From: Acidobacteriaceae bacterium
Lineage (GTDB): Bacteria > Acidobacteriota > Terriglobia > Terriglobales > Acidobacteriaceae
Length of the DNA stretch: 64,000 nt
Assembly (NCBI GenBank): GCA_025352065.1
Contig: JANXUC010000090.1
Span: forward strand, 1-64,000
Direction: 5' to 3'
Shown: positions 1 to 64,000 of the stretch, piece after piece
How positions within the stretch are numbered: the stretch's first letter is position 1
Layout of the letters: the number at the start of each line of letters is the position of its first letter
The notes under the pieces: generated by a model
Seen by the model: the letters and a program-made list of their open reading frames with translations, nothing else
Told to the model about the DNA's origin: nothing
Databases searched by the model: none
Position numbers and translations under genes: made by a program

Positions 1-1
1 C

Positions 2-322
2 TCCTCCGGTTCATTGCATCTGACGCAGCCGGTGCAACTGAACGGAACGCAAATCCAGTCCGGCGATTACAAAGTGACCGGGGAAGGCACTGGCTCCGAT
101 GTGAACGTAAGCATCCTGAAGGGGAAAGATGTTGTGGCCAAGGCGCCTGCGCAAGTCAAAGAGCTTTCGAACAAGTTTGGTTCCGATGCGGCCCTACTGC
201 AAAAGCGCGACGGGGCAGCATCCGCACTGACGGGAATCCGTTTCGCCGGTAAGACGTTTGCGATTGAGTTCGCGGACGAAACCGCGGGAGCGGGCATGAA
301 GAGTGGAAGCAGCTCGAACTAA
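2..322 (+). CDS. Small exported-type protein, 5' end outside the window
   Basis: The reading frame is already open at the left edge, so the N-terminus, probably with a signal peptide, is missing; the TTG at 14 is not a convincing start. The visible part is about 107 residues. It has a beta-rich pattern (QPVQLNGTQIQSGDYKV near the start) and ends in a Ser-rich tail. Proteins of this kind, short and secreted with a repeated 'G.Y.V...G' pattern, are common in Acidobacteriota and have no assigned function. It converges on the large receptor gene, with a hairpin terminator between them. I do not recognise a named family. Confidence 0.6.
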   Translation, partial: SSGSLHLTQPVQLNGTQIQSGDYKVTGEGTGSDVNVSILKGKDVVAKAPAQVKELSNKFGSDAALLQKRDGAASALTGIRFAGKTFAIEFADETAGAGMKSGSSSN

Positions 323-347
323 ATTCCTGTTTCTGGAAAACGAAAAA

Positions 348-376
348 GCGGCCTGGAGACTTCATCTCCAGGCCGC
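348..376 (-). terminator. Intrinsic terminator of the minus-strand receptor gene
   Basis: Two perfectly complementary 12-base arms (348-359 and 365-376, GCGGCCTGGAGA and its complement) enclose a 5-base loop. Read on the minus strand, the stem is followed at once by five T residues (343-347). It lies between two convergent genes. On the plus strand only a weak T-rich run follows, so it best serves the receptor gene. Confidence 0.85.
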
Positions 377-396
377 TGGTATTTCCGGTTGACTTG

Positions 397-3300
397 CTAG
401 AACGAGTACCGCGCCTGAATCTGCATTTCGCGCGGTCTGCCGTCAATCTGGGTAAAGTTTGACCAGTTGGCAGGCGGAAGGGCGCCGCGCAGAGCAGGAT
501 CGCGCACGACACCGAATCCCGTCTTGCTGCCGTCAATCGCGTTGAACGACTGATGATTCGCCACGTTGAAAGCATCCAGCCGCAATTGCAGCTGATGGCC
601 TTCCTTCCACGGCATCTTGAAGGACTTGGCGATGCCAAAGTCCAAAGAGATGTAGTTCGGCAGGCGGAAGATATTGCGGGGACCCGTCTCGCCAGGATAG
701 GCGTTGCGGAAGCCCTGATAAATCGCAGTAAGGTCGCAGCCCTTGCCAAACAGCTTAGGTGTGCCGTTTGCCGGGTGGTCGGCGCAGGTATGCACCTTGG
801 TGGCCGGGCTCACGTTGGCTTGTGCATTCCAGTTCGTGGCCCAACGACCATCGTCGTACGGCGCCGTTTGAGGAATTCCGGTGTTCCAGCGGAACACGCT
901 GGACAACTGCCATCCACCCACGACGGCGTCCGCTAACGGATGATCGCTATTCATGAACGCGCGGCCTTTGCCGAAGGGCAATTCCCACACTCCGTTCGCA
1001 TTGATGGAATGTTTCGTATCGAAGTCGGAAGTGGCGTAATTATCACGTTGGCGAATTGGGTTTTCGATGAATGCCGTACCATAACCTGAGCCCGTTTGCA
1101 GACCAGAGGAGTCATCCAGCGAATGGGAGAAGGTGTAATTGAAATCCAGCGTGAGACCTTTCAAGCGCTGCCGCGCAGAGAAAGTGAAGGCGTTGTAGTT
1201 GGAGTTTCCAATCGTGCTCCACGCCGAGAGAGCTCCGTACTGCGGCCCCGAGAATTTGGTTGGCAGCCCGCCTGGGCTAAAGACTCCATAATCCATAAAA
1301 GCTTGCGTATCGGTCCAGTCATTGCCGGGGAAGACCGAGACGCAGTTAAAGGGTACTGTGCTCCCGTTTCCCCGGCTCTGCATGGCATAGAACGCCTGCG
1401 TGTTCGACCAAGCCGGGCTAAAGCCGGTGTTAACGCCCGAACAGTCGTTCGGGTCTGTGCCGGGGTAGCCCAGCGCACCGTTCAACAGCGACGCCATGCC
1501 AGCGGGAAAGAGGTTTTCGAAGTAGGGAATCGTTGCAATCTGGCTTGTATCGAGACCCTGCTGGCGTTGCTTTTCAAGGATTGTGCCTGCTTGATACCAG
1601 GTCATCCCGGTTTTTGGATCTCGTAGGTTGTTGAAAGAAGCAACGTCCCTGCGTGCGAGCAAGTGCTGCGCCTTGCGCCCGATGTACGAGGCAGAGAGCA
1701 CCAGCCCACCGCGCATCTGCCGCTCGTAAGTCATGTTCCAAACATATTCCTTGGGCGCGGTCAGGTGGGAGTCCACGGAGGTCTCAATGCGTTCTCCATA
1801 ATCCTGCGGCTGGGACAGTGGGAACGTTAGAGTCCCTGGTATTGGGAGATTCCCGAGAGCTTGGACGTTCTGCCCGAACGCCGTAAACAGCGGTGCGTAA
1901 CAAGGAGGCGCTGGGCACGTCCCATTACTGCCTGTCGTATCGAAGAAGTTGGCATTAATGTTTGCACTGGACGTAAACCCAAGCGTGTTGTTGAGATCAA
2001 AATCTACCGCTAGAGCTTGTCCATAGTAGTCGGTGGTGAGTGCGAACCCGCCGCGGAGGACTGATTTACCGCTAGCTCCCGCTGGCGACCAAGCGAATGC
2101 AAAGCGAGGCTGGAAATTCTTGTAATCCCAGTCGTACAAAGGCTTGCCGTGGTTGGCTGGACCCGAAAGGTTGACCACAATCGGCTCTGTGTCGTTTTGC
2201 CCGTTGGCAGCCGCTGTCAGCCGATTCGCAAAATAGGTGCTGAGAGGAACGACAGGTCGAACTTCATATCCCTTCTTCTCGTACACAGGACGCTCAAGAG
2301 CATAACGCATCCCAAAAGTGAGGGTTAGATTCGGGCGCGCCTTCCAAGAGTCCTGAATGTAGAAATCGGAAGCTTGGGTGGCGAAATTACGAATCGAGGG
2401 CGTTCCGGATGGGACGATAGTGCCGTCCTTAGCGAACGTAAAGTTGGCGTTATACTGGTTGAGGCGTCCGATGAGCGCCGTGGCTGCGCTCTGTACTTCG
2501 GAAGTGGAGCTAAGGAGGCCACCGGATCCCGGAAGACCAGGATTAGCATCCAAATAGGCTTGGAACGCCGACGATTCCCGCTCACCGCCACCCGCGTACC
2601 AGGAAGGGTTGGTGGTGCCAAAATCGAAGGCATTGGCAAAGCTTACTCGGGAATTGCTAATGGTACGGATATTCGTTCCAAACTGAATACTGTGGTTCTT
2701 ATGGATCCAGGAAACATCGTCCGTAATGTTTTGTACCGGCGTAACGCGGCTCAATGAATGAGTTTCGTTGTTGGGTTGGAAAACAAAGCGGAAGTTAATG
2801 TCGTTCCCGGTGCTGTCGCCGCCTTCGGTAAAGGCCTGCCGCGTCAATCCGTAGCGGAAGTTATTGACCCAGTTCTGGCCAATCGTCCAAGTGTGGCCCA
2901 CTGCCAAGCCCCATGGATGGCTCCACGTTTGGGGAGCTTTTGTGTCGGGGAAGTAGGGCTCCTGAGACTGCTTGTCGCTCTGTACGATCAGCCGCGCCGA
3001 GACAGTTTGGTTCTTAGTTAAATTCAGGTCGAACTTGGCAACGTGCGCGTTTAAGTTGGTGGGTGTAGGCGCGTTGAACCGGAATCCGCCGGTATTTAGC
3101 CCGTCGCCCGCAGTTGTATCGTTGGTGGGGTATTTCGAAATTGCATTCGCAAATACGGCCTGTGCAGCAGGGTTCAGGAACCCGGAGACGGGTTCAACGA
3201 CATTGGGGTAGGCCTGGGCCATCTGAGTGGCGTCCAAAGAAGCGATGGCCGTAGCACTGCAGGTTGGGTCGGTGCAGTACGAATAGTGGACGACGCCGGT

Positions 3301-4353
3301 GCCGAGAGTGCCAGAATTTAACGGATCCGGGGATTGTGCCAGCGGCACTACCCGGACCGCCGACTTGGACCGTCGTTCGCGGGTCCCTTCGAAGTTGTAA
3401 AAGAAGAAGAGCTTGTCCTTGATGATGGGTCCGCCGATGCCGCCGCTAAAAACGTGTCGGATCAAATTCTCTCGACCAACCCCGGCATGATTGTTAAACC
3501 AGTCATTCGCCTCCAACCCCTTCGGCCGATAGGTTTCGAAGGCGGACCCGTGTAAGGAGTTCGTGCCGGATCTGGTCACAAGGTTTACCTGCGAGCCCGC
3601 GGAACGGCCCTGGTTCGCATTTCCGTTTGCCGTGGTGACGCGAAATTCTTCAATCGCCTCCGAATTCAACCGGAGCACCGGGCCAGCTGTCAAATCTATA
3701 GAGCCCGATGAGAAACTGCCAATCACCAAAGTATTAATGTTTCCTGGCAGTGAGGTATTTGCACTCTGCGCGCTATTGATATCCACACCGTCGAGCGTGA
3801 CATTCGACTGGTCGGCTCGCGCTCCCGTGACGTAACCCTCCTTCGTGGCGCCAGGCTGCAATGTCAATAAGCTGCCTACGTCCTTGCCGTTCAGCGGCAA
3901 CTGGCTTATCTGCTCGAAGACAATATTATTGCCCAACGACGCATCCTGACTATTCACGAGGAACCCGGCGGTGGAGGCCTGGACTTCGATGACCTCGCTG
4001 GCAGCGCCGACTTCCAACTGAACGTTCGTTTCCGAGGGTTTGCCGATTAGAGCACGAACGTCATTGACCGCCTGCTTCTTGAAGCCTTTCGTCACGACTT
4101 CGAGGCGATACTCGCCGGGGACAATCAAATCAAAGTTATAGCCGCCCGAGTCGGTGGTTTTCATGCTGCGCACGTTGCCGGTTGCCTGGTTGGTCAGAGT
4201 AACTTCAGCGCCAGCGACGAGGCGACCTTGGGGGTCGGTAATCGTGCCGTGCACATCGGACGTGCCGGTTTGGGCTGCCAGCGGCAAGGAGAACGCCAAG
4301 GACATCGTCAGGAACAATGCGACGAAAGCTACGAAGCGGTTGCTTGTGGTCAT
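397..4353 (-). CDS. Oar-like TonB-dependent receptor with carboxypeptidase-like regulatory domain
   Basis: This 1318-residue outer-membrane protein has a signal peptide (about 1-27, ending near LPLAAQ). A carboxypeptidase-regulatory-like beta sandwich follows at about 30-110 (GTITDPQGRLVAGAEVTLTN). Then comes a plug-like region at about 120-250 (LPLNGKDVGSLLTLQPG, TLDGVDINS) and a long beta-barrel. The last residue is Phe (ARYSF), the usual C-terminal signature of barrel proteins. In Acidobacteriota such receptors exist in many copies and are thought to import large substrates such as glycans or peptides, energised by TonB-ExbB-ExbD. No substrate-specific enzyme or inner-membrane permease is adjacent, so the substrate is unknown. 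The start is the ATG after GAGGGGG. Confidence 0.9.
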   Translation of the reverse strand: MTTSNRFVAFVALFLTMSLAFSLPLAAQTGTSDVHGTITDPQGRLVAGAEVTLTNQATGNVRSMKTTDSGGYNFDLIVPGEYRLEVVTKGFKKQAVNDVRALIGKPSETNVQLEVGAASEVIEVQASTAGFLVNSQDASLGNNIVFEQISQLPLNGKDVGSLLTLQPGATKEGYVTGARADQSNVTLDGVDINSAQSANTSLPGNINTLVIGSFSSGSIDLTAGPVLRLNSEAIEEFRVTTANGNANQGRSAGSQVNLVTRSGTNSLHGSAFETYRPKGLEANDWFNNHAGVGRENLIRHVFSGGIGGPIIKDKLFFFYNFEGTRERRSKSAVRVVPLAQSPDPLNSGTLGTGVVHYSYCTDPTCSATAIASLDATQMAQAYPNVVEPVSGFLNPAAQAVFANAISKYPTNDTTAGDGLNTGGFRFNAPTPTNLNAHVAKFDLNLTKNQTVSARLIVQSDKQSQEPYFPDTKAPQTWSHPWGLAVGHTWTIGQNWVNNFRYGLTRQAFTEGGDSTGNDINFRFVFQPNNETHSLSRVTPVQNITDDVSWIHKNHSIQFGTNIRTISNSRVSFANAFDFGTTNPSWYAGGGERESSAFQAYLDANPGLPGSGGLLSSTSEVQSAATALIGRLNQYNANFTFAKDGTIVPSGTPSIRNFATQASDFYIQDSWKARPNLTLTFGMRYALERPVYEKKGYEVRPVVPLSTYFANRLTAAANGQNDTEPIVVNLSGPANHGKPLYDWDYKNFQPRFAFAWSPAGASGKSVLRGGFALTTDYYGQALAVDFDLNNTLGFTSSANINANFFDTTGSNGTCPAPPCYAPLFTAFGQNVQALGNLPIPGTLTFPLSQPQDYGERIETSVDSHLTAPKEYVWNMTYERQMRGGLVLSASYIGRKAQHLLARRDVASFNNLRDPKTGMTWYQAGTILEKQRQQGLDTSQIATIPYFENLFPAGMASLLNGALGYPGTDPNDCSGVNTGFSPAWSNTQAFYAMQSRGNGSTVPFNCVSVFPGNDWTDTQAFMDYGVFSPGGLPTKFSGPQYGALSAWSTIGNSNYNAFTFSARQRLKGLTLDFNYTFSHSLDDSSGLQTGSGYGTAFIENPIRQRDNYATSDFDTKHSINANGVWELPFGKGRAFMNSDHPLADAVVGGWQLSSVFRWNTGIPQTAPYDDGRWATNWNAQANVSPATKVHTCADHPANGTPKLFGKGCDLTAIYQGFRNAYPGETGPRNIFRLPNYISLDFGIAKSFKMPWKEGHQLQLRLDAFNVANHQSFNAIDGSKTGFGVVRDPALRGALPPANWSNFTQIDGRPREMQIQARYSF

Positions 4354-4654
4354 TTTGCTGTATCCCCCTCAGTTGGAACCGAGAAATTTCGAACCAGGAA
4401 ATCGGATTGGTGAAAGATATTGCCATCCCGCAAAGGCTGCAGGAAACAATGTCATAGGCATTTACACTTCCAGAGTGTATTGTCCTTAGATTGATAACGT
4501 TAGGTCATGAACTGCTAGACAATATACAATACCCTGTAGTTTTTGTGAACAACCTATGGTTAATGGGAGGCATCAGAACGCCCACCACTTTTCTGGTGCG
4601 CTTTCTTCTGAGGCGCGGTCATGGCCTCCCAAGGCTCAGCTACACTGATTGCCG
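4354..4654. promoter_or_regulatory. Divergent spacer between receptor and selB
   Basis: About 300 bases without a gene. It holds the likely minus-strand promoter of the receptor gene (4521-4549) and a small palindrome at 4463-4479 (TACACT, 5-base spacer, AGTGTA) between that promoter and the gene. The palindrome could be an operator, but nothing else supports this. No RNA gene was recognised. Confidence 0.4.
4521..4549 (-). promoter_or_regulatory. Putative sigma-70 promoter of the receptor gene
   Basis: On the minus strand TTCACA (4544-4549) and TATATT (4521-4526) are separated by 17 bases, about 170 bases upstream of the receptor start. The -10 fits well and the -35 moderately. Confidence 0.45.
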
Positions 4655-6574
4655 ATGAATTCCGCACCTCCGATGAAGTCCGTGATTATAGGTACCGCCG
4701 GGCACATTGACCACGGCAAGACGGCACTGGTGCGAGCGCTGACGGGCATTGACGCGGATCGGCTGGAGGAAGAGAAGCGGCGCGGGATTACGATCGATCT
4801 GGGCTTTGCCCACCTTGACTTGATGGCACCGGATGGTACGCCTCTGCGCTTGGGCTTTGTGGATGTACCTGGGCATGAGCGCTTTGTTCGCAACATGTTA
4901 GCGGGGGTCGGCGGCATTGATCTGGTGCTGTTTGTGATCGCCGCGGATGAGTCGATTAAGCCGCAAACGCGGGAACATTTTGATATCTGCCAATTATTGG
5001 CGGTGCAGCGCGGAATTACCGTGTTGACCAAAGTGGATTTGGTCGACCAGGAAACGCTTGGAGTGGTGAAGATGGAAGTGGAGGATTTTCTGCGCGGGTC
5101 GTTCTTGGACACCAACCGCGCGCCGATTGTTTGTGTGAGTGCGAAAACCGGCGCGGGAATCGCCGAATTGAAGCAGGTTATCGTTGAGCAAGCGGTCTCG
5201 GCGAATGCGCGAGATTCCGCTGCGCTGCCAAGGTTGCCCATCGACCGCGTTTTTACGATGAAGGGTTTTGGGACGGTGGTTACGGGCACGCTGCTGGCGG
5301 GAGCTGTTCGGAAAGAAGATGAGCTGGAAGTGTATCCGTCGGGTCAGCGTGTGCGCGTGCGTGGCGTGCAGGTTCATGAAGTCTCCGCGGATCTGGCTAC
5401 TGCAGGGCAACGGACTGCGCTGAATTTAGCTGGCGTCGATCCTAGCGACCTCGCACGTGGCATGACGTTGGGGCCGGTCGCAGCTTTGCAAGCGACTGAT
5501 CGAGTTCATGTTTCGCTTACGCTGCTGTCATCTGCCAAACCGCTGAAGGATCGAGCGCGCGTACATCTGCATTCGCAGACCATGGAAACAATTGCGGAAA
5601 TTGTTCTATTACGAGAAGCCAAAGCATCGGCGGGCGGGCAGGTGTTCGTGCGGCTGCGTTTGGCGGACAAGGCGTTGCTGCTTCCCGGCGACCGCTTTAT
5701 TGTGCGTCAGTTTTCGCCTGTGGTGACGATTGGCGGAGGCGTTGTGTTGGATGCCGCGCCCGTTCCAAAAGAAAAGAAAGGAATTCTGAAAGCATTTCTC
5801 GAGACTCTGAGCCAAGGTGAACCCGGAGCGATTTTGAAAGCGCGTATCGTGAGACGGTCTCATCGGGGGCTATCCATTGCGCAGGCTGTTACAGAAACCG
5901 GTTGGCGACGGGAGTTCATCGAAATCGCTCTGGCGAGTGCAATTCGCGATGGGAGTGCGGTTCGGATTGGCAGCCAGTTTGTCTTGGCGAACGGCATAGC
6001 CGTGTTGAGTGCCTCGGCCATGCGCGTGGCCGGGGATTTTCAGAAACAGAATCCCCTCGCTGGCGGAATGGGCAAGGAACAGCTGCGTGAAAACTTGCAT
6101 GCGTCGCCTGAAATCTTTGCCTACGTTTTGGAGCAGTTGGTGAGGGAGAGGAAGCTCGCGGTTTCCGGTGAGATGGTGCATCCGCCCGGGCAGGGGATTG
6201 TTCTGAAAGATGAAGAAGCAGCCTCCAAGGAAATCATAGAATCTGCGTTTGCCACTGCTGGACTCAAGGTTCCCGCGTTAAGCGATGTGCTGGGAGGGTT
6301 GAAGATTGATCGGGTTCGAGCGCAGAAGCTCGTAACTCTGCTGCTGCGCGATAAGATCCTGATTAAGGTGTCGGACGAGTTAGTGTTTCATCGCGATGCG
6401 CTAGCAAGTCTTCGCAGCAAGATCGCGGCGCACAAACTAAAATCGTCACAAATCGATGTAGCGGTCTTCAAAGACTTGGCGGGTGTCTCGCGAAAATATG
6501 CCATTCCGCTGTTGGAATATTTTGATCGTGAGCGAGTCACGCGTCGCGACGGAGACACGCGCGTAATTCTGTAG
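4655..6574 (+). CDS. selB: Selenocysteine-specific elongation factor SelB
   Basis: SelB is a translation GTPase that brings Sec-tRNA(Sec) to UGA codons marked by a SECIS element. The N-terminal G domain is clear: GHIDHGKT (G1), [12 protein letters not shown] (switch I) and DVPGHERF (G3). EF-Tu-like beta-barrel domains follow ([13 protein letters not shown]), and the last roughly 250 residues look like the winged-helix repeats that bind SECIS RNA. At about 639 residues the length is normal. Starts at 4655 (MNSAPPM) and 4673 ([10 protein letters not shown]) are both possible; family members usually begin just before [13 protein letters not shown], so 4673 may be correct. selA, selD and the tRNA(Sec) gene are not in this window. 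Confidence 0.95.
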
Positions 6575-6685
6575 GAGGGCGCTCTGCTGTCGGCCCGCCC
6601 GGAACAACGCGAACACAGCCTGCGGTGCGCTCAGGCCAATGAATTCGTATAATGAGCTTCGCAGTATTTTGCTCTCACCCTCTTA

Positions 6686-8032
6686 GTGTCTTCACCCATC
6701 ACAATCATCGGCGCTGGTTTAGCTGGTTCGGAGGCGGCGTGGCAGTGTGCGCTGCGAGGTGTTCCGGTGATTCTGTACGAAATGCGTCCCGTACGCTCGA
6801 CACCGGCGCATCAAACACAGGATTTTGCCGAGCTTGTGTGTTCCAACTCACTAAAATCGACGAGCGAATACACTGCGCCGTGGTTGTTGAAGGAAGAAAT
6901 GCGGCGGGCCGGATCGTTGCTGTTGGAGATTGCGGAGGAGTGTTCTGTGCCAGCTGGCCATGCGCTGGCTGTGGACCGCGTGGCGTTTTCGGAGAAAGTC
7001 ACGCGGGTGCTTGAGCAAGAGCCGCTGATCGCAATCCGGCGGGAAGAGGTAGCGCGGATTGATTCCAGCCAGCTTGTGATTGTGGCGACGGGTCCGTTGA
7101 CGTCCGACGCGCTGGCGGCAGAGATTGCGCAGCTTACCGGGAGCTCGCGGTTATTTTTCTACGACTCGATCAGCCCAATTGTGGAGGCTGATTCTATTGA
7201 TCGGTCGAAAGTCTATATGGCGGCGCGGTATGACAAAGGCTCAGCCGACTACATTAATTGTCCGATGACGAAGGAAGAGTACGACTGCTTCTTGGATGCT
7301 CTGGTGACGGCGGAATCAGTGGAAGAGAAAGACTGGGAGAAGCGCAACTATTTTGAAGGCTGTCTTCCAATTGAAGAAATCGCACGGCGGGGACGGGATA
7401 CATTGCGTTTTGGTCCGATGAAGCCGGTAGGGCTGATTGATCCTCGAACCGGCAAGCGACCTTACGCTGTTGTGCAACTGCGGCAAGAAAATCTGCGGGC
7501 GGATTCCTACAATCTGGTTGGGTTCCAGAATCATTTGAAGTTTGGCGATCAGACACGCGTGCTGCGGCTCATTCCAGGGTTGGAACAGGCAAGATTCTTG
7601 CGCCACGGTCAGATTCACCGCAACACCTACATTAATGGGCCGGAGTTGTTGCAGCCTACTCTGCAAATGAAGCAGCATCCCAACGTGCTGTTTGGAGGGC
7701 AGATCTGCGGCGTGGAAGGTTACGTGGAATCGATTGCTACGGGGCTTCTCGCTGGCATACAGGCAGCCCGGATGGCTGTCGGAGAAGCACCCGTTGCCCC
7801 GCCCCGCCCGTCTGCGTTTGGATCGCTCTTGCATTACGTAACGCAAGCGGATCCCAAGAACTTTCAGCCCGCAAACATTACTTTCGACCTGCTACCGGCT
7901 TTGGAGCAGAAGATTCGGGACCGCAAAGAGCGTCACCAGAAGCAGTGCGAAATTGCGTTGCAGGAGTTTGACGCGTGGCTTGCATCAGTGGGAGTCACAA
8001 AGCCCATCGAAGCGCCAGCTGTGGCACACTAG
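6686..8032 (+). CDS. trmFO: tRNA (uracil-54-C5)-methyltransferase, folate- and FAD-dependent
   Basis: TrmFO makes ribothymidine at position 54 of tRNA using methylene-tetrahydrofolate and reduced FAD. The N-terminal dinucleotide-binding motif GAGLAGSEAA is present, followed by the family-typical YEMRP and AELVCSNSLKS, and later NTYINGPELL and FGGQICGVEGY. The protein is 448 residues, the usual length. The start is a GTG at 6686 (MSSPITIIGAG), with no family sequence upstream. It is downstream of selB on the same strand after about 110 bases, so two translation and tRNA genes sit together, but the spacing does not prove an operon. Confidence 0.96.
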   Translation: MSSPITIIGAGLAGSEAAWQCALRGVPVILYEMRPVRSTPAHQTQDFAELVCSNSLKSTSEYTAPWLLKEEMRRAGSLLLEIAEECSVPAGHALAVDRVAFSEKVTRVLEQEPLIAIRREEVARIDSSQLVIVATGPLTSDALAAEIAQLTGSSRLFFYDSISPIVEADSIDRSKVYMAARYDKGSADYINCPMTKEEYDCFLDALVTAESVEEKDWEKRNYFEGCLPIEEIARRGRDTLRFGPMKPVGLIDPRTGKRPYAVVQLRQENLRADSYNLVGFQNHLKFGDQTRVLRLIPGLEQARFLRHGQIHRNTYINGPELLQPTLQMKQHPNVLFGGQICGVEGYVESIATGLLAGIQAARMAVGEAPVAPPRPSAFGSLLHYVTQADPKNFQPANITFDLLPALEQKIRDRKERHQKQCEIALQEFDAWLASVGVTKPIEAPAVAH

Positions 8033-8082
8033 CGAAGTTAAGTTTTGTAGTTGCGCAAGTAAGAGTCTAGCCAGGAACCGCC

Positions 8083-9207
8083 GTGCCACAGCTTTCAGCT
8101 ATAGATGCCGTCTCGATTGCGCTGGAACACACTAAGCGACAGTTGTTTCGCCCGTTCCGGTGGGGACAGTGGCTGCGCTTGGCGCTGCTTGGATTCATGA
8201 CAGGCGAACTCAGCAGGAGGGGCGGTTGCAGCGGCAATTTCCCGACGTCTTTTCCGACGAATCCGCAGGACCAACAAGGGGGCGCCGACCAACTTCTCTC
8301 AGCACCGCATCTTGAACCGCAGATGGCCGCACACATCATGCTGCTCGCAGGTGTGGCGAGTCTCGTGATCTGCGTGTTTGCTTTGGCCTGGATGTATGTC
8401 GGAAGCGTGTATCGTTTCATCCTTATCGAATCCATTATTACGAAGAAAGTAAACTTGCTTGCGGGCTGGCAGAAGTGGCATGCCACGGGGCGGCGGTTTT
8501 TCCTATGGCGGCTTGTCTACCAATTTGCCATCGGATTTTTCGCGGTCATCTTGATTGGAATTCCGCTCGGGATTGCCGCTGTGTTGGGCTGGCTCAAGGA
8601 TCCACATGCCCCCATGCTGCCGCTCGTATTTGGGGGAATCATTCTGTTCTTCCTGCTGTTGATCTTCTTATTGGGAGCGGCCGTTGTCTGGCTTTTGGGT
8701 CAGGATTTTGTGGCACCAATTATGGCGTTGGAGAATCTTGATTTCGCGGACAGCTGGAGCCGTTTGTTCGCGATGATGAAGAACGACAAGGGCAGCTATG
8801 CCGGATACGCAGGCATGAAGATTGTGCTGGCGATCGCAGCGGGAATCTTGTTTGGGATCCTGATTTTTTTCGCGATATTGGCGGTGCTTATGCCGATTGG
8901 AGGATTTGGCCTAGTGGCTGTGCTGACAGGCAAGGCGGCAGGGCTGACTTGGAACCCCGTCACTGTAACCTTGGCGGTTTTGGCGGGAACATTCGCTTTC
9001 GCGCTGATCATGTTTCTTAGTTCCATGCTAAGCGTTCCGGCTACAGTCAATTTTCCGGCGTATTCCATTTATTTCTTTGCGGCGCGTTATCCGAAGTTGG
9101 CTGCGTGGCTATACCCCGCTCCGCCAGTGCCGGCTGTTCCACCACCGCCTGTTGTTGAGCCTCCAACTGTGCATCCGCCGCCATTGGGGCCGGCGCCGAT
9201 CACCTAG
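8083..9207 (+). CDS. Multi-pass membrane protein with proline-rich C-terminus
   Basis: This 374-residue protein starts at GTG (MPQLSAIDAV). It has an amphipathic N-terminus and about six hydrophobic segments: one near residues 30-45, one near 85-110, two between 145 and 215, and two between 245 and 325. The end is proline-rich (PPVPAVPPPPVVEPP). Similar proteins with a 'SAIDAVSIALEHTKRQLF' type beginning occur in Acidobacteriota without known function. It is followed after about 115 bases by an ExbD-like gene, so a shared envelope role is possible but not shown. Confidence 0.75.
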   Translation: MPQLSAIDAVSIALEHTKRQLFRPFRWGQWLRLALLGFMTGELSRRGGCSGNFPTSFPTNPQDQQGGADQLLSAPHLEPQMAAHIMLLAGVASLVICVFALAWMYVGSVYRFILIESIITKKVNLLAGWQKWHATGRRFFLWRLVYQFAIGFFAVILIGIPLGIAAVLGWLKDPHAPMLPLVFGGIILFFLLLIFLLGAAVVWLLGQDFVAPIMALENLDFADSWSRLFAMMKNDKGSYAGYAGMKIVLAIAAGILFGILIFFAILAVLMPIGGFGLVAVLTGKAAGLTWNPVTVTLAVLAGTFAFALIMFLSSMLSVPATVNFPAYSIYFFAARYPKLAAWLYPAPPVPAVPPPPVVEPPTVHPPPLGPAPIT

Positions 9208-9324
9208 GGAACATTCAGCTTATTTTGCATTCTGCAATCTCATAGTTCGTTGCTGTGGAACATCGTCGCCGGGATAGGTGTCTATGTACCTGAGCGGACA
9301 ACTCAGGGCTTCCGGGGGACTTTC

Positions 9325-9780
9325 ATGGCGGGTTCGATGGCAGGCGGAGGCAAATTGTCTCCGGAGATGAACGTGACTCCGTTGATCGACGTGCTTTTAG
9401 TGCTTCTTGTGATTTTCATGGTTGTCCTCCCAACCATGCCGCCCAATGGATTGAAAACGCAGATTCCTCAGTCTCAACAAAAGCAGTCCCAAGCGGATCC
9501 AGAGAAGGCAATCGTAGTGCAGGTGTTCTCACGCGGTATTGAACCGGCTGTGCTGAAGATCAATCAGGAGAATGTAAGTTGGCAGGATTTGTCGGGCAGG
9601 TTGCGCGAAATCTTTAAGACGCGGTTTGAACGCGTTGTGTTTGTCCAAGGTGACGACGAGTTGGATTTTGAAGTGATTGCCCACGTGATTGACTTAGCGC
9701 ACACCGCAGGGATCGACCATATTTGGACTGATGACCAAGGGGCAGGCCAAGTAGGGGCTACTCTTTACCGCGGCTTTTGA
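9325..9780 (+). CDS. ExbD/TolR-family proton-channel subunit
   Basis: ExbD/TolR proteins couple proton flow across the inner membrane to TonB or Tol work. The single N-terminal membrane helix carries the family motif NVTPLIDVLLVLLVIFMV, including the conserved Asp. A periplasmic domain follows (VFVQGDDELDFEVIAHVID). The chosen ATG (MAGSMAGGGK) is preceded by GGGGG at a proper distance and gives 151 residues; an upstream TTG or GTG would add an unlikely 25 residues. No exbB/tolQ or tonB lies nearby. The 3' end overlaps the convergent der gene by about 20 bases. Confidence 0.88.
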   Translation: MAGSMAGGGKLSPEMNVTPLIDVLLVLLVIFMVVLPTMPPNGLKTQIPQSQQKQSQADPEKAIVVQVFSRGIEPAVLKINQENVSWQDLSGRLREIFKTRFERVVFVQGDDELDFEVIAHVIDLAHTAGIDHIWTDDQGAGQVGATLYRGF

Positions 9781-11302
9781 TCCAGATGGGCGTGCCTACG
9801 AAGCCGAAGGCTTTGCGAATCTGGTTTTCCAAATAGCGCTGGTAGGAAAAGTGCAACTTTACCGCGCGGTCGCAAAAGAGAATAAACGTTGGAGGAGCGA
9901 CCGCAGCCTGCGTCATGTAGTAGATACGAACTTGCTGGCGCGCAGGCACGGGGGCACGCTCGAAATCTACATGTTCGAGGAAACGATTCATTTCGCTGGT
10001 GGAAATGCGCTTATTGCGTTCGGCGGAAACCAGAACAACTTCCTCGAATACCTTATCCACGTTACGCCCCAGGGCCGCAGAGACGAAAATGACGGGAGCG
10101 TACGCAAGGAACTTTAACTCCCCGCGCAGACGGGCTTCGTACATTTCACGGTCGGCGGTTTGCTTGGAATTCTGCAAGCGTTCCGATTTTGATAGACGGC
10201 TGGCAGCCTGCATTTTGCCGTGAGAAGCGGCTGCGGCAGCTTTCGTGACTAAGTCCCACTTGTTTACAACAATGATGACGGAACGTCCACTTTCATGGGC
10301 GTATCCGGCGATATTGGCGTCGAGTGCGGTGACACCTTCGGGCGCATCGACCACGAGCAGCGCAATGTCGGCGTCTTCCAAATGCTTACGCGCCATGATT
10401 ACGGAGAGCTTCTCCGCCATCAGCTTCGTCTTGCCTTTGCGGCGAATGCCAGCCGTGTCTATGAAGCGGAAACGTTGGCCATTGCGTTCTACCACTTCAT
10501 CGATCGAATCGCGCGTTGTGCCGGCGATGGGAGAAACGATTGAACGATCCACTCCCGTCAATTGATTTAATAGTGTGGATTTGCCAACGTTCGGGCGACC
10601 GATGATCGCGACTTTAATCTCAGCCAGCTGGGTAATTGTAACGATGCCTTCGGCTTCGTTTGCAACCTCAACGGCGTGCGCGGCGGAGAGTTCCTCGGCG
10701 GCCGCGACTTTTTGGCGCTTCATGGATTCGCGCAAGTTCTTCAAGCCGGGAGTTTCGCAAATTGCTTCCAGCAACTCGCCAACGCCAATTCCGTGCTCGG
10801 CGGAAATTCCGTAAACGTTCCGGATGCCGAGAGTGCGGAACTCCTCGGCCATATGCTCCTGCTTGCCGGAATCCATTTTGTTTACGGCTAGGAACACAGG
10901 TTTGCCTGTGCGGTGCAGTAATCTAGCAAGTTCTAAATCTGGGCCAGTGAGTTCGCTGCGTCCATCCACGACCATGATGATGGCCGCCGACTCCTTGAGG
11001 GCAACCCGCGCCTGACGAAAAATCTCTGACGGGATAAAGTCTTCGTCATCAGGAATGATGCCGCCCGTATCGACAAGGCGAAAGAAGTGCCCATTCCATT
11101 CGGCTTCCGAGTAGAGGCGGTCACGTGTAATGCCAGGTTCATCGCCAACAATTGCGCGGCGGCGCCCGACAATCCGATTGAACAATGTGGACTTACCGAC
11201 GTTCGGCCGGCCAACAATACAAATCGTCGGCAGCGCGCTGTCGGGGACCGGCGCGCCGACCGGAACTGTCTCAGCTTTCGATTTAGGTTTCTTTTTCGTC
11301 AA
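9758..11302 (-). CDS. der: Ribosome biogenesis GTPase Der (EngA)
   Basis: Der acts in 50S subunit assembly. Two tandem GTPase domains are visible, each with a P-loop ([12 protein letters not shown] and [12 protein letters not shown]), a DTGG or DTAG G3 motif, and NKMD or NKWD G4 motifs. A C-terminal KH-like domain follows (PTFILFCDRAVKLHFSYQRYLEN). It has 514 residues, slightly longer than usual, owing to a Lys-rich N-terminus and an inserted Lys/Ala/Ser-rich linker (AAAAASHGKMQAASRLSK) in the second G domain. It converges with and slightly overlaps the ExbD-like gene. Confidence 0.96.
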   Translation of the reverse strand: MTKKKPKSKAETVPVGAPVPDSALPTICIVGRPNVGKSTLFNRIVGRRRAIVGDEPGITRDRLYSEAEWNGHFFRLVDTGGIIPDDEDFIPSEIFRQARVALKESAAIIMVVDGRSELTGPDLELARLLHRTGKPVFLAVNKMDSGKQEHMAEEFRTLGIRNVYGISAEHGIGVGELLEAICETPGLKNLRESMKRQKVAAAEELSAAHAVEVANEAEGIVTITQLAEIKVAIIGRPNVGKSTLLNQLTGVDRSIVSPIAGTTRDSIDEVVERNGQRFRFIDTAGIRRKGKTKLMAEKLSVIMARKHLEDADIALLVVDAPEGVTALDANIAGYAHESGRSVIIVVNKWDLVTKAAAAASHGKMQAASRLSKSERLQNSKQTADREMYEARLRGELKFLAYAPVIFVSAALGRNVDKVFEEVVLVSAERNKRISTSEMNRFLEHVDFERAPVPARQQVRIYYMTQAAVAPPTFILFCDRAVKLHFSYQRYLENQIRKAFGFVGTPIWIKSRGKE

Positions 11303-11373
11303 AATGGCTCAGGGGTAGGCCGAAACGTAGTCCGCTCAACTATTTACCGCCAACTCAGTATTATAGAGACACT

Positions 11374-13374
11374 GTGGTCTCGCCCGCCCATCCCGTTTCT
11401 TTGAAGGACATTACGCTTTATCAGTTTTTCGCTCCAGGCGGAGTGCTTTCGCGCACGCATCCAGGGTACGAATTCCGTCGTGGGCAACTGCTGATGGCGC
11501 AAGCGGTAGAGCAAGCGCTGGAAGAAAAGCGCCACTTGATCGTTGAAGCTGGCACCGGAACCGGCAAAACTCTGGCCTATCTCGTGCCGGTGATCCGATC
11601 CGGGAAGCGCGTGATTATTTCTACGGGCACCAAGAATCTGCAGGAACAACTCTTCTTTAAAGATATCCCATTTTTGGAGCAAGCGCTGTTTCCGAACGGC
11701 GAGGGCAAACTTTCCGTCAGTTACATGAAGGGCCGGAACAACTACCTTTGCCGCAAGCGGCTTTACGATCTGACTGCGATGCCAGTGTTGAATGGGCTGC
11801 AGGAAATTGAACAATACCGGGAAATTTCAGAGTGGGAAGCGACCACTGAGACGGGTGACCGCGCCGAAATTAAGGGGCTGCCGGAAGCCAGCCTGCTGTG
11901 GCCGAAGCTGGATGCGCGCTCGGAAACTTGTCTGGGCCAGAAGTGCAGCCAATTTGATCGCTGTTTCATAACAGAAATGCACCGGAGGGCCTCCGAGAGC
12001 GATATCGTCATTGTGAATCACCATCTCTTCTTTGCCGATCTCGCCATCAAACAGCAAGCTCAGAATGCCCCGGATGCAGGAATCTTGCCGGAATGTGGGG
12101 CAGTGGTGTTTGACGAAGCCCATGAACTGGAAGATATTGCGGGGAGCTACTTCGGAATTTCAGTCAGCAATCTGCGGATTGAAGATTTGGCGCGGGATGT
12201 GGAGGCTTCACTCCAGCGTAACCGCGCCTTATCGGCCGCACTTTCGGGAGCGCTGAAGAGTCTCCGCGAGAAATCACAATTCTTCTTCGCATTGCTGCCG
12301 CCTGGGGATAATCGATTCGCGTTTGAGAACCGGCGTGAGTTCCTGGAAGAGAACGGGGAAGAGTATATCGGGTTGGATCAGTCTCTGAAACGTATGGCTG
12401 CCGAGCTTTCCGCCATGCCGGAGAAGCCGGAGGAAATGTTCACTTTTGTACGCCGTGCTGAAGAACTGCGCGTTCAGCTAAGCTTCCTGATGGAATCCGA
12501 AGATCCGAATACAGTCTTCTGGGTCGAGCGACGCGGTGGCCGTAGCGCCGGACATGGCCGCCAAAATGTTTTCCTGCAAGCGACGCCGATCAATGTTGCG
12601 CCGATCCTTCGCGAGACCCTTTTCAGTCGAATGGATTGCGCAATTCTTACGTCAGCCACGCTCGCCGTGCGAGGAAACTTTGATTACATCGAGCGCCGTA
12701 TTGGCTTGGAGCATGCCCGCGATTCTGTGTTGCCATCGCATTTTGATTATGAAACACAAGCTTTGCTTTACATTCCTTCGGACCTACCCGATCCTCGCAC
12801 GCCGCAGTTTGGCTCGCATGCGGCGGATTGCATCGGTCGTCTGCTGAGGATCACGCGCGGGCGGGCGTTTGTTCTGTTCACCAGCTATGCCCAGATGAAT
12901 GACATGTACGAGCGCTTACTTGGAGAGATTGACTATCCGGTCCTGCGCCAGGGCGATGCGCCCAAGAACGCGTTGCTGGAGGAATTCCGGCTAACGCCGA
13001 ATGCGGTTCTTTTTGGAACGTCTTCGTTTTGGCAGGGCGTGGATGTGCAAGGCGAGCAGTTGAGTTGCGTGATTATTGATCGGCTGCCTTTCGCAGTGCC
13101 CAGCGACCCGGTGGTGGCGGCACGAGTGCGTGCTATTGATTCCAGCGGAAGGAACGCCTTCTTTGATTATCAAGTCCCCTCCGCGGTTATCACGCTCAAA
13201 CAAGGCTTTGGGCGCCTGATTCGCTCGCTCCATGATCGCGGCCTGCTCGTTCTTCTCGACAACCGCATTCTAAGAAAGCAATACGGCCAGATGTTTTTGG
13301 AGAGCTTGCCGAGCTACAAGAGGACGACGGATATAAAGGCCGTCGAGGAGTTTTTCGGAGTGGAATCGAGCTAG
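11374..13374 (+). CDS. DinG-like ATP-dependent DNA helicase (iron-sulfur type)
   Basis: This is a superfamily 2 helicase of the XPD/DinG group, 666 residues. Walker A is GTGTGKT at about 60-66 and the Walker B box is DEAH near 247. Four cysteines between about 126 and 196 (YLC, ETC, QKC, DRC) are placed like the Fe-S cluster ligands of this family. The C-terminal helicase motifs SSFWQGVDVQG and QGFGRLIRS are clear. The start is GTG at 11374. Such proteins unwind 5'-3' and resolve R-loops or repair intermediates. It is divergent from der with a spacer of about 70 bases, so promoters must be compact. Confidence 0.92.
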   Translation: MVSPAHPVSLKDITLYQFFAPGGVLSRTHPGYEFRRGQLLMAQAVEQALEEKRHLIVEAGTGTGKTLAYLVPVIRSGKRVIISTGTKNLQEQLFFKDIPFLEQALFPNGEGKLSVSYMKGRNNYLCRKRLYDLTAMPVLNGLQEIEQYREISEWEATTETGDRAEIKGLPEASLLWPKLDARSETCLGQKCSQFDRCFITEMHRRASESDIVIVNHHLFFADLAIKQQAQNAPDAGILPECGAVVFDEAHELEDIAGSYFGISVSNLRIEDLARDVEASLQRNRALSAALSGALKSLREKSQFFFALLPPGDNRFAFENRREFLEENGEEYIGLDQSLKRMAAELSAMPEKPEEMFTFVRRAEELRVQLSFLMESEDPNTVFWVERRGGRSAGHGRQNVFLQATPINVAPILRETLFSRMDCAILTSATLAVRGNFDYIERRIGLEHARDSVLPSHFDYETQALLYIPSDLPDPRTPQFGSHAADCIGRLLRITRGRAFVLFTSYAQMNDMYERLLGEIDYPVLRQGDAPKNALLEEFRLTPNAVLFGTSSFWQGVDVQGEQLSCVIIDRLPFAVPSDPVVAARVRAIDSSGRNAFFDYQVPSAVITLKQGFGRLIRSLHDRGLLVLLDNRILRKQYGQMFLESLPSYKRTTDIKAVEEFFGVESS

Positions 13375-13454
13375 CACCGCGGAGGAGCGGGCACCCTCGC
13401 CAATGCGTAAAGGCAAATTTGACAGCTGTTAGAAACACTAGTAAGATGTGTATT

Positions 13455-13712
13455 ATGAAGTCTGCTACAAAAGCTATAAAGACATTTTCCTTGGAGAAGG
13501 AAGTTCTTCGGGAGATCGAACGCACCAAGGGGTCGATTTCCGCTAGCGAACGCGTGAACCGGTTAATTAAGGCAGGACTCGAAGCCGAACGCCGCATGGC
13601 CTTGGATCGTGAAGCTGCGGCATTCTTTGATTCCGGCTTTGGGGCCAAAGAGGACCGTTCGGAACGTAGAGCTTTTCAATCCGCCAATATAAAATCCCTC
13701 GCGCGCGAATAG
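13455..13712 (+). CDS. Putative antitoxin, ribbon-helix-helix-like
   Basis: The 85-residue protein starts with MKSATKAIKTFSLEKEVLREIERTK, a short beta strand followed by helices as in ribbon-helix-helix DNA-binding antitoxins. A charged, probably disordered C-terminus follows. It lies directly upstream of a MazF/PemK-like gene (8-base gap), the usual antitoxin-first order. It probably binds its own promoter and neutralises the toxin. Alternative starts at 13446 or 13419 exist; 13455 gives the most compact fold. The fold assignment rests on pattern and context only. Confidence 0.65.
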   Translation: MKSATKAIKTFSLEKEVLREIERTKGSISASERVNRLIKAGLEAERRMALDREAAAFFDSGFGAKEDRSERRAFQSANIKSLARE

Positions 13713-13720
13713 GTCTATCG

Positions 13721-14083
13721 ATGGCCTGGAAACGTAGTGCCAAACCGCCTGGCTGGTATCCGAAGCGTGGCGACGTTTGTTTGTTCGCACTGGATAAAGA
13801 ACGTCCTGCGGTCATAATTTCCACCGACGCCCTGAATCGCTTTTCTCTGGATGTCTGCGTCGTCCCGATTTCGACGGTAGAGCACAAACAATTCTCACTG
13901 CGACCAAAAATTGCTCGCGGAGAAGGCGGCCTCCTGAAAGACTCCTGGGCCAAGTGCGATCAAGTCACAACCCTGGAGAAGAGTCTAGCGGTATATCCCC
14001 CCCTGGGAATGCTGCCTCCCGAGGCACTTACAAGAATGGAACAGGCGGTTCGCATCGCGTTGGAGCTTCCGGAAGGCAAGTAG
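13721..14083 (+). CDS. MazF/PemK-like mRNA interferase toxin
   Basis: MazF-type toxins cleave mRNA at short motifs. The 120-residue protein shows the family pattern: PKRGDVCLFALDKERPAVIIS near the N-terminus, then VCVVPISTVEHKQF, and GLLKDSWAKCDQVTTLEKS toward the C-terminus. In the usual MazF pattern the first block reads 'G.v....d....RP.vvis', and the later block has 'S.a..dqi.tl.k.'. It is the second gene of a tight two-gene unit with the preceding small antitoxin-like gene. Confidence 0.82.
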   Translation: MAWKRSAKPPGWYPKRGDVCLFALDKERPAVIISTDALNRFSLDVCVVPISTVEHKQFSLRPKIARGEGGLLKDSWAKCDQVTTLEKSLAVYPPLGMLPPEALTRMEQAVRIALELPEGK

Positions 14084-14096
14084 GGATCGCGCGATG

Positions 14097-14984
14097 TCAG
14101 TTCTTTGCTCCGATGTGTGTCGCCAGCCTTTGAAACAGGTTGGGAAGCCAAACGTTCCATTGATTCCAGTCATGGCCTCCCGGGCGCGTCTGAAACTCGT
14201 AGCGGAACTTACGGCGAGCAAGCAGTGCCGCAAATCTTCGGTTTGCAGGCAGCAAACCCTCTTGTTCACCGCAAGAAAGAAACATGTAAGAAGAGCGCGA
14301 AACGTCGGTCGACGCTGCGAGTATGTATGGGTCATTCTCGTGCTGCGCCTGCCCTTGCCATGCACCAAAGATTGCACGGTGTCCTCTCCACTGTTGTATA
14401 CGCTTGATGGAAAACGGACGGCTCGGAACGTCGATCGCGGAACTCAATCCGGCTGCGAAAACAAATAGATCGGGGTACTTGAGTGCCAGCTTGATCGCTC
14501 CGAAGCCTCCCATAGAAACGCCAACTATGGCGCGGCTTGAGCGGTCACTCATCACAGGGAACCTGGTTTCAACGTCCGCAATAAGATCCTTCGCAATATA
14601 GTCTTCGTAGCGATCCTGAGGGCGCTCCGCTGCATTCGTGTAATACGAGGAGTAGCCTTCAGGCATCACGAGAATCAGGCCGCGCTCAGCGAAACTCGCA
14701 ACGTCCGAATAGTTAGACCAGTCGCGAAACCCGCCACCTCCACCGTGCAGTAAGTAGACCACCGGAAGTTTTTCGCCACTAGGCATCAGAGAGGGAAGGA
14801 TCACCCGATATTCCATGTCTCGACCAAGCGAAGTACTGCGGAACGTCACATCGCGCATCGTCACCTTCGAGGTGAGGCGGGGACGATCCGATGGTTTTTG
14901 TTGCGGCGCCTTGTGACAGGCACTCAGCGTCAGGAAGAGGCTTACGAGCGCAGCTAAAGACACAAACCACCGCGGAGCTTTCAC
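14097..14984 (-). CDS. Putative lipoprotein esterase (esterase D/antigen 85 type alpha/beta hydrolase)
   Basis: The 295-residue protein has a hydrophobic signal ending in the lipobox LSAC, so it is probably lipid-anchored. The hydrolase core includes VVYLLHGGGGG (oxyanion region) and the nucleophile elbow GVSMGG. A late GGHDWNQW supplies the likely catalytic His. The fold and motif order match the PF00756-type esterase family, which includes feruloyl and trehalose esterases and S-formylglutathione hydrolases; the substrate cannot be told. It starts one base after the stop of the RNase H-like gene upstream, so the two are very likely cotranscribed although functionally unrelated. Confidence 0.88.
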   Translation of the reverse strand: MKAPRWFVSLAALVSLFLTLSACHKAPQQKPSDRPRLTSKVTMRDVTFRSTSLGRDMEYRVILPSLMPSGEKLPVVYLLHGGGGGFRDWSNYSDVASFAERGLILVMPEGYSSYYTNAAERPQDRYEDYIAKDLIADVETRFPVMSDRSSRAIVGVSMGGFGAIKLALKYPDLFVFAAGLSSAIDVPSRPFSIKRIQQWRGHRAIFGAWQGQAQHENDPYILAASTDVSRSSYMFLSCGEQEGLLPANRRFAALLARRKFRYEFQTRPGGHDWNQWNVWLPNLFQRLATHIGAKN

Positions 14985-14985
14985 A

Positions 14986-15627
14986 CTAAGCTTTCACTCT
15001 TACACGCACCAGCGTTCCCTCAGGCAGTTCCTCGCTCAGCAGCAAGATCTTCCCGCCCTGCACGATGCCGTTGAACTCGCGAATTCCTTGAGGGGGCGTA
15101 GCTCGCTGGCCGGGCGCAGTTAGATGCGGCTCAGTTTCTGGATTGTTTCCGCGCTTCATGCCGCGATCCATGGCCTCGTTTGCCAGCCGGTCTGCGTCTT
15201 TGTTCTTTTCCCGCAACACATGTTCGGCGCGAAACCATTGTAGATGGTTGATCCGCTTGCGCGCCTCGTCATAGAGAACTTTCAGTTCCGGGCTTTTCAC
15301 TTTGTAGATGCCGTTGAGCTGTTTCACCATCAGCTCGGAATCGCTAATTACTTTCAGCGCGTGTTCTCCCTGTTTCAGGCAATAGTCCAGGGCTCCCAGC
15401 AGACCGCTATACTCGGCGTAGTTATTGGTTCTGTGGCCGAGATATTCGCTGAGTTCGGCAATGGGCTTGCCAGCGGAATCGCGAACCGCGACGCCATAGC
15501 CCGCGGGACCGGGGTTGCCGCGAGCTCCACCATCAATGTGGGCGATCAAATAGCGTTCGGGCGTAGGAGCTTGCGCTGGGCCGAATAGGCTGGACGCTGC
15601 TTTTGCGGGGTACGGCGAAGAAGGCAT
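14986..15627 (-). CDS. RNase HI-like protein with C-terminal extension
   Basis: Type 1 RNase H degrades RNA in RNA-DNA hybrids. The four acidic catalytic positions are present: HIDGGARGNPG (Asp), NNYAEYSGL (Glu), VISDSELMV (Asp) and KDADRLANEA (Asp). The domain spans about residues 25-150 of 213, preceded by a short Pro/Ala-rich leader and followed by an extra segment of about 60 residues ending in a beta-rich tail. The form with reverse-transcriptase-like RNase H and no hybrid-binding domain is common in diverse bacteria. It is the first gene of a two-gene unit with the esterase. Confidence 0.9.
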   Translation of the reverse strand: MPSSPYPAKAASSLFGPAQAPTPERYLIAHIDGGARGNPGPAGYGVAVRDSAGKPIAELSEYLGHRTNNYAEYSGLLGALDYCLKQGEHALKVISDSELMVKQLNGIYKVKSPELKVLYDEARKRINHLQWFRAEHVLREKNKDADRLANEAMDRGMKRGNNPETEPHLTAPGQRATPPQGIREFNGIVQGGKILLLSEELPEGTLVRVRVKA

Positions 15628-15668
15628 GCGCTCAGTTTACAACGAGGCACGGAGGAGTGGATTCGAGT

Positions 15669-16424
15669 TTAGCGGCCGGTAGTCAGCCTGGTTGCCAGCC
15701 GGGGAGGAAGTCCGGCATCTAAGATCTTTTCCTGTGCGGTTTTCACATCGTAAGGCACGCGGAAATACTCCACCCGCTGGCGATCGCTATCCAAAACAGC
15801 AAAGGCGGCTCGCCAATCCTCATCGCGAGGCTGGCCCACGGAACCGGGATTGATAAGATACCGAACATCTTTTCGAAGCGGAAAGTCCCACGAGTCAAGC
15901 TGGTCAGGAGATCCATACTCGGGGCAAATAATATTGGTTTGCTCACCATTCCAAGTGAAGCCCCCCTGCCGGTGGGTGTGTCCAAAAAACGAGATCCGCG
16001 CGGATGCCGTCATCAATGGTTCAAGGGAATCGCGCGTGTTGACCAGGTACTCGTCTTCGTCCATCGGCGAACCATGAACAAATTGTATTTGTTCCAGATC
16101 GGGCACATGAATCGGCCCTTGCGGCAACTCGCGAAGCCAGTCCAGATTCTCTGGAGTGAGTTGCTCCCGGGTCCACAATGCGGCTAACCCTGCCATAGGA
16201 TTGAAGTGTTCCAGATTCATCACTCCGGAGACGGCCTTATCGTGGTTGCCGCGTACGACCTGCCCATTGTGTGAGCGCACAGAATCGATGACGGCGTTGG
16301 GGTCGGCCCCATACCCCACCACATCGCCAAGATTGACGATGCGGTCGTGAGCTGGAGCGGCCTCTAAACAAGCATTGAGTGCTTCCAGGTTCGCGTGAAT
16401 ATCACTGAGCAGCAGAATACGCAA
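15669..16424 (-). CDS. Calcineurin-like metallophosphoesterase (YfcE/MJ0936-like)
   Basis: The 251-residue form begins at a TTG (MRILLLSDIHAN), exactly where the family's first metal motif should be; the frame stays open further upstream, but that part is Arg-rich antisense to the ABC ATPase gene. Metal-binding blocks in order are SDIHAN, GDVVGYGADP, GNHDKAV, VHGSP and GHTHRQGG. This pattern matches small bacterial phosphodiesterases related to YfcE. The physiological substrate is unknown. The non-ATG start is inferred from the motif position and is less certain than the stop. Confidence 0.88.
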   Translation of the reverse strand: MRILLLSDIHANLEALNACLEAAPAHDRIVNLGDVVGYGADPNAVIDSVRSHNGQVVRGNHDKAVSGVMNLEHFNPMAGLAALWTREQLTPENLDWLRELPQGPIHVPDLEQIQFVHGSPMDEDEYLVNTRDSLEPLMTASARISFFGHTHRQGGFTWNGEQTNIICPEYGSPDQLDSWDFPLRKDVRYLINPGSVGQPRDEDWRAAFAVLDSDRQRVEYFRVPYDVKTAQEKILDAGLPPRLATRLTTGR

Positions 16425-16518
16425 GCAAGTAATCCCGGGGGGGAACTGGTGGATTATAGACCTCTTTAGCAGTGGAAACACAATTGTATTCGTTGCGGGG
16501 CTGGAGCGTGACGTTCTT

Positions 16519-17508
16519 TTAGGAAGACGGTGGCGCGACAACCGGGCACCGCGACCAGTGTTGCTCACTGATTTCCGCCAAAGGTGGCAGACTCTGCGCA
16601 CAGGTGCTGATGCGCAATTCGCAGCGTGGTTCGAACGGGCAACCAGGCGGAAGAGCATGCAAAGGTGGTACAGCCCCCTCCATCGTCGAGAGGGGCTGCT
16701 TTCTGTCCGTGCGTAGAGTGGGCACTGCGCGCAGGAGGCCGCGCGTATAAGGGTGCATCGGCGAGTGGAAAATATCTTTCTTCGCCGCAACCTCAACCAA
16801 AGTCCCCGCGTACATCACGGCCACACGGTCCGCCACCTTTGAGACTACTGCGAGGTCGTGAGAAATAAAAAGCATGGCGAGACTGAACTTGGCGCGCAGG
16901 TCCTGAAGCAGTTCCAGAATCTGAGCTTGAATCGTGACGTCTAAAGCTGTCGTTGGTTCGTCGGCGATCAGCAGTTGGGGGCGATTGACGATCGCCATTG
17001 CAATCATGACCCGCTGCCGCATTCCGCCGGAGAGTTGGTGCGGATAATCGCGCGAACTCCGCTCCGGATCTGGCAAAGCCACTTCACGGAGTGCTTCAAT
17101 CGCCCGCTGTCCCGCTCCGTGCTTCGAGAGTTTTGTATCGTGTGCGAGCACGGCTTCCGCCACTTGATCGCCGACACGCATCACGGGATTCAACGCTGTC
17201 ATCGGCTCTTGAAAGATCATCGCTATTCCGAGCCCCCGGAGAGCCTGCAGATTTTTTTTAGATGTCGCAAGCAAATCTACGGAAGGCTGGCCAGGACTCG
17301 TCAGCAGAATAGTGCCGCTGGTGCGAGCTTGGGGCGGAAGCAAGCCCATCAGCGCAAGGGACGTAACCGATTTGCCCGATCCCGATTCGCCGACCAGCCC
17401 TAACACTTCTGCGGGTGCGATGGAAAAACTCAAGTCGCGCACTGCGACCGAGCCTGCATCGGCAAATTGCACCGTCAAATGGCGAACATCCAGCAGCGGG
17501 GCTGACAC
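16519..17508 (-). CDS. Oligopeptide/dipeptide ABC transporter ATPase (DppD/OppD type)
   Basis: The 329-residue ATPase has Walker [10 protein letters not shown]-loop [10 protein letters not shown], signature LSGGMRQRV, Walker [13 protein letters not shown] and the switch His in ISHDL. The C-terminal oligopeptide-type extension [12 protein letters not shown] with later Cys residues places it with DppD/OppD rather than other importers. No permease, binding protein or DppF/OppF partner lies beside it, so it is an orphan here. Its start is 7 bases from the start of the divergent sialidase-like pseudogene. Confidence 0.92.
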
Positions 17509-17514
17509 GAAGCT

Positions 17515-19020
17515 ATGGTAGCAGGCAGCGAGTCAGTGACCCCTGGGAACATCTGCACCGTTTCACTAGCCTTACCCCTTCTGCTCTGCCTATGGGGGAT
17601 AGCCGCAGCACAGAAAACAACCGCAGCTCCCGCATTCGCCACTGTGAAGATCAGTACGGACACCTTTACCAACAGTATTAGCCAGCACGCCAGCGAAGTC
17701 GAACCAGACACGTATTCGTTCGGTTCGACCATTGTGAGCGCGTTCCAAGTGGGCCGTATATTTAGCGGCGGCGGCGCGGACATCGGCTACGCAACCTCCA
17801 CCGATAGCAGCAAGACGTGGACCAGCGGATTTTTGCTTGGGATCACGGTGAACAAGGGCGGGCACTTTTCCGCAGGCAGCGACGCTTCCGTTGCCTATGA
17901 CGCCAAGCACGGCATCTGGATGATCAACTCACTGCCAATCGGCAACAACAACCAGATTTCCGTTAGCCGCTCCACCGACGGCAAGACATGGAATAACCCG
18001 GTAACTGTGAGTTCCGTGGGTTCGCCGGACAAGAACTGGATTGTTTGCGACAATACTTCGACCAGCAAATTTTACGGCAATTGTTATGCCGAATGGGATG
18101 ACACGAGCCTTGGCGATCAGATGGAGATGAATGTTTCAAACGATGGTGGCCTGACTTGGAAGCCCGCATAAAATACCGCTGATCGCGTGAACGGCATTGG
18201 CGGACAGCCTTTAGTGCTCAAGAACGGCACGGTGGTCGTGCCTTTCGCAGCCTTCGATGGCAACATGAGCGTCTTCAGCTCCACTAATGGTGGAACCAGC
18301 TGGGGAGCTAGCACGGTGGTGGCGAGCGTGACCGATCACGGCGTCAATGGAGGCCTGCGCACGTCCTCGCTTCCTTCGGCGGAAGTGGACGCTTCGGGCA
18401 AAATCTATCTGGTCTGGCAGGATTGCCGTTTTCGCAGCGGTTGCACGGCGAATGACATCGTCCTCACAACTTCGCTGAATGGCAAGAAGTGGACACCAGG
18501 TAACTCGTATCCCCATTGATGCCACCAACAGCGGCATCGATCACTTTATCCCCGGCATCGGTTTTGATCGTGCGACCTTGGGTGCGACTGCCCATCTTGG
18601 ACTCGCCTATTACTACTACACGAACACCAACTGCACCACGGCGACCTGCAAGCTCAACGTTGGGTTTGTTTCGTCGACAAACGGCGGCGCTAGGTGGAGT
18701 GCGTCGAAACAACTGGCGCCATGAGCTTGAAAAACCTACCCGACACGTTCGCTGGCCTAATGGTTGGAGACTATATTTCCGTCTCTTACGCGAACGGCAA
18801 GGCTTACCCCGTATTTGCCGTCGCGAATGCCAAGCAGGCTGGAAAGTTTGATGAGGGCATGTACACGAGCTCAGTTGGCCTTTTGGCGACTGTCGGACCG
18901 GAGTTCAATTCAGCCAACGACCGTCCAGTGCCGAATTCGAAGTCTGATCATCCGCAATGGGAATGGCTTGATCTGGATCACGAACACAAACGTCCTCCGC
19001 AGAGGCGCGCTGCAAAATAG
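17515..19020 (+). pseudogene. BNR-repeat sialidase-like exported protein, broken by a stop and two frameshifts
   Basis: The sequence reads as one protein only across frame changes. The first part (17515-18171) has a signal peptide (LALPLLLCLWGIAAA) and BNR/Asp-box repeats such as STDSSKTW, STDGKTW and SNDGGLTW. TAA at 18169-18171 interrupts it, and the same frame resumes with NGIGGQPLVLKNGTVVVPF. One extra base near 18497-18500 shifts the frame before PIDATNSGIDHFIPGIG. A second shift near 18715-18722 precedes MSLKNLPDTFAGLMVGDYIS. Asp-box repeats recur (SSTNGGTSW, SSTNGGARW). Intact relatives are exo-sialidase-like beta-propellers of unknown substrate. Sequencing errors could explain single lesions, but three argue for a pseudogene. 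Confidence 0.82.
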
Positions 19021-19210
19021 TTGAGCTGGCTTTTGTTTTCCTGGTTGGGCCGAGTCTTTTGCCAAAGAGATCTCCGAAGCTCAACCAGTTTTTTTCCTTG
19101 TGTCGAAGTAAATGTTGTGCCGAAACTTTACAAGGTTTTACACCTGCTTGACGTTGGACCCACAACACGCAGACCCCTGCGCGCATCTCTTCAGACTCCG
19201 GAAGTCAAAT

Positions 19211-19636
19211 TTATTCCTGCTTCATCTGCGAGAAGGCATCGGTGACGGGTGGTTGCATCAGGAAGAAGATGACGACCACCCGCACAATAATCGGCAGTCC
19301 CGCAAGCAAGAGTGGAATGGGGTTAAACTCAATCGCCGCCGCCGAAGCAGACGGAACGGCCATGACGATGCCCCACGTCGCAATGGCAATAGCGGTACGC
19401 CGCGCCCAGTTGCGGCGAGTCCAAAGGCCATAAGCCGTCAAACCGTACAGCGCGCTGCCAAGAAGAAAAGCATAGGGGCCAGCAGTTTCGAAGCCGCCGA
19501 GAAGCGTTGCTCCGATCCGGAATGAGAACATACCCGGGTTGAGCAGCATCGTGCCACCTGTCACCGTCAGAAACGCGGCGGCAAGAGCGAAGACGACGCT
19601 AAGCGCGGCAATGAAGGTGGGTCTTGGCGAGGGCAT
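19211..19636 (-). CDS. Small four-helix membrane protein
   Basis: The 141-residue protein has about four hydrophobic segments: FIAALSVVFALAAAFLTV, then around YAFLLGSALYGLTAYGLW, then AIAIATWGIVMAVPSASA, and PLLLAGLPIIVRVVVIFF. There is no catalytic motif. The pattern resembles small DoxX-like or unclassified inner-membrane proteins of Acidobacteriota, but I cannot name a family. It stands alone on the minus strand between the pseudogene and pirin, with a palindromic repeat just upstream. Confidence 0.65.
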   Translation of the reverse strand: MPSPRPTFIAALSVVFALAAAFLTVTGGTMLLNPGMFSFRIGATLLGGFETAGPYAFLLGSALYGLTAYGLWTRRNWARRTAIAIATWGIVMAVPSASAAAIEFNPIPLLLAGLPIIVRVVVIFFLMQPPVTDAFSQMKQE

Positions 19637-19673
19637 CCGGGTTGTCGCTACTGTTGCGAGTCTGAACGAACGG

Positions 19674-19691
19674 CGGAGTAAGCTCCGCCGC
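19674..19691. repeat. Palindromic repeat, GGCGGAG/CTCCGCC type
   Basis: A 7-base perfect inverted repeat with a 4-base loop (GGCGGAGTAAGCTCCGCC). It is followed by GCCAC, as in the copy at 49459-49486, so it belongs to the same spacer-repeat family. Confidence 0.6.
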
Positions 19692-19710
19692 CACTATACA
19701 AGTCAATCGC

Positions 19711-20409
19711 TTACGCCAGGTCGAATAGCAGGATTTCTGCATCCGCGTTGGACTTAATCTCCAACTTCGGTTCATCGCTAACCGAAGCTCCGTCCCCTTG
19801 CTTCATGGCGTGGCCGTTCAGCTCAACTGCGCCGTTAGCCACCTGGAGCCAAGCGGAACGTCCCGCGGCCAGCGTATGCTGCACCTTCTCGCCCGGTTTC
19901 AGCAAACTGACGTAGAGACTGGCGTCCGCGTGAATGCTGACCGCTCCATCGCGTTCATCGGGCGCGGCGATTACGCGGAGCTTGCCTTGCTTCTCACTCG
20001 CTGGAAACGTCTTTTGCTCATAGCCGGGAGCGACGTTGCGCTGGTTCGGCATGATCCAGATTTGGAGCAAGTGGACGTCTTCGGTTTTAGAGTGGTTGAA
20101 CTCGCTGTGCAGGATGCCTGTACCAGCGGACATCCGTTGAGCGTCTCCCGGACGAATGATGGAGCCCGTTCCGAGGCTGTCTTTGTGTTCCAGCGCGCCT
20201 TCGAGAACGTAGGTGATGATTTCCATATTGTCGTGGGGATGGGTGCCAAAGCCCTGGCCCGGCGCGACCCAGTCCTCATTGATGACGCGAAGGGACCGGA
20301 AATGCACGTGTTTGGAATCGTGATACGTGTTGAAGGAAAATGTATGACGGGTCTTAAGCCAGCGGTGATCGGCCCCGCCGCGTTCTTCACTGGGGCGCAG
20401 AGTAATCAT
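19711..20409 (-). CDS. Pirin-family bicupin protein (YhhW-like)
   Basis: Pirins are iron-binding bicupins; bacterial YhhW-type members can act as quercetin 2,3-dioxygenases, though the true substrate is mostly unknown. The metal motif GFGTHPHDNMEIITYVLEG carries two His and a Glu, and a further His lies in ILHSEFNHS. The chosen ATG gives 232 residues (MITLRPSEERGG), is preceded by AGGAG at good spacing and matches the usual pirin start; a longer frame of 52 more residues does not look like the family. No neighbours suggest a pathway. Confidence 0.9.
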   Translation of the reverse strand: MITLRPSEERGGADHRWLKTRHTFSFNTYHDSKHVHFRSLRVINEDWVAPGQGFGTHPHDNMEIITYVLEGALEHKDSLGTGSIIRPGDAQRMSAGTGILHSEFNHSKTEDVHLLQIWIMPNQRNVAPGYEQKTFPASEKQGKLRVIAAPDERDGAVSIHADASLYVSLLKPGEKVQHTLAAGRSAWLQVANGAVELNGHAMKQGDGASVSDEPKLEIKSNADAEILLFDLA

Positions 20410-20584
20410 GAATGTCTCCTGGCAAGTGATATCTAGTAGTGCGCTATCGAAGTAGTTAAAGACCAGTTTTGGATGCGGAGAGGTTAGGAAAGATTCAGAG
20501 GGTGGAATCCACGTAGGCGGTACCTTGCCCCCACGCGAAGCGAAAAGATCAAACCTTGCGGACAAGAGTGTCCCGCCACATAGG

Positions 20585-20959
20585 CTATCTCTTCTTGTCG
20601 GACTTCTTGGAGTCGGAACGGGCCACGGACGGAGCCGCCGCTTTGGCTGGAGTCTTCGTCTCCGATTTTGTCTCCGATTTTGTCTCCGTCTTCGGTTCAG
20701 ACTTAGTTTCGGATTTCGACTCGGTCTTGCTCTCAGCTTTATCGCTGCTGCCGCCGTCGCTGGCGGGTCGGGACGAGCCGCTCTTGGCGTAGTCGGTGAC
20801 GTACCATCCGCTGCCCTTGAATTGGATGGCAGGGGCGGAAACCATCTGCTCGACTTTGCCCTTGCATTTGGGGCATTTCGTAATTGCGGGGTCGGAGAAT
20901 TTAACGATCCGCTCGAAGCGGTGGCCGCACTTGGTGCATTCGTATTCGTAAAGAGGCAT
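20585..20959 (-). CDS. FmdB-type zinc-ribbon protein with charged tail
   Basis: The N-terminus is the FmdB regulatory zinc ribbon: MPLYEYECTKCGHRFE, then CPKCKGKVE, giving two CxxC pairs. The rest of the 124 residues is a low-complexity tail of alternating Lys, Ser, Glu and Thr (KTESKSETKSEPKTETK), encoded by a visibly repetitive stretch near 20660-20740. FmdB-like proteins are small putative regulators with poorly defined roles. The start is set at the canonical MPLYEY, although the frame is open for 21 codons more. Confidence 0.88.
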   Translation of the reverse strand: MPLYEYECTKCGHRFERIVKFSDPAITKCPKCKGKVEQMVSAPAIQFKGSGWYVTDYAKSGSSRPASDGGSSDKAESKTESKSETKSEPKTETKSETKSETKTPAKAAAPSVARSDSKKSDKKR

Positions 20960-21040
20960 TCGTACGATTGTATAGGCTGCGCCGGTTACGTCAATCTGGG
21001 GAGGGTTGTAGCTAAGAGCCAAAGGCTAAGAGCTCAAGGC

Positions 21041-21066
21041 CTGACAGGCAGGCGCCTGTAGCTACG
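21041..21066. repeat. Palindromic spacer repeat (ACAGGC..GCCTGT family), copy 1
   Basis: Core arms ACAGGC and GCCTGT around a 4-base loop, followed by a GCTACGT tail shared with the copies near 44.6, 52.6 and 62.5 kb. It lies just upstream of rsmI. Confidence 0.7.
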
Positions 21067-21088
21067 TCGACTCTGCTAGACTCCGGCC

Positions 21089-21946
21089 ATGCATGGGCCA
21101 GTCACAGTTCCGGGAACGCTTTACGTGGTGGCAACTCCGATCGGAAACTTGCAGGACATCACTCTGCGCGCGCTGGCTGTGCTGAAAGAAGTTGACTCCA
21201 TTGCCTGCGAGGACACGCGGCAGACACGGAAACTGCTTGACCATTACGGCATTACGACGCGGATGGTCAGCTATCACGAGCACAATGAGCAAGAACGCGC
21301 CGTCGAACTCATCGAAGAATTGAAACAGGGGCGGCGGGTGGCGGTGGTCACCGATGCAGGTATGCCCGGCATTTCTGACCCCGGGTATCGCATGATTACT
21401 TTGGCGATTGAACAGGGTGTTCCGGTGGTCCCGATTCCGGGCGCGTCAGCGTTCTTGTCGGCGCTGGTGGCGAGTGGACTGCCGACGGATGCGTTTCGTT
21501 TTGGGGGATTCCTGCCTTCGAAGCGAGGTCAGCGGCGTAGCGTTTTGGAAGGGCTGCTGGGTGCGACGGAAACCCAGGTTTTTTATGAAGCCCCGCATCG
21601 CTTGCTGGAAACGCTGGAGGATGTGGTCGAAACTCTTGGTGCCACGCGCTATGTAGTGGTCGCGCGCGAAGTGACCAAATTGCATGAAGAATTTCTGCGA
21701 GGCCCGGCCGAGAAGGTTCTGGCTGATCTCGCCTCTCGCGATGAAGTTCGCGGGGAGATTACCCTCCTTATTGCGAAGGCAGACGAGGCTGCTGAGCCCG
21801 TTGCAAAGAAGAAGGGAATTCACGACCGGCTCGAAAAAATTATGCGGGAAGAGTCTCTTGACGAAAAAACCGCGCTGAAGAAAGTGGCCAAAGAGTTTGG
21901 ATTGTCGAAGAGTGAAGCTTACCGGCGGTTGCAGCGGGAGAAGTAG
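21089..21946 (+). CDS. rsmI: 16S rRNA (cytidine-1402-2'-O)-methyltransferase
   Basis: RsmI methylates the 2'-O of C1402 in 16S rRNA using S-adenosylmethionine. The tetrapyrrole-methylase-type fold is marked by LYVVATPIGNLQDITLRAL, ACEDTRQTRKLL, VTDAGMPGISDPGY and PIPGASAFLSAL. The 285-residue length is normal. The C-terminus is a Lys/Glu-rich helical region ending with LSKSEAYRRLQREK, which resembles a small helix-turn-helix seen in many family members. It stands alone on the plus strand between minus-strand fmdB-like and yqeY genes. Confidence 0.96.
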   Translation: MHGPVTVPGTLYVVATPIGNLQDITLRALAVLKEVDSIACEDTRQTRKLLDHYGITTRMVSYHEHNEQERAVELIEELKQGRRVAVVTDAGMPGISDPGYRMITLAIEQGVPVVPIPGASAFLSALVASGLPTDAFRFGGFLPSKRGQRRSVLEGLLGATETQVFYEAPHRLLETLEDVVETLGATRYVVVAREVTKLHEEFLRGPAEKVLADLASRDEVRGEITLLIAKADEAAEPVAKKKGIHDRLEKIMREESLDEKTALKKVAKEFGLSKSEAYRRLQREK

Positions 21947-21949
21947 CCA

Positions 21950-22173
21950 ATGGGCTTGGTTCCAGCTAGGCCGGAATATTGCTTGGACGACCACGCTAAG
22001 AGCAATGCCGAGGCCCGCCAGGACAGCAATTGGGTCAGCTACGAACAAAACCACCCAAGCGGGCGCTAGAACCGCATGGCCCAAATCCAGAAAACGAGGC
22101 GAGAAAAACCGACAACTCCCGCTGCGACGGAAAGGGTGCCAACTAGCAGCTGTTCGCGGAGTCCTTTTCCCAT
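21950..22173 (-). other. Possible decayed small membrane protein
   Basis: The 260-base gap between rsmI and yqeY contains, on the minus strand, an ATG preceded by GAGGA (MGKGLREQLLVGTLSVAAG) that stops after 35 codons at 22066. A second frame then gives a long hydrophobic stretch (APAWVVLFVADPIAVLAGLG). The two pieces could be one membrane protein broken by a frameshift. The call rests only on hydrophobicity and could be chance. Confidence 0.25.
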
Positions 22174-22209
22174 GTGTCATATCCTCAAAGTTGAGCGACG
22201 GAAATCCAG

Positions 22210-22668
22210 TTATTTCCCCGCCAGCTCTCTCTTCACAATCTCGCTCACCAGCTTGCCATCAACCCTAAGCCCTGCGGCGTTGAAGCGCGCCATCGCATTC
22301 TTCATCACGTTGCCCATGTCCTTCATCGTCGGAGCACCCATCTCCGTGATTGCAGCGCGCACTCCGGCCGCGACATCCTCTTCCGACGCGGCTTTAGGCA
22401 AGTAAGCCTCAATCAAAACAATCTCGGCTGCCTCCTTATCCGCCATTTCCTGGCGCCCGCCTTTTTCAAACTGCTCGACGGAATCTTTCCTCTGTTTGAT
22501 CAGAGTTTGCAGAATTTGCTGCGCTTCTTTGTCATCCAACGGCGCCATCTTCTCGATTTCTTTGTTTTTGAGCGCGCTTTTGGCCATGCGCAGGGTGGAA
22601 AGGCGGGCTTCAGCACGCGCCTTCATAGCTTCAACGATATCTTTTTGGATTTGCTCGACTAGGCTCAT
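22210..22668 (-). CDS. yqeY: GatB/YqeY-domain protein
   Basis: YqeY is a small helical protein whose fold matches the tail domain of the GatB amidotransferase subunit; its role in tRNA metabolism is presumed but unproven. The 152 residues contain the usual blocks LRMAKSALKNKEIEK, LIKQRKDSVEQFEKGGR, EAYLPK, and a C-terminal MGNVMKNAMARFNAAG. No partner gat genes are near. ATG start at 22668. Confidence 0.93.
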   Translation of the reverse strand: MSLVEQIQKDIVEAMKARAEARLSTLRMAKSALKNKEIEKMAPLDDKEAQQILQTLIKQRKDSVEQFEKGGRQEMADKEAAEIVLIEAYLPKAASEEDVAAGVRAAITEMGAPTMKDMGNVMKNAMARFNAAGLRVDGKLVSEIVKRELAGK

Positions 22669-22788
22669 TGTTTTGTCATTATAAGGTTGAATGCGCCTAA
22701 TCCGAAAAACAGGTCGTATCCAGCGATTCCAGCCTGCTTTTCTGGACTAAACTAGACGTTTGGACTTTACTACTCGCGAGGACTCATT

Positions 22789-23982
22789 ATGCTGCGCAAA
22801 ACACGATTGTTCACCCCGGGACCGACCCCTCTCCTGCCTGCCGCTCAGCAGGCGATGGCTTTCTACGACATGCATCACCGAACAGCGGATTTTCGCGCGC
22901 TGCTCACACGCACTTTGGCCGATCTGAAAGAGTTTATTGGCACCAAGAACGATATTTTGATTCTGGCCTCTTCCGGAACAGGCGCGATGGAAGCCTCCGT
23001 ATCCAATCTGACGTCGCCGGGCGACAAAGTTTTGGTCCTCACCGCAGGCAAGTTTGGTGAGCGCTGGACTGGTCTCGCAAAGGCCTATGGTTGCGCGGTC
23101 GAAGTTCTGAGCGCTCCCTATGGCGAAACGTTTTCACTGGACGAAGTGAAATCGAAGATTTCTGGCGCGAAAGTCGTCTACATGCAGGGCACGGAAACCT
23201 CGACCGGCGCGCGGCACGATGTGCAAGGGGTGGCAAAGCTCGTACGTGCAGAAACAGACTGCCTGCTGGTGGTCGACGCAATTACAGGCTTGGGCACCAC
23301 GCATTTCGATGTGGATGGTTGGGGCGTCGATTTCATTATCGGTGGATCGCAGAAGGCTCTGATGATTCCTCCCGGACTGGCGTATTGCGCCGTTAGCGAG
23401 AAGGCTTGGCAGCGCATGGAGACTGCGAAAAATCCTCGCTTCTACTTTGACCTGCGAAAAGAGCGGAAGTCGCAAGTAAAGGGCGAGACGGCCTACACCC
23501 CCGCAACCACTTTGATTGCGGGTATGGGTGCTGCGCTGACTCACATCCGACAGATGGGCAATGGAGATTTGGTGGAAGGTCGCAAGGCGCTAATCGACAG
23601 CGCGGAAATGTGTGCGGAACTCACGCGGGTGGCGGCAACGGCCCTTGGCTTGAAGTTGTTTGCGGCAAAATTTCCGGCGGCGGCAGTTACGGCGATCACA
23701 GTCCCGGAAAACATCGATTCCAGCGCTCTGGTGAAGGATTTCCGCGAATCATTTGGCGCCGTCGTGGCCAACGGGCAGGGCGAAATGAAGGGCAAACTCA
23801 TCCGCGTCGCGCACCTGGGCTACTACGACTATCTCGACACGGTGGCTTTCGCGGCAGGTTTGGAGCAGGTGCTGAGCCGCGCGGGAGCTCCGGTAGTTTT
23901 TGGTACAGCAGTGAAGGCAGTGCAGGAAGCCTACGCCCGCAAAACGGCAGCCAAGCCCGAGTTGGCCGGCGTCAAGAGCTAA
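22789..23982 (+). CDS. Class V aminotransferase (alanine-glyoxylate/serine-pyruvate type)
   Basis: This is a PLP enzyme of 397 residues. The N-terminal FTPGPTPLLPAAQQAM is typical of the AGXT-like branch. The PLP Lys lies in GGSQKALMIPPGL (about 189), with VVDAITGLGTTHFDVD supplying the PLP-binding Asp region. Family members convert serine, alanine, glyoxylate or hydroxypyruvate. It lies 1.3 kb upstream of serA on the same strand, with one exported-protein gene between. In several bacteria an AGXT-like enzyme paired with SerA substitutes for SerC, so a role in serine synthesis is a reasonable inference, not a demonstration. Confidence 0.9.
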   Translation: MLRKTRLFTPGPTPLLPAAQQAMAFYDMHHRTADFRALLTRTLADLKEFIGTKNDILILASSGTGAMEASVSNLTSPGDKVLVLTAGKFGERWTGLAKAYGCAVEVLSAPYGETFSLDEVKSKISGAKVVYMQGTETSTGARHDVQGVAKLVRAETDCLLVVDAITGLGTTHFDVDGWGVDFIIGGSQKALMIPPGLAYCAVSEKAWQRMETAKNPRFYFDLRKERKSQVKGETAYTPATTLIAGMGAALTHIRQMGNGDLVEGRKALIDSAEMCAELTRVAATALGLKLFAAKFPAAAVTAITVPENIDSSALVKDFRESFGAVVANGQGEMKGKLIRVAHLGYYDYLDTVAFAAGLEQVLSRAGAPVVFGTAVKAVQEAYARKTAAKPELAGVKS

Positions 23983-24011
23983 AGCGTTGATTGCATTTTA
24001 AGAGAGGCAAT

Positions 24012-25163
24012 ATGAGATCCCAGAAATCTTTCGCAGTATTGGTTGCCGTTGTTATTGGTTGCAGCGTTTCCAGCCAAGCCGACTTCAAGTACACGGAAAG
24101 CAGCAAGATGACAGGCGGCGCAATGATGGGCGCGGTCAAATTCCTTGGCGCCTTTAGCAAGGATGCCCGACAAGCGACCGCTCCGCAAATCAGCTCGAGG
24201 GCGGTCAAGGGCAGCCGCTTTCGTGAGGAACACGCCGACGGCACGGTTGAAATCATCGACCTTGATGGGCGGCGTTTCATCAACATCAATTCCAAAGAAA
24301 AAACTTATACCATCCTGACTTTTGAGCAAATGAAGCAGCAGATGTTAAAAGCCCAGCAACGCATGAAGGAGGAGCAGGCAAAGCAAGCGGGCCAGCATCC
24401 GAATTCGAATCTGAAAATCACGCCGAAGATTGAAAGCTCGGAGACGGGTGCGACTCGAAATATTCTGGGCCTGAACACAAAAGAAACCAAAGTAAAGATC
24501 GAAATGTTAATGGAATCCGACGATCCCAAGGCTAAGGGCCAGCAGATATCGACAGTGATGAACACGGATTCTTGGATTGCGTCCTCGGTTCCAGGCTATG
24601 ACGAAATTCGCCAGTTCTACGTCAAGATGGCGAAAGAAATGGACTGGGTCCCAGGCGCCGTGATGAGCGGCATGGCCAACAGCAACGTGCAAATCAGCAT
24701 GACGGAGCTCAAGAAAAACAACATCAAGCTGGGAGGGATGCCCCTCTTGCAGACAATGAGCATGACGCTGGGCGGGAACGGGATGCCTCCAGCCGATGCG
24801 AGTGGGCAGGCGCCCACATCGGCTCCTCCACCGCCTCCACTGGCGCAAAAGGAGGAACCCACCAGCGCGAAAGATGCTATCACGCAAAGTATTGCCGGCC
24901 ACTTTGGGCTGGGAGGCTTTGGCAAAAAGAAGAAGAAGGCAGAAGACCAGCCAGCAAGTCAGCCAGCGCCAACCGACACTTCGCAGCAAGCAGGTGCTTC
25001 GGGAAGCTCCGCAGCACCCGCAGGAACGCCCGGCGCTCTGATGGAAATGACAATTGAAGTAACTTCGTTTTCCAGCGTCGCTTTGGACGGGAGCTTATTT
25101 GATGTACCCGCAGGCTACGCGCAAGTCCAACCTGATCCAGATGCAAAACCGGGGAAACACTAA
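24012..25163 (+). CDS. Exported protein of unknown function with disordered Pro/Ala/Lys region
   Basis: The chosen ATG (MRSQKSFAVLVAVVIG) follows GAGAGG and begins a signal peptide ending about ...SQA; 383 residues. The first part has a beta-rich pattern (TVEIIDLDGRRFININSKEKTY), then a Gln/Lys-rich helix and repeated Met. Around residues 260-345 is a low-complexity region (SAPPPPPLAQ, GFGKKKKKAE), followed by a short C-terminal domain (MEMTIEVTSFSSVALDGS). It begins 29 bases after the aminotransferase stop, so it is likely cotranscribed. Many Acidobacteriota have similar proteins, but I do not recognise a named family. Confidence 0.75.
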   Translation: MRSQKSFAVLVAVVIGCSVSSQADFKYTESSKMTGGAMMGAVKFLGAFSKDARQATAPQISSRAVKGSRFREEHADGTVEIIDLDGRRFININSKEKTYTILTFEQMKQQMLKAQQRMKEEQAKQAGQHPNSNLKITPKIESSETGATRNILGLNTKETKVKIEMLMESDDPKAKGQQISTVMNTDSWIASSVPGYDEIRQFYVKMAKEMDWVPGAVMSGMANSNVQISMTELKKNNIKLGGMPLLQTMSMTLGGNGMPPADASGQAPTSAPPPPPLAQKEEPTSAKDAITQSIAGHFGLGGFGKKKKKAEDQPASQPAPTDTSQQAGASGSSAAPAGTPGALMEMTIEVTSFSSVALDGSLFDVPAGYAQVQPDPDAKPGKH

Positions 25164-25310
25164 AAGCCTTAAGTGGCGAGTACCGAGTAACCCTAAGGTA
25201 AAACAATTTGGATTCCTGAGTGGCGTTCCCGTCGAGAGCGCGGGCAGGACACGCCTAGCTCTTATCGCAACAAAACTCTTAACCTTAATTAAGGAAACAG
25301 GAAAATTCAC

Positions 25311-26903
25311 ATGAAGATCATAGTTGCCGAAAAAATTGCTGCAAGCGCCGTGGACCTGCTCCGAGAGCCAGGCTGGGAGATCATCACCGCTGACCAACTC
25401 AACGGAAAGCTAGCGCAGCAGCTGGAAACAGCCGATGCACTCATCGTGCGTTCAGCGGTGCAAGCTGATGCCGCTCTACTCGAACACGCCAAGCAGCTCC
25501 GCGTGATCGGACGCGCTGGCGTCGGCGTCGACAACATTGAACTCGACGCAGCCACGCGCAAAGGCATTGCGGTGATGAATACGCCGGGCGCGAACGCCGT
25601 TGCAGTAGCGGAGCATACGCTTGCTTTGATGCTCGCTATGGCGCGCCACCTGTGTCGTGCTAATGAAACAACTCATGCCGGGAAGTGGGAGAAAAAGTCG
25701 CTGCAGGGGGCCGAGCTGCGCGCTAAAACACTGGGAATCATCGGGCTGGGAAAAATTGGCCTCGAAGTAGCGCGGCGCGCCCGAGCTTTCGGCATGGAAG
25801 TTGTGGCACATGATCCTTACGTTTCCGCCGGAGTTGCGCAAGCCGAGAAGATTCGCATCGGTACCGTCGAAGAAGTCTACGCGGCAGCCGACTATCTAAG
25901 TTTGCACGTTGGCCTGACCAAGCAAACCGCGGGCATGATTAACGCTGACTCCATCCAGAAGATGAAGAAAGGCGTCCGCTTGGTGAACTGCGCCCGAGGA
26001 GAACTCATCATCGAAGCCGATCTTGCGCACGCAGTGCAATCTGGCCAAGTCGCTGGCGCAGCGCTCGATGTATTTGAGCAGGAACCGCCGAAAGGATCGC
26101 CACTACTGGGATTGGCCAATGTGATCCTGACCCCGCACGTCGCCGGGTCCACCAATGAAGCGCAAGAAGCGGTTGGAGTTCAGATCGCCCAGCAGGTCAA
26201 GGAATATTTGAAACATGGCGTGATCCAAAATGCCGTGAACGTGCCTTCCGTCTCGCACGAGGAATACGAAGAGATGGAGCCGTACATCGCGCTGGCAGAG
26301 CGCATGGGATCCTTCCTGGCTCAGGCTACGGACGGCAACGTGGAGGGCATCGCTCTGCAATACAAGGGCGAGTTGGCGGACTGGAAAACGGATTTGATCC
26401 GCAACGCAGTAATCATGGGCATCCTTAACCAGACGCTGGAAGAAAAGGCCAACGTTGTGAATGCGGCATCAGTGGCGTCGAGCCGCGGAATCGCAGTGCA
26501 TGAATCGCGCGGAGCCAAGGGCAAAGGCGGCGCTGGTAACGTTCTTTCGGTCACTTTGCAAACGAAATCCTCAGAGCGCAGCGTAAAGGGTGCCGTGCTG
26601 CGCGGGAAATCGCTGCGACTCCTCAGCGTCGATACGATTGATATTGAGGCTCCGTTGGGCGACAACCTTCTCTACCTTCGGAACAAAGACGTACCCGGCG
26701 TTATTGGGCAAGTCGGCACGATTCTGGGCAAGCACCAGATCAACATTGGAGATTTCTCCCTGGGCCGCAATGAAACGCCAATCGGGCAGGTACGCGAGGC
26801 GATTGCGGTAGTCCACGTCGATTCGCCCGTGCCGGAATCGGTGCTTACGGAATTGCGCAAGATGGATGCCGTGAAAGAAGCGAGGGCGATCCGGTTGTCC
26901 TGA
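25311..26903 (+). CDS. serA: D-3-phosphoglycerate dehydrogenase, long ACT-containing form
   Basis: SerA oxidises 3-phosphoglycerate to phosphohydroxypyruvate, the first step of serine synthesis. The NAD-binding motif GLGKIGLEVARRA, catalytic-region NCARGELI (Arg), DVFEQEPP (Glu) and LTPHVAGSTNEA (His) are in order. After residue about 320 come the allosteric-substrate-binding domain and a C-terminal ACT domain (DVPGVIGQVGTILGKHQINI). At 530 residues it is the long type found in many bacteria, usually serine-regulated. An aminotransferase upstream may supply the second step. Its start follows AAGGAAACAGG. Confidence 0.95.
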   Translation: MKIIVAEKIAASAVDLLREPGWEIITADQLNGKLAQQLETADALIVRSAVQADAALLEHAKQLRVIGRAGVGVDNIELDAATRKGIAVMNTPGANAVAVAEHTLALMLAMARHLCRANETTHAGKWEKKSLQGAELRAKTLGIIGLGKIGLEVARRARAFGMEVVAHDPYVSAGVAQAEKIRIGTVEEVYAAADYLSLHVGLTKQTAGMINADSIQKMKKGVRLVNCARGELIIEADLAHAVQSGQVAGAALDVFEQEPPKGSPLLGLANVILTPHVAGSTNEAQEAVGVQIAQQVKEYLKHGVIQNAVNVPSVSHEEYEEMEPYIALAERMGSFLAQATDGNVEGIALQYKGELADWKTDLIRNAVIMGILNQTLEEKANVVNAASVASSRGIAVHESRGAKGKGGAGNVLSVTLQTKSSERSVKGAVLRGKSLRLLSVDTIDIEAPLGDNLLYLRNKDVPGVIGQVGTILGKHQINIGDFSLGRNETPIGQVREAIAVVHVDSPVPESVLTELRKMDAVKEARAIRLS

Positions 26904-27045
26904 TCCTGCGTTTGCCAACGCTACATCTTGTAACTTCGTCTCCGGGCCAGCATCTCAAGTTTGGTGGTTGGAAACCGGCCCTCCTCCCGAGCAACTTTCC
27001 GGTTCGGACCAGTCAGGCCGTATCATTAGGAACGGAGCTTCTTGA

Positions 27046-27768
27046 ATGCACAATTGGCCTTTACCGCTGGCAGCGTTCGTCGCTGGCTTGATTTCGTTTC
27101 TGTCTCCCTGTGTGCTGCCGCTCGTGCCTGGCTACATCTCACTGATTTCCGGCGCGGCCATCGAGGATCTGAAAGTTCAAGACAGCCGTCTGATGCGCCG
27201 TGTCATGTTGCAGTCGGTGATGTTTATCCTGGGCTTCAGCGTTGTCTTCATCATGCTGGGAGCGGTTTCCAGCAGTGTCGGTCAATTGCTGGCACACTAT
27301 CGAACGGTTATCGCCAAGGTTGCTGGCATTGTAATTATTATCTTTGGGTTGCATCTCACGGGAATTTTTCGCATCAATGCTCTATATGCGGACAAGCGTC
27401 TGCACGGCGTCAAGGGTGGATCTTCGCCTTGGGGCGCTTTTGTAATCGGTTTCGCGTTTGCATTTGGCTGGACCCCCTGCGTAGGACCGATTCTTTCGGT
27501 GATCCTCACTTTTGCCGCCGAACAGGATACGGTTATGAAGGGCGTTTTACTGCTGGCTGTTTACTCGCTGGGCTTGGCTGTCCCGTTTTTGCTGACAGCA
27601 CTCGGGATTGAGCGTTTTGTTTCGTTCTACAAGCGGTTTCAGAAGCATATGCACATGCTGGAAGTTGCGAGTGGCGCCCTGTTGATCGCGCTGGGAGTCT
27701 TGCTCGTGATGGGGCGTTTGAGTATTATTTCCAGCTATTTCTCGTTCTTGAATAAGTTCGTGCTGTAA
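27046..27768 (+). CDS. ccdA: CcdA-type thiol-disulfide transporter
   Basis: CcdA carries reducing power from cytoplasmic thioredoxin across the inner membrane. The 240 residues form six or so membrane helices, and the two active cysteines are visible in SPCVLPLVPGY (helix 1) and GWTPCVGPIL (helix 4). The length is that of the stand-alone form without the DsbD periplasmic domains. The next two genes encode a membrane-anchored thioredoxin and a DsbD-alpha-like protein, all on the plus strand with gaps of 3 to 33 bases. This suggests one pathway for cytochrome c maturation or disulfide reduction. Confidence 0.94.
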   Translation: MHNWPLPLAAFVAGLISFLSPCVLPLVPGYISLISGAAIEDLKVQDSRLMRRVMLQSVMFILGFSVVFIMLGAVSSSVGQLLAHYRTVIAKVAGIVIIIFGLHLTGIFRINALYADKRLHGVKGGSSPWGAFVIGFAFAFGWTPCVGPILSVILTFAAEQDTVMKGVLLLAVYSLGLAVPFLLTALGIERFVSFYKRFQKHMHMLEVASGALLIALGVLLVMGRLSIISSYFSFLNKFVL

Positions 27769-27780
27769 GGAGTGAGGGTC

Positions 27781-28341
27781 GTGAAGCGTACATTCTTAGT
27801 TTTGGTTGCAATCCTGGCGGCAGTTGGACTCATGATTTTAGCCGCACATCGTGTGCAGTCAAGCTCAAAAAATGGCAGCCTCGGCGCCATGCGCGGAGCT
27901 CAGGCGCCCGATTTCACGCTCAAGACGCTGGATGGGAAGAGCTTGAAGCTCTCCGACCTGCGCGGCAAGGCCGTTCTGCTGAATTTCTGGGCCACATGGT
28001 GCGCTCCCTGCAAGATTGAGACTCCGTGGATTGTCGACCTGCAGAATCAGTACGGTGCACAAGGGCTGCAAGTGGTTGGCGTTTCCATGGACGACGAGAG
28101 CGAAACCGAGGGCATCAAGAAGTTTGCGCAGGAAATGCATGTGAATTACCCCATCCTCCGCGGTAGTGAGGACGTCGCCAGTGCCTACGGCGGCATGGAG
28201 TTTTTGCCCACGACGTTTTTTGTAGGGCGTGATGGCAATGTAACTGGTCGAATACTCGGGCTAAAGGCCCGCAGCGACTTGGAAGACAATGTGAAGAGGG
28301 CTCTAGCTACAGCACCAAGCAGTCAGACCGCACAGCGCTAA
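27781..28341 (+). CDS. TlpA/ResA-like membrane-anchored thioredoxin
   Basis: The protein has an N-terminal signal anchor (FLVLVAILAAVGLMILAA) and a thioredoxin fold of the TlpA/ResA branch with active site WATWCAPCK at about residues 75-83. The core begins APDFTLKTLDGKSLKLSDL. GTG at 27781 is preceded by AAGGAG at about 8 bases; GTG at 27772 lies inside that site and is less likely. It is immediately downstream of ccdA, which can re-reduce it from the periplasmic side of the membrane. A periplasmic reductase role in cytochrome c haem attachment is typical. Confidence 0.92.
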   Translation: MKRTFLVLVAILAAVGLMILAAHRVQSSSKNGSLGAMRGAQAPDFTLKTLDGKSLKLSDLRGKAVLLNFWATWCAPCKIETPWIVDLQNQYGAQGLQVVGVSMDDESETEGIKKFAQEMHVNYPILRGSEDVASAYGGMEFLPTTFFVGRDGNVTGRILGLKARSDLEDNVKRALATAPSSQTAQR

Positions 28342-28364
28342 CGCGATAGCGGCAAAGAAGGTAA

Positions 28365-28988
28365 GTGAATCGTATGAAGGATGGGCTGCAATCTCGAGTT
28401 CTTACTCTTGTAGCGGTTGCCGCGCTGCTCGCGCCCTTAGTCATCACTTCGGTGACGGCTGCGCAGAATCCTATTCCGCGCGCAGATCTTCCACTTGAGC
28501 AGATTTCACCCGGCAAAACTCGCGGCCCGCTCGTTAGCCTGGTCTCGGCACCGATTCCGACCGTGGTTCGCGGAAAATCCGGCACTCTCGATCTCAGATT
28601 TCACGTGGCCACCGGATATCATGTGAATTCCAACAAGCCAGCGGAAGAATTCATGATTCCCACCGCCATTCATCTCGATGCTGCCAACGACATCCTCCTG
28701 GGCAAGATCGACTATCCTACCGGCCAGGACATGTCTTTCGAATTTGCTCCTGACCAGAAACTGAATGTGTACACCGGAAATTTCACCGTTGGCGTAATGG
28801 TGCGCGTGTTGCACACCGCCTCACCCGGCAAGTACGCAATGCGCGGATCGCTCAAGTATCAAGCCTGTGACGACCGTGCGTGCTATCCGCCTAAGAACTT
28901 GCCGGTGCAATTTGAAGTCAAGGTCGCGAAACCGCCGGTGGAGCACAGCCAGCGCAGGTCCCCTCAAAGTCCGCACGCCCACCGGTAA
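28365..28988 (+). CDS. Exported DsbD-alpha-like domain protein
   Basis: The 207 residues begin with a signal peptide (VAALLAPLVITSVTAAQ) and contain one immunoglobulin-like domain. Its segment LKYQACDDRACYPPKNLPV matches the DsbD alpha-domain block in which two cysteines shuttle electrons from CcdA/DsbD-beta to periplasmic partners. Third in the ccdA-tlpA unit, it resembles the N-terminal domain of DsbD made as a separate protein. GTG at 28365 is used here; ATG at 28374 is possible, and neither has ideal ribosome-site spacing. The C-terminus is basic and short (HSQRRSPQSPHAHR). Confidence 0.85.
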   Translation: MNRMKDGLQSRVLTLVAVAALLAPLVITSVTAAQNPIPRADLPLEQISPGKTRGPLVSLVSAPIPTVVRGKSGTLDLRFHVATGYHVNSNKPAEEFMIPTAIHLDAANDILLGKIDYPTGQDMSFEFAPDQKLNVYTGNFTVGVMVRVLHTASPGKYAMRGSLKYQACDDRACYPPKNLPVQFEVKVAKPPVEHSQRRSPQSPHAHR

Positions 28989-28997
28989 CCCCCTCCT

Positions 28998-29594
28998 ATG
29001 CTGGAACCCTCTAGCGGTTCGCGTAGGGTAGTGCATGGGATTTGGGATACCTCCGCGATCTTTCGTCCGATGGAAGGCGTGCTAACCCAGAGCGGCTTTC
29101 GTCCGCTGACGCTAAATCTTAAACCCAGCAACGGCGATGTTGGGCTGGATCATATCGCCCTGCAGGTCCAGGAATTCGTCGAAAGTAAAATTCCACACGG
29201 AGAACAATTCGATCTGGTCGGCTTCAGGATGGGCGGCTTGGTCAGTCGCTACTACGTGCAGCGGTTGGGAGGAATCGAGCGGGTTCGCCGTCTCATTACG
29301 ATCTCAACGCCGCACCAGGGAACTCTGTGGGCGCATATGGTCGGCAATCCAGGCAGCCGGCAGATGCGCCCCGGCAGCGCTTTTCTGTCAAAACTGAACC
29401 ACGATGCGGCGATGTTGGAGCGGGTGAAGTTTGTTTCGATCTGAACGCCCTTCGACCTGATGATCTTACCCGCGAGAAGTTCCAGCCTTGGCGTAAGCTC
29501 TGAATTTCAGATTCCAGTCGCACTGCATGCGCGGATGCCCAAAAGCAGGCGTTGCACAGATCTCATCGTGAAACTGCTGCAAGAGTATCGCTAA
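28998..29594 (+). pseudogene. Lipase-like alpha/beta hydrolase with lost catalytic Ser and internal TGA
   Basis: The reading frame starts at 28998 and runs as a triacylglycerol-lipase-like protein. The expected nucleophile elbow G-x-S-x-G-G reads GFRMGG, with the Ser codon replaced by AGG at 29226-29228. A TGA at 29442-29444 then interrupts FVSI-TPFDLMILPARSS, where a Trp is typical of this family, and the same frame continues to a TAA at 29592-29594 (LIVKLLQEYR). Two independent hits, one in the active site and one nonsense, fit a pseudogene. Trp (TGG) to TGA is a one-base change. The first 148 codons may still be translated. Confidence 0.8.
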
Positions 29595-29607
29595 GCCTTC
29601 AAGGAAC

Positions 29608-31059
29608 TCAGCATCTTTTGAGCCGGCCAACTACTCGATCTTTCCCTAGCGCCATCATCACCGCGAACAAGCTTGGTGCCACGGCTTGTCCGGTCAGCGC
29701 AACGCGTGCTCCGTTGATGAGAGCTCCTGCCTTAACGCCGTTTTCCGCAGCTAGATCGCGCAAGATCTTCTCGGTGCCTTGTTCTGAAAACTCTTCTATC
29801 GATGTGGCATACCGACTCCCCAACTCGACAAGAATTTCTCGTATGCTCGCTTCACTTAGAAACTTCGTTACCGCCGCCGGGTCAGCTTCAAAATCGTCGC
29901 TAAAGAATGCCCTAAACGCATCTGCAAAGTCTTTCAGGTTCCGGGCTCGCGTCTTCAACAGGTCCACTGTTCGTGCGAGCCATCCCGGCTCTCGCTGCAG
30001 CGGGGTTACACCAGCCTTCTTCCATTCCTCTTCGATCAAAGGAATGAGTCTCTCCGCTGGATAAGCGCGAATATACTCCGTGTTGAACCAATCCAGCTTC
30101 GGCCGATCAAACACGGCATTCGAATGCGAAATACCATCTAACCCGAATTGCTGGACGAGCTCACGGTCGCTCAACACTTCTTTCGATGAATCTTTCGGCG
30201 TCCAACCCAGCAATGCGAGAAAATTCCGAAACGCCTCCGGAACAATACCTTCGTCGCGATAGGCCATCACGCTGGTAGCGCCATGACGTTTACTCAGCCG
30301 AGTCTTATCCGCGCCCAAAATCAGCGGGACGTGCGCAAACACAGGCAATGCAGCCCCTAGCGCTTCATAGAGCAGAACCTGCTTGGGCGTATTTGAAATG
30401 TGATCCGCGCCGCGCAGAATGTGCGTCATCTTCATTTCGATATCATCGGTGACTACGCTGAGGTGATAGGTGGGCACGCCATCGGAACGCAGTAGCACGA
30501 AGTCTTCCAGTTCTGTATTCGCAAATTCAACACGGCCAAACACAGCGTCCTGGAAGGCAGTCACGCCCGTCTCAGGAACTGCGAACCGGATAGCACCTGC
30601 CGCGCCCTCCGTTCTACGCTTCTCCCTCTCTTCCCGTGAAAGCCGGCGGCAGGTCCCGTCGTATTTTGGAGTCCGTCCTTCTGCCTGCGCGACAGCACGA
30701 CGCTGTTCCAGTTCTTCCTTGGCGCAAAAACAGTAGTAGCCATGTCCCGACGCAAGCAGGCGCTCGCCCGCAGCTTTGTACAAATCCATGCGCTTCGACT
30801 GAAAAAAGGGACCTTCATCCCAATCGATCCCCAGCCAGGCAAGTCCCTGCAAAATCCCATCCACCATTTCATCAGTGGAACGCTCGAAGTCCGTATCTTC
30901 AATCCGCAGAATCAGAGTCCCGCCAAAATGGCGCGCGTAAAGCCAGTTAAACAGCGCCGTTCGCGCCCCTCCAACATGCAGATAGCCGGTAGGAGAAGGA
31001 GCAAAACGCAGGCGGGGTTTAGCAGAGTTCGAGTGGGTAATGCCAGTAACTTCCGTCAT
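29608..31059 (-). CDS. gltX: Glutamyl-tRNA synthetase
   Basis: GltX charges tRNA(Glu) and in many bacteria tRNA(Gln) as well. The class I motifs are clear: FAPSPTGYLHVGGARTALFNW (HIGH-type, written HVGG) and the KLSKRHG block present as RLSKRHGATSV. The chosen ATG (MTEVTGITHSNSAKP) gives 483 residues, a normal length; the frame is open 11 codons upstream, but nothing there resembles the family. It is transcribed towards the decayed lipase, with only 13 bases between their ends. Confidence 0.96.
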   Translation of the reverse strand: MTEVTGITHSNSAKPRLRFAPSPTGYLHVGGARTALFNWLYARHFGGTLILRIEDTDFERSTDEMVDGILQGLAWLGIDWDEGPFFQSKRMDLYKAAGERLLASGHGYYCFCAKEELEQRRAVAQAEGRTPKYDGTCRRLSREEREKRRTEGAAGAIRFAVPETGVTAFQDAVFGRVEFANTELEDFVLLRSDGVPTYHLSVVTDDIEMKMTHILRGADHISNTPKQVLLYEALGAALPVFAHVPLILGADKTRLSKRHGATSVMAYRDEGIVPEAFRNFLALLGWTPKDSSKEVLSDRELVQQFGLDGISHSNAVFDRPKLDWFNTEYIRAYPAERLIPLIEEEWKKAGVTPLQREPGWLARTVDLLKTRARNLKDFADAFRAFFSDDFEADPAAVTKFLSEASIREILVELGSRYATSIEEFSEQGTEKILRDLAAENGVKAGALINGARVALTGQAVAPSLFAVMMALGKDRVVGRLKRC

Positions 31060-31245
31060 GAGGGGTAACCGAGTCTCGATGTTACGTGCCACGCAAAATC
31101 AGCGTCAAGCTGAGCCTCTGCCCTATCGCTGCCCTATTTGTGTCCGGGGGACCAGAGAGTTGTTGTATTGGGTACTTCGGGTGTGAAAACATGAGGTCAA
31201 GCGTGCATCTAAACTTGTAACCTCGAACCCGATCCACCCGGCCCT

Positions 31246-34200
31246 ATGGAAAACGAACTCGCGGCGATGACGACGATCCCAGGCGCTATTGCGCTGCTGC
31301 TGTTTTTCGTCTTCACCTATCTCTATTCACAAAGCAGGGTTGCGTATTTTCGTGCTTGGCAGCTAGGCTGGGCGGCCTATTCCCTTCACTATGTGTTGAA
31401 CACCTGGCTGCTGCTGCTGCGCCCTCCATCCGCACCGATTTTCTTGCTGTCTCAGCTGTCGCTGGTTGCCATGGCAGTTTGTATCGTCGTATCTACGCGC
31501 CTTACCCGCAAAGATTTTCATTGGAGTTGGGAGGACGGATTCGTAGCTCTGGCCGGAGTGGGGCTAGCCGTCTGGACTCTATTGCAGCACATGCGGGGCG
31601 GTCTGCTCGACTTGCACCCACCAATGCGCTCTCCAATCGAAGTGGGACTAGCCGCAGTATTTCTTTTTGCCTCGCTGCGTTTCTACCGGCAGGCACATGG
31701 TCGTCAGCTCATTGGCTTGGGCCTATTGGCGATTACGCTAATTTTTTGGGGTGTGCTGCTCGGGTACAGCCAACTCGCCACCATCTCCGGACCTTTCGCG
31801 ACTACCTTGGGCCAACTTCTCGGCCCCTTCCCGCAAATGCTGCTTGGCATTTCCATGGTGATCGTTCTCTTTGAGAATGAGCGGCGCGCCGTGCAGGAAA
31901 ACACGCTGGCATTCTCTTCCTTGGGGGTCGATACCGGGCGGCTTCTGGATGCCCAGCATCTGGTCCCGAGTCTGCAATCTGTGCTGGACCGCCTGCTTGC
32001 TTCGCTCCCCGCCAAGCGTGCGCTACTCTGTGCAGGTGAACCGTGGCGAGATATTCTGCCTTCCGTGCAACGCGGTTTCGATCCCGAGATGCTGCAAGAG
32101 CTAGAGGCGGGCAGTGGCGGCAACTATCTGTCGCAACTGGCATTTCGGCGTGGGGGCTTCGTAGAACTGCGCAATCTGGCGGATCTAACCGAGCCAATTC
32201 CCGCAGTGGCTGGCGAAGGTTTTGAGCACTTGCGCTACGTGCTTCTGCGATATGGCATTCGGAACATTACGGCGCTGAGCTTGCAAACGCGCGAGCACAA
32301 CTTCGGCGTGCTCATGTTCCCAGATTCCATGCGGCGCCTGTTTGCTGTCTCGCAGGTACGCATGGCGGTGGGGCTTGCGTTGCAAATTGCGATGACGCTG
32401 GAAAACTACATTGTCACGCACGCTGCGCATCGGCGTACGCAAGAGTACGAGCTTCTTACTGAGATTGGGCAAGCGGTCAGCTCGCGCCTGAATCAAGAAG
32501 AAATTTTGCGCGTGATCCACAAAGAATTGGGACGACTTTTCGATACCAGCTGCTTTTACGTAGCCTTCCGCGAGGGCGACGAAGTTCGTTTCGAACTGGA
32601 AGTTGAAAATGGCAAAGTCTTGCCGAAGCGCTTGCGCAAGACGACGAACGCCCTCACGGAATATATTTTGCGCACCCGTCAGCCACTGCTGATTCGCTCC
32701 GATCTGGAGAAGGCGCGGCAGCGGCTAGGAGTTATGTTTGTACCCGCACATCCGGCGCGAAGTTTCTGCGGCGCCCCAATCTTTGTCGGTGGCCAGGCTG
32801 CCGGTGTCATGGTCGCTATGAGTCTGACCGAGGAATTCGCTTTCGAGCAGCGAGATTTGGAAGTGATGAAGACCGCTGCTGCGCAGGTTTCCGTGGCGAT
32901 TGAAAACGCCCGCCTCTTCGCCGAAGAGCAGCGCCGCTCGCGGCAACTGGCGTTCCTGAACAATATTTCCAAAACTGCAATTTCCAGCCAGGATCCTGAA
33001 CAGATGCTGGCGGAAATCGTGCAAGAAATTCAAAAGACGTTCCAGTTCGATCACATAGGAATCGGAATCCTCGACTACGCGACCAAAGACATCGAGATTC
33101 GCGCCGAAGCCGGTTCCACGGCGCAGACTCGCGGCAAGCGTATCCCGCTCGGTGTCGGCATTCTCGGCCGCGTAGCCCGCTCGGGTGAAACCGCTTTGGT
33201 GCAGGCGACCGGCGAGGGTCCCGTCCTCGGCATTCTGCAGGATTCCTGCTCGGTGTTGTGCATTCCGGTCAGCTACGGTGAAACGCTGCTGGGGATTCTC
33301 AACATTGAAAGTAAGCGCGAAAGTGCGTTCACTCCCGACGACAAGCTCATCCTCGGTACGCTCGCCGATCTGCTGGCGACCGCGCTTCACAATTCTTTCG
33401 TGTTCCAAAAACTGCAACGCCAGTCGATCACTGACGGGCTCACGGGAATTAAAACACGCGGTTTCTTCTGGGAAGCGATGCAGTCCGAGTGGAAGCGCGC
33501 TTCGCGATCCGGGCGGGCCTTTTCGGTTGTGCTGATCGATCTCGACAAATTTAAAGAAGTGAATGACTCCATGGGCCATCTCGAGGGCGACTTGGTGCTT
33601 GCCCGCGTTGGCCGCTTATTGGAACAGAAGTGCCGCCAGTCAAACGTCGTCGCCCGTTATGGCGGCGACGAATTTATTATCCTAATGCCCGAAACAGGCC
33701 TGGAGCAGGCGCAGATTCTCTCCGAACGCCTGCGGCTCTGGGTGGCCACCGATCCCATGCTTAGCGAGCACCACATCACGGGCAGCTTTGGCGTGGCGAG
33801 TTTTCCGGTGCACGGATTTGCCGCGGAAGACATTATTCGCCTCGCGGATAGCGGAATGTATATCTCAAAGCACGCGGGCGGCAATCGCGTATCGATGGTC
33901 GAGCTGTCCGCCTCCGATGAAGGCGTCACAGTCAAGCGCCAGATGATGTCCTTGTTTATCGAAGGCTTCCTGCAGCGCGATCACACCGGTTCCGAGCACG
34001 TTGAAGAGGTTGTTTCCGCCGTTATTCGCGTCGGCGGCGCCGGAGAAAATTGTCATCCTGGCATTCTGCGCGAAGCCATCGAGGCTCTGGCGCGCGCCTC
34101 CGAAAGCCGCGAGACCTATGCGGTCGGCCAGGCTGAGCGCGTTGTTCGTTGTTCGGAAATGCTAGGCCGGGCTTTGGACTTGCCTCCGAACAAGCTCGAC

Positions 34201-34632
34201 GATCTTCAGTTCGCCGCGCGGGTTCACGATATCGGAAAACTGTTTTTGCCGGAAAAAATTCTGAACAAAGCCGGACCGCTCACGGAAGACGAATTCTATC
34301 TGATGAAGCAGCATGCGCAAATGGGCTCCGAATTAGTCGCCACCTTGCCGGACAGCGATCAAATTCAGAGCGCCGTGGAACACCACCATGAAGCTTTCGA
34401 TGGCACAGGCTACCCGGCTGGCCTCCGCGGAGAGCAGATTCCGCTGCCTGCCCGCATTATTGGATTAGCGGATGCCTTCGTGAATATGACCGGCGAGCGC
34501 CCCTTCGCCCCCGCCAAGACGACGGAAGAAGCTCTTACAGAGCTGGAAAAATTCAGCGGCACCCGCTACGACGGCATGCTGGTTCGAATGCTGATCCGGC
34601 AACTCAAAGCTGAGAAAGCCACGTCGGTTTAA
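31246..34632 (+). CDS. Membrane GAF-GGDEF-HD-GYP protein, predicted c-di-GMP synthesis and breakdown
   Basis: The 1128-residue signalling protein starts with about seven hydrophobic segments (residues 10-215). About three GAF-type domains follow (roughly 235-400, 405-560, 575-725). A GGDEF cyclase domain has an intact active site RYGGDEF near 806. The product-inhibition I-site reads RQSN instead of RxxD, so feedback is probably weak. A C-terminal HD-GYP phosphodiesterase domain shows HDIGK near 994, HHEAFDGTGYPAGL near 1046-1058 and LADAF; all metal-ligand positions look filled. The domain after the last Asp reads FVNMTGERPF. Both c-di-GMP-making and -degrading activities are plausible. The gene ends at a hairpin followed by T residues. 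Confidence 0.9.
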   Translation: MENELAAMTTIPGAIALLLFFVFTYLYSQSRVAYFRAWQLGWAAYSLHYVLNTWLLLLRPPSAPIFLLSQLSLVAMAVCIVVSTRLTRKDFHWSWEDGFVALAGVGLAVWTLLQHMRGGLLDLHPPMRSPIEVGLAAVFLFASLRFYRQAHGRQLIGLGLLAITLIFWGVLLGYSQLATISGPFATTLGQLLGPFPQMLLGISMVIVLFENERRAVQENTLAFSSLGVDTGRLLDAQHLVPSLQSVLDRLLASLPAKRALLCAGEPWRDILPSVQRGFDPEMLQELEAGSGGNYLSQLAFRRGGFVELRNLADLTEPIPAVAGEGFEHLRYVLLRYGIRNITALSLQTREHNFGVLMFPDSMRRLFAVSQVRMAVGLALQIAMTLENYIVTHAAHRRTQEYELLTEIGQAVSSRLNQEEILRVIHKELGRLFDTSCFYVAFREGDEVRFELEVENGKVLPKRLRKTTNALTEYILRTRQPLLIRSDLEKARQRLGVMFVPAHPARSFCGAPIFVGGQAAGVMVAMSLTEEFAFEQRDLEVMKTAAAQVSVAIENARLFAEEQRRSRQLAFLNNISKTAISSQDPEQMLAEIVQEIQKTFQFDHIGIGILDYATKDIEIRAEAGSTAQTRGKRIPLGVGILGRVARSGETALVQATGEGPVLGILQDSCSVLCIPVSYGETLLGILNIESKRESAFTPDDKLILGTLADLLATALHNSFVFQKLQRQSITDGLTGIKTRGFFWEAMQSEWKRASRSGRAFSVVLIDLDKFKEVNDSMGHLEGDLVLARVGRLLEQKCRQSNVVARYGGDEFIILMPETGLEQAQILSERLRLWVATDPMLSEHHITGSFGVASFPVHGFAAEDIIRLADSGMYISKHAGGNRVSMVELSASDEGVTVKRQMMSLFIEGFLQRDHTGSEHVEEVVSAVIRVGGAGENCHPGILREAIEALARASESRETYAVGQAERVVRCSEMLGRALDLPPNKLDDLQFAARVHDIGKLFLPEKILNKAGPLTEDEFYLMKQHAQMGSELVATLPDSDQIQSAVEHHHEAFDGTGYPAGLRGEQIPLPARIIGLADAFVNMTGERPFAPAKTTEEALTELEKFSGTRYDGMLVRMLIRQLKAEKATSV

Positions 34633-34648
34633 ACAAGCGTTCATGTAG

Positions 34649-34675
34649 GGCGAGCATTCCTGCTCGCCGCTTTTT
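34649..34675 (+). terminator. Palindromic repeat acting as terminator of the GGDEF/HD-GYP gene
   Basis: Perfect 8-base arms (GGCGAGCA and TGCTCGCC) with a TTCC loop at 34649-34668, followed by GC and five T. It is also copy 1 of a repeat family whose other copies lie near 50.2, 51.4 and 53.8 kb. Confidence 0.75.
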
Positions 34676-34770
34676 GACAAGTCCGCACACCAAATATTCT
34701 CAATCAATCAAACCCTTTGCTAACTATTCGGCACCTCCGCTTAGCGCGACGGGAGTTCCCGTATCATTCT

Positions 34771-34799
34771 TTGACATAGTAATAATTCCAGCCTATAGT
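34771..34799 (+). promoter_or_regulatory. Strong sigma-70-type promoter of the second receptor
   Basis: TTGACA at 34771-34776 and TATAGT at 34794-34799 are separated by 17 bases, 53 bases upstream of the ATG at 34852. This is the best promoter match in the window. Confidence 0.8.
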
Positions 34800-34851
34800 G
34801 AAATTTGCGTTCAAAATAAACACAATTTAAGAGCCGTTTTGGAGCCCTAAA

Positions 34852-37800
34852 ATGCGTGTAACCCAATGGGCCCCAGCAGTAGCCCTCCTAGTTGTGTGCC
34901 TTTCTTTCACCGCGGCATTCGCGCAGTTCGGCGCTAGCTTGCAGGGAACCGTCACCGACCAAACCGACGCAGTCGTTGTCGGAGCCACCGTCGAAGTCAC
35001 CAACCAGGAAACTGGTGTCACCAAAACGGCGCTCACCAGCACCGGAGGCTTCTATCGCGTTTCCCAACTGGTTCCCGCTAAATACACGGTTACGGTTGAC
35101 GCCGCTGGCTTCAAGAAGCAAATGGCGCGCGACGTTTTCGTGGCGGGAGAAGAGCTGACAGGCCACAACGTGCGCCTTGAGCTTGGCGCATCCAGCGAGA
35201 CGGTTACCGTGACCGGCGACGTCATCACGCTCCAAACCGAGAACGCTGACATTTCCGGAGCCATTTCAGCCGCCGACATTCAGCGGCTTCCGCAAGTTGG
35301 CCGCGATCCCTACGAACTGCTGCGCCTGGCGCCGGGCGTTCTGGGAGATGGCGCGCGTGGAGGTTCCAGCAACGGAGCCACGTTCCTGCCCGGCACCGAA
35401 GCCTTGGGTGGGTCGTCCAATACTGGAATCTTCCAGACAGAAAATCAGCCCCAAATCAGCGCCAACGGCCAGCGCGTCTCCAGCAACAACTTTGAGATTG
35501 ATGGCGTCAGCGTAAACAGCCTCGGTTTGGGTGGTGCGGCGGTCGTAACTCCTAGTCAGGAGTCCGTGCGCGAGGTCAAGATCGTGACCAGCAGCTATTC
35601 CGCAGAGGACAGTCGCAACTCCGGAGCGCAGGTGAAGGTCGTTTCGCAGAACGGCACAAATTCCTTGCACGGCAGCGGCGTGATTCTCTTTGACGACAAA
35701 GGGCTCAACGCCTTCAACAAGTTCTATGGGCCATCCAGCATTACGCCGAGCCTGCTGACATGTCAGGACAACAAGAAGGTTTTTGCCGGACAGTGTCCGC
35801 AACGCGTGGATACCAAGCAGCGTCTCTTTGGCGGCAGCCTGGGTGGGCCAATCGTGAAAGACAAGCTGTTCTTCTTCTTCTCCTACGAAGGCTTGCGCAG
35901 GAATGACACGACTTTTGCAAATGAGTGGATAGAAACTCCCGAGTTTCGAACATATATACATCAGGTGCGGCCGGGGAGCTTGGCGGACCAGCTCTTCAGC
36001 CTGCCGGGAATTTCCCCACGCGTCGTGGCTGGCGGCCTAACGCCGCCGTCCGCGCCCAATGGCACCCCCACAAACGGTGCCCTCGGACTCGGCTATGACC
36101 TGGGATCGCTCGCCGCAGTTACGATCGGACAGAAAGTTCCCGGATCCGGATGCGTCCCCGTTCCTCCCGCAACAAACTGCCCGTTGCCGCCCGACGGTAT
36201 TCCGGATGTAACCTACGCCAACGTAGCTTTCCCCAACACCACGAAGGGCAACCAGTATCACGGACGCATTGATTTCAATCACTCCAAAGATCAGTTCTCG
36301 ATTAGCGCCTACTATGTGCCGCTGGATACTTTCGGCGCAGAAGGCTCGGGGCGCGTGTTCATGGACAAGCCCTTCAGCCCGCGCAATAGCGCGACCACGG
36401 CAACCTGGATCCGCACAATTTCAGGCACACTCCTCAACGAAGCGAGACTTAATTTTACCCGTCTGCACGACGACGAGTTTGCTGGCCTGAACAAAACAAA
36501 TCTTGCGATTCCGCAACTCGACACGAATGGCTTTAACTTCGCCGGCGGCAACGGCTTCGGCCTTCCTGGTGGCGGTGGTCTGGCCTTTGGCGTCGATTCC
36601 AATGTCCCCAAGGTTCTCACGGAAAACACCTACGAATTTCGAGACACCATCAGCAAACAGAGAGGCAACCAGTTCTGGAAATTTGGAGTGCAGATCGTTC
36701 GCGAGCAGGACAACAGTCTGCGGCGTCAGCATGCGCGTCCGGAGTACGCTTTCGACAATTTCCTGTCTTTGGCGAACGACGCTCCCTTCTTTGAGAACGC
36801 CGCCGACATCAATCCTCTGACCGGAGGCACGCCGAGCAGCCGCTTCTACTTCCGCGACTCTTCCTACAATTTCTTCGTCCAGAACGACTGGAAAGTCCGC
36901 AAAAACCTTACCGTAAACCTGGGCATACGCTACGAATACACAACGCCATTTGCCGAAAAGAACGGCCACCTGAGCAACTACATCCCTGGGCCAAACGGCA
37001 TTGTCGACGGGCACGTTGCCGCCGTTCGCCAGCTCTCAGATTCGAATTACAAGAATTTCGCGCCCCGCTTCGGATTTGCCTGGACCCCTCGTCCGAATGA
37101 CGGCAAGGTCGTACTACGCGGCGGATGGGGCATGAGCTATGACCGCAACTTCTTCAACTTGGTCAATAACTCCCGCTTCAATCCACCCTTTGCGGCCGCT
37201 GGCATCGGCCTGTGCTGCGATCCTGCGGGAGGGATTCTTTACGCCTTCGGCGACCCTACGGACCCCTTAAAGTATCCGGCAAATCCTGCATTGCAGAGTG
37301 GCATCGATCCGGTGACAGGCGGACTCTTGGCCCCCAACCCTACGACACTGCCGGGCGGCTTTGTTCGTAACGATCAATACATTGAAGTCGATGGCGCGCC
37401 CAAGCATTTGCCTTCCTCGCGCATCTACAACTACTCACTGCAGCTCGAGTACGAACCGCTGAAACAGATGTTTGTCTCGCTAGCGTATCTGGGCAGTTCC
37501 GGTCATAACCTGGTCCGCACCATTGACATGAATCGCTACACACCGGGAGACTCGTTCAACTGCACCGGCTGCGCCAATAACAAAGACATGGTTCAGGAAG
37601 CGGATGTGAATGGCAACCCCGTTACCCCACGCCTGACAGGAAATCCGAACTTCGACCGCATTTTCTTTCCGCTGGCCGATGCCAGCTCCAATTTCAACTC
37701 GTTGCTGGTTCACGTCAGCAAAGTCTATTCTCACGGGTTCGAAGTCGACGGTAGCTATCGCTGGAGCAAAAGCATCGACACCTCATCGTTCGGACGCGGA

Positions 37801-38532
37801 ACCCAGCAGGCCGATCCCAGCCAGCAGAATTTGGATCGTGGTCCATCGGACTTTGATGTTCGGCACCAGCTTGTAATGTACGGCCTCTGGGATTTACCAA
37901 TTTTCAGATCCCAGCACGGGTTCCTCGGGAAAGCTCTAGGTGGCTGGCAGATTAACGGCGTCTTTACGGCTCACACCGGCTTCCCCTGGACGCCGCAACA
38001 GGGCTGTTGCTTCTTCGGAACTCCGGGCGGCGTCGCCAATGACATCAACGGGGACGGCATCGGCAACGACTTCCCAACCCAATGGGACCACAAGGGTGGC
38101 GTCGGCTCGTCCAACCAGGGCTTCATTAATGGCGTGTTTCCCAAGGATGCAGGGCATCCAACGGGCGCAGGTTTCGACTACTTCAACATTGCTCCGGGCG
38201 GAGCATGTCCGAATTTTCCAGCCAACTGCATCACGGCTCGGGTTCGCGGTCCCAACGGTATTGGACGCAACTCCTTCCGTGGGCCATCGTTTCGTCAAAT
38301 TGACCTGACTCTAGGCAAGCACACCAAACTCCCCGGCATGAAGGTCATCGGCGAGGCGGCAGCTCTGGATCTTCGAGCCAATCTCTTCAACGTTTTCAAC
38401 ATGCTGAATCTGCCTCCGTTCCAAACCGGCGGACACAGCAACACGGATTTCACCAATACGAGTGATTTCGGTCGCGCCCTCTCCGGCCAGAGTGGTCGCG
38501 TGATCGAATTCCAGGTGCGACTGTCGTTCTAA
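34852..38532 (+). CDS. Oar-like TonB-dependent receptor with carboxypeptidase-like regulatory domain
   Basis: The 1226-residue protein has a signal peptide (LLVVCLSFTAAFAQ). A carboxypeptidase-like regulatory domain follows at about 25-105 (LQGTVTDQTDAVVVGATVEV). Then comes a plug-like region (IQRLPQVGRDPYELLRLAPGV, NFEIDGVSVNS) and a long barrel. The last residue is Phe (QVRLSF). Together with the receptor at 397-4353 it is one of two such proteins in the window, similar in architecture but not adjacent and with no common substrate gene. It has its own sigma-70-like promoter; the next gene is an SDR after 90 bases, probably independent. Confidence 0.92.
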   Translation: MRVTQWAPAVALLVVCLSFTAAFAQFGASLQGTVTDQTDAVVVGATVEVTNQETGVTKTALTSTGGFYRVSQLVPAKYTVTVDAAGFKKQMARDVFVAGEELTGHNVRLELGASSETVTVTGDVITLQTENADISGAISAADIQRLPQVGRDPYELLRLAPGVLGDGARGGSSNGATFLPGTEALGGSSNTGIFQTENQPQISANGQRVSSNNFEIDGVSVNSLGLGGAAVVTPSQESVREVKIVTSSYSAEDSRNSGAQVKVVSQNGTNSLHGSGVILFDDKGLNAFNKFYGPSSITPSLLTCQDNKKVFAGQCPQRVDTKQRLFGGSLGGPIVKDKLFFFFSYEGLRRNDTTFANEWIETPEFRTYIHQVRPGSLADQLFSLPGISPRVVAGGLTPPSAPNGTPTNGALGLGYDLGSLAAVTIGQKVPGSGCVPVPPATNCPLPPDGIPDVTYANVAFPNTTKGNQYHGRIDFNHSKDQFSISAYYVPLDTFGAEGSGRVFMDKPFSPRNSATTATWIRTISGTLLNEARLNFTRLHDDEFAGLNKTNLAIPQLDTNGFNFAGGNGFGLPGGGGLAFGVDSNVPKVLTENTYEFRDTISKQRGNQFWKFGVQIVREQDNSLRRQHARPEYAFDNFLSLANDAPFFENAADINPLTGGTPSSRFYFRDSSYNFFVQNDWKVRKNLTVNLGIRYEYTTPFAEKNGHLSNYIPGPNGIVDGHVAAVRQLSDSNYKNFAPRFGFAWTPRPNDGKVVLRGGWGMSYDRNFFNLVNNSRFNPPFAAAGIGLCCDPAGGILYAFGDPTDPLKYPANPALQSGIDPVTGGLLAPNPTTLPGGFVRNDQYIEVDGAPKHLPSSRIYNYSLQLEYEPLKQMFVSLAYLGSSGHNLVRTIDMNRYTPGDSFNCTGCANNKDMVQEADVNGNPVTPRLTGNPNFDRIFFPLADASSNFNSLLVHVSKVYSHGFEVDGSYRWSKSIDTSSFGRGTQQADPSQQNLDRGPSDFDVRHQLVMYGLWDLPIFRSQHGFLGKALGGWQINGVFTAHTGFPWTPQQGCCFFGTPGGVANDINGDGIGNDFPTQWDHKGGVGSSNQGFINGVFPKDAGHPTGAGFDYFNIAPGGACPNFPANCITARVRGPNGIGRNSFRGPSFRQIDLTLGKHTKLPGMKVIGEAAALDLRANLFNVFNMLNLPPFQTGGHSNTDFTNTSDFGRALSGQSGRVIEFQVRLSF

Positions 38533-38622
38533 GATTCGCTTTAAGCCTCGGCTCGTAGGGTTCGTTCTAAGGCTAGGCTCGCTCGGCTTGCCAAGAGTAG
38601 CGCAACCAGCGACACTATTCGT

Positions 38623-39405
38623 ATGAGCGTTTCTCTCTCCCTAACCAGTCGTGTGGCCCTAATCACCGGCGGCTCCCGCGGCATCGGCGCGGCTGCGGTA
38701 AAGCTTTTCATCCAGGCTGGCGCCAAGGTTGTTTTCAACTATCAGAAGGCTGCAGCCCAGGCGCAGCAGCTCGTTCAGGAGTGCGGTCCCGATCGTTGCC
38801 ACGCAGTTGCTTGCGATTTAACCGGCACGGAAACAGCGTGTGATCTGGTAGCCGCGGCCGTCCAGCGCTTCGGACGCCTCGATATTCTGGTGGCCAACCA
38901 CGGAGTCTGGCCCGCCGCAGATGCTAGCATCGACCAGATGGCCGACACACAGTGGCGCAACACTTTAAGCGTCAATCTGGATTCCGTCTTCGCTCTCACC
39001 AAGCACTCCGTCGTGCAAATGAAAAAGCAGTCACGCCAGAGCGGCGCGGCAGGGCATATCGTCTTCGTCAGCTCCACCTCCGGCCAACGCGGCGAAGAGT
39101 TTCATGTGGACTATTCCGCCAGCAAGGGTGCCCTCATCAGCATGACGAAGAGCCTCTCCAGCGAACTCATTCGTCAGGGGATTTACGTAAATTGCGTAGC
39201 GCCCGGCTGGGTGGATACCGATATGTCCGCGCCAGCTTTAGCCAATCCAGGTAGCTCAAAAGAAATCTTGGACACGATTCCGCTCGGTCGCGTCGGCACG
39301 CCCGAAGAAATCGCAGGGCCGATTCTTTTTCTGTGTACGGAGTACGCGAGCTTCATCTCAGGAGAGATTTTCAACGTCAACGGCGGCGCGGTCCTGGTGG
39401 GGTAG
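38623..39405 (+). CDS. SDR-family oxidoreductase (FabG-like)
   Basis: This is a classical short-chain dehydrogenase/reductase of 260 residues. The cofactor motif is TGGSRGIGAAA, followed by the NHG motif of the structural core and the catalytic Ser in VFVSSTSGQRG with the Tyr and Lys in YSASKG. The PGWVDTDM segment near the C-terminus and NVNGGAVLVG at the end are also typical. NAD or NADP preference is unclear. FabG itself cannot be assigned because many SDRs share this pattern and no fatty-acid genes adjoin. Confidence 0.9.
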   Translation: MSVSLSLTSRVALITGGSRGIGAAAVKLFIQAGAKVVFNYQKAAAQAQQLVQECGPDRCHAVACDLTGTETACDLVAAAVQRFGRLDILVANHGVWPAADASIDQMADTQWRNTLSVNLDSVFALTKHSVVQMKKQSRQSGAAGHIVFVSSTSGQRGEEFHVDYSASKGALISMTKSLSSELIRQGIYVNCVAPGWVDTDMSAPALANPGSSKEILDTIPLGRVGTPEEIAGPILFLCTEYASFISGEIFNVNGGAVLVG

Positions 39406-39505
39406 CGTCTCTTAGCCAGGAGCCGAAAACCGATGGCTGACAGCCGACGGCGATTTTCCCAGGCAGCTAGAATGGCAGAAGATGCGTCCAACCCTGCAGG
39501 AAACT

Positions 39506-40438
39506 ATGAAATACGTCTTCGCAGTCCCGTTGCTGCTCGCCACTGCCCTGGCGCAGACGCCCAATAAGGCCAGCGCGTCTGATCCGCCGTCGAGTCTGGT
39601 GCAAGGCTCCCATCCAACGCAGGCAGCTAACCCCGCTCCAGCCGCGAAGCCGCCGGAGACCAAGCCGCTTGAAGACGAGAGCACCGTCAAAGCCCGCGCC
39701 TTGGTCGAGAAGACCATCGAGGCCCTCGGCGGCCCCGCCTACATCGGCTACACCACGCGTAGCGAGCAGGGCCGATCCTACACGCTCTACCATGGGCGCG
39801 CGCGAGATGGCGGCGTGCTCTACCGGCGTTTCTTCCGTTACGGCGAAAAGGATCGCGTGGAATTCGCGCTGGGTTCCTACGGTTCCTGGCTCGATGTCGC
39901 CCAGACCCAAGCTCCCATTCAGCTGCCGGACCCTAAAACGAACAAGAGCACCGATGTTGCCCTGATCCACAACGGTGATAAGGGCTATGAGGTCACCTTC
40001 AAAGGAACCGAACTGGAGGAGCCTAAGCTCACAGCCGATTACCTGCGTCGCCGCCAGCGCTCACTGGAAAAGGTTTTGCGGGAATGGCTCCACGAACCGG
40101 GAACCGCGCTTTTCTACGAAGGCCAAGCCTTGGCGGACAACAAGCTCGCCGACCAGATCACCATCACCAGCCCGCGCAACGAATCGGTAACACTGTTTTT
40201 GGACGCGACCACGCACATTCCCGTCAAAAAGACTTACTCCTGGCGCGATGCCACCGACAAGTTCCGCAACGTCGAGGACGAGGTCTACGACAACTACAAG
40301 CTGGTGCAGGGAATCAAGACCCCGTATTCGCTCACGCGCTACTACAACGGAGACATGGCCTACCAGCGTTTCTTAAGCAAGATCACGTACAACGAACAAC
40401 TGGCTGATTCTTTGTTTGACGCGAGTTTGACGAAGTAA
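39506..40438 (+). CDS. Exported protein, lipoprotein-carrier-like pattern, function unknown
   Basis: The chosen ATG follows AGGAAAC and gives 310 residues with a short signal peptide (FAVPLLLATALAQ). After a Pro/Ala-rich linker comes a beta-rich domain with the pattern VEKTIEALGGPAYIGYTT, typical of acidobacterial exported proteins thought to resemble outer-membrane lipoprotein carriers. No catalytic motif was seen. It is 100 bases downstream of the SDR. I infer a periplasmic location but no specific role. Confidence 0.68.
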   Translation: MKYVFAVPLLLATALAQTPNKASASDPPSSLVQGSHPTQAANPAPAAKPPETKPLEDESTVKARALVEKTIEALGGPAYIGYTTRSEQGRSYTLYHGRARDGGVLYRRFFRYGEKDRVEFALGSYGSWLDVAQTQAPIQLPDPKTNKSTDVALIHNGDKGYEVTFKGTELEEPKLTADYLRRRQRSLEKVLREWLHEPGTALFYEGQALADNKLADQITITSPRNESVTLFLDATTHIPVKKTYSWRDATDKFRNVEDEVYDNYKLVQGIKTPYSLTRYYNGDMAYQRFLSKITYNEQLADSLFDASLTK

Positions 40439-40767
40439 GCGGAAAACCTCCTGTGTCGCCGGGTTTTCCCCGCCCGAATAGATGGTTGGTGGAACGAGCG
40501 TCCACCGGGTGATTCTGCAAAGCGAGCGTTGGTCGCCATGAGCAAAAGCAACGGCAAGAACAAAAGCTTTCTAAGAAGTAAGAACAAAAAACCGAGATCG
40601 TGCGTCGCTTCGACAGCCTCGCGAATCCCGGACACTCTACGTGTCTCTTGACAACGCCGACACGGTTATAGAGGGTAGGGCATTACTGAGAGTTAACCTG
40701 CCCATGTGCCTTGGGGGCTACAACGATTCCACGAATCCGGGCAGATTCATTTTCTGACCTTCTGCTG
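40439..40767. other. Non-coding gap beside the transposase remnant
   Basis: About 330 bases with no convincing gene or RNA. A TTGACA lies at 40648-40653 without a matching -10. The region directly follows the truncated end of the transposase, so it may be a deletion scar. Confidence 0.4.
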
Positions 40768-41130
40768 CTACCGGCGGCGCGCATCTTTCGTCTCAGCTTC
40801 TGCGAACAAATGAATCTGACGGGCATCCGGTTTCTTGGGTCTGGGCAGCAACGCCCGCGCCGAGCGCTGCTTCAATACCTGCATCACCGTTGATGGTGTC
40901 CCCACTTCCGGTTCGCCGAGTAAGAGATGAATATGTTCCGGCATCACCACATAGCCGACGACCACATAGCCGACGACCACGAAGCGGTAACGCTGGCGGA
41001 CCTGGTCCAGAATTCTCAGGAACGTATCCCGCTGCCTGGCGCCGCGCAGCAGGGGTCTGCGACGAAAACAGGAACACGTGATAAAGTGCAGGGGATGAGC
41101 CCCGTAGAAGCGCTGAATGCGAGGCGACAT
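40768..41130 (-). pseudogene. Damaged REP-associated tyrosine transposase (RAYT, IS200-like Y1 family)
   Basis: The N-terminal HFITCSCFRRRPLL and the VMPEHIHLLL block carrying the His-x-His metal motif of Y1 transposases are clear. The C-terminal part with the catalytic Tyr segment is absent: the frame stops after about 120 residues, just past HLFAEAETKDARRR. A 15-base tandem duplication (units at 40947-40961 and 40962-40976) turns VVVGYVV into VVVGYVVVGYVV directly before the metal motif. RAYTs normally move REP sequences; this copy is probably inactive. A hairpin lies just upstream (41161-41186). Confidence 0.8.
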
Positions 41131-41160
41131 AACTACCCTATAATATCGGCAGCATCGCTC

Positions 41161-41186
41161 CCGCCCTTGCAAAAAAGCAAGGACGG
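41161..41186. repeat. REP-like hairpin upstream of the transposase
   Basis: Arms CCTTGC and GCAAGG enclose six A residues, extended outward by CCG and CGG with one mismatch. Its place beside the RAYT gene fits a REP element, but only one copy was seen. Confidence 0.5.
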
Positions 41187-41264
41187 GGCACCCAGGGTTC
41201 CGTTTTGGGAAGGAAGATCAACAACCATGAAAGGGCCTGCCACCCGCCCGAAGGGTGCAGTCCA

Positions 41265-41288
41265 CCCGTCTGTCCCCGTATTATTTCG
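41265..41288. repeat. REP-like sequence, left flank of the Rhs-tip segment
   Basis: CCCGTCTGTCCCCGTATTATTTCG. It shares TCCCCGTATT(A/T)TTTC in the same orientation, and CCCGTCTGTCCC in the opposite orientation, with the sequence at 43491-43523. Confidence 0.5.
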
Positions 41289-41320
41289 CAGTCGTAGTGA
41301 TATGCACTCGCATCGTAGAG

Positions 41321-42112
41321 TTACGGCTTCGGTCGATCCTCGACCGAGATTTTACCGTTCACGTCGATGGTGAACATATATGCACCAGCACCTACGAACT
41401 CCGGTACTCGCGGCTTCCGCGTCAGGACGAGGAGCACATCGGTATCTTCGGGCAGGTCGCTCAGAACATGCGTGTGGTAGCCTCCCGCCACAGCATCTGG
41501 AGAATTTGCAGGAGCCGTCTCGATGATGCCCTTGTGCATTTGTCGCTTTTCGGTGATCTTCGTGCCGTCCGGGGAAACTCGGTAGCGCACATCGGCTCCC
41601 AAGGGATAAACGCCTTCCTTGACCTGTGCGGGGTACAGGTACACGTACATGCCCTCGCGCTCCGCCGGAAGTACAGCGATGTTGTATGGCCGACTTGCTC
41701 CGCCAAAATCTCTCATGGCGGTCTCGATCCCTTTTGCAGCCGCGAGATTCCACCCAATGTCCTCCCGCATCGGATCAAAACGCCTGACTTCGAACTTCGC
41801 CGAACTCCCCACTTGAACCGCTTCGTAGCCCACGAGGAACTTGTCCCCGGTCGAGTTGAGGCGGCCAAAATCCACAACCCAGCCCGCCTCGGTTTTCCGC
41901 GCGACGTAACGCCCCGAGCCGTCTGCTTTCGGATGAGCGGCCATGACTGCATCCGTGGCTTGCCACGCAGCCGTGTCGTACTCCGCAAGCAGCCGGCCCC
42001 GCTCGGTGATCGCAGCCTGTTCCGTAGCAGACGGTCTGTGCGTTGCATCGGCCTTTACGGTCACGAAGAGCAAAACCGCCACGGAGATACGGGCAAGACC
42101 TTTACTCTTCAT
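41321..42112 (-). CDS. Exported protein with a HTH-x-D motif reminiscent of JAB domains
   Basis: The chosen ATG (MKSKGLARISVAVLLF) begins a signal peptide; 263 residues. The C-terminal half has a pattern GGYHTHVLSDLPEDTDVLLVL, which resembles the metal-binding part of JAB/DUF4329-type domains (HTH, then S-x-x-D), but the Ser position appears to be Glu. The middle has VYPLGADVRYRVSPDGTKI. It sits downstream of an exported small protein and an Rhs tip with a clear JAB-like motif on the same strand. Whether it is a relative of that domain, an inactive one, or unrelated cannot be settled here. Confidence 0.55.
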   Translation of the reverse strand: MKSKGLARISVAVLLFVTVKADATHRPSATEQAAITERGRLLAEYDTAAWQATDAVMAAHPKADGSGRYVARKTEAGWVVDFGRLNSTGDKFLVGYEAVQVGSSAKFEVRRFDPMREDIGWNLAAAKGIETAMRDFGGASRPYNIAVLPAEREGMYVYLYPAQVKEGVYPLGADVRYRVSPDGTKITEKRQMHKGIIETAPANSPDAVAGGYHTHVLSDLPEDTDVLLVLTRKPRVPEFVGAGAYMFTIDVNGKISVEDRPKP

Positions 42113-42203
42113 GCGGGTACTCTTCGCGCTTGCGGCGGGAACGATAAAGCATAATTGATCTGACTTCACGGCCAGAGACTACAGCGCGAGAACTTCCGCA
42201 TCC

Positions 42204-42659
42204 TCACTTCGTTTTCGGCTCGAATGGAACAAAAGGCTGCCAACCACTCACCAGCAATATATGTACGAAGGTTCCACTGTTCAGAGCCGTGCCAGCCGGC
42301 CCCTTTGAGTGTAGAGTTCCCTCAACCATCACATACGTTTGATTTAGGCTCTTGAACTGCTTCTCTTGTTCCTCAGTTAGGTCGAGTGCGAAAGAGTCTT
42401 TCCACAAGGAAGCTTGGAGATCTGCCTCATGTAGCCACAGCCCATTGTTGTCGGGTCGAAGGTTGAGAAAACCCCACGTTCGGATCACCTTGCCGGTGTA
42501 CTTCTGTGGCGTTGCAAGCAGAGCCACCATGCCGACGCTGAGCGGTTGGGGGCCTTTCGTGTCTCCCGTTGAGAACGTGTCCACTGCGGTAAATAGCAGC
42601 AATCCGATCAAGAAGCTGGTGACTTTCCTCATCGCGTATCGCTTGATTTGTCTGTTCAT
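42204..42659 (-). CDS. Exported protein of unknown function next to the Rhs tip
   Basis: The ATG at 42659 is preceded by AAGGAAT and gives 151 residues; the signal region is FLIGLLLFTAVDTF. The mature part (VGMVALLATPQKYTGKVIRTWGFLNL, then NNGLWLHEADL) has a beta-barrel-like, OB-type pattern. It follows the Rhs-tip gene on the same strand after about 40 bases, the position where immunity genes for Rhs toxins usually lie. An immunity role is therefore a guess; I do not recognise the family. An upstream ATG at 42686 is less well placed. Confidence 0.5.
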   Translation of the reverse strand: MNRQIKRYAMRKVTSFLIGLLLFTAVDTFSTGDTKGPQPLSVGMVALLATPQKYTGKVIRTWGFLNLRPDNNGLWLHEADLQASLWKDSFALDLTEEQEKQFKSLNQTYVMVEGTLHSKGPAGTALNSGTFVHILLVSGWQPFVPFEPKTK

Positions 42660-42696
42660 CACATTCCTTAAATATCGCCGATGCACTCCCCAGCGA

Positions 42697-43590
42697 CTAC
42701 GGTATTACGCCGATCTTTGTTCCGTAGACGTTTGTATCGAAGGGACCCTTGACGGGCTCCCTCCCGGTATAGCGAAAGACCACGCCCGAATACGAATCTA
42801 CAACGTACCCGGTCCTTCCGTCTCCTAGTTGGCGAAGACGTCCTATGTCTTGGGGTGAAGGCCCCTGGCCCTCATCAGCCGTACCGTGAGGATGCGTGTG
42901 GTATTCCCCGACGACCGTATAGCCTTTGGGAACCAGAATGCTGTCTAAGTCAACTGATCTTTCTTTGCCAGCAATTGGCTTTGTGGCAGAAAGATTTCCA
43001 CTCTTGTCTCTCTGCAAAATCAACCCGCCATACTCGTGGTAGTCGCCATTCTTAACCGAATCACGTGTTGGCTTAATGGCCGCCGTTTCTGCCGACATTG
43101 CAACTTGATCGATTGTCTGCGGTTTATTTTGGGCCTCACCTTCGGGCGGTGTCGCGGTCTCAGACCCTTGTGCCGTGATCTCGGACTGCCTCAAACTCAT
43201 TTTAAACCCATCTGCTAAAGAGCCTGGGCCGCAGTGATCGCCCTCGCCATGAGCCATACAGTGGCCATCGGGGTCGTTTCGGCTAATTGGATCGTTGCGA
43301 ACGTAAACATAGAGGTTCAGTGATTGGGGGTCGCCGAACACTGCGTACGGAACTGAGGTCGGCCTAGCCGCCCAATCCGGCGTCATGAACCGCCCGGTGC
43401 TGCTTGCAAAGTATCGCGCCCCAAAATTGTCGAGATTGGATTCCGTATCCCTCGGCTTGCCCGTAAACTTGTATTGGTTTGGATAATACCGGGACAGACG
43501 GGACGTTCCCCGTATTTTTTCCGAAGCGAAGAAAACTAAGCTTGGCTTGTTAAGGCGGACGGAGACAGGCGCGATTTCTTTAGAGTGTTT
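42697..43590 (-). pseudogene. Rhs C-terminal tip with JAB/DUF4329-like domain, upstream part missing
   Basis: The open frame runs down from a TAG at 43591-43593. Its first roughly 30 residues are not Rhs-like. From about 43486 it reads as the typical Rhs core end: YKFTGKPRDTESNLDNFGARY, then RFMTPDW and DPQSLNLYVYVRNDPIS. A 170-residue variable tip follows with GEYHTHPHG and GPSPQDI, the His-x-His...Ser-x-x-Asp signature of JAB/DUF4329-type metalloproteases, plus an upstream EYGG. The N-terminal Rhs repeats are absent, and the join lies inside a REP-like palindrome at 43491-43523. The first in-frame ATG is 43386. Such orphan tips are usually remnants. Confidence 0.68.
43491..43523. repeat. 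REP-like sequence at the Rhs breakpoint
   Basis: GGGACAGACGGGACGTTCCCC plus a T-rich tail, containing a short hairpin (GGGA..TCCC). It is partly inverted and partly direct relative to 41265-41288. The Rhs homology begins within a few codons of it. Confidence 0.5.
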
Positions 43591-43699
43591 CTAACTCCTT
43601 CTCGATACTGTGGCAAATTTACCACAGTCCGTATTTTCCACAAGCGAGTAGTCTAGCGGCTGCAATCGTTTCCCCAAGCCAGTTCTTGGACCCAGCCCT

Positions 43700-44581
43700 T
43701 TGGACTTCGAGCAGACAATCCGGGCCAGCGTGGAGTGCAGCGGGATCGGTCTCCACAGTGGGGCGCCAGTGCGTTTGCAGCTCCTTCCTGCGCCTTCTGG
43801 GACCGGGATCGTCTTTCGCCGCACCGACCTCGACGGCTTCGAAATTGAGGCTATCGGCCACAACGTCGCTAAAGTCAGTTACGCCACCAGTTTGATGAAA
43901 AAAGGCGTGCTCATTTCCACCACCGAGCACCTGCTGTCGGCCTTGGTGGGCGTTGGCGTGGACAATGCCATCGTCGAATTGGACAACCTTGAGCTGCCGA
44001 TTCTCGATGGCAGCGCTAAGCCTTTTGTTGACATGGTCTTAGGTGTTGGTTTACGTCGCCAGCGCCGCAAACGGACTTACCTGCGCGTGCTGCAACCGAT
44101 TGAGCTATCGGATCGCGGGAAATTCATTGCCATCTATCCGGCCGAGGGCTATTCCGCGTCGTATGCTATTGATTTTCCTCACCCTTTGATTGGCCGCGAG
44201 ACTTTCGAAGTCGAGCTCTCCAACGGCAGCTACATTGAGCAAATTGCTCCGGCACGCACGTTTGGATCGCGCGAAGACGAGCAAGCCATGAGAAACATGG
44301 GACTTATCCGCGGCGCTTCGCGCGATAACTGCGTGGTTCTGACGCGCGATGGGATAGAAAATCCTCCGCTGCGCTTCGAAGATGAGTTCGTGCGGCACAA
44401 GGTTCTGGATCTGATTGGCGATTTGGCCCTGATTGGAAAGAGGTTACTGGGACGCGTGGTCGCGGATCGCGCCGGTCATGCCATGCATACCGCGCTGGTG
44501 TCGCGCATTTTGAAGAACCCTTCGTTGTGTGAAGAAGTTACGTCGCAGGAAGCCGCTCTTGCGGCTACGCCGATGGTGTAG
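43700..44581 (+). CDS. lpxC: UDP-3-O-acyl-N-acetylglucosamine deacetylase
   Basis: LpxC performs the first committed, zinc-dependent step of lipid A synthesis. The 293 residues show GIGLHSGAPV near the N-terminus, STTEHLLSALVGVGVDNAI (first His of the zinc site), then LPILDGSAKPFVDM. The C-terminal half has EFVRHKVLDLIGDL (His and Asp) and a final GHAMHTALV His. The start is a TTG at 43700 (MDFEQTI), which puts the deacetylase at normal length. Its presence means the organism makes lipid A. It stands alone here. Confidence 0.96.
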   Translation: MDFEQTIRASVECSGIGLHSGAPVRLQLLPAPSGTGIVFRRTDLDGFEIEAIGHNVAKVSYATSLMKKGVLISTTEHLLSALVGVGVDNAIVELDNLELPILDGSAKPFVDMVLGVGLRRQRRKRTYLRVLQPIELSDRGKFIAIYPAEGYSASYAIDFPHPLIGRETFEVELSNGSYIEQIAPARTFGSREDEQAMRNMGLIRGASRDNCVVLTRDGIENPPLRFEDEFVRHKVLDLIGDLALIGKRLLGRVVADRAGHAMHTALVSRILKNPSLCEEVTSQEAALAATPMV

Positions 44582-44640
44582 CGAGATCTAAAGTCCTGCA
44601 AACAATCAGGTTGCCGCGCGAAGCTCCTGGTGAGTGCCCG

Positions 44641-44684
44641 CCTAAGAGCGCATAGGCGAGGCACCTGTGGCTACGTGATTTCGG
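44641..44684. repeat. Palindromic spacer repeat (ACAGGC..GCCTGT family), copy 2
   Basis: CGCCTAAGAG, then TAGGCGAGGCACCTGTGG, then CTACGTGATTTCGG. About 44 bases are nearly identical to the reverse complement of the copy at 62501-62545. Confidence 0.8.
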
Positions 44685-44708
44685 TATGCTTTGACTGTTT
44701 GATTCGTA

Positions 44709-45422
44709 TCAAACCCTAGACAAAATGTGCCCTGTTTCCGCTGGCTTTGCTTTCGAAGAATGGCGAGTCAGCCAGTCTTCCAGCGTTTCTTGGGCCTTGC
44801 GCGCCATTTCGACGAATCGAATGCCGGCGATTCCTTCTTCGTCAGCCCAGGCTAGGTCGGCGCGAAATTCAAAGGGGGAGGATAAATCTGGCAAGCGGAA
44901 ATGGACTTTTGTCAGGTTGCTGGCTGGCCGCGCGCCGCTGAAATGCAAGGCCATGCCGCCTTCGCTAACGTTGCTGGCCTGCGCTTCGATTTCTTCTTTT
45001 CCAAACGACACGGTAACCGGGAATTCCACCGGGTGGCGGTAGTAGCGACGGCGCTCGCGCGTCATCATAGCAACCGCGGCGCTAACGCAGCGGGTCGCGT
45101 TCACCGACGATACGGGCTTCTGCACAACGAAGTTGGCGCCCATCTGGAACGCTTGTCCGGTGCTGGTGCGCTGGTTGACGACGGCAATGGCCACCGAATT
45201 CTTGTTGGCGGACATGTTGCGCAGACCGCGCAGGATATCCGAGCCGCCCTCGAGATCGTCGCAATCGACGATGACGGCGTCAAAGTGTTCACTCAAGAGA
45301 ATTTCCGTGCCGGCGTTGGGCCCGACGCAGACTTCCACTCCGATGAAATGTCTCTCGAAGGCGCTGCGCAGGGGCTGGACCAGGTCCGGATCTCGACTGA
45401 CTAGCAGGGATGCAAGGCTCAT
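44709..45422 (-). CDS. REC-like/PilZ two-domain protein, predicted c-di-GMP responder
   Basis: The 237 residues begin with a receiver-like domain (about 1-115) that keeps a phospho-acceptor-like Asp in AVIVDCDDLEGG and a Lys in VVQKPVSS. The C-terminal PilZ domain (about 120-225) has the c-di-GMP-binding pattern RRRYYRHPV followed by SNVSEGGMALHFSG (N/D-x-S-x-x-G). So both a phosphorylation switch and c-di-GMP binding are predicted. No output domain follows. It stands alone on the minus strand, between lpxC and folK. Confidence 0.87.
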   Translation of the reverse strand: MSLASLLVSRDPDLVQPLRSAFERHFIGVEVCVGPNAGTEILLSEHFDAVIVDCDDLEGGSDILRGLRNMSANKNSVAIAVVNQRTSTGQAFQMGANFVVQKPVSSVNATRCVSAAVAMMTRERRRYYRHPVEFPVTVSFGKEEIEAQASNVSEGGMALHFSGARPASNLTKVHFRLPDLSSPFEFRADLAWADEEGIAGIRFVEMARKAQETLEDWLTRHSSKAKPAETGHILSRV

Positions 45423-45589
45423 GGCAAGAACATCATGGCTCGAAAGGCACGTTTGCGCACGTCTCTAAGGTAATTTTCGTTGGGTACTTCGGGGTTACGA
45501 ACTTCCGAGGTCCGTTGTGAAGGCACCCGGGAATGAAACGCGCGGGCCGCTGGCAAAATTTGGCGCGACCCCGCACACTGTAAGTACCT

Positions 45590-46084
45590 GTGCCGACATC
45601 ACCTAGCTTGGCGTATTTGTCGTTGGGATCGAATCTGGGCGACCGCGCCGCGAATTTGCAGCGCGCGCTGCATGACTTGGGAGTGCTCGGCCGGGTTACT
45701 AAGAGGTCTTCCTTTTACGAAACGGAGCCGGTGGAATTCACTGTGCAGCCGTGGTTTCTGAACTGTGCCGTGGAATTAGAGACTCTTTGCGAGCCGCTGG
45801 AGTTGCTAGCGGGAATTCTGGAGATCGAGCGCAGCTTGGGAAGGATTCGCGATGAGTCGTCGCCGAAAGGCCCTCGAATACTCGACATCGACATCCTCCT
45901 GTTCGGAGAGAATGTACTGGAACTGCCGGAGTTGACGATTCCGCATCCTGCAATGCATCTGCGGAGGTTCGTGCTGGAGCCGCTGGCGGAGATTGCGGCG
46001 GAAGTAAGGCACCCGGCCCTGCATCGCACCGTGCGCGAGTTGCTGGAGAGGCTGCCCGAGGGGCAGGGTGTGCGGAGGCAGTGA
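45590..46084 (+). CDS. folK: 2-amino-4-hydroxy-6-hydroxymethyldihydropteridine pyrophosphokinase
   Basis: FolK transfers pyrophosphate from ATP to the pterin in folate synthesis. Family blocks are LSLGSNLGDRAANLQRAL, YETEPV, QPWFLNCAVELET, GRIRDESSPKGPRILDIDILLFG (ATP and metal ligands) and IPHPAMHLRRFVLEPL. At 164 residues the length is normal. The start is GTG at 45590. The other folate gene of the window, folC, is far away, so the pathway genes are scattered. Confidence 0.96.
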   Translation: MPTSPSLAYLSLGSNLGDRAANLQRALHDLGVLGRVTKRSSFYETEPVEFTVQPWFLNCAVELETLCEPLELLAGILEIERSLGRIRDESSPKGPRILDIDILLFGENVLELPELTIPHPAMHLRRFVLEPLAEIAAEVRHPALHRTVRELLERLPEGQGVRRQ

Positions 46085-46171
46085 TCCAAATAAGGTCGGC
46101 AAGCCCGAACTCTTTGGTCGAGCGCAAGGTTTCTAGCTGGTCGAAACTTGAGAAATTGAGGAATCTTGAGG

Positions 46172-46648
46172 ATGGGTTTTGAGCCACTGGCGGACGCGCA
46201 TATGGCGCTGGGATTTACAAAGTTTTGGTTCGACTGGGATTGGGCGGGGGCTGAAAAATAAATGAAGTATGCCCTTGAGTTGAGTACGCATAGCGGGGAG
46301 CATCTAAAGGCGGGCGCTGATTTTACGAAGGCGCGAGAACTTTCAGGCGGCAACAGCGAGGCAATTTCCATGACCGGGTACGCTTGGGCGCTGGAAGGTG
46401 AGGCGGTTCATGCACGCAACGTGATTGAGGAATTGGAGCAGCTGTCGACGCAGCGGCATGTTCCCGCGAACAGCATGGCCGTAGTCTATTCTGCGTTGGG
46501 CGAAAACGACCAGGCCTTCGACTGGCTGGAGAAAGCCTATCGCGAACGCGACGTGCGGTTAACGTTCTTGAAGACCGATCCGAAGTGGGACTTACTGCGA
46601 ACGGACGCGCGGTTTGCGGAGATTCTGAAACGCGTCGGGTTTGGGTAA
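46172..46648 (+). pseudogene. Remnant of a TPR-repeat protein
   Basis: Two pieces of the same reading frame are separated by a TAA at 46259-46261. The first piece reads PLADAHMALGFTKFWFDWDWAGAEK, as in TPR proteins of Acidobacteriota that often follow or fuse to kinases. After the stop the frame continues as MKYALELSTHSGEH, with TPR-like helices and ending KTDPKWDLLRTDARFAEILKRVGFG. That ending matches the C-terminus of the same kind of protein, so middle repeats appear lost. It lies directly upstream of a Ser/Thr kinase gene. The second piece (46262-46648) may still be read as a separate short protein. Confidence 0.6.
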
Positions 46649-46717
46649 AAGGCTGCTGCGGCCTGAAGTGTGCGGATGAGGGGCTGACTCTCTGCGGCAA
46701 GCTATAATTGCCCACCG

Positions 46718-49387
46718 ATGGCCCTGACTTCCGGTACAAAACTTGGACCTTACGAAATCGTCTCTCCTGCTGGTGCGGGCGGCATGGGCGAAGTCTACCG
46801 TGCCCTTGATACACGTCTGAATCGCACCGTCGCCATCAAGATTTTGCCTTCACATCTTTCCGAGGATGCCGATGCGAAGCAGCGGTTTGATCGCGAAGCT
46901 CACGCGATTTCTTCCCTGAACCATCCCAATATCTGCACGCTTTACGACGTCGGTCATCAGGACGGAGTCGACTATCTCGTGATGGAGTTTCTGGAGGGTC
47001 AGACGCTGGCCGAGCGGCTGCTCAAGGGCGCGCTTCCTACTGAGCAAGTTTTGAAGTATGGGCGCGAAATTTGTGAGGGGCTGGAGAAGGCGCATAAGAG
47101 TGGAGTGATCCATCGCGATCTGAAGCCCGGCAACATCATGCTGACGAAGGCCGGGGCGAAGCTGATGGATTTTGGCTTGGCCAAGGCGGCGCCAGTCGGA
47201 GGCCCGCCATCGTCCAGTTTGACGGCGACCATGAACCTTCCGGAAAGCGCTCCTCCTCTGACGGCCAAGGGGACTGTTGTTGGGACGTTTCAGTACATGT
47301 CTCCGGAGCAGGTCGAGGGTCAGGAAGCCGATGCCCGCAGCGATATTTTCTCGTTGGGTGCGGTGCTGTATGAGATGGCGTCGGGCAAGCGGGCGTTTGA
47401 GGGGAAGACGACCGCCAGTATTATCGCGGCAGTTCTGGCGGCGGAACCGAAACCGATTTCCGAGATTCAGCCCATGACGCCGCCCGCGCTGGAGCGCGTG
47501 GTGAAGACGTGTCTGGCGAAGGATCCGGACGAGCGTTTTCAGACCGTCCACGATCTGAATATGCAGTTGCGGTGGATTGCGGAAGGTGGAGCGCCGACTT
47601 CGCAGATTGGCATTGTTCCGGTTCGAAAACGAAACCGCATCGTCCCATGGGCCTTGGCTGGAGCGGGGATTGTTACGGCGGTCGCATTCGCGGCGCTTTA
47701 TTTTGCCCACCCGACCGCGCCGCAATCTCCGATTCGTAGTTTTATTCCGGCACCCGACAATGCAGCCTTCCTGTTTCTCGGGGATCAGGCGGGGCCGCTT
47801 GTGATTTCGCCGGACGGGCGAAATCTGGCGTTCGTGGCGGCCACCGGAAAAGATGCCCCGAAAATTTATGTGCGGCCGTTGGACTCGCTCAACGCGGTGG
47901 CGCTGGCCGGAACGGAAAGCGCGCAGTCTCCGTTCTGGTCTTCCGATGGGCGGAAGATTGGGTTTTTTGCCAATGGCAAATTAAAGTCGGTTGAGACCGA
48001 AGGCGGAGGCGTCACACAGATTTGCGATGCGCCGACTGGGCGCGGCGGGAGCTGGGGCAAGGACGGGACGATTATTTTTGCACCGGGATTTCGCGGAGTC
48101 CTGCAGCGCGTGCCGGGTGCGGGCGGGACGCCGGTGCCTGTCACTCATCTGGATGAGTCGAAACACACCTCGCACCGCTGGCCATTCTTTTTGCCGGATG
48201 GCAAACACTTTCTTTACCTGGCCATCAATCACCAGTCTGCTGGCGGTGAGAACGAAGCGGTCTACTTTGCATCACTGGATGGGAAGGAAAACGCTCCGAT
48301 TTTGCACTCCACTACCAATGCGCAGTATGCCTCAGGGTCGCTCTTGTATGTAAAGGGCGGCGTACTGGCAGCGCAACCGTTTGACCCAGACAGCGGAAAG
48401 CTGAGTGGAGCCCCGCAGGCCATCGAGCATGGTGTGGCCGAGGACAGCATCACATGGCGCGCCGTTTTTAGCGTTTCCGACAATGGTTTGCTGGCGTTTT
48501 CCGGTGGCTCACAGACGCAGACGCAACTGGCCTGGTTCGACCGCGCGGGCAAACAGTTGGGGGGGGTGGGGGAGAAATTCGGCGGATTGTCGAATGGTCA
48601 GCAGGGGCTGCGCATGTCGCCGAATGGAGAGCGGGTGGCGCTCGCGATTTCCGGTGGCGTCGGCGATATCTGGGTGATGGACCTGTTGCGGGGGGTGCGC
48701 TCCCGCCTGACCTTCGGTCCGGTTGGCAACACCGGCCCGGTGTGGTCGCCGGATGGCAAATGGGTCGCGTACACCACCAACACCACGACTGGAAGAATGT
48801 TGTGCCGAAGACCCTCCGCCGGCGGACCAGAAGAACAACTCCTTCGAATCGAGGGCAAGTTCCTCGTGCCGAGCGACTGGTCGCGCGATGGCAAATACCT
48901 GCTTGTTGAAGAAGGAGCCCCCGGCAGCCAGCAGGAAATCCTGGCAATGCCTCTCGCGGGGGACCGCAAGCCCTTTGTGTTTGTTCCACGAGGGAATTTC
49001 TTCATCGCCAGGGCAAGGTTTTCTCCCGATGGCCACTGGGTGGTCTACCAGTCCACTGAGTCGGGGAGGTCGGAGATTTACGCCATTCCGTTTCCAAGCG
49101 GGCAAGGTAAAGGGCAGGTTTCGACGGCTGGAGGCTCGGGAGGAACCTGGCGGAATGACGGGAAAGAGATTTTTTATGTCACGATTGATCGCGTTCTGAC
49201 CGCCGTGCCCGTGACGGAAAGCGAAGGCCAGATTCGTTTGGGCGCGGTTCAGCCTTTGTTCCGCTGGCCCGGCGATGCGGGCGACGTAGCGCCGGATGGA
49301 AAAAGGTTCCTGATCAATTTAGCGGGCGACCAGGACACCAAGCCGATTACGCTGGTGACGAACTGGACAGCAGGGCTGGAGAAATAG
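46718..49387 (+). CDS. Ser/Thr protein kinase with TolB/PD40-like beta-propeller
   Basis: The 889-residue protein starts with a Hanks-type kinase domain (about 10-285): GAGGMGEVYRALD (glycine loop), AIKIL (Lys), HRDLKPGN near 132-139, DFGLAKA, and SPEQVEGQEADARSDIFSLG. After a short linker with one membrane helix (about 307-330, WALAGAGIVTAVAFAALYFA), the outer part consists of propeller repeats with the pattern SPDGRNLAF, SSDGRKIGFF, SPNGERVAL, SPDGKWVAY and SRDGKYLLV. This kinase-propeller arrangement is abundant in Acidobacteriota. Its target is unknown; sensing in the periplasm by the propeller is inferred. Confidence 0.93.
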   Translation: MALTSGTKLGPYEIVSPAGAGGMGEVYRALDTRLNRTVAIKILPSHLSEDADAKQRFDREAHAISSLNHPNICTLYDVGHQDGVDYLVMEFLEGQTLAERLLKGALPTEQVLKYGREICEGLEKAHKSGVIHRDLKPGNIMLTKAGAKLMDFGLAKAAPVGGPPSSSLTATMNLPESAPPLTAKGTVVGTFQYMSPEQVEGQEADARSDIFSLGAVLYEMASGKRAFEGKTTASIIAAVLAAEPKPISEIQPMTPPALERVVKTCLAKDPDERFQTVHDLNMQLRWIAEGGAPTSQIGIVPVRKRNRIVPWALAGAGIVTAVAFAALYFAHPTAPQSPIRSFIPAPDNAAFLFLGDQAGPLVISPDGRNLAFVAATGKDAPKIYVRPLDSLNAVALAGTESAQSPFWSSDGRKIGFFANGKLKSVETEGGGVTQICDAPTGRGGSWGKDGTIIFAPGFRGVLQRVPGAGGTPVPVTHLDESKHTSHRWPFFLPDGKHFLYLAINHQSAGGENEAVYFASLDGKENAPILHSTTNAQYASGSLLYVKGGVLAAQPFDPDSGKLSGAPQAIEHGVAEDSITWRAVFSVSDNGLLAFSGGSQTQTQLAWFDRAGKQLGGVGEKFGGLSNGQQGLRMSPNGERVALAISGGVGDIWVMDLLRGVRSRLTFGPVGNTGPVWSPDGKWVAYTTNTTTGRMLCRRPSAGGPEEQLLRIEGKFLVPSDWSRDGKYLLVEEGAPGSQQEILAMPLAGDRKPFVFVPRGNFFIARARFSPDGHWVVYQSTESGRSEIYAIPFPSGQGKGQVSTAGGSGGTWRNDGKEIFYVTIDRVLTAVPVTESEGQIRLGAVQPLFRWPGDAGDVAPDGKRFLINLAGDQDTKPITLVTNWTAGLEK

Positions 49388-49388
49388 G

Positions 49389-49486
49389 CTCGTGTGGCAG
49401 CGGAGCTTGCTCCGCTGGATTTTGAAGCTGCTGGCTGCCGCCTCCAAGTCAAAAGCTCGACGGAGCAAGCTCCGTCGCCACACGAG
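49389..49486. repeat. Inverted repeat pair with GGAGCTTGCTCC palindrome cores
   Basis: Arms of about 28 bases (49389-49417 and 49459-49486, beginning CTCGTGTGGC and ending CACACGAG) are complementary with a few mismatches. Each arm contains its own palindrome (GGAGCTTGCTCC and GGAGCAAGCTCC). It lies between two convergent genes and could work as a two-way terminator. Confidence 0.7.
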
Positions 49487-49493
49487 CAAACCG

Positions 49494-50177
49494 CTACGGC
49501 ACAATAATCCGGCTAGCTTGTTCTTCTTTCGCAACCTTATCCGGGAACTGCTGGAACAGAAATTCGATGAACGCCAGCGATTTGGGTCGACCGTTGGTGC
49601 GGGTGTGCGCCATTCTTGTCATGAACACGATTCCTCTCAGGATATCGGAATCGCGGAGCGCGACGTAACCTCGGTTTTTCTGTTCCACTTCGCGATACTC
49701 CGCCAGCATGGTTTTGATTTCATGGATCACCGCCTGCTGGGGCGGGTTGATTGCGCTGGCATCGTAGTGCAGTCCGGATTGGACTAGCGTTTCGTGGGTT
49801 TTGCCCAAAGAAACCAACGCAGCGATCAGATCGCTATCGCGGAGGTTGCGGTCGGCGCGGGCGCTTTTCGCCAAGGCAAAGCTGATGCCTAACAGCAGGT
49901 TCTCTTGCTGGTAGAGAAACGCCTCTTCGATGTTTACGTTTGGGAACAACGATTCGCGGTCAAGTTCTGTTAGCTCTCGATCATGCCGAGGGCGCTCGCT
50001 TTCGTGTTCGCGAGCTTGCTGCAGGTAGATGCAATCGCTGGGGCAGTCGAGCGTTACCTCGCGTTGTTCGCCGCAGCATTGCGGGCAGATGCGGTCGTGA
50101 ATGGCGGGGCAAAAGCGTTTTTCTTTTCTGGTTTCGCAGAGGCTGCAGGGCACGTTCTGAAATCTCCTGTTGAGCAT
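49494..50177 (-). CDS. Cys-rich protein of unknown function
   Basis: The 227 residues carry eight Cys in the first 50 positions (CSLCETRK, FCPAIHDRICPQCCGE, LDCPSDCIYL), suggesting two zinc-binding or Fe-S-like sites. A helical region follows, with alternating charged and hydrophobic residues (NIEEAFLYQQENLLLGISFALAKS). There is no catalytic motif that I recognise. I have the impression that this arrangement is widespread in Acidobacteriota, but no function comes to mind. It is transcribed away from HU and converges with the kinase gene over a large inverted repeat. Confidence 0.72.
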   Translation of the reverse strand: MLNRRFQNVPCSLCETRKEKRFCPAIHDRICPQCCGEQREVTLDCPSDCIYLQQAREHESERPRHDRELTELDRESLFPNVNIEEAFLYQQENLLLGISFALAKSARADRNLRDSDLIAALVSLGKTHETLVQSGLHYDASAINPPQQAVIHEIKTMLAEYREVEQKNRGYVALRDSDILRGIVFMTRMAHTRTNGRPKSLAFIEFLFQQFPDKVAKEEQASRIIVP

Positions 50178-50222
50178 TATTGCAGTTGCGGGGAGTGATC
50201 GGCGAATCGGTTTCCGAGAGTA

Positions 50223-50248
50223 GCGAGCAGGAATGCTCGTCCTACACG
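50223..50248. repeat. Palindromic repeat (GCGAGCAGGAATGCTCGC family), copy 2
   Basis: Arms GCGAGCA and TGCTCGT around GGAA, followed by CCTACACGAG. The copy at 51440-51459 also continues with CTACACG. Confidence 0.7.
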
Positions 50249-50441
50249 AGCCGGAAACGTGCGGTTTGGAGCGGATTTGGAGGGCTGAAATCGCCGAAAC
50301 CCGCGCTGGATTTGTCTATTTTGGCACTTCTTGTACAAAATATATGAAAAATGCCCGAAAAACGCTGTTTTTCCACAGCCAAGTGCGCTACTATTCGCCA
50401 CAGCATAGCAATGTGCGACTTAGACTTTTGAAGGAGGATTT

Positions 50442-50738
50442 ATGGCTACAGGAATGACCAAGAGCCAACTCATCCGTCACCTGGCGGAGAAACTGGAAAC
50501 CAACAACAAGACAGTGGCTGCGTTTATGGAAGCCCTGACCGATACCGCCGTAAAAGAGGCCAAGAAGAATGGTCTGTTTGTGTTGCCCGGACTGGGCCGC
50601 CTGAAGAAGGTGCACCGCAAGGCGCGCATGGGCCGCAATCCGCAGACCGGCGAAGCGATCAAGATCGCGGCGAAGACCACGGCGAAGTTTTATCTCGCCA
50701 AGGCCGCCAAGGATGCGATTGCTCCCAAGAAGGCGTAG
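50442..50738 (+). CDS. HU-family DNA-binding protein
   Basis: HU bends and compacts DNA as a dimer. The 98 residues carry the HU pattern: MTKSQLIRHLAEKL, TAVKEAKKNGLFVLPGLGRLKKVHRKARMGRNPQTGE (beta arm with the DNA-intercalating Pro), and AAKTTAKFYLAKAAK. The end APKKA is basic. The start has an excellent ribosome site (GAAGGAGG). A hairpin terminator follows at 50763-50789. It is a single-gene unit. Confidence 0.94.
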   Translation: MATGMTKSQLIRHLAEKLETNNKTVAAFMEALTDTAVKEAKKNGLFVLPGLGRLKKVHRKARMGRNPQTGEAIKIAAKTTAKFYLAKAAKDAIAPKKA

Positions 50739-50762
50739 TTGGGACCAGGAACTTGAAAGACG

Positions 50763-50789
50763 AAAAGGGCCGGATTTCCGGCCCTTTTT
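50763..50789 (+). terminator. Intrinsic terminator after HU
   Basis: Stem GGGCCGG/CCGGCCC with an ATTT loop, preceded by AAAA and followed by five T. Confidence 0.88.
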
Positions 50790-50844
50790 CTATTGTATTC
50801 GCGAATTTCGTGTTGACCCGATGACTTGTGGCGGGTGCGGAATT

Positions 50845-51339
50845 TTACTGCTCAGGCGCCGAAACGTGCTCGTGCACAATCAGCCATTTGCCAGCAGCAT
50901 CCTTCTCGAAAATTGCGGTCCACCGAAACGTGGCCATGGCGTACTTCCCTGCATTGGTGGTGGATTCTTCTTTGAGCGTTGCGGAGCACCAGGCGGTATT
51001 GTCAACCGTGTGGATTTTGGCGTCGTCGTTGACAGTTAACTTCAGCGATTTCAGATCTTTGAAGTACGACTGCACGCCAGCTTCGTATTCCTGCCAGTTG
51101 TTGTATTTCACGGGGGCGACGTCAAAAAAAGTGTGGTCGGGGGTCTGGTTGTAGAATCCGGCTACGTTAGCTGTCTTCATGGTGCTCCAGCCATCCCAGA
51201 TTTTCTGCAGATAGGCGACGTCGGGACCAGAGCCAGGGGATTTGTGGGCGGCCATCTTGTGGGCTTTGGCTTGATCAGCGGCAAAAACGGAAAGACTCAG
51301 GGCGAATACGGCAAACAAGGCTAGGGACAGGCGGTTCAT
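50845..51339 (-). CDS. Exported SnoaL/DUF4440-like protein
   Basis: The chosen ATG follows GGAGGATTCC, and the protein begins with a signal peptide (LSLALFAVFALSLSVFA). Its 164 residues then read as a nuclear-transport-factor-2-like fold: VAYLQKIWDGWSTMKTANVAGFYNQ at the start and KWLIVHEHVSAPEQ at the end. These domains are found in SnoaL-like enzymes and many uncharacterised exported proteins. Function unknown. A longer frame (24 more residues) is open but lacks a better start. Confidence 0.78.
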   Translation of the reverse strand: MNRLSLALFAVFALSLSVFAADQAKAHKMAAHKSPGSGPDVAYLQKIWDGWSTMKTANVAGFYNQTPDHTFFDVAPVKYNNWQEYEAGVQSYFKDLKSLKLTVNDDAKIHTVDNTAWCSATLKEESTTNAGKYAMATFRWTAIFEKDAAGKWLIVHEHVSAPEQ

Positions 51340-51439
51340 GGAATCCTCCAAAGTGCGTCGGGGTAGGATTTTCGCACAGGATGTGGAAAGAAACAATGGG
51401 CTTGCGAGCATGGTGATGTGCTTCTTATGCCTAAGAGCT

Positions 51440-51459
51440 GGCGAGCAGGAATGCTCGCC
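51440..51459. repeat. Palindromic repeat (GCGAGCAGGAATGCTCGC family), copy 3
   Basis: GGCGAGCAGGAATGCTCGCC: perfect arms of 8 bases around GGAA. Confidence 0.75.
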
Positions 51460-51474
51460 CTACACGGGATTGGT

Positions 51475-51504
51475 TTGACCTAAGCCTTTGCCGCCAGTTA
51501 TACT
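51475..51504 (+). promoter_or_regulatory. Promoter of rplU-rpmA
   Basis: TTGACC at 51475-51480 and TATACT at 51499-51504 are separated by 18 bases. It lies about 195 bases upstream of rplU. Confidence 0.65.
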
Positions 51505-51696
51505 TACAGAGTTTGCCTGTACTTAGGGCTCCTTTCTGGAGTTCGCCCGCCCGGTTGACGGTACTTCGTTGGATGAAGCAAAGTTGGATGAACCAGACCG
51601 GCGCTTTTGGCGGAAACACAGCAAGCATTGGGTTTAGCAAGGTCCGGCGCGGCGCGTTTGTGCGCCCCGGGAAAAAAATTTTTGGAGGCAGGAATT

Positions 51697-52179
51697 ATGT
51701 ACGCGGTCATTCGCGCTGGCGGGAAGCAGTATCGGGTAGCGCCCGGAGATGTGATTAAGGTTGAGAAGACGGGCACCGGCTTGGATAGCACGGTGGAATT
51801 CAAGGAAGTGCTGGCGATTTCGCCCGCAGACGGGCAGATTACCAAGTTCAACGGCGCGACTGTGACCGGCCAAGTGGTGCTGGAAGACCGTCACAAGAAG
51901 ATTCTGGTATTCCACCTGAAGCGCAAGAAGCAGTATAAGAAAATGCGTGGACATCGCCAGGATTTTACGGCTGTCCGCATTACCGAGATTGCGTTTGATG
52001 GGCAGAAGTTTGCGGCTCCGGAGCTGGTGAAGAAAGTTAAGAAAGCGAAACCTGCGGCAGAACCGGTTGTGAAGGGTCGCATGAAGAAGGCGGCAGCTGG
52101 TGCGAAGGTGGCTGCTCCGAAGAAGGCTGCCGTGGCGAAGAAGGCTGTGGCGAAGAAGGCTGCTCCGAAGAAGAAGTAG
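51697..52179 (+). CDS. rplU: 50S ribosomal protein L21 with Lys/Ala-rich tail
   Basis: L21 is a late-assembly protein of the 50S subunit. The normal domain covers about the first 105 residues (MYAVIRAGGKQYRVAPGD to KMRGHRQDFTAVRITEI). A Lys/Ala-rich tail of about 50 residues then follows (AKKAVAKKAAPKKK at the end), absent from the standard protein. The tail resembles histone H1-like or other nucleic-acid-binding extensions and reappears in RsfS nearby. ATG at 51697 is preceded by GGAGG; the longer open frame is not part of the gene. rpmA follows 88 bases on, the usual L21-L27 pair. Confidence 0.96.
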   Translation: MYAVIRAGGKQYRVAPGDVIKVEKTGTGLDSTVEFKEVLAISPADGQITKFNGATVTGQVVLEDRHKKILVFHLKRKKQYKKMRGHRQDFTAVRITEIAFDGQKFAAPELVKKVKKAKPAAEPVVKGRMKKAAAGAKVAAPKKAAVAKKAVAKKAAPKKK

Positions 52180-52200
52180 TTTCGGAAGCGGCGAGGAGCG

Positions 52201-52240
52201 GATTCCTCAGGGCTGAAGCCCTTCGGAATGACAAATTTTG
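52201..52240. repeat. Spacer repeat GATTCCTC...TCGGAATGACAA, copy 1
   Basis: Reads GATTCCTCAGGGCTGAAGCC then CTTCGGAATGACAA, with an internal hairpin (GGGCTGAAGCCC). The second copy is at 62560-62592. It lies between rplU and rpmA. Confidence 0.6.
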
Positions 52241-52267
52241 GAAATACTTATTTAAGGAAAGCTAGCG

Positions 52268-52528
52268 ATGGCACATAAAAAAGGGTTAGGCAGTTCGAAA
52301 AATGGGCGCGACTCGAACGCGCAGAGGCTGGGCGTGAAGGCTTTTGGCGGCCAGGTTGTGCATGGCGGCACGATCATCGTGCGTCAGCGTGGCACACCGA
52401 TTAAGCCCGGACTGAATGTTGGCCGCGGCAAGGATGACACCTTGTTTGCCAAGATTTCTGGCCGTATCAAGTTCGTCGACAAGGGCCAGATGGGGCGGTT
52501 TGTGCGGGTGGACCCGGTCGAAGCGTAA
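52268..52528 (+). CDS. rpmA: 50S ribosomal protein L27
   Basis: L27 stabilises the peptidyl-transferase centre. The 86 residues match the family: [22 protein letters not shown] (N-terminus reaching the active site), [21 protein letters not shown] and [12 protein letters not shown]. The N-terminus begins directly with AHKKG, with no Firmicutes-type leader for processing. It follows rplU and precedes obg, the classical L21-L27-Obg order, with a terminator between rpmA and obg. Confidence 0.97.
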
Positions 52529-52572
52529 GAGCTTCCTTGCTCGGCGGAAGTTTGTTGAGAAGTTTAACAAGT

Positions 52573-52599
52573 AGCCTCGACTTCGGGTTGGGGCTTTTT
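52573..52599 (+). terminator. Intrinsic terminator after rpmA
   Basis: AGCCTCGAC pairs with GTTGGGGCT (two G-U wobbles) around TTCGG, followed by TTTTTGTTTT. It would separate rplU-rpmA from obg. Confidence 0.7.
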
Positions 52600-52620
52600 G
52601 TTTTGAGTTTGTCTCCTAAA

Positions 52621-52658
52621 CCCTGACAGGCGAGGTGCCTGTCGCTACGTGATTTCGG
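52621..52658. repeat. Palindromic spacer repeat (ACAGGC..GCCTGT family), copy 3
   Basis: ACAGGC and GCCTGT with a 5-base loop, then CGCTACGTGATTTCGG, the same tail as copies 2 and 4. Confidence 0.8.
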
Positions 52659-52678
52659 ATCGAGCTAGTCACTGGTAG

Positions 52679-53773
<1,095 letters not shown>

Positions 53774-53831
53774 GGAAACCTCAAAATCGGCAAAACGGCT
53801 CGCAAGAACTACTGTGCAGCACAAGAAAGAG

Positions 53832-53851
53832 GGCGAGCAGGAATGCTCGCC
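53832..53851. repeat. Palindromic repeat (GCGAGCAGGAATGCTCGC family), copy 4
   Basis: GGCGAGCAGGAATGCTCGCC with perfect 8-base arms, in the 113-base gap between obg and the convergent histidine kinase gene, where a two-way terminator would be expected. Confidence 0.75.
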
Positions 53852-53886
53852 CATCACTATTTCTAACTCAATTCAAGTCGCGGAAT

Positions 53887-56196
53887 TTACGCTTCGGCTG
53901 TGTGGGAGCCGTGGTGGAAGTGATACTGCAGGATTTTCGCCGCTATGGCTGGAGTTGTCTGGTCACTTGGCGAATCGCTGGCTCGCACGATCTCCCCTTT
54001 ACAAAAAACTTCGGTCGCCGACAACCCTCCAATTTCCGCCGGCAGAACCAAATTGATTTCCAGTTTGTCGTTCGGTTTCAGGAACTCTTCCGCATCGAAG
54101 AGCAATCCGGAACGTGAAATATTCTGCGTAGTTCCCTTGTGCCAGGCGGGTTGTCCAGCAATCCGGTAGCGGAGCGGCAAGTTGAGTTTGAAGCGCTGTG
54201 CTCGTGAGGGCATAGGTATCTCCTTGGGGCTGGTGGCAGAGATTTGCGATTCGTCCGGCTGTAGATTTGCAGCCGCGGCCTCGGGGACGATAGTTGCGCC
54301 GAGAAGCTCTCGTATTTTGACGGTAAGTTCCTGCATTGAAAATGGTTTTTGCAGCAGTTCCACGCCTGGCTCGATGGAACCGTTGCGGTCAATTACGGTT
54401 TCCGTGTAGCCGGACATATAGAGAACTTTTACGTTGGGGCGAATGCTGGTTACGCGACGCGCCAACTCGCGACCGTTCATGCCGGGCATCACGACATCGG
54501 TTAGCAACAAGTGAATGATGCCGGAGTAGTGCGCTGCGAGCTGCATCGCTGCCGCGCCATCTTCCGCCTCTAGAACAGTGTATCCTTGGCGCTGCAAGGC
54601 CTCGAGCGAGAGACGGCGGAGGTTGGTTTCGTCTTCTACCAAAAGAATTGTGCCGACCGCTTGCGGCGCTTTCATAAGCCGCAGGCGTTTGGTCGGCAGA
54701 GGCCGAGTCGTTTCATCAACCCGTGGCAGATAGATCTTGAACGTAGTTCCACTTCCAACATCGCTATAAACGTAGATGTAGCCGCCGCTCTGTTTGATGA
54801 TTCCGTAAACGGTGGACAGCCCAAGACCCGTGCCCCGCGTGCCTTTCGTGGTGAAGAACGGTTCAAAGATATGGCTTTGCGTGTCGACGTCCATGCCGTG
54901 CCCGGTATCGCCGATGGCCAGCATGACGTATTCCCCGGGCTTGAGTGGTGGATGGTAGCGCGCGTAAGTTTCGTCCAGCGTGACGTTGGCGGTTTCGATG
55001 GTCATGCGTCCGCCGCGAGGCATGGCGTCACGCGCGTTCACAGCCAGGTTGAGAATGACCTGCTCGACTTGTCCGGAATCGGCCTTGATGTTGGCGAAGT
55101 TCGCGCCCGGAATCATGACCAGCTCAATGTCTTCGCCGATTAAGCGATTCAGCATTTTCAGGTTTTCAGTGACGACGTGATTCAAATCGAGAACTTGCGG
55201 AGCCAGCATCTGCTTGCGGCTGAAGGCGAGCAACTGGCGCGTGAGCGCGGTAGCTCGGTCGGCGGCGGTTGCAATTTCGCGAGCCGGGCCGCTGAGCAGC
55301 TCGTTGCCGTTGGCACGCTCCATCAGGAATTCGGAATATCCGGAGATGACCATCAGCAGATTGTTGAAGTCGTGCGCAATGCCTCCGGCCAAGCGCCCGA
55401 TGGCTTCCATCTTCTGAGCCTGACGCAGTTGTTGCTCCAAGGCGCGGCGTTCGGTTACGTCTTCGGTAAAGACTTCGAACACTGTGCCTTCCTGTTCCGC
55501 CAGGGCGCGTCCGGAGAGGCGTACAGCGGTCGTGGACCCGTCTTTGCGCATCCAGTCAGCGCCTAGGCCGCGGAATTCCTTGACGGAGAGCAAGTGCTCG
55601 GAGAGCTGCGACCATTGATGCGGGTCGGAATAAAGCGTGGACATATTCCGTCCCAACAGTTCGTTGGAACCATAAGCCAGCAGTGCGCCGAAGGCAGGAT
55701 TGATGTCGAGCAGAGTGCCATCGACACCGATGCGGCAAATCCCGTAGGGAGCGTTGGTGACGAGTGAGCGAAGATTGATTTCCGATTGGCGAAGGCCGTT
55801 CTGGGCGGAGCGCAAAGCGGCGTTAAACGAACAAATGAGTAAAGCTACAAACACAAAGAGCGTGAGATGAATAATGGACCGGCGATATTCCGTCTGCGAG
55901 TGGACGCCGGTCAGCGAGAACCAGGCGCTGACGAGAACGGCAAACGCGGTTGCAACCAGGCCGGGCTTCCATCCGCCATACCACGCGCTCACCATCACGG
56001 CGACGGCGAAGACGACGAGGCGGCTCTCGAAGACGTCGGAAAGCAGCAGCGCAGGGATCAGCGCCAGCATCGTGCTGAGTACAGCCACGAAGTAGCGCAG
56101 AGCTGGGGCGCTGGAAGGCGGAACCAGGCGAGTTCGCAAACGAGGGAGTCGCGTTCTCATGCTGGTTTGACTATAGTTCGCTGGGGGCCGCAGCAC
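53887..56196 (-). CDS. Hybrid histidine kinase: membrane-PAS-HisKA-HATPase-REC-PilZ
   Basis: The 769-residue protein begins with an N-terminal membrane region of about four helices (residues 35-130) that resembles DUF4118. A PAS domain (about 140-255, RSLVTNAPYGICRIGVDG) follows. The kinase core has AGGIAHDFNNLLMVISGYSE (phospho-accepting His) and ATPase boxes NLAVNARDAM, GDTGHGMD and GTGLGLSTVYG. A receiver domain follows (LLVEDETNLRR, then LLLTDVVMPGMNG with the Asp, and LQKPFS). The last roughly 110 residues are a PilZ domain (SRAQRFKLNLPLRYRI, NISRSGLLFD), so the protein should bind c-di-GMP. Kinase-receiver-PilZ in one chain is unusual. ATGs at 56196 and 56160 are possible starts. Confidence 0.92.
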   Translation of the reverse strand: MLRPPANYSQTSMRTRLPRLRTRLVPPSSAPALRYFVAVLSTMLALIPALLLSDVFESRLVVFAVAVMVSAWYGGWKPGLVATAFAVLVSAWFSLTGVHSQTEYRRSIIHLTLFVFVALLICSFNAALRSAQNGLRQSEINLRSLVTNAPYGICRIGVDGTLLDINPAFGALLAYGSNELLGRNMSTLYSDPHQWSQLSEHLLSVKEFRGLGADWMRKDGSTTAVRLSGRALAEQEGTVFEVFTEDVTERRALEQQLRQAQKMEAIGRLAGGIAHDFNNLLMVISGYSEFLMERANGNELLSGPAREIATAADRATALTRQLLAFSRKQMLAPQVLDLNHVVTENLKMLNRLIGEDIELVMIPGANFANIKADSGQVEQVILNLAVNARDAMPRGGRMTIETANVTLDETYARYHPPLKPGEYVMLAIGDTGHGMDVDTQSHIFEPFFTTKGTRGTGLGLSTVYGIIKQSGGYIYVYSDVGSGTTFKIYLPRVDETTRPLPTKRLRLMKAPQAVGTILLVEDETNLRRLSLEALQRQGYTVLEAEDGAAAMQLAAHYSGIIHLLLTDVVMPGMNGRELARRVTSIRPNVKVLYMSGYTETVIDRNGSIEPGVELLQKPFSMQELTVKIRELLGATIVPEAAAANLQPDESQISATSPKEIPMPSRAQRFKLNLPLRYRIAGQPAWHKGTTQNISRSGLLFDAEEFLKPNDKLEINLVLPAEIGGLSATEVFCKGEIVRASDSPSDQTTPAIAAKILQYHFHHGSHTAEA

Positions 56197-56448
56197 TAGT
56201 TACGGCAGACCAGCAATAGAGGGTGTCCGAAAGGCCAATAGGCCAAGGGACACGACGCCTGCAGATAACTGCGAAGGCAAAGGCATGGTGGAACTCCTAC
56301 AACGAGGCGCGTATGAGCGGAGTGTAGCAGAAGCGGTGCGGGGCACGGGTTCTAAGTTTCGTGCTTGCGTTAAGGAGGTACCACGGATGAAACTAGCGAA
56401 GCGGATTGTGTAAGGGCAATTACCTAGCTTGACGGCAAAATCTACTTC

Positions 56449-57132
56449 ATGAATGTTGGATTGTTTGGCGGGACGTTCGACCCAGTTCATCGCGGACACA
56501 TGGCGCTGGCGCAAGCGGCAGAGGAAAAATATCGTTTGCGCGAAATTCATTTCGTGCCAGCACATATTCCTCCGCACAAGCAGAAGCAGCCGCTCACGCC
56601 ATTCACGCATCGCTTCGCCATGTTGGCGCTGGCGACGGAGGGGAAAAAACCCTGGATTCCTTCCTTGTTGGAAGCCCCGCCGGAAGCCGGTGAGGATAAA
56701 GATGTTTGCCCCAGCTACTCGATCGATACGATTCGGAAGTTAAAATTCGGTTTAAAAAAGACGGATCAAGTTTTCTTTTTGATCGGCATCGATGCATTTT
56801 TGGATATTGCGAAGTGGCATCAAGCGGAAGCGTTGTTTGCGGAGTGTGCGTTCATTGTTGCCAGTCGACCGGGACATTCTCTGGCGGATGTAGCGAACGC
56901 CTTGCCAGAGAGACTGCGGCCCAAAAGCCAGGCTACGCAGCCGTTTCAACGGTATCCTGCTAAGGGTGACTTGCTGCTGCCAGGGGTGAAAGTGCATCTG
57001 CTAGATGGCGTGCATCAGGCGGTTTCGGCTACTGCGGTTCGCATGGCGGCCACGGCAGGGAAGCCGTTGGGAAAGATGACGAGTCCGGCCATTGCGGAGT
57101 ACATCAGGAAACAAAATCTATACGGAAAGTAG
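56449..57132 (+). CDS. nadD: Nicotinate-nucleotide adenylyltransferase
   Basis: NadD makes deamido-NAD from nicotinate mononucleotide and ATP. The nucleotidyltransferase motif is GLFGGTFDPVHRGHMAL. Other blocks are IHFVPAHIPPHK, SYSIDTIRKL, FFLIGIDAFLDI and, towards the end, SATAVRMA. The length of 227 residues is normal. It precedes rsfS and rlmH on the same strand, the common nadD-rsfS-rlmH order, though each gap is 45 to 120 bases. It is divergent from the histidine kinase with 250 bases between. Confidence 0.96.
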   Translation: MNVGLFGGTFDPVHRGHMALAQAAEEKYRLREIHFVPAHIPPHKQKQPLTPFTHRFAMLALATEGKKPWIPSLLEAPPEAGEDKDVCPSYSIDTIRKLKFGLKKTDQVFFLIGIDAFLDIAKWHQAEALFAECAFIVASRPGHSLADVANALPERLRPKSQATQPFQRYPAKGDLLLPGVKVHLLDGVHQAVSATAVRMAATAGKPLGKMTSPAIAEYIRKQNLYGK

Positions 57133-57254
57133 CGGGCGGGCCCTCGTCGCGAATGCCGACAAGATGGCAGCGCTATCTGGCCGGTTTGTTGGCTACAATA
57201 GCGCGAGGGGCTACGAGCGCAGACTCCATCCCCGAATGACGGCCTCCTTAACTT

Positions 57255-57791
57255 ATGAAGAAGAATGAATTGAAGAAAGAAGAATTAAAGCAGCAGATAG
57301 CCGAGGCCATGGCGGCTTGCCAGGATAAGAAAGCGGAAAGCGTTTCGGTTCTTGAAATGGAAAAAGAGTCGAACGCTTTTACGGACTATTTCCTCATTTG
57401 CAGTGGAATTAATCCGCGGCAGGTGCAGGCCATTGCCGACGAAGTCGAAGGACGCCTGGAAAAGATGGGCCAGCGCGTCACCCACAAAGAAGGCTACAAC
57501 CAAGCCGAATGGGTGCTCCTCGACTACGTGGATTTTGTGGTGCACATTTTTTCCGAACGCGCGCGGCAGTACTACGATTTGGAACGTCTATGGAAGACGG
57601 CGAAGCGCCTGGAGCCTTCGGACTTGAAGAAGGCACCAGCCGCCGCGAAAAAGGCTTCGGCCAAAAAAGCGCCTCCCAAGAAGGCTGTTGCCAAGAAGGC
57701 CGCGGCCAAGAAGCCTGTGGTAAAGAAAGCAGCGCTGAAGAAAACTGGCGCCAAGCCTTCCGGCAAATCGGCTGCCCGCAAGAAGAAATAA
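57255..57791 (+). CDS. rsfS: Ribosome silencing factor with Lys/Ala-rich tail
   Basis: RsfS binds L14 and blocks subunit joining in stationary phase. The domain (about residues 10-120) shows AFTDYFLICSGINPRQVQAIADEV, EGYNQAEWVLLDYVDFVVHIFS and YYDLERLW. Beyond it lies a tail of about 55 residues made largely of Lys and Ala (KKASAKKAPPKKAVAKK and similar), not found in the usual 105-130-residue protein. The tail is like that of L21 about 5 kb away. The protein itself starts with MKKNELKKEELK, also highly charged. Confidence 0.95.
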   Translation: MKKNELKKEELKQQIAEAMAACQDKKAESVSVLEMEKESNAFTDYFLICSGINPRQVQAIADEVEGRLEKMGQRVTHKEGYNQAEWVLLDYVDFVVHIFSERARQYYDLERLWKTAKRLEPSDLKKAPAAAKKASAKKAPPKKAVAKKAAAKKPVVKKAALKKTGAKPSGKSAARKKK

Positions 57792-57836
57792 GTAGGCCCG
57801 GCTAAATTCGGCGAAGTTCGTGCTTAAATTGCCAGT

Positions 57837-58280
57837 GTGAAGCTGAAAGTTGCCTGGATCGGCAAGACGAAGGAAGCGGCGATTCAATCGCTGACGGCCG
57901 AGTATTTGAAGCGGCTGACGCGCTACGCTGAAGTAGAGGGCCTAGAGCTACGCGATGAGGCTGCGTTGCTGCAGTTTGCGGCTGGGAAGACTCACGGCAA
58001 GCAACGCCACGCACTAGTTTTGCTGGATTCTCGTGGCCGCCAGATGAGTTCCGAAGAGCTGGCCGAATTTCTGCAGGAACAGATGGACCGCGCGACTCCG
58101 GTTGTGTTTGCCGTGGGTGCGGCGGATGGATTTTCGCAGGAAGCGCGAAGCTCATCCAGCACTGTGATTTCAATGGGGAAAATGACTCTGGCCCACGAAT
58201 TGGCGCGAGTTGTGCTCTTGGAGCAGCTGTACCGGAGTTTTACGATTCTTCAGGGCCATCCGTATCATTTAGGCCACTAG
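57837..58280 (+). CDS. rlmH: 23S rRNA (pseudouridine-1915-N3)-methyltransferase
   Basis: RlmH methylates pseudouridine 1915 in 23S rRNA, acting on the intact ribosome. The SPOUT fold is marked by LKVAWIGKT, ALVLLDSRGRQMSSEE, VVFAVGAADGFS (SAM-binding knot) and MTLAHELARVVLLEQLYRSFTI with the final PYHLGH. The 147 residues are slightly shorter than average. GTG start at 57837. It closes the nadD-rsfS-rlmH run. Confidence 0.96.
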   Translation: MKLKVAWIGKTKEAAIQSLTAEYLKRLTRYAEVEGLELRDEAALLQFAAGKTHGKQRHALVLLDSRGRQMSSEELAEFLQEQMDRATPVVFAVGAADGFSQEARSSSSTVISMGKMTLAHELARVVLLEQLYRSFTILQGHPYHLGH

Positions 58281-58371
58281 TTTCTGCAGGGAAAATGGGC
58301 TGTACTTCCGTGCCGGACCGAGCTCTAATCTTGGGTTAGAGTAAAGGGTTGCATTTTGAGGAGATCACTCC

Positions 58372-58539
58372 ATGACAAAAATTGATGAGTTGATTCGCGT
58401 AAAGCAGATAGATATTGAACGGCTGCGCCGGGAAATTGCTGCTTTGAAAATGGTAGCCCCGTTGTTGAATGATGACGCGACGGCATCGCGCGCGGCCGAC
58501 AGCATTTCTGGGACCCCGGCCTTCAACGATATTCAGTAG
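58372..58539 (+). CDS. 55-residue small protein of unknown function
   Basis: ATG at 58372 is preceded by GAGGAG with 8 bases between, an excellent ribosome site. The protein starts MTKIDELIRVKQIDIERLRR, continues with a helical heptad-like segment (REIAALKMVAPLLND) and ends with a Ser/Asp/Ala-rich tail (SISGTPAFNDIQ). Coiled-coil-like spacing of Ile and Leu fits a dimerising or adaptor peptide. I have seen no named family; the good ribosome site and clear helix suggest a real gene. It lies between rlmH and cobO on the same strand. Confidence 0.65.
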   Translation: MTKIDELIRVKQIDIERLRREIAALKMVAPLLNDDATASRAADSISGTPAFNDIQ

Positions 58540-58638
58540 CGGTCGCATGCCCCCTGTCCAGTAACTTGAACAAACCATGGCGATAAAGCGCTCCGTTCCC
58601 CACGGAAGGCGCCTAAACGTTTACAATCGAGGGTCCCC

Positions 58639-59244
58639 ATGGAAGAAACCAAACCCGACTCCAAGCCAGCCGAATCCGGCCCGTCCGAAAGCGGTCCAGC
58701 CGAACCCAAGCCCGATGTTCGGCGCGGCCTAATTATCGTGAACACCGGTCCGGGCAAGGGTAAGACCACCGCTGCCATGGGGACCGGGCTGCGCGCGGTC
58801 GGCCAAGGCATGAGTGTGCTGATGCTGCAATTCCTGAAAGGCTCCTGGCACTACGGTGAGCTGGACGCGGTGAAAGCTTTCGACGACAAGTTCATCATGA
58901 AGCAGATGGGCCGTGGCTTTGTGAAGGTCGGCGCCGAAAAGCCTGACGCCGAAGATGTTCGCATGGTTGAAGCGGCCTGGGCCGAAGCGGAGCAAGCGAT
59001 CCACTCCGGCCAGTGGGATCTGGTGATTTTGGACGAGATTAACTACGCCATCAGCTATGGCATGTTGGACCCGGCGAAGGTCGCGGAGAGTCTGCAGCGG
59101 AAGCCGGAAATGGTGCATGTGATCTTGACGGGACGCAGCGCGCACCCCACAATTGTCGAGATCGCCGATACAGTCACCGAGATGCGGCAGGTGAAGCACG
59201 CCTATGAAAAGGGTGTGCTGGCGCAGCGAGGAATCGAATACTGA
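58639..59244 (+). CDS. cobO: Cob(I)yrinic acid a,c-diamide adenosyltransferase (CobO/BtuR type)
   Basis: CobO adenosylates the corrinoid in B12 synthesis or salvage. The P-loop GPGKGKTTAAMG is followed by QFLKGSWHYGEL, the Walker B-like region DLVILDEINYAIS and LTGRSAHPTIVEIADTVTEMR. The first about 27 residues are Pro/Ser/Glu-rich and probably disordered, not present in typical members. Length 201 residues. No other cobalamin gene lies beside it, and no cobalamin riboswitch was recognised in the 99-base gap upstream. Confidence 0.94.
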   Translation: MEETKPDSKPAESGPSESGPAEPKPDVRRGLIIVNTGPGKGKTTAAMGTGLRAVGQGMSVLMLQFLKGSWHYGELDAVKAFDDKFIMKQMGRGFVKVGAEKPDAEDVRMVEAAWAEAEQAIHSGQWDLVILDEINYAISYGMLDPAKVAESLQRKPEMVHVILTGRSAHPTIVEIADTVTEMRQVKHAYEKGVLAQRGIEY

Positions 59245-59252
59245 GAGCGATT

Positions 59253-59342
59253 TGTAATTTTGTAGTGTGTAATTTGCTAATTTAAGAGCGAAAAACAAAT
59301 TGCGGTATCGCAAGAGGTAAGGTTTCGAATTACAAAATTACA
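59253..59342. repeat. AT-rich inverted repeat with central hairpin between cobO and accD
   Basis: 12-base perfect inverted repeats TGTAATTTTGTA (59253-59264) and TACAAAATTACA (59331-59342) flank a region with its own small hairpin (TTGCG/CGCAA, 59300-59313). No T-run follows, so it is not a simple terminator. Confidence 0.55.
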
Positions 59343-59365
59343 CATTACCAAATCCCACAATTCCT

Positions 59366-60214
59366 ATGGCTTGGTTTAAACGCGATTCGGGCGATGTTGA
59401 TCCTTCCGGCGAAAAGAAAATTCGCACAGAAGGCCTGTGGGTGAAGTGTGAGCAATGCCGCCAGGTCATTTGGAAAAAAGACATTGAAGAGAATTTCCAC
59501 TGCTGCCCGAAGTGCGAAAAGCATTTCCGCATCGATGCCCGCACCCGCCTCGCTCAACTGCTGGACGACGGTGCTTACGAGACCGACGACGACAATTTGG
59601 TTTCCATCGATCCGCTGAAGTTCGTGGATTTGAAGCCCTATGCATCGCGCCTCACCGCAGCTCGCCGAGACACAGGCCTGAACGATGCCATCATCAATGC
59701 CCGCGGCAAGCTAAATGGGCGGCCTGTGATCGTCAGCGCGATGGAGTATTCCTTTATCGGCGGCAGCATGGGGGCCGTGGTCGGCGAGATGATTGCCCGC
59801 GCCGTCGAGCGCGCTACTGACACGCGCACGCCATTGATCATCGTCTCCGCTTCGGGCGGTGCGCGCATGATGGAAGGCGTGATCAGCCTAATGCAGTTGG
59901 CCAAGATTTCTGCCGTGCTGGCGCGAATGGATGATGCCAAGGTTCCCTATATTTCCATCTTGACCGACCCCACAACGGGCGGCGTGACCGCATCATTCGC
60001 AATGCTTGGGGATTTGAATATCGCCGAACCGGGCGCGCTAATTGGCTTTGCCGGCCCACGCGTGATCGAGCAGACGATTCGGCAGAAGCTGCCGCCGGGT
60101 TTCCAGCGTGCGGAGTTCTTGCTGGAGCACGGGATGCTCGACGCCGTCGTGCATCGCAAAGAGATAAAACCCTACATCGCGCGAGCCCTGGATTTTATGG
60201 TGAAGGCAGCGTAA
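59366..60214 (+). CDS. accD: Acetyl-CoA carboxylase carboxyltransferase subunit beta
   Basis: AccD with AccA transfers the carboxyl group to acetyl-CoA to make malonyl-CoA. The zinc ribbon WVKCEQCRQVIWKKD...CCPKCEKHFR is near the N-terminus, followed by the carboxyltransferase core with SGGARMMEGVISLMQ and DPTTGGVTASFAM, and GFAGPRVIEQT. At 282 residues it is normal. It starts the run accD-folC-acyltransferase on the plus strand with gaps of 60 bases and an overlap; accA is not here. Confidence 0.96.
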   Translation: MAWFKRDSGDVDPSGEKKIRTEGLWVKCEQCRQVIWKKDIEENFHCCPKCEKHFRIDARTRLAQLLDDGAYETDDDNLVSIDPLKFVDLKPYASRLTAARRDTGLNDAIINARGKLNGRPVIVSAMEYSFIGGSMGAVVGEMIARAVERATDTRTPLIIVSASGGARMMEGVISLMQLAKISAVLARMDDAKVPYISILTDPTTGGVTASFAMLGDLNIAEPGALIGFAGPRVIEQTIRQKLPPGFQRAEFLLEHGMLDAVVHRKEIKPYIARALDFMVKAA

Positions 60215-60274
60215 GAACGGCTCGACTAGCAGCTGAGTATCAAGGGCCTATCTCGAACTGCTACCCTAAACAAG

Positions 60275-61675
60275 ATGTCCAATAGCTCCCAGTCTGCGGC
60301 CTACGAATCCGCTGTCGCCAGCATGTACGCGCTAGGACACGAACTCGCCCACCTGCCATCGCAAAAATTCGACTTGGCGCATATGCGGAAGCTGCTTGCC
60401 GCACTCGGTAGTCCTGAGGCCAAGTTTCCATCGGTTCTGATCGCCGGCACCAACGGAAAGGGCTCCACCGCCGCCACCCTGGCTTCGATCTTGCAAGCGG
60501 CGGGTTATCGCACGGGCTTGTACACTTCTCCGCATCTGGTGCGGATCAACGAACGTATTCGGGTGAATGGCGCGACCATTTCCGATGCGGATTTTGTCGC
60601 TCTTCATGACCGCGTCGCGCAAGCTGCGCAGAAGCTCGTGGATGCCGGAGAACTGCCGTGGCATCCGAGTTTCTTCGAGATGATCACGGCCATCGCGTTC
60701 CAGCATTTCGCCGCAACGCCCGTAGAAATTGCCGTGCTTGAAGTCGGCATGGGAGGCAGGCTCGACGCCACGAACGTGGTCGAGCCGCTGGTTAGCGTGA
60801 TTGCCGACGTAGCGCTCGATCATCAAAAGTATTTAGGCGACACGTTGGCGGAAATCGCGCGAGAGAAAGCTGGGATCATTCGTCCCGGAGGCGTAGCTGT
60901 CCTACTTCCACAAATGGCCGAAGCCAACGACGCTCTCGGTCACGCGATTGTGGAACGAAGCGCGCGCGGCGTGAATGCCACTCCCTATGTGCCGCCAATC
61001 TCGCCAGGTGCCGCGCAGTTGCGTATGGCAAATAACGAGTATTCAATTGGCCAAGAAAAACGTTACGGACAGGAATACCACTTGCAGGTTTTCGGCCAAG
61101 AGATTCTGGTGCAAACGCCGCTGATCGGAAGGCATCAGCTGCGCAATGTAGCGCTGGCGATTGCAGCCGCGGACGAAATGACCAGGCAGGGATTCAAGAT
61201 TAGCGCTAGCGACGTCGAGCGCGGTATTCGGGAAACGCGCTGGCCGGGCCGCCTGCAAAAAGTAGTCGCAAATCGTGTCGAGTTCTTGCTCGATGTTGCG
61301 CACAATCCCGCGGGCGCATGGGCGCTGCGGGCGGCGCTTTCTGAATTGCATGAAGACCGCCCCCTGACATTCGTTTTCGGAGCCATGCGCGACAAAGCCA
61401 TTAGCGAAATGGCGGAAATCCTGTTTCCGTTAGCCGACAGGGTCGTCCTGGCACCGGCTGATAATCCGCGTTCAGCGTCGCCTACGGAGATTCGTGCAGC
61501 CGCAGGACGTGTTGCCGTCGAGTTCGAAGATGCAGCGGATGTCAATCAAGCTCTGCAACGCGCACGCGAAATTACTCCAGCAAACGGTTTGGTGGTTGTG
61601 ACGGGCTCAATTTACATTGTTGGAGAAGCCATGCGCGCGCTCGGGGTGCGCATCGAACAGGAAAGCCTTGCCTAA
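60275..61675 (+). CDS. folC: Dihydrofolate synthase/folylpolyglutamate synthase
   Basis: FolC adds glutamate to dihydropteroate and lengthens the folate tail, in an ATP-dependent Mur-ligase-like reaction. The ATP loop is AGTNGKGSTAAT, followed by YTSPHLVRINERIRVNG, LEVGMGGRLDATNVV (metal) and ALDHQKYLGDTLAEIA. The C-terminal domain begins near TRWPGRLQ and carries LDVAHNPAGA. The 466 residues are slightly longer than the average. accD-folC is a common pair. The last codons overlap the acyltransferase start. Confidence 0.96.
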   Translation: MSNSSQSAAYESAVASMYALGHELAHLPSQKFDLAHMRKLLAALGSPEAKFPSVLIAGTNGKGSTAATLASILQAAGYRTGLYTSPHLVRINERIRVNGATISDADFVALHDRVAQAAQKLVDAGELPWHPSFFEMITAIAFQHFAATPVEIAVLEVGMGGRLDATNVVEPLVSVIADVALDHQKYLGDTLAEIAREKAGIIRPGGVAVLLPQMAEANDALGHAIVERSARGVNATPYVPPISPGAAQLRMANNEYSIGQEKRYGQEYHLQVFGQEILVQTPLIGRHQLRNVALAIAAADEMTRQGFKISASDVERGIRETRWPGRLQKVVANRVEFLLDVAHNPAGAWALRAALSELHEDRPLTFVFGAMRDKAISEMAEILFPLADRVVLAPADNPRSASPTEIRAAAGRVAVEFEDAADVNQALQRAREITPANGLVVVTGSIYIVGEAMRALGVRIEQESLA

Positions 61676-62513
61676 CGCCAACATTTCTGCGAATCCAGAG
61701 GTCGAGAGCAAAGTGCAGAAGCCTGCTTCCGTTCCGCAGACGAACGCGTCCGCGGTTGAAGACCGTGAAAGAAAATACGACTGGCTCAGCCGTTTCCGTT
61801 CTTACTTTATCTACGATCCGCTGATCTGGGCCTACACCCTCATTCTTGGAGTGATCTCGCTAACCTGTTCATTTTTTGATCGCGACGGCCGTATTCAACA
61901 CAACTTCGCCCGCCTGTGGTCGTGGCTGATCATGAACACGATTTGGTCGCCGGTGAAGGTTTCTGGTTTGGACAAAATTGACACGATGAAGCCGATGGTC
62001 TATGCCGTCAATCACTCGTCGGCGCTGGATATTCCAGTGCTGTACGTCAATCTTCCATTCCATTTTCGGATCATTTTCAAGAAAGAATTGCTCAGCTACC
62101 CCTTTGTGGGATGGCACTTGAAGCGATCGGGACAAATCTGCATTGACCAGCAGAACCCGATGGCGTCCATCAGTACGATTCGCTCGGGACTCAAGACGCT
62201 GAAATCTGGCATGCCGCTGGTCGTGTTCCCAGAAGGTGGTCGCACGCCGACGAAAGACCTGTTGCCTTTCTTGCCCGGCGCATTTTTTCTCGCTATCAAA
62301 TCCGGTGTCGATGTCGTACCCATCGCACTCGTCGGCATGTACGAATTGCTGCCCATGAATACGTTCCACATCAAGAGCCGCCCGCTGGAGATGCGCGTCG
62401 GTACTCCAATCCCGACCACAGACTACACGCTGCGAACCATGGGCCAGCTAGCGGCACGTGTGCAGGCAGCAGTGGATGAGTTGCGCAAGCAAACGCCCAC
62501 CGAAATCACGTAG
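61668..62513 (+). CDS. 1-acyl-sn-glycerol-3-phosphate acyltransferase-like (PlsC family)
   Basis: PlsC makes phosphatidic acid from lysophosphatidic acid. The catalytic NHSSALD (H-x4-D) and the substrate motif FPEGGRTPT are present, with a membrane segment near residues 50-70 (LIWAYTLILGVISLTCSF). The start used is TTG at 61668, behind AGGAAAG and inside the folC stop region, so translation is probably coupled to folC; this gives 281 residues. An upstream frame is open from 61617, but its first residues are unlike the family. The last codons and stop lie within a palindromic repeat. Confidence 0.88.
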   Translation: MPNANISANPEVESKVQKPASVPQTNASAVEDRERKYDWLSRFRSYFIYDPLIWAYTLILGVISLTCSFFDRDGRIQHNFARLWSWLIMNTIWSPVKVSGLDKIDTMKPMVYAVNHSSALDIPVLYVNLPFHFRIIFKKELLSYPFVGWHLKRSGQICIDQQNPMASISTIRSGLKTLKSGMPLVVFPEGGRTPTKDLLPFLPGAFFLAIKSGVDVVPIALVGMYELLPMNTFHIKSRPLEMRVGTPIPTTDYTLRTMGQLAARVQAAVDELRKQTPTEIT

Positions 62514-62545
62514 CCACAGGCGCCTCGCCTGTGCCCTCTTAGGCG
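62501..62545. repeat. Palindromic spacer repeat (ACAGGC..GCCTGT family), copy 4, overlapping the acyltransferase stop
   Basis: The reverse complement reads CGCCTAAGAG, then ACAGGCGAGGCGCCTGT, then GGCTACGTGATTTCG, almost identical to copy 2. Its first bases encode the last residues and stop of the acyltransferase. Confidence 0.85.
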
Positions 62546-62559
62546 AAAACCTAAAAGCA

Positions 62560-62592
62560 GATTCCTCAGGATGAACCTCCTCGGAATGACAA
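62560..62592. repeat. Spacer repeat GATTCCTC...TCGGAATGACAA, copy 2
   Basis: Shares GATTCCTCAGG and CTCGGAATGACAA with the copy at 52201-52240. Here the internal hairpin is degenerate. Confidence 0.6.
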
Positions 62593-62679
62593 TATTGAAA
62601 AGAGATTCTTCGCTCCCCTTAAGTTTGACCCTCGCAACCCGCTCCTTTAGACTCAAAAGGTCCCCAGAAAATTTCACTT

Positions 62680-64000
62680 ATGACCATTCAAATCAAGCTG
62701 CCCGATGGCAGTTCCAAAGAGTTCCCGAAGGGCGCTACGGCGCTCGATGTGGCGAAATCCATTAGTCCACGACTGGCCGATGCCGCACTCGCAGCCAAGT
62801 CGAATGGCGACTTGATCGATCTCACCCGTCCCCTCGAGTCCGATACCGAACTCCGCATTCTCACCGAGAAAGATCCCGAAGCCCTCGGCGTCTTCCGGCA
62901 TTCTTCCGCGCACTTGCTGGCGGCGGCGGTGCTGGAGTTGTTTCCAGAAACGAAACTTGGCCACGGGCCGGCAACGGAGGAAGGCTTCTTCTACGATTTT
63001 TACCGACCGACCCCTTTCACTCCCGACGATCTCCTCGAAATCGAAAAGAAGATGCAGGAACTCGTCGAGCAGAACCTCCCCTATGCGCGTGAATTTCTGC
63101 CCCGCACCGAAGGCTTGGAGAAGTTCAAAGCTGAAGGCGACTTCATGAAGTGCCATTTCATCGAGCAATTCACCAAGCCCGATGAAACGATTTCTATTTA
63201 TAAGACCGGCAAATTCACGGACTTCTGCCGTGGCCCGCACATTCCCGCGACCGGGCGCATCAAGGCTTTCAAGCTGACCAACCTTTCCGGCGCCTACTGG
63301 CTGGGAGACGAAAAGAACCAGCAGTTGCAGCGCATCTACGGAACGTCCTTCTACTCCAAGAAAGATCTTGAATCTTATCTCCGCAATATTGAAGAAGCCA
63401 AGAAGCGCGACCACCGCGTGATTGGCAAGCAGCTGGATTTGTTCTCGATTCAGGAACTCGCCGGGCCGGGCCTGATTTTCTGGCATCCCAAGGGCGGCAT
63501 CATCCGCAAAGAGATGGAAGACTGGATGCGGGAGGAATATCTCAAGCGGGGATACTCGCTCGTCCATACGCCGCACGTAGCCCGACGCCAACTCTGGCAG
63601 ACCAGCGGCCACGAGGGCTACTACTCGCAGAATATGTTTGACGTCATGGAGCTGGACGATGCCGAATACCGCATGAAACCCATGAATTGCCCGTTCCATA
63701 TTCTCATCTACAAAGACACGTTGCGGTCGTACCGCGACTTGCCGGTGCGCCTGGGAGAACTCGGCACGGTCTATCGCTACGAACGTTCGGGCGTGATGCA
63801 CGGCCTCCTGCGCGTACGTGGCTTTACCCAGGACGACGCGCACATTTTTTGCACGCCCTCGCAGATTGAAGACGAGATCGTCGGATGCATTGATTTTGCC
63901 GTGGCGACGCTCAACACGTTCGGCTTCGAGAAATTTCAGGTCGAGTTGTCGACGTGGAATCCCGACGACCGCAAGAACTTTCTCGGCACCGACGAACAGT
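62680..64000 (+). CDS. thrS: Threonyl-tRNA synthetase, 3' end outside the window
   Basis: ThrS charges tRNA(Thr). About 440 residues are visible. The N-terminal TGS domain begins MTIQIKLPDGSSKEFPKG. The editing domain has HSSAHLLAAAVLEL and later FCRGPHIP. The catalytic class II core starts near GPGLIFWHPKGGIIRKEMED (motif 1 region), followed by MKPMNCPFHI (zinc Cys) and RYERSGVMHGLLRVRGFTQDDAHIF (motif 2). The tRNA-binding C-terminus lies beyond 64000. The ATG at 62680 starts the TGS domain exactly, so the start is secure. Confidence 0.97.
   Translation, partial: MTIQIKLPDGSSKEFPKGATALDVAKSISPRLADAALAAKSNGDLIDLTRPLESDTELRILTEKDPEALGVFRHSSAHLLAAAVLELFPETKLGHGPATEEGFFYDFYRPTPFTPDDLLEIEKKMQELVEQNLPYAREFLPRTEGLEKFKAEGDFMKCHFIEQFTKPDETISIYKTGKFTDFCRGPHIPATGRIKAFKLTNLSGAYWLGDEKNQQLQRIYGTSFYSKKDLESYLRNIEEAKKRDHRVIGKQLDLFSIQELAGPGLIFWHPKGGIIRKEMEDWMREEYLKRGYSLVHTPHVARRQLWQTSGHEGYYSQNMFDVMELDDAEYRMKPMNCPFHILIYKDTLRSYRDLPVRLGELGTVYRYERSGVMHGLLRVRGFTQDDAHIFCTPSQIEDEIVGCIDFAVATLNTFGFEKFQVELSTWNPDDRKNFLGTDEQ

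Follow-up and report, generated by a model that had tools for sequence, protein, structure and literature searches.

On the minus strand of the window, the 64,000-nucleotide stretch analysed here (contig C80, positions 1-64000, of a soil bacterium's 4.25 Mb assembly in 183 contigs), a block of three open frames (43590 to 41321) is best explained, with a probability of about 0.74, as an orphan, or displaced, Rhs toxin-immunity cassette that was inserted between conserved neighbours. The first frame encodes an Rhs core end joined to a DUF4329 (Tox-JAB-2) tip, the second a protein (P0001) that is exported and occupies the immunity position, and the third a further exported protein (P0002). The tip family, the displacement of tips and orphan modules are already known. 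New is P0001 as a probable second immunity family for Tox-JAB-2 tips, exported and present in none of the libraries searched. The features of the locus are the following.

39482..40438, plus strand: left flank gene, unnamed; adjoins lpxC in 21 collinear relatives
40768..41172, minus strand: remnant of a RAYT (REP-associated tyrosine transposase); Y1_Tnp 32.7 bits, cut-off 23
41265..41284, minus strand: left REP copy, outward-facing, from the REP search
41321..42169, minus strand: P0002, exported protein; probable ATG at 42112, hydrophobic N-terminus, family scattered over several phyla
42204..42686, minus strand: P0001, exported and OB-fold-like, immunity position; hydrophobic N-terminus, probable ATG at 42632
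42697..43485, minus strand: Rhs core end with DUF4329/Tox-JAB-2 tip, without N-terminal repeats; identified by domain scores and JAMM residues
43483..43521, plus strand: right REP copy, outward-facing, where the Rhs similarity ends, from the REP search
43700..44581, plus strand: lpxC, right flank; 56 of the 60 family genomes searched have a relative

Insertion of the block between two conserved genes

For the comparison of the flanks, 60 genomes of the family were searched with the right flank gene, which we take to be lpxC from its sequence, and 30 loci were taken, one of them the window's own. The left flank gene showed no Pfam match at E ≤ 0.01, and LolA-like is our working label for it only. 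It was within reach in 22 of the 29 other lpxC loci, collinear in 21 of them, and out of view in seven. The two flank genes are separated by 157-345 nt in 20 of the 21 collinear relatives and by 1,244 nt in the remaining one. Since the gap in the window is 3,261 nt, the block comprising the tip, P0001 and P0002 is an insertion between two conserved neighbour genes.

REP-like sequences are present at both ends of the block, as the first-pass annotation of this DNA had noticed. The copies at 41265-41284 and 43483-43502 are inverted with respect to each other and 95% complementary over 20 nt. The 20-mer was found at 12 sites of the genome at up to three mismatches and its 16-mer core at 14 sites at up to two, while the reversed control pattern gave none in either search; one of 100 shuffles of the window gave two matches to the REP 18-mer. 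Three REP pairs within 3 kb were observed, the one around the block among them, compared with about 0.13 expected for 14 random sites by our own arithmetic. A pair on C179 lies 25 nt apart, start to start. An outward-facing pair on C158, 2.5 kb apart (G000:C158:34935-37493, L052), encloses three genes, encoding a 211-amino acid protein without family, an AAA_31/ParA-type ATPase and a RelA_SpoT-domain protein, and this block looks like another accessory or defence cassette.

The RAYT frame next to the left REP copy matched REP_Tyr_transpos (NF047646) at 46.2 bits, under the cut-off of 80, over positions 2-88 of 146. It was thus read as a remnant, and its sequence is probably truncated. A perfect 15-bp tandem duplication at 40946-40975, inside the remnant, gives an in-frame VVGYV repeat. 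In two other genomes, G203 and G663, hairpin repeats follow cut-off fragments of P0002. The G203 repeat recurs on contig C33 of that genome, 115-200 nt ahead of an ORF which we take, judging by eye, to be a RAYT fragment; the window RAYT used as query gave no match to this ORF. No sign of current REP or RAYT movement was seen in the genomic data examined. The REP bracket as a vehicle for stranded tips would be new and is possible, and REP-bracketed cassettes would, if real, point to a way for stranded tips to arrive at new loci.

The orphan Rhs tip

The tip ORF extends, stop to stop, from 43590 to 42697 on the minus strand. It matched Rhs_assc_core (TIGR03696) at 60.2 bits (curated cut-off 32.5; positions 13-76 of 76) and DUF4329 at 35.9 bits (curated cut-off 28.6), confirming the Rhs core end and JAB/DUF4329-like tip proposed in the first-pass annotation, and a match to Prok-JAB remained under its cut-off. 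In the defence and phage libraries (PADLOC, PHROGs) JAB models matched the tip weakly (E 0.015 or worse), and phrog_10385 matched the ORF over its Rhs-core part (E 1.9e-8). A PDB sequence search with the tip alignment returned Rhs-type-core proteins, with JAB-domain proteins at E 0.18 or weaker. The residues listed for Tox-JAB-2 by Zhang et al. 2012 (PMC3482391) are E, H[ST]H, S and D. Every one of the 12 DUF4329 tips found in the class, that of the window included, has E, H, H, S and D at the JAMM positions, and the Ser-Asp spacing is longer in the tips of G659, G593 and G638. The tip domain of the window looks sound, and a metal site is predicted from the conserved residues.

Similarity to Rhs proteins starts at about 43470-43485, at the right REP copy, and the first ATG, GTG or TTG in the frame is at 43386, within the Rhs core. 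The N-terminal delivery part, the repeats (as noted earlier) and a start codon ahead of the core are all missing from the ORF. With its Rhs part starting at a REP and lacking a start codon, the tip is an orphan, detached from its Rhs N-terminus at a REP. Elsewhere in the genome there is a single further Rhs core end, which is interrupted by a stop, and there are RHS repeats at a few places. Some of these are at contig ends, so that a full Rhs may sit in assembly gaps of this genome.

The lack of a start codon ahead of the core, the stop inside the sole other Rhs core end and the partial RAYT below its cut-off are also what would be found in a dead scar, in which the tip, the immunity gene and P0002 would all be left over from a larger Rhs locus, without expression or selection of any of them. 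However, the frames of the tip domain, P0001 and P0002 are uninterrupted and retain their conserved residues, which a long-dead relic would lose, and we regard this explanation as rather unlikely. The earlier suggestion of a captured toxin-tip cassette, or the scar of one, is supported in the form of a captured or stranded tip with a protein in the immunity position.

The exported protein behind the tip

DUF4329 was detected in 12 of 399 genomes of the class and, in a different sample covering the phylum, in two of 297, the second one under the cut-off. The gene following the tip in the 12 class genomes encodes Imm-NTF2-2 in seven (G203, G532, G659, G663, G017, G085 and G133), all seven proteins scoring above the cut-off, and a P0001-type protein in four (the window genome, G000, and G593, G100 and G638), that is, in three genera besides that of the window. 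The remaining genome, G108, has a next gene of another kind, behind a VgrG-like gene. At this locus (G108:C119, L141) DUF4329 is fused behind a PAAR-like part next to the VgrG-like gene, and the next gene encodes 181 amino acids without a clear signal.

P0001 matched no family in Pfam, NCBIfam, PADLOC or PHROGs. It showed no match to Imm-NTF2-2 (PF15631), no Pfam family at E ≤ 1, and no PDB entry under E 0.1 by sequence. Its predicted structure is a poor model (pLDDT 59.8). With this low-confidence model Foldseek gave a best E of 6.3e-4, with many OB domains among the matches, and the best Z was 8.4 (rmsd 3.0 over 86 residues), which weakly suggests an OB fold.

When used alone as query against 250 class genomes, P0001 gave three non-self matches (G025, G203:C19 and G187), none of them beside a DUF4329 tip, and a sequence search of genome contigs gave 29 stretches, none of which was confirmed. 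The three other relatives that follow tips were matched by phmmer at 41.8, 20.9 and 16.3 bits, and hhalign of P0001 and L037 against L142, L146 and L140 gave a probability of 98 (E 3e-13). A six-member profile matched 19 of 399 class genomes, 12 of them at E < 1e-15. Half of these 12 strong matches are directly behind a JAB-type ORF (G000, G593, G100, G638, G585 and G553), the ORFs of G585 and G553 scoring 19.2 and 13.6 bits with DUF4329, under the cut-off; the other six stand alone (G025, G187, G203:C19, G570, G604 and G683). Since the search alignment included L142, L146 and L140, chosen for their position behind tips, three of the six adjacent cases and the query itself are not independent, and the independent support comes from G585 and G553. 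Among the seven weaker matches, those of G201 and G658 (E about 6e-4) come after Rhs cores whose tip is HExxH-like; the remaining five are not behind an Rhs tip. P0001 probably gives immunity to the DUF4329-type tip, in line with the immunity position first assigned to it.

The distant P0001-like exported proteins after the Rhs cores with HExxH-like tips (G201:C47, L187, and G658:C1, L188) are perhaps a case of OB-fold immunity to another metallopeptidase tip. At G585:C465 (L178, 3961-5492) three ORFs precede the P0001-type gene as a group: one that resembles a CHAP-type amidase, one for an exported protein and a DUF4329-like one that stands alone.

Export was judged by the mean hydrophobicity over 10 residues near the start, a rough index and not a signal-peptide predictor. 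The products of the genes following the 12 DUF4329 tips reach 2.2 in ten cases, 2.05 in G203 and 1.63 in G108, and 13 of 46 ORFs of the window, taken as control, also reach 2.2. Behind 11 of the 12 tips the next product is of the NTF2 or OB type and has a hydrophobic N-terminus. In G659, G532 and G338 the long proteins that join Rhs to DUF4329 have a signal-peptide-like (Sec-like) stretch at their start. With two unrelated exported partners behind Tox-JAB-2 tips, a target in the envelope fits better than one in the cytoplasm, and the predicted export thus argues for the envelope.

The toxin JABs were proposed to be nucleases by Zhang et al. 2012 (PMC3482391), and PMC7216683 cites another paper for an RNase activity of DUF4329. 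Both statements favour a tip acting as a cytoplasmic nuclease, with the exported proteins only intercepting it on its way. The occurrence of two unrelated kinds of next gene, with hydrophobic N-termini in 11 of 12 loci, speaks against this explanation, which we consider unlikely. Exported immunity could, nevertheless, only reflect a Sec-exported toxin crossing the periplasm of its own producer.

In the orphan cassette interpretation, intact loci would export the Rhs protein by Sec. The JAB tip, as a zinc peptidase or amidase, would act on the target in its periplasm or envelope, where the OB-fold protein, likewise exported, would bind and block it. In the window genome the tip would be expressed rarely or not at all, and the benefit would lie in the immunity gene, protecting against kin that still fire the same tip. 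A broader proposal is that REP and RAYT serve this lineage as joints of its mobile accessory cassettes, as at the two three-gene blocks bracketed by the same outward-facing REP and at the hairpin repeats of G203 and G663, with Tox-JAB-2 tips attacking the envelope; it is a doubtful one, to which we give little credence. Tox-JAB-2 tips had been predicted nucleases with one listed immunity family; a second, unrelated and exported family makes the site of action of the JAB toxin directly testable.

P0002 and comparison with known systems

P0002, which has the hydrophobic N-terminus expected from its earlier description as exported, showed no match in Pfam, NCBIfam, PADLOC or PHROGs and no PDB entry under E 0.1 by sequence. 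A search of 250 class genomes gave it in 12, one of them (G025) with a weak partial match, and GTDB contigs gave 43 loci. The named relatives are mostly Acidobacteriota; Planctomycetota, Gemmatimonadota, Eremiobacterota, Cyanobacteriota with Obscuribacterales, and one Spirochaetia record are also represented. Conserved neighbours were found only among close relatives.

The first-pass annotation had pointed to a weaker HTH motif (His-x-His) in P0002. Although this copy carries the motif, the family does not conserve it as a metal site: of 41 relatives, 40 retain the first His and 25 the second (Ala in 11), while a PEDTDV stretch is nearly invariant. The poorly kept second His means that this is not a JAMM site, and P0002 was rejected as a second JAB, or metalloprotease-like, protein. 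A relationship to DUF4329 was likewise rejected: P0002 has no Pfam match, one of 29 family members matched DUF4329, at E 0.16, and hhalign against the DUF4329 tips gave a probability of 11.8 over 15 columns. The AlphaFold model of P0002 (pLDDT 74.3) gave no convincing fold match (best Foldseek E 2.9e-3; best Z 5.5, rmsd 3.5, 48 residues), and no JAB protein was among the best structure matches listed.

The order tip, exported immunity protein, P0002 occurs in three genera of one family, intact in G000 and, in G203 and G663, with a 5′ fragment of a P0002-like gene after the NTF2 immunity gene. The refuting condition named in the first-pass annotation, that the three genes never occur together elsewhere, therefore did not come about: a tip, an exported immunity gene and the start of a P0002-like gene are together in two other genera. 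The complete trio in which the immunity gene is of the P0001 type was found in no other genome searched. G203 and G663 have in common a block of 1,019 bp, 82% identical, reaching from the tip domain into P0002, upstream of which their Rhs cores do not align; because they share one cassette, the order represents only two independent cases. A true three-gene system, with P0002 as functional third partner, could account for this order but is quite improbable, given the two independent cases, the lack of P0002 in 9 of the 11 other DUF4329 genomes and the lack of an Rhs core end at all 43 GTDB loci of P0002 (flanks of up to 8 kb, several shorter; the pattern used detects the known cores of the window, L035 and L057 and misses that of L046). 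P0002 is most likely a passenger, carried along with the tip and the immunity gene. In a separate observation, P0002 at G203:C33:111967-115933 (L032) lies beside two unnamed tip-like ORFs, without Pfam support, each followed by a membrane protein, and near the possible RAYT fragment; this is perhaps an array of orphan toxin modules and was left out of the evidence used above.

The block had initially been put forward as the best candidate for an undescribed system. This does not apply to the JAB tip, already described as Tox-JAB-2, and stands for the P0001 family. In the excerpts of the literature searched, PMC9635880 and PMC10469887 among it, OB-fold immunity to Tox-JAB-2 was not found. The window shares its tip family and conserved residues with the Tox-JAB-2/Imm-NTF2-2 system of Zhang et al. 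2012 (PMC3482391), as well as the association with an Rhs carrier, and the Imm-NTF2-2 of that system is behind the tip in 7 of the 12 class loci. In the window, by contrast, the immunity gene is from another family, which is OB-fold-like, and the tip lacks its Rhs carrier. The displaced rhs tips of Jackson et al. 2009 (PMC2935791) likewise consist of a tip with a core stub, detached from the main gene, and their differing cores upstream of a common tip resemble the case of G203 and G663; the window tip, however, is not downstream of an intact rhs in the assembly, and its core stub ends at a REP. The orphan rhs-CT modules of Salmonella (PMC7043789) are alike in having a tip without delivery part beside its immunity gene, whereas the window immunity protein is exported and its module is known from sequence alone. 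OB-fold immunity has been described for the CapCone-2 lipocone toxins (PMC12419801), a toxin family other than that of the window. Finally, Tde5 with Tdi5a and Tdi5b (PMC13392607) is a further example of one toxin with two unrelated immunity proteins; both of these protect against the toxin, a DNase, which they bind jointly, whereas each Tox-JAB-2 tip is accompanied by one or the other.
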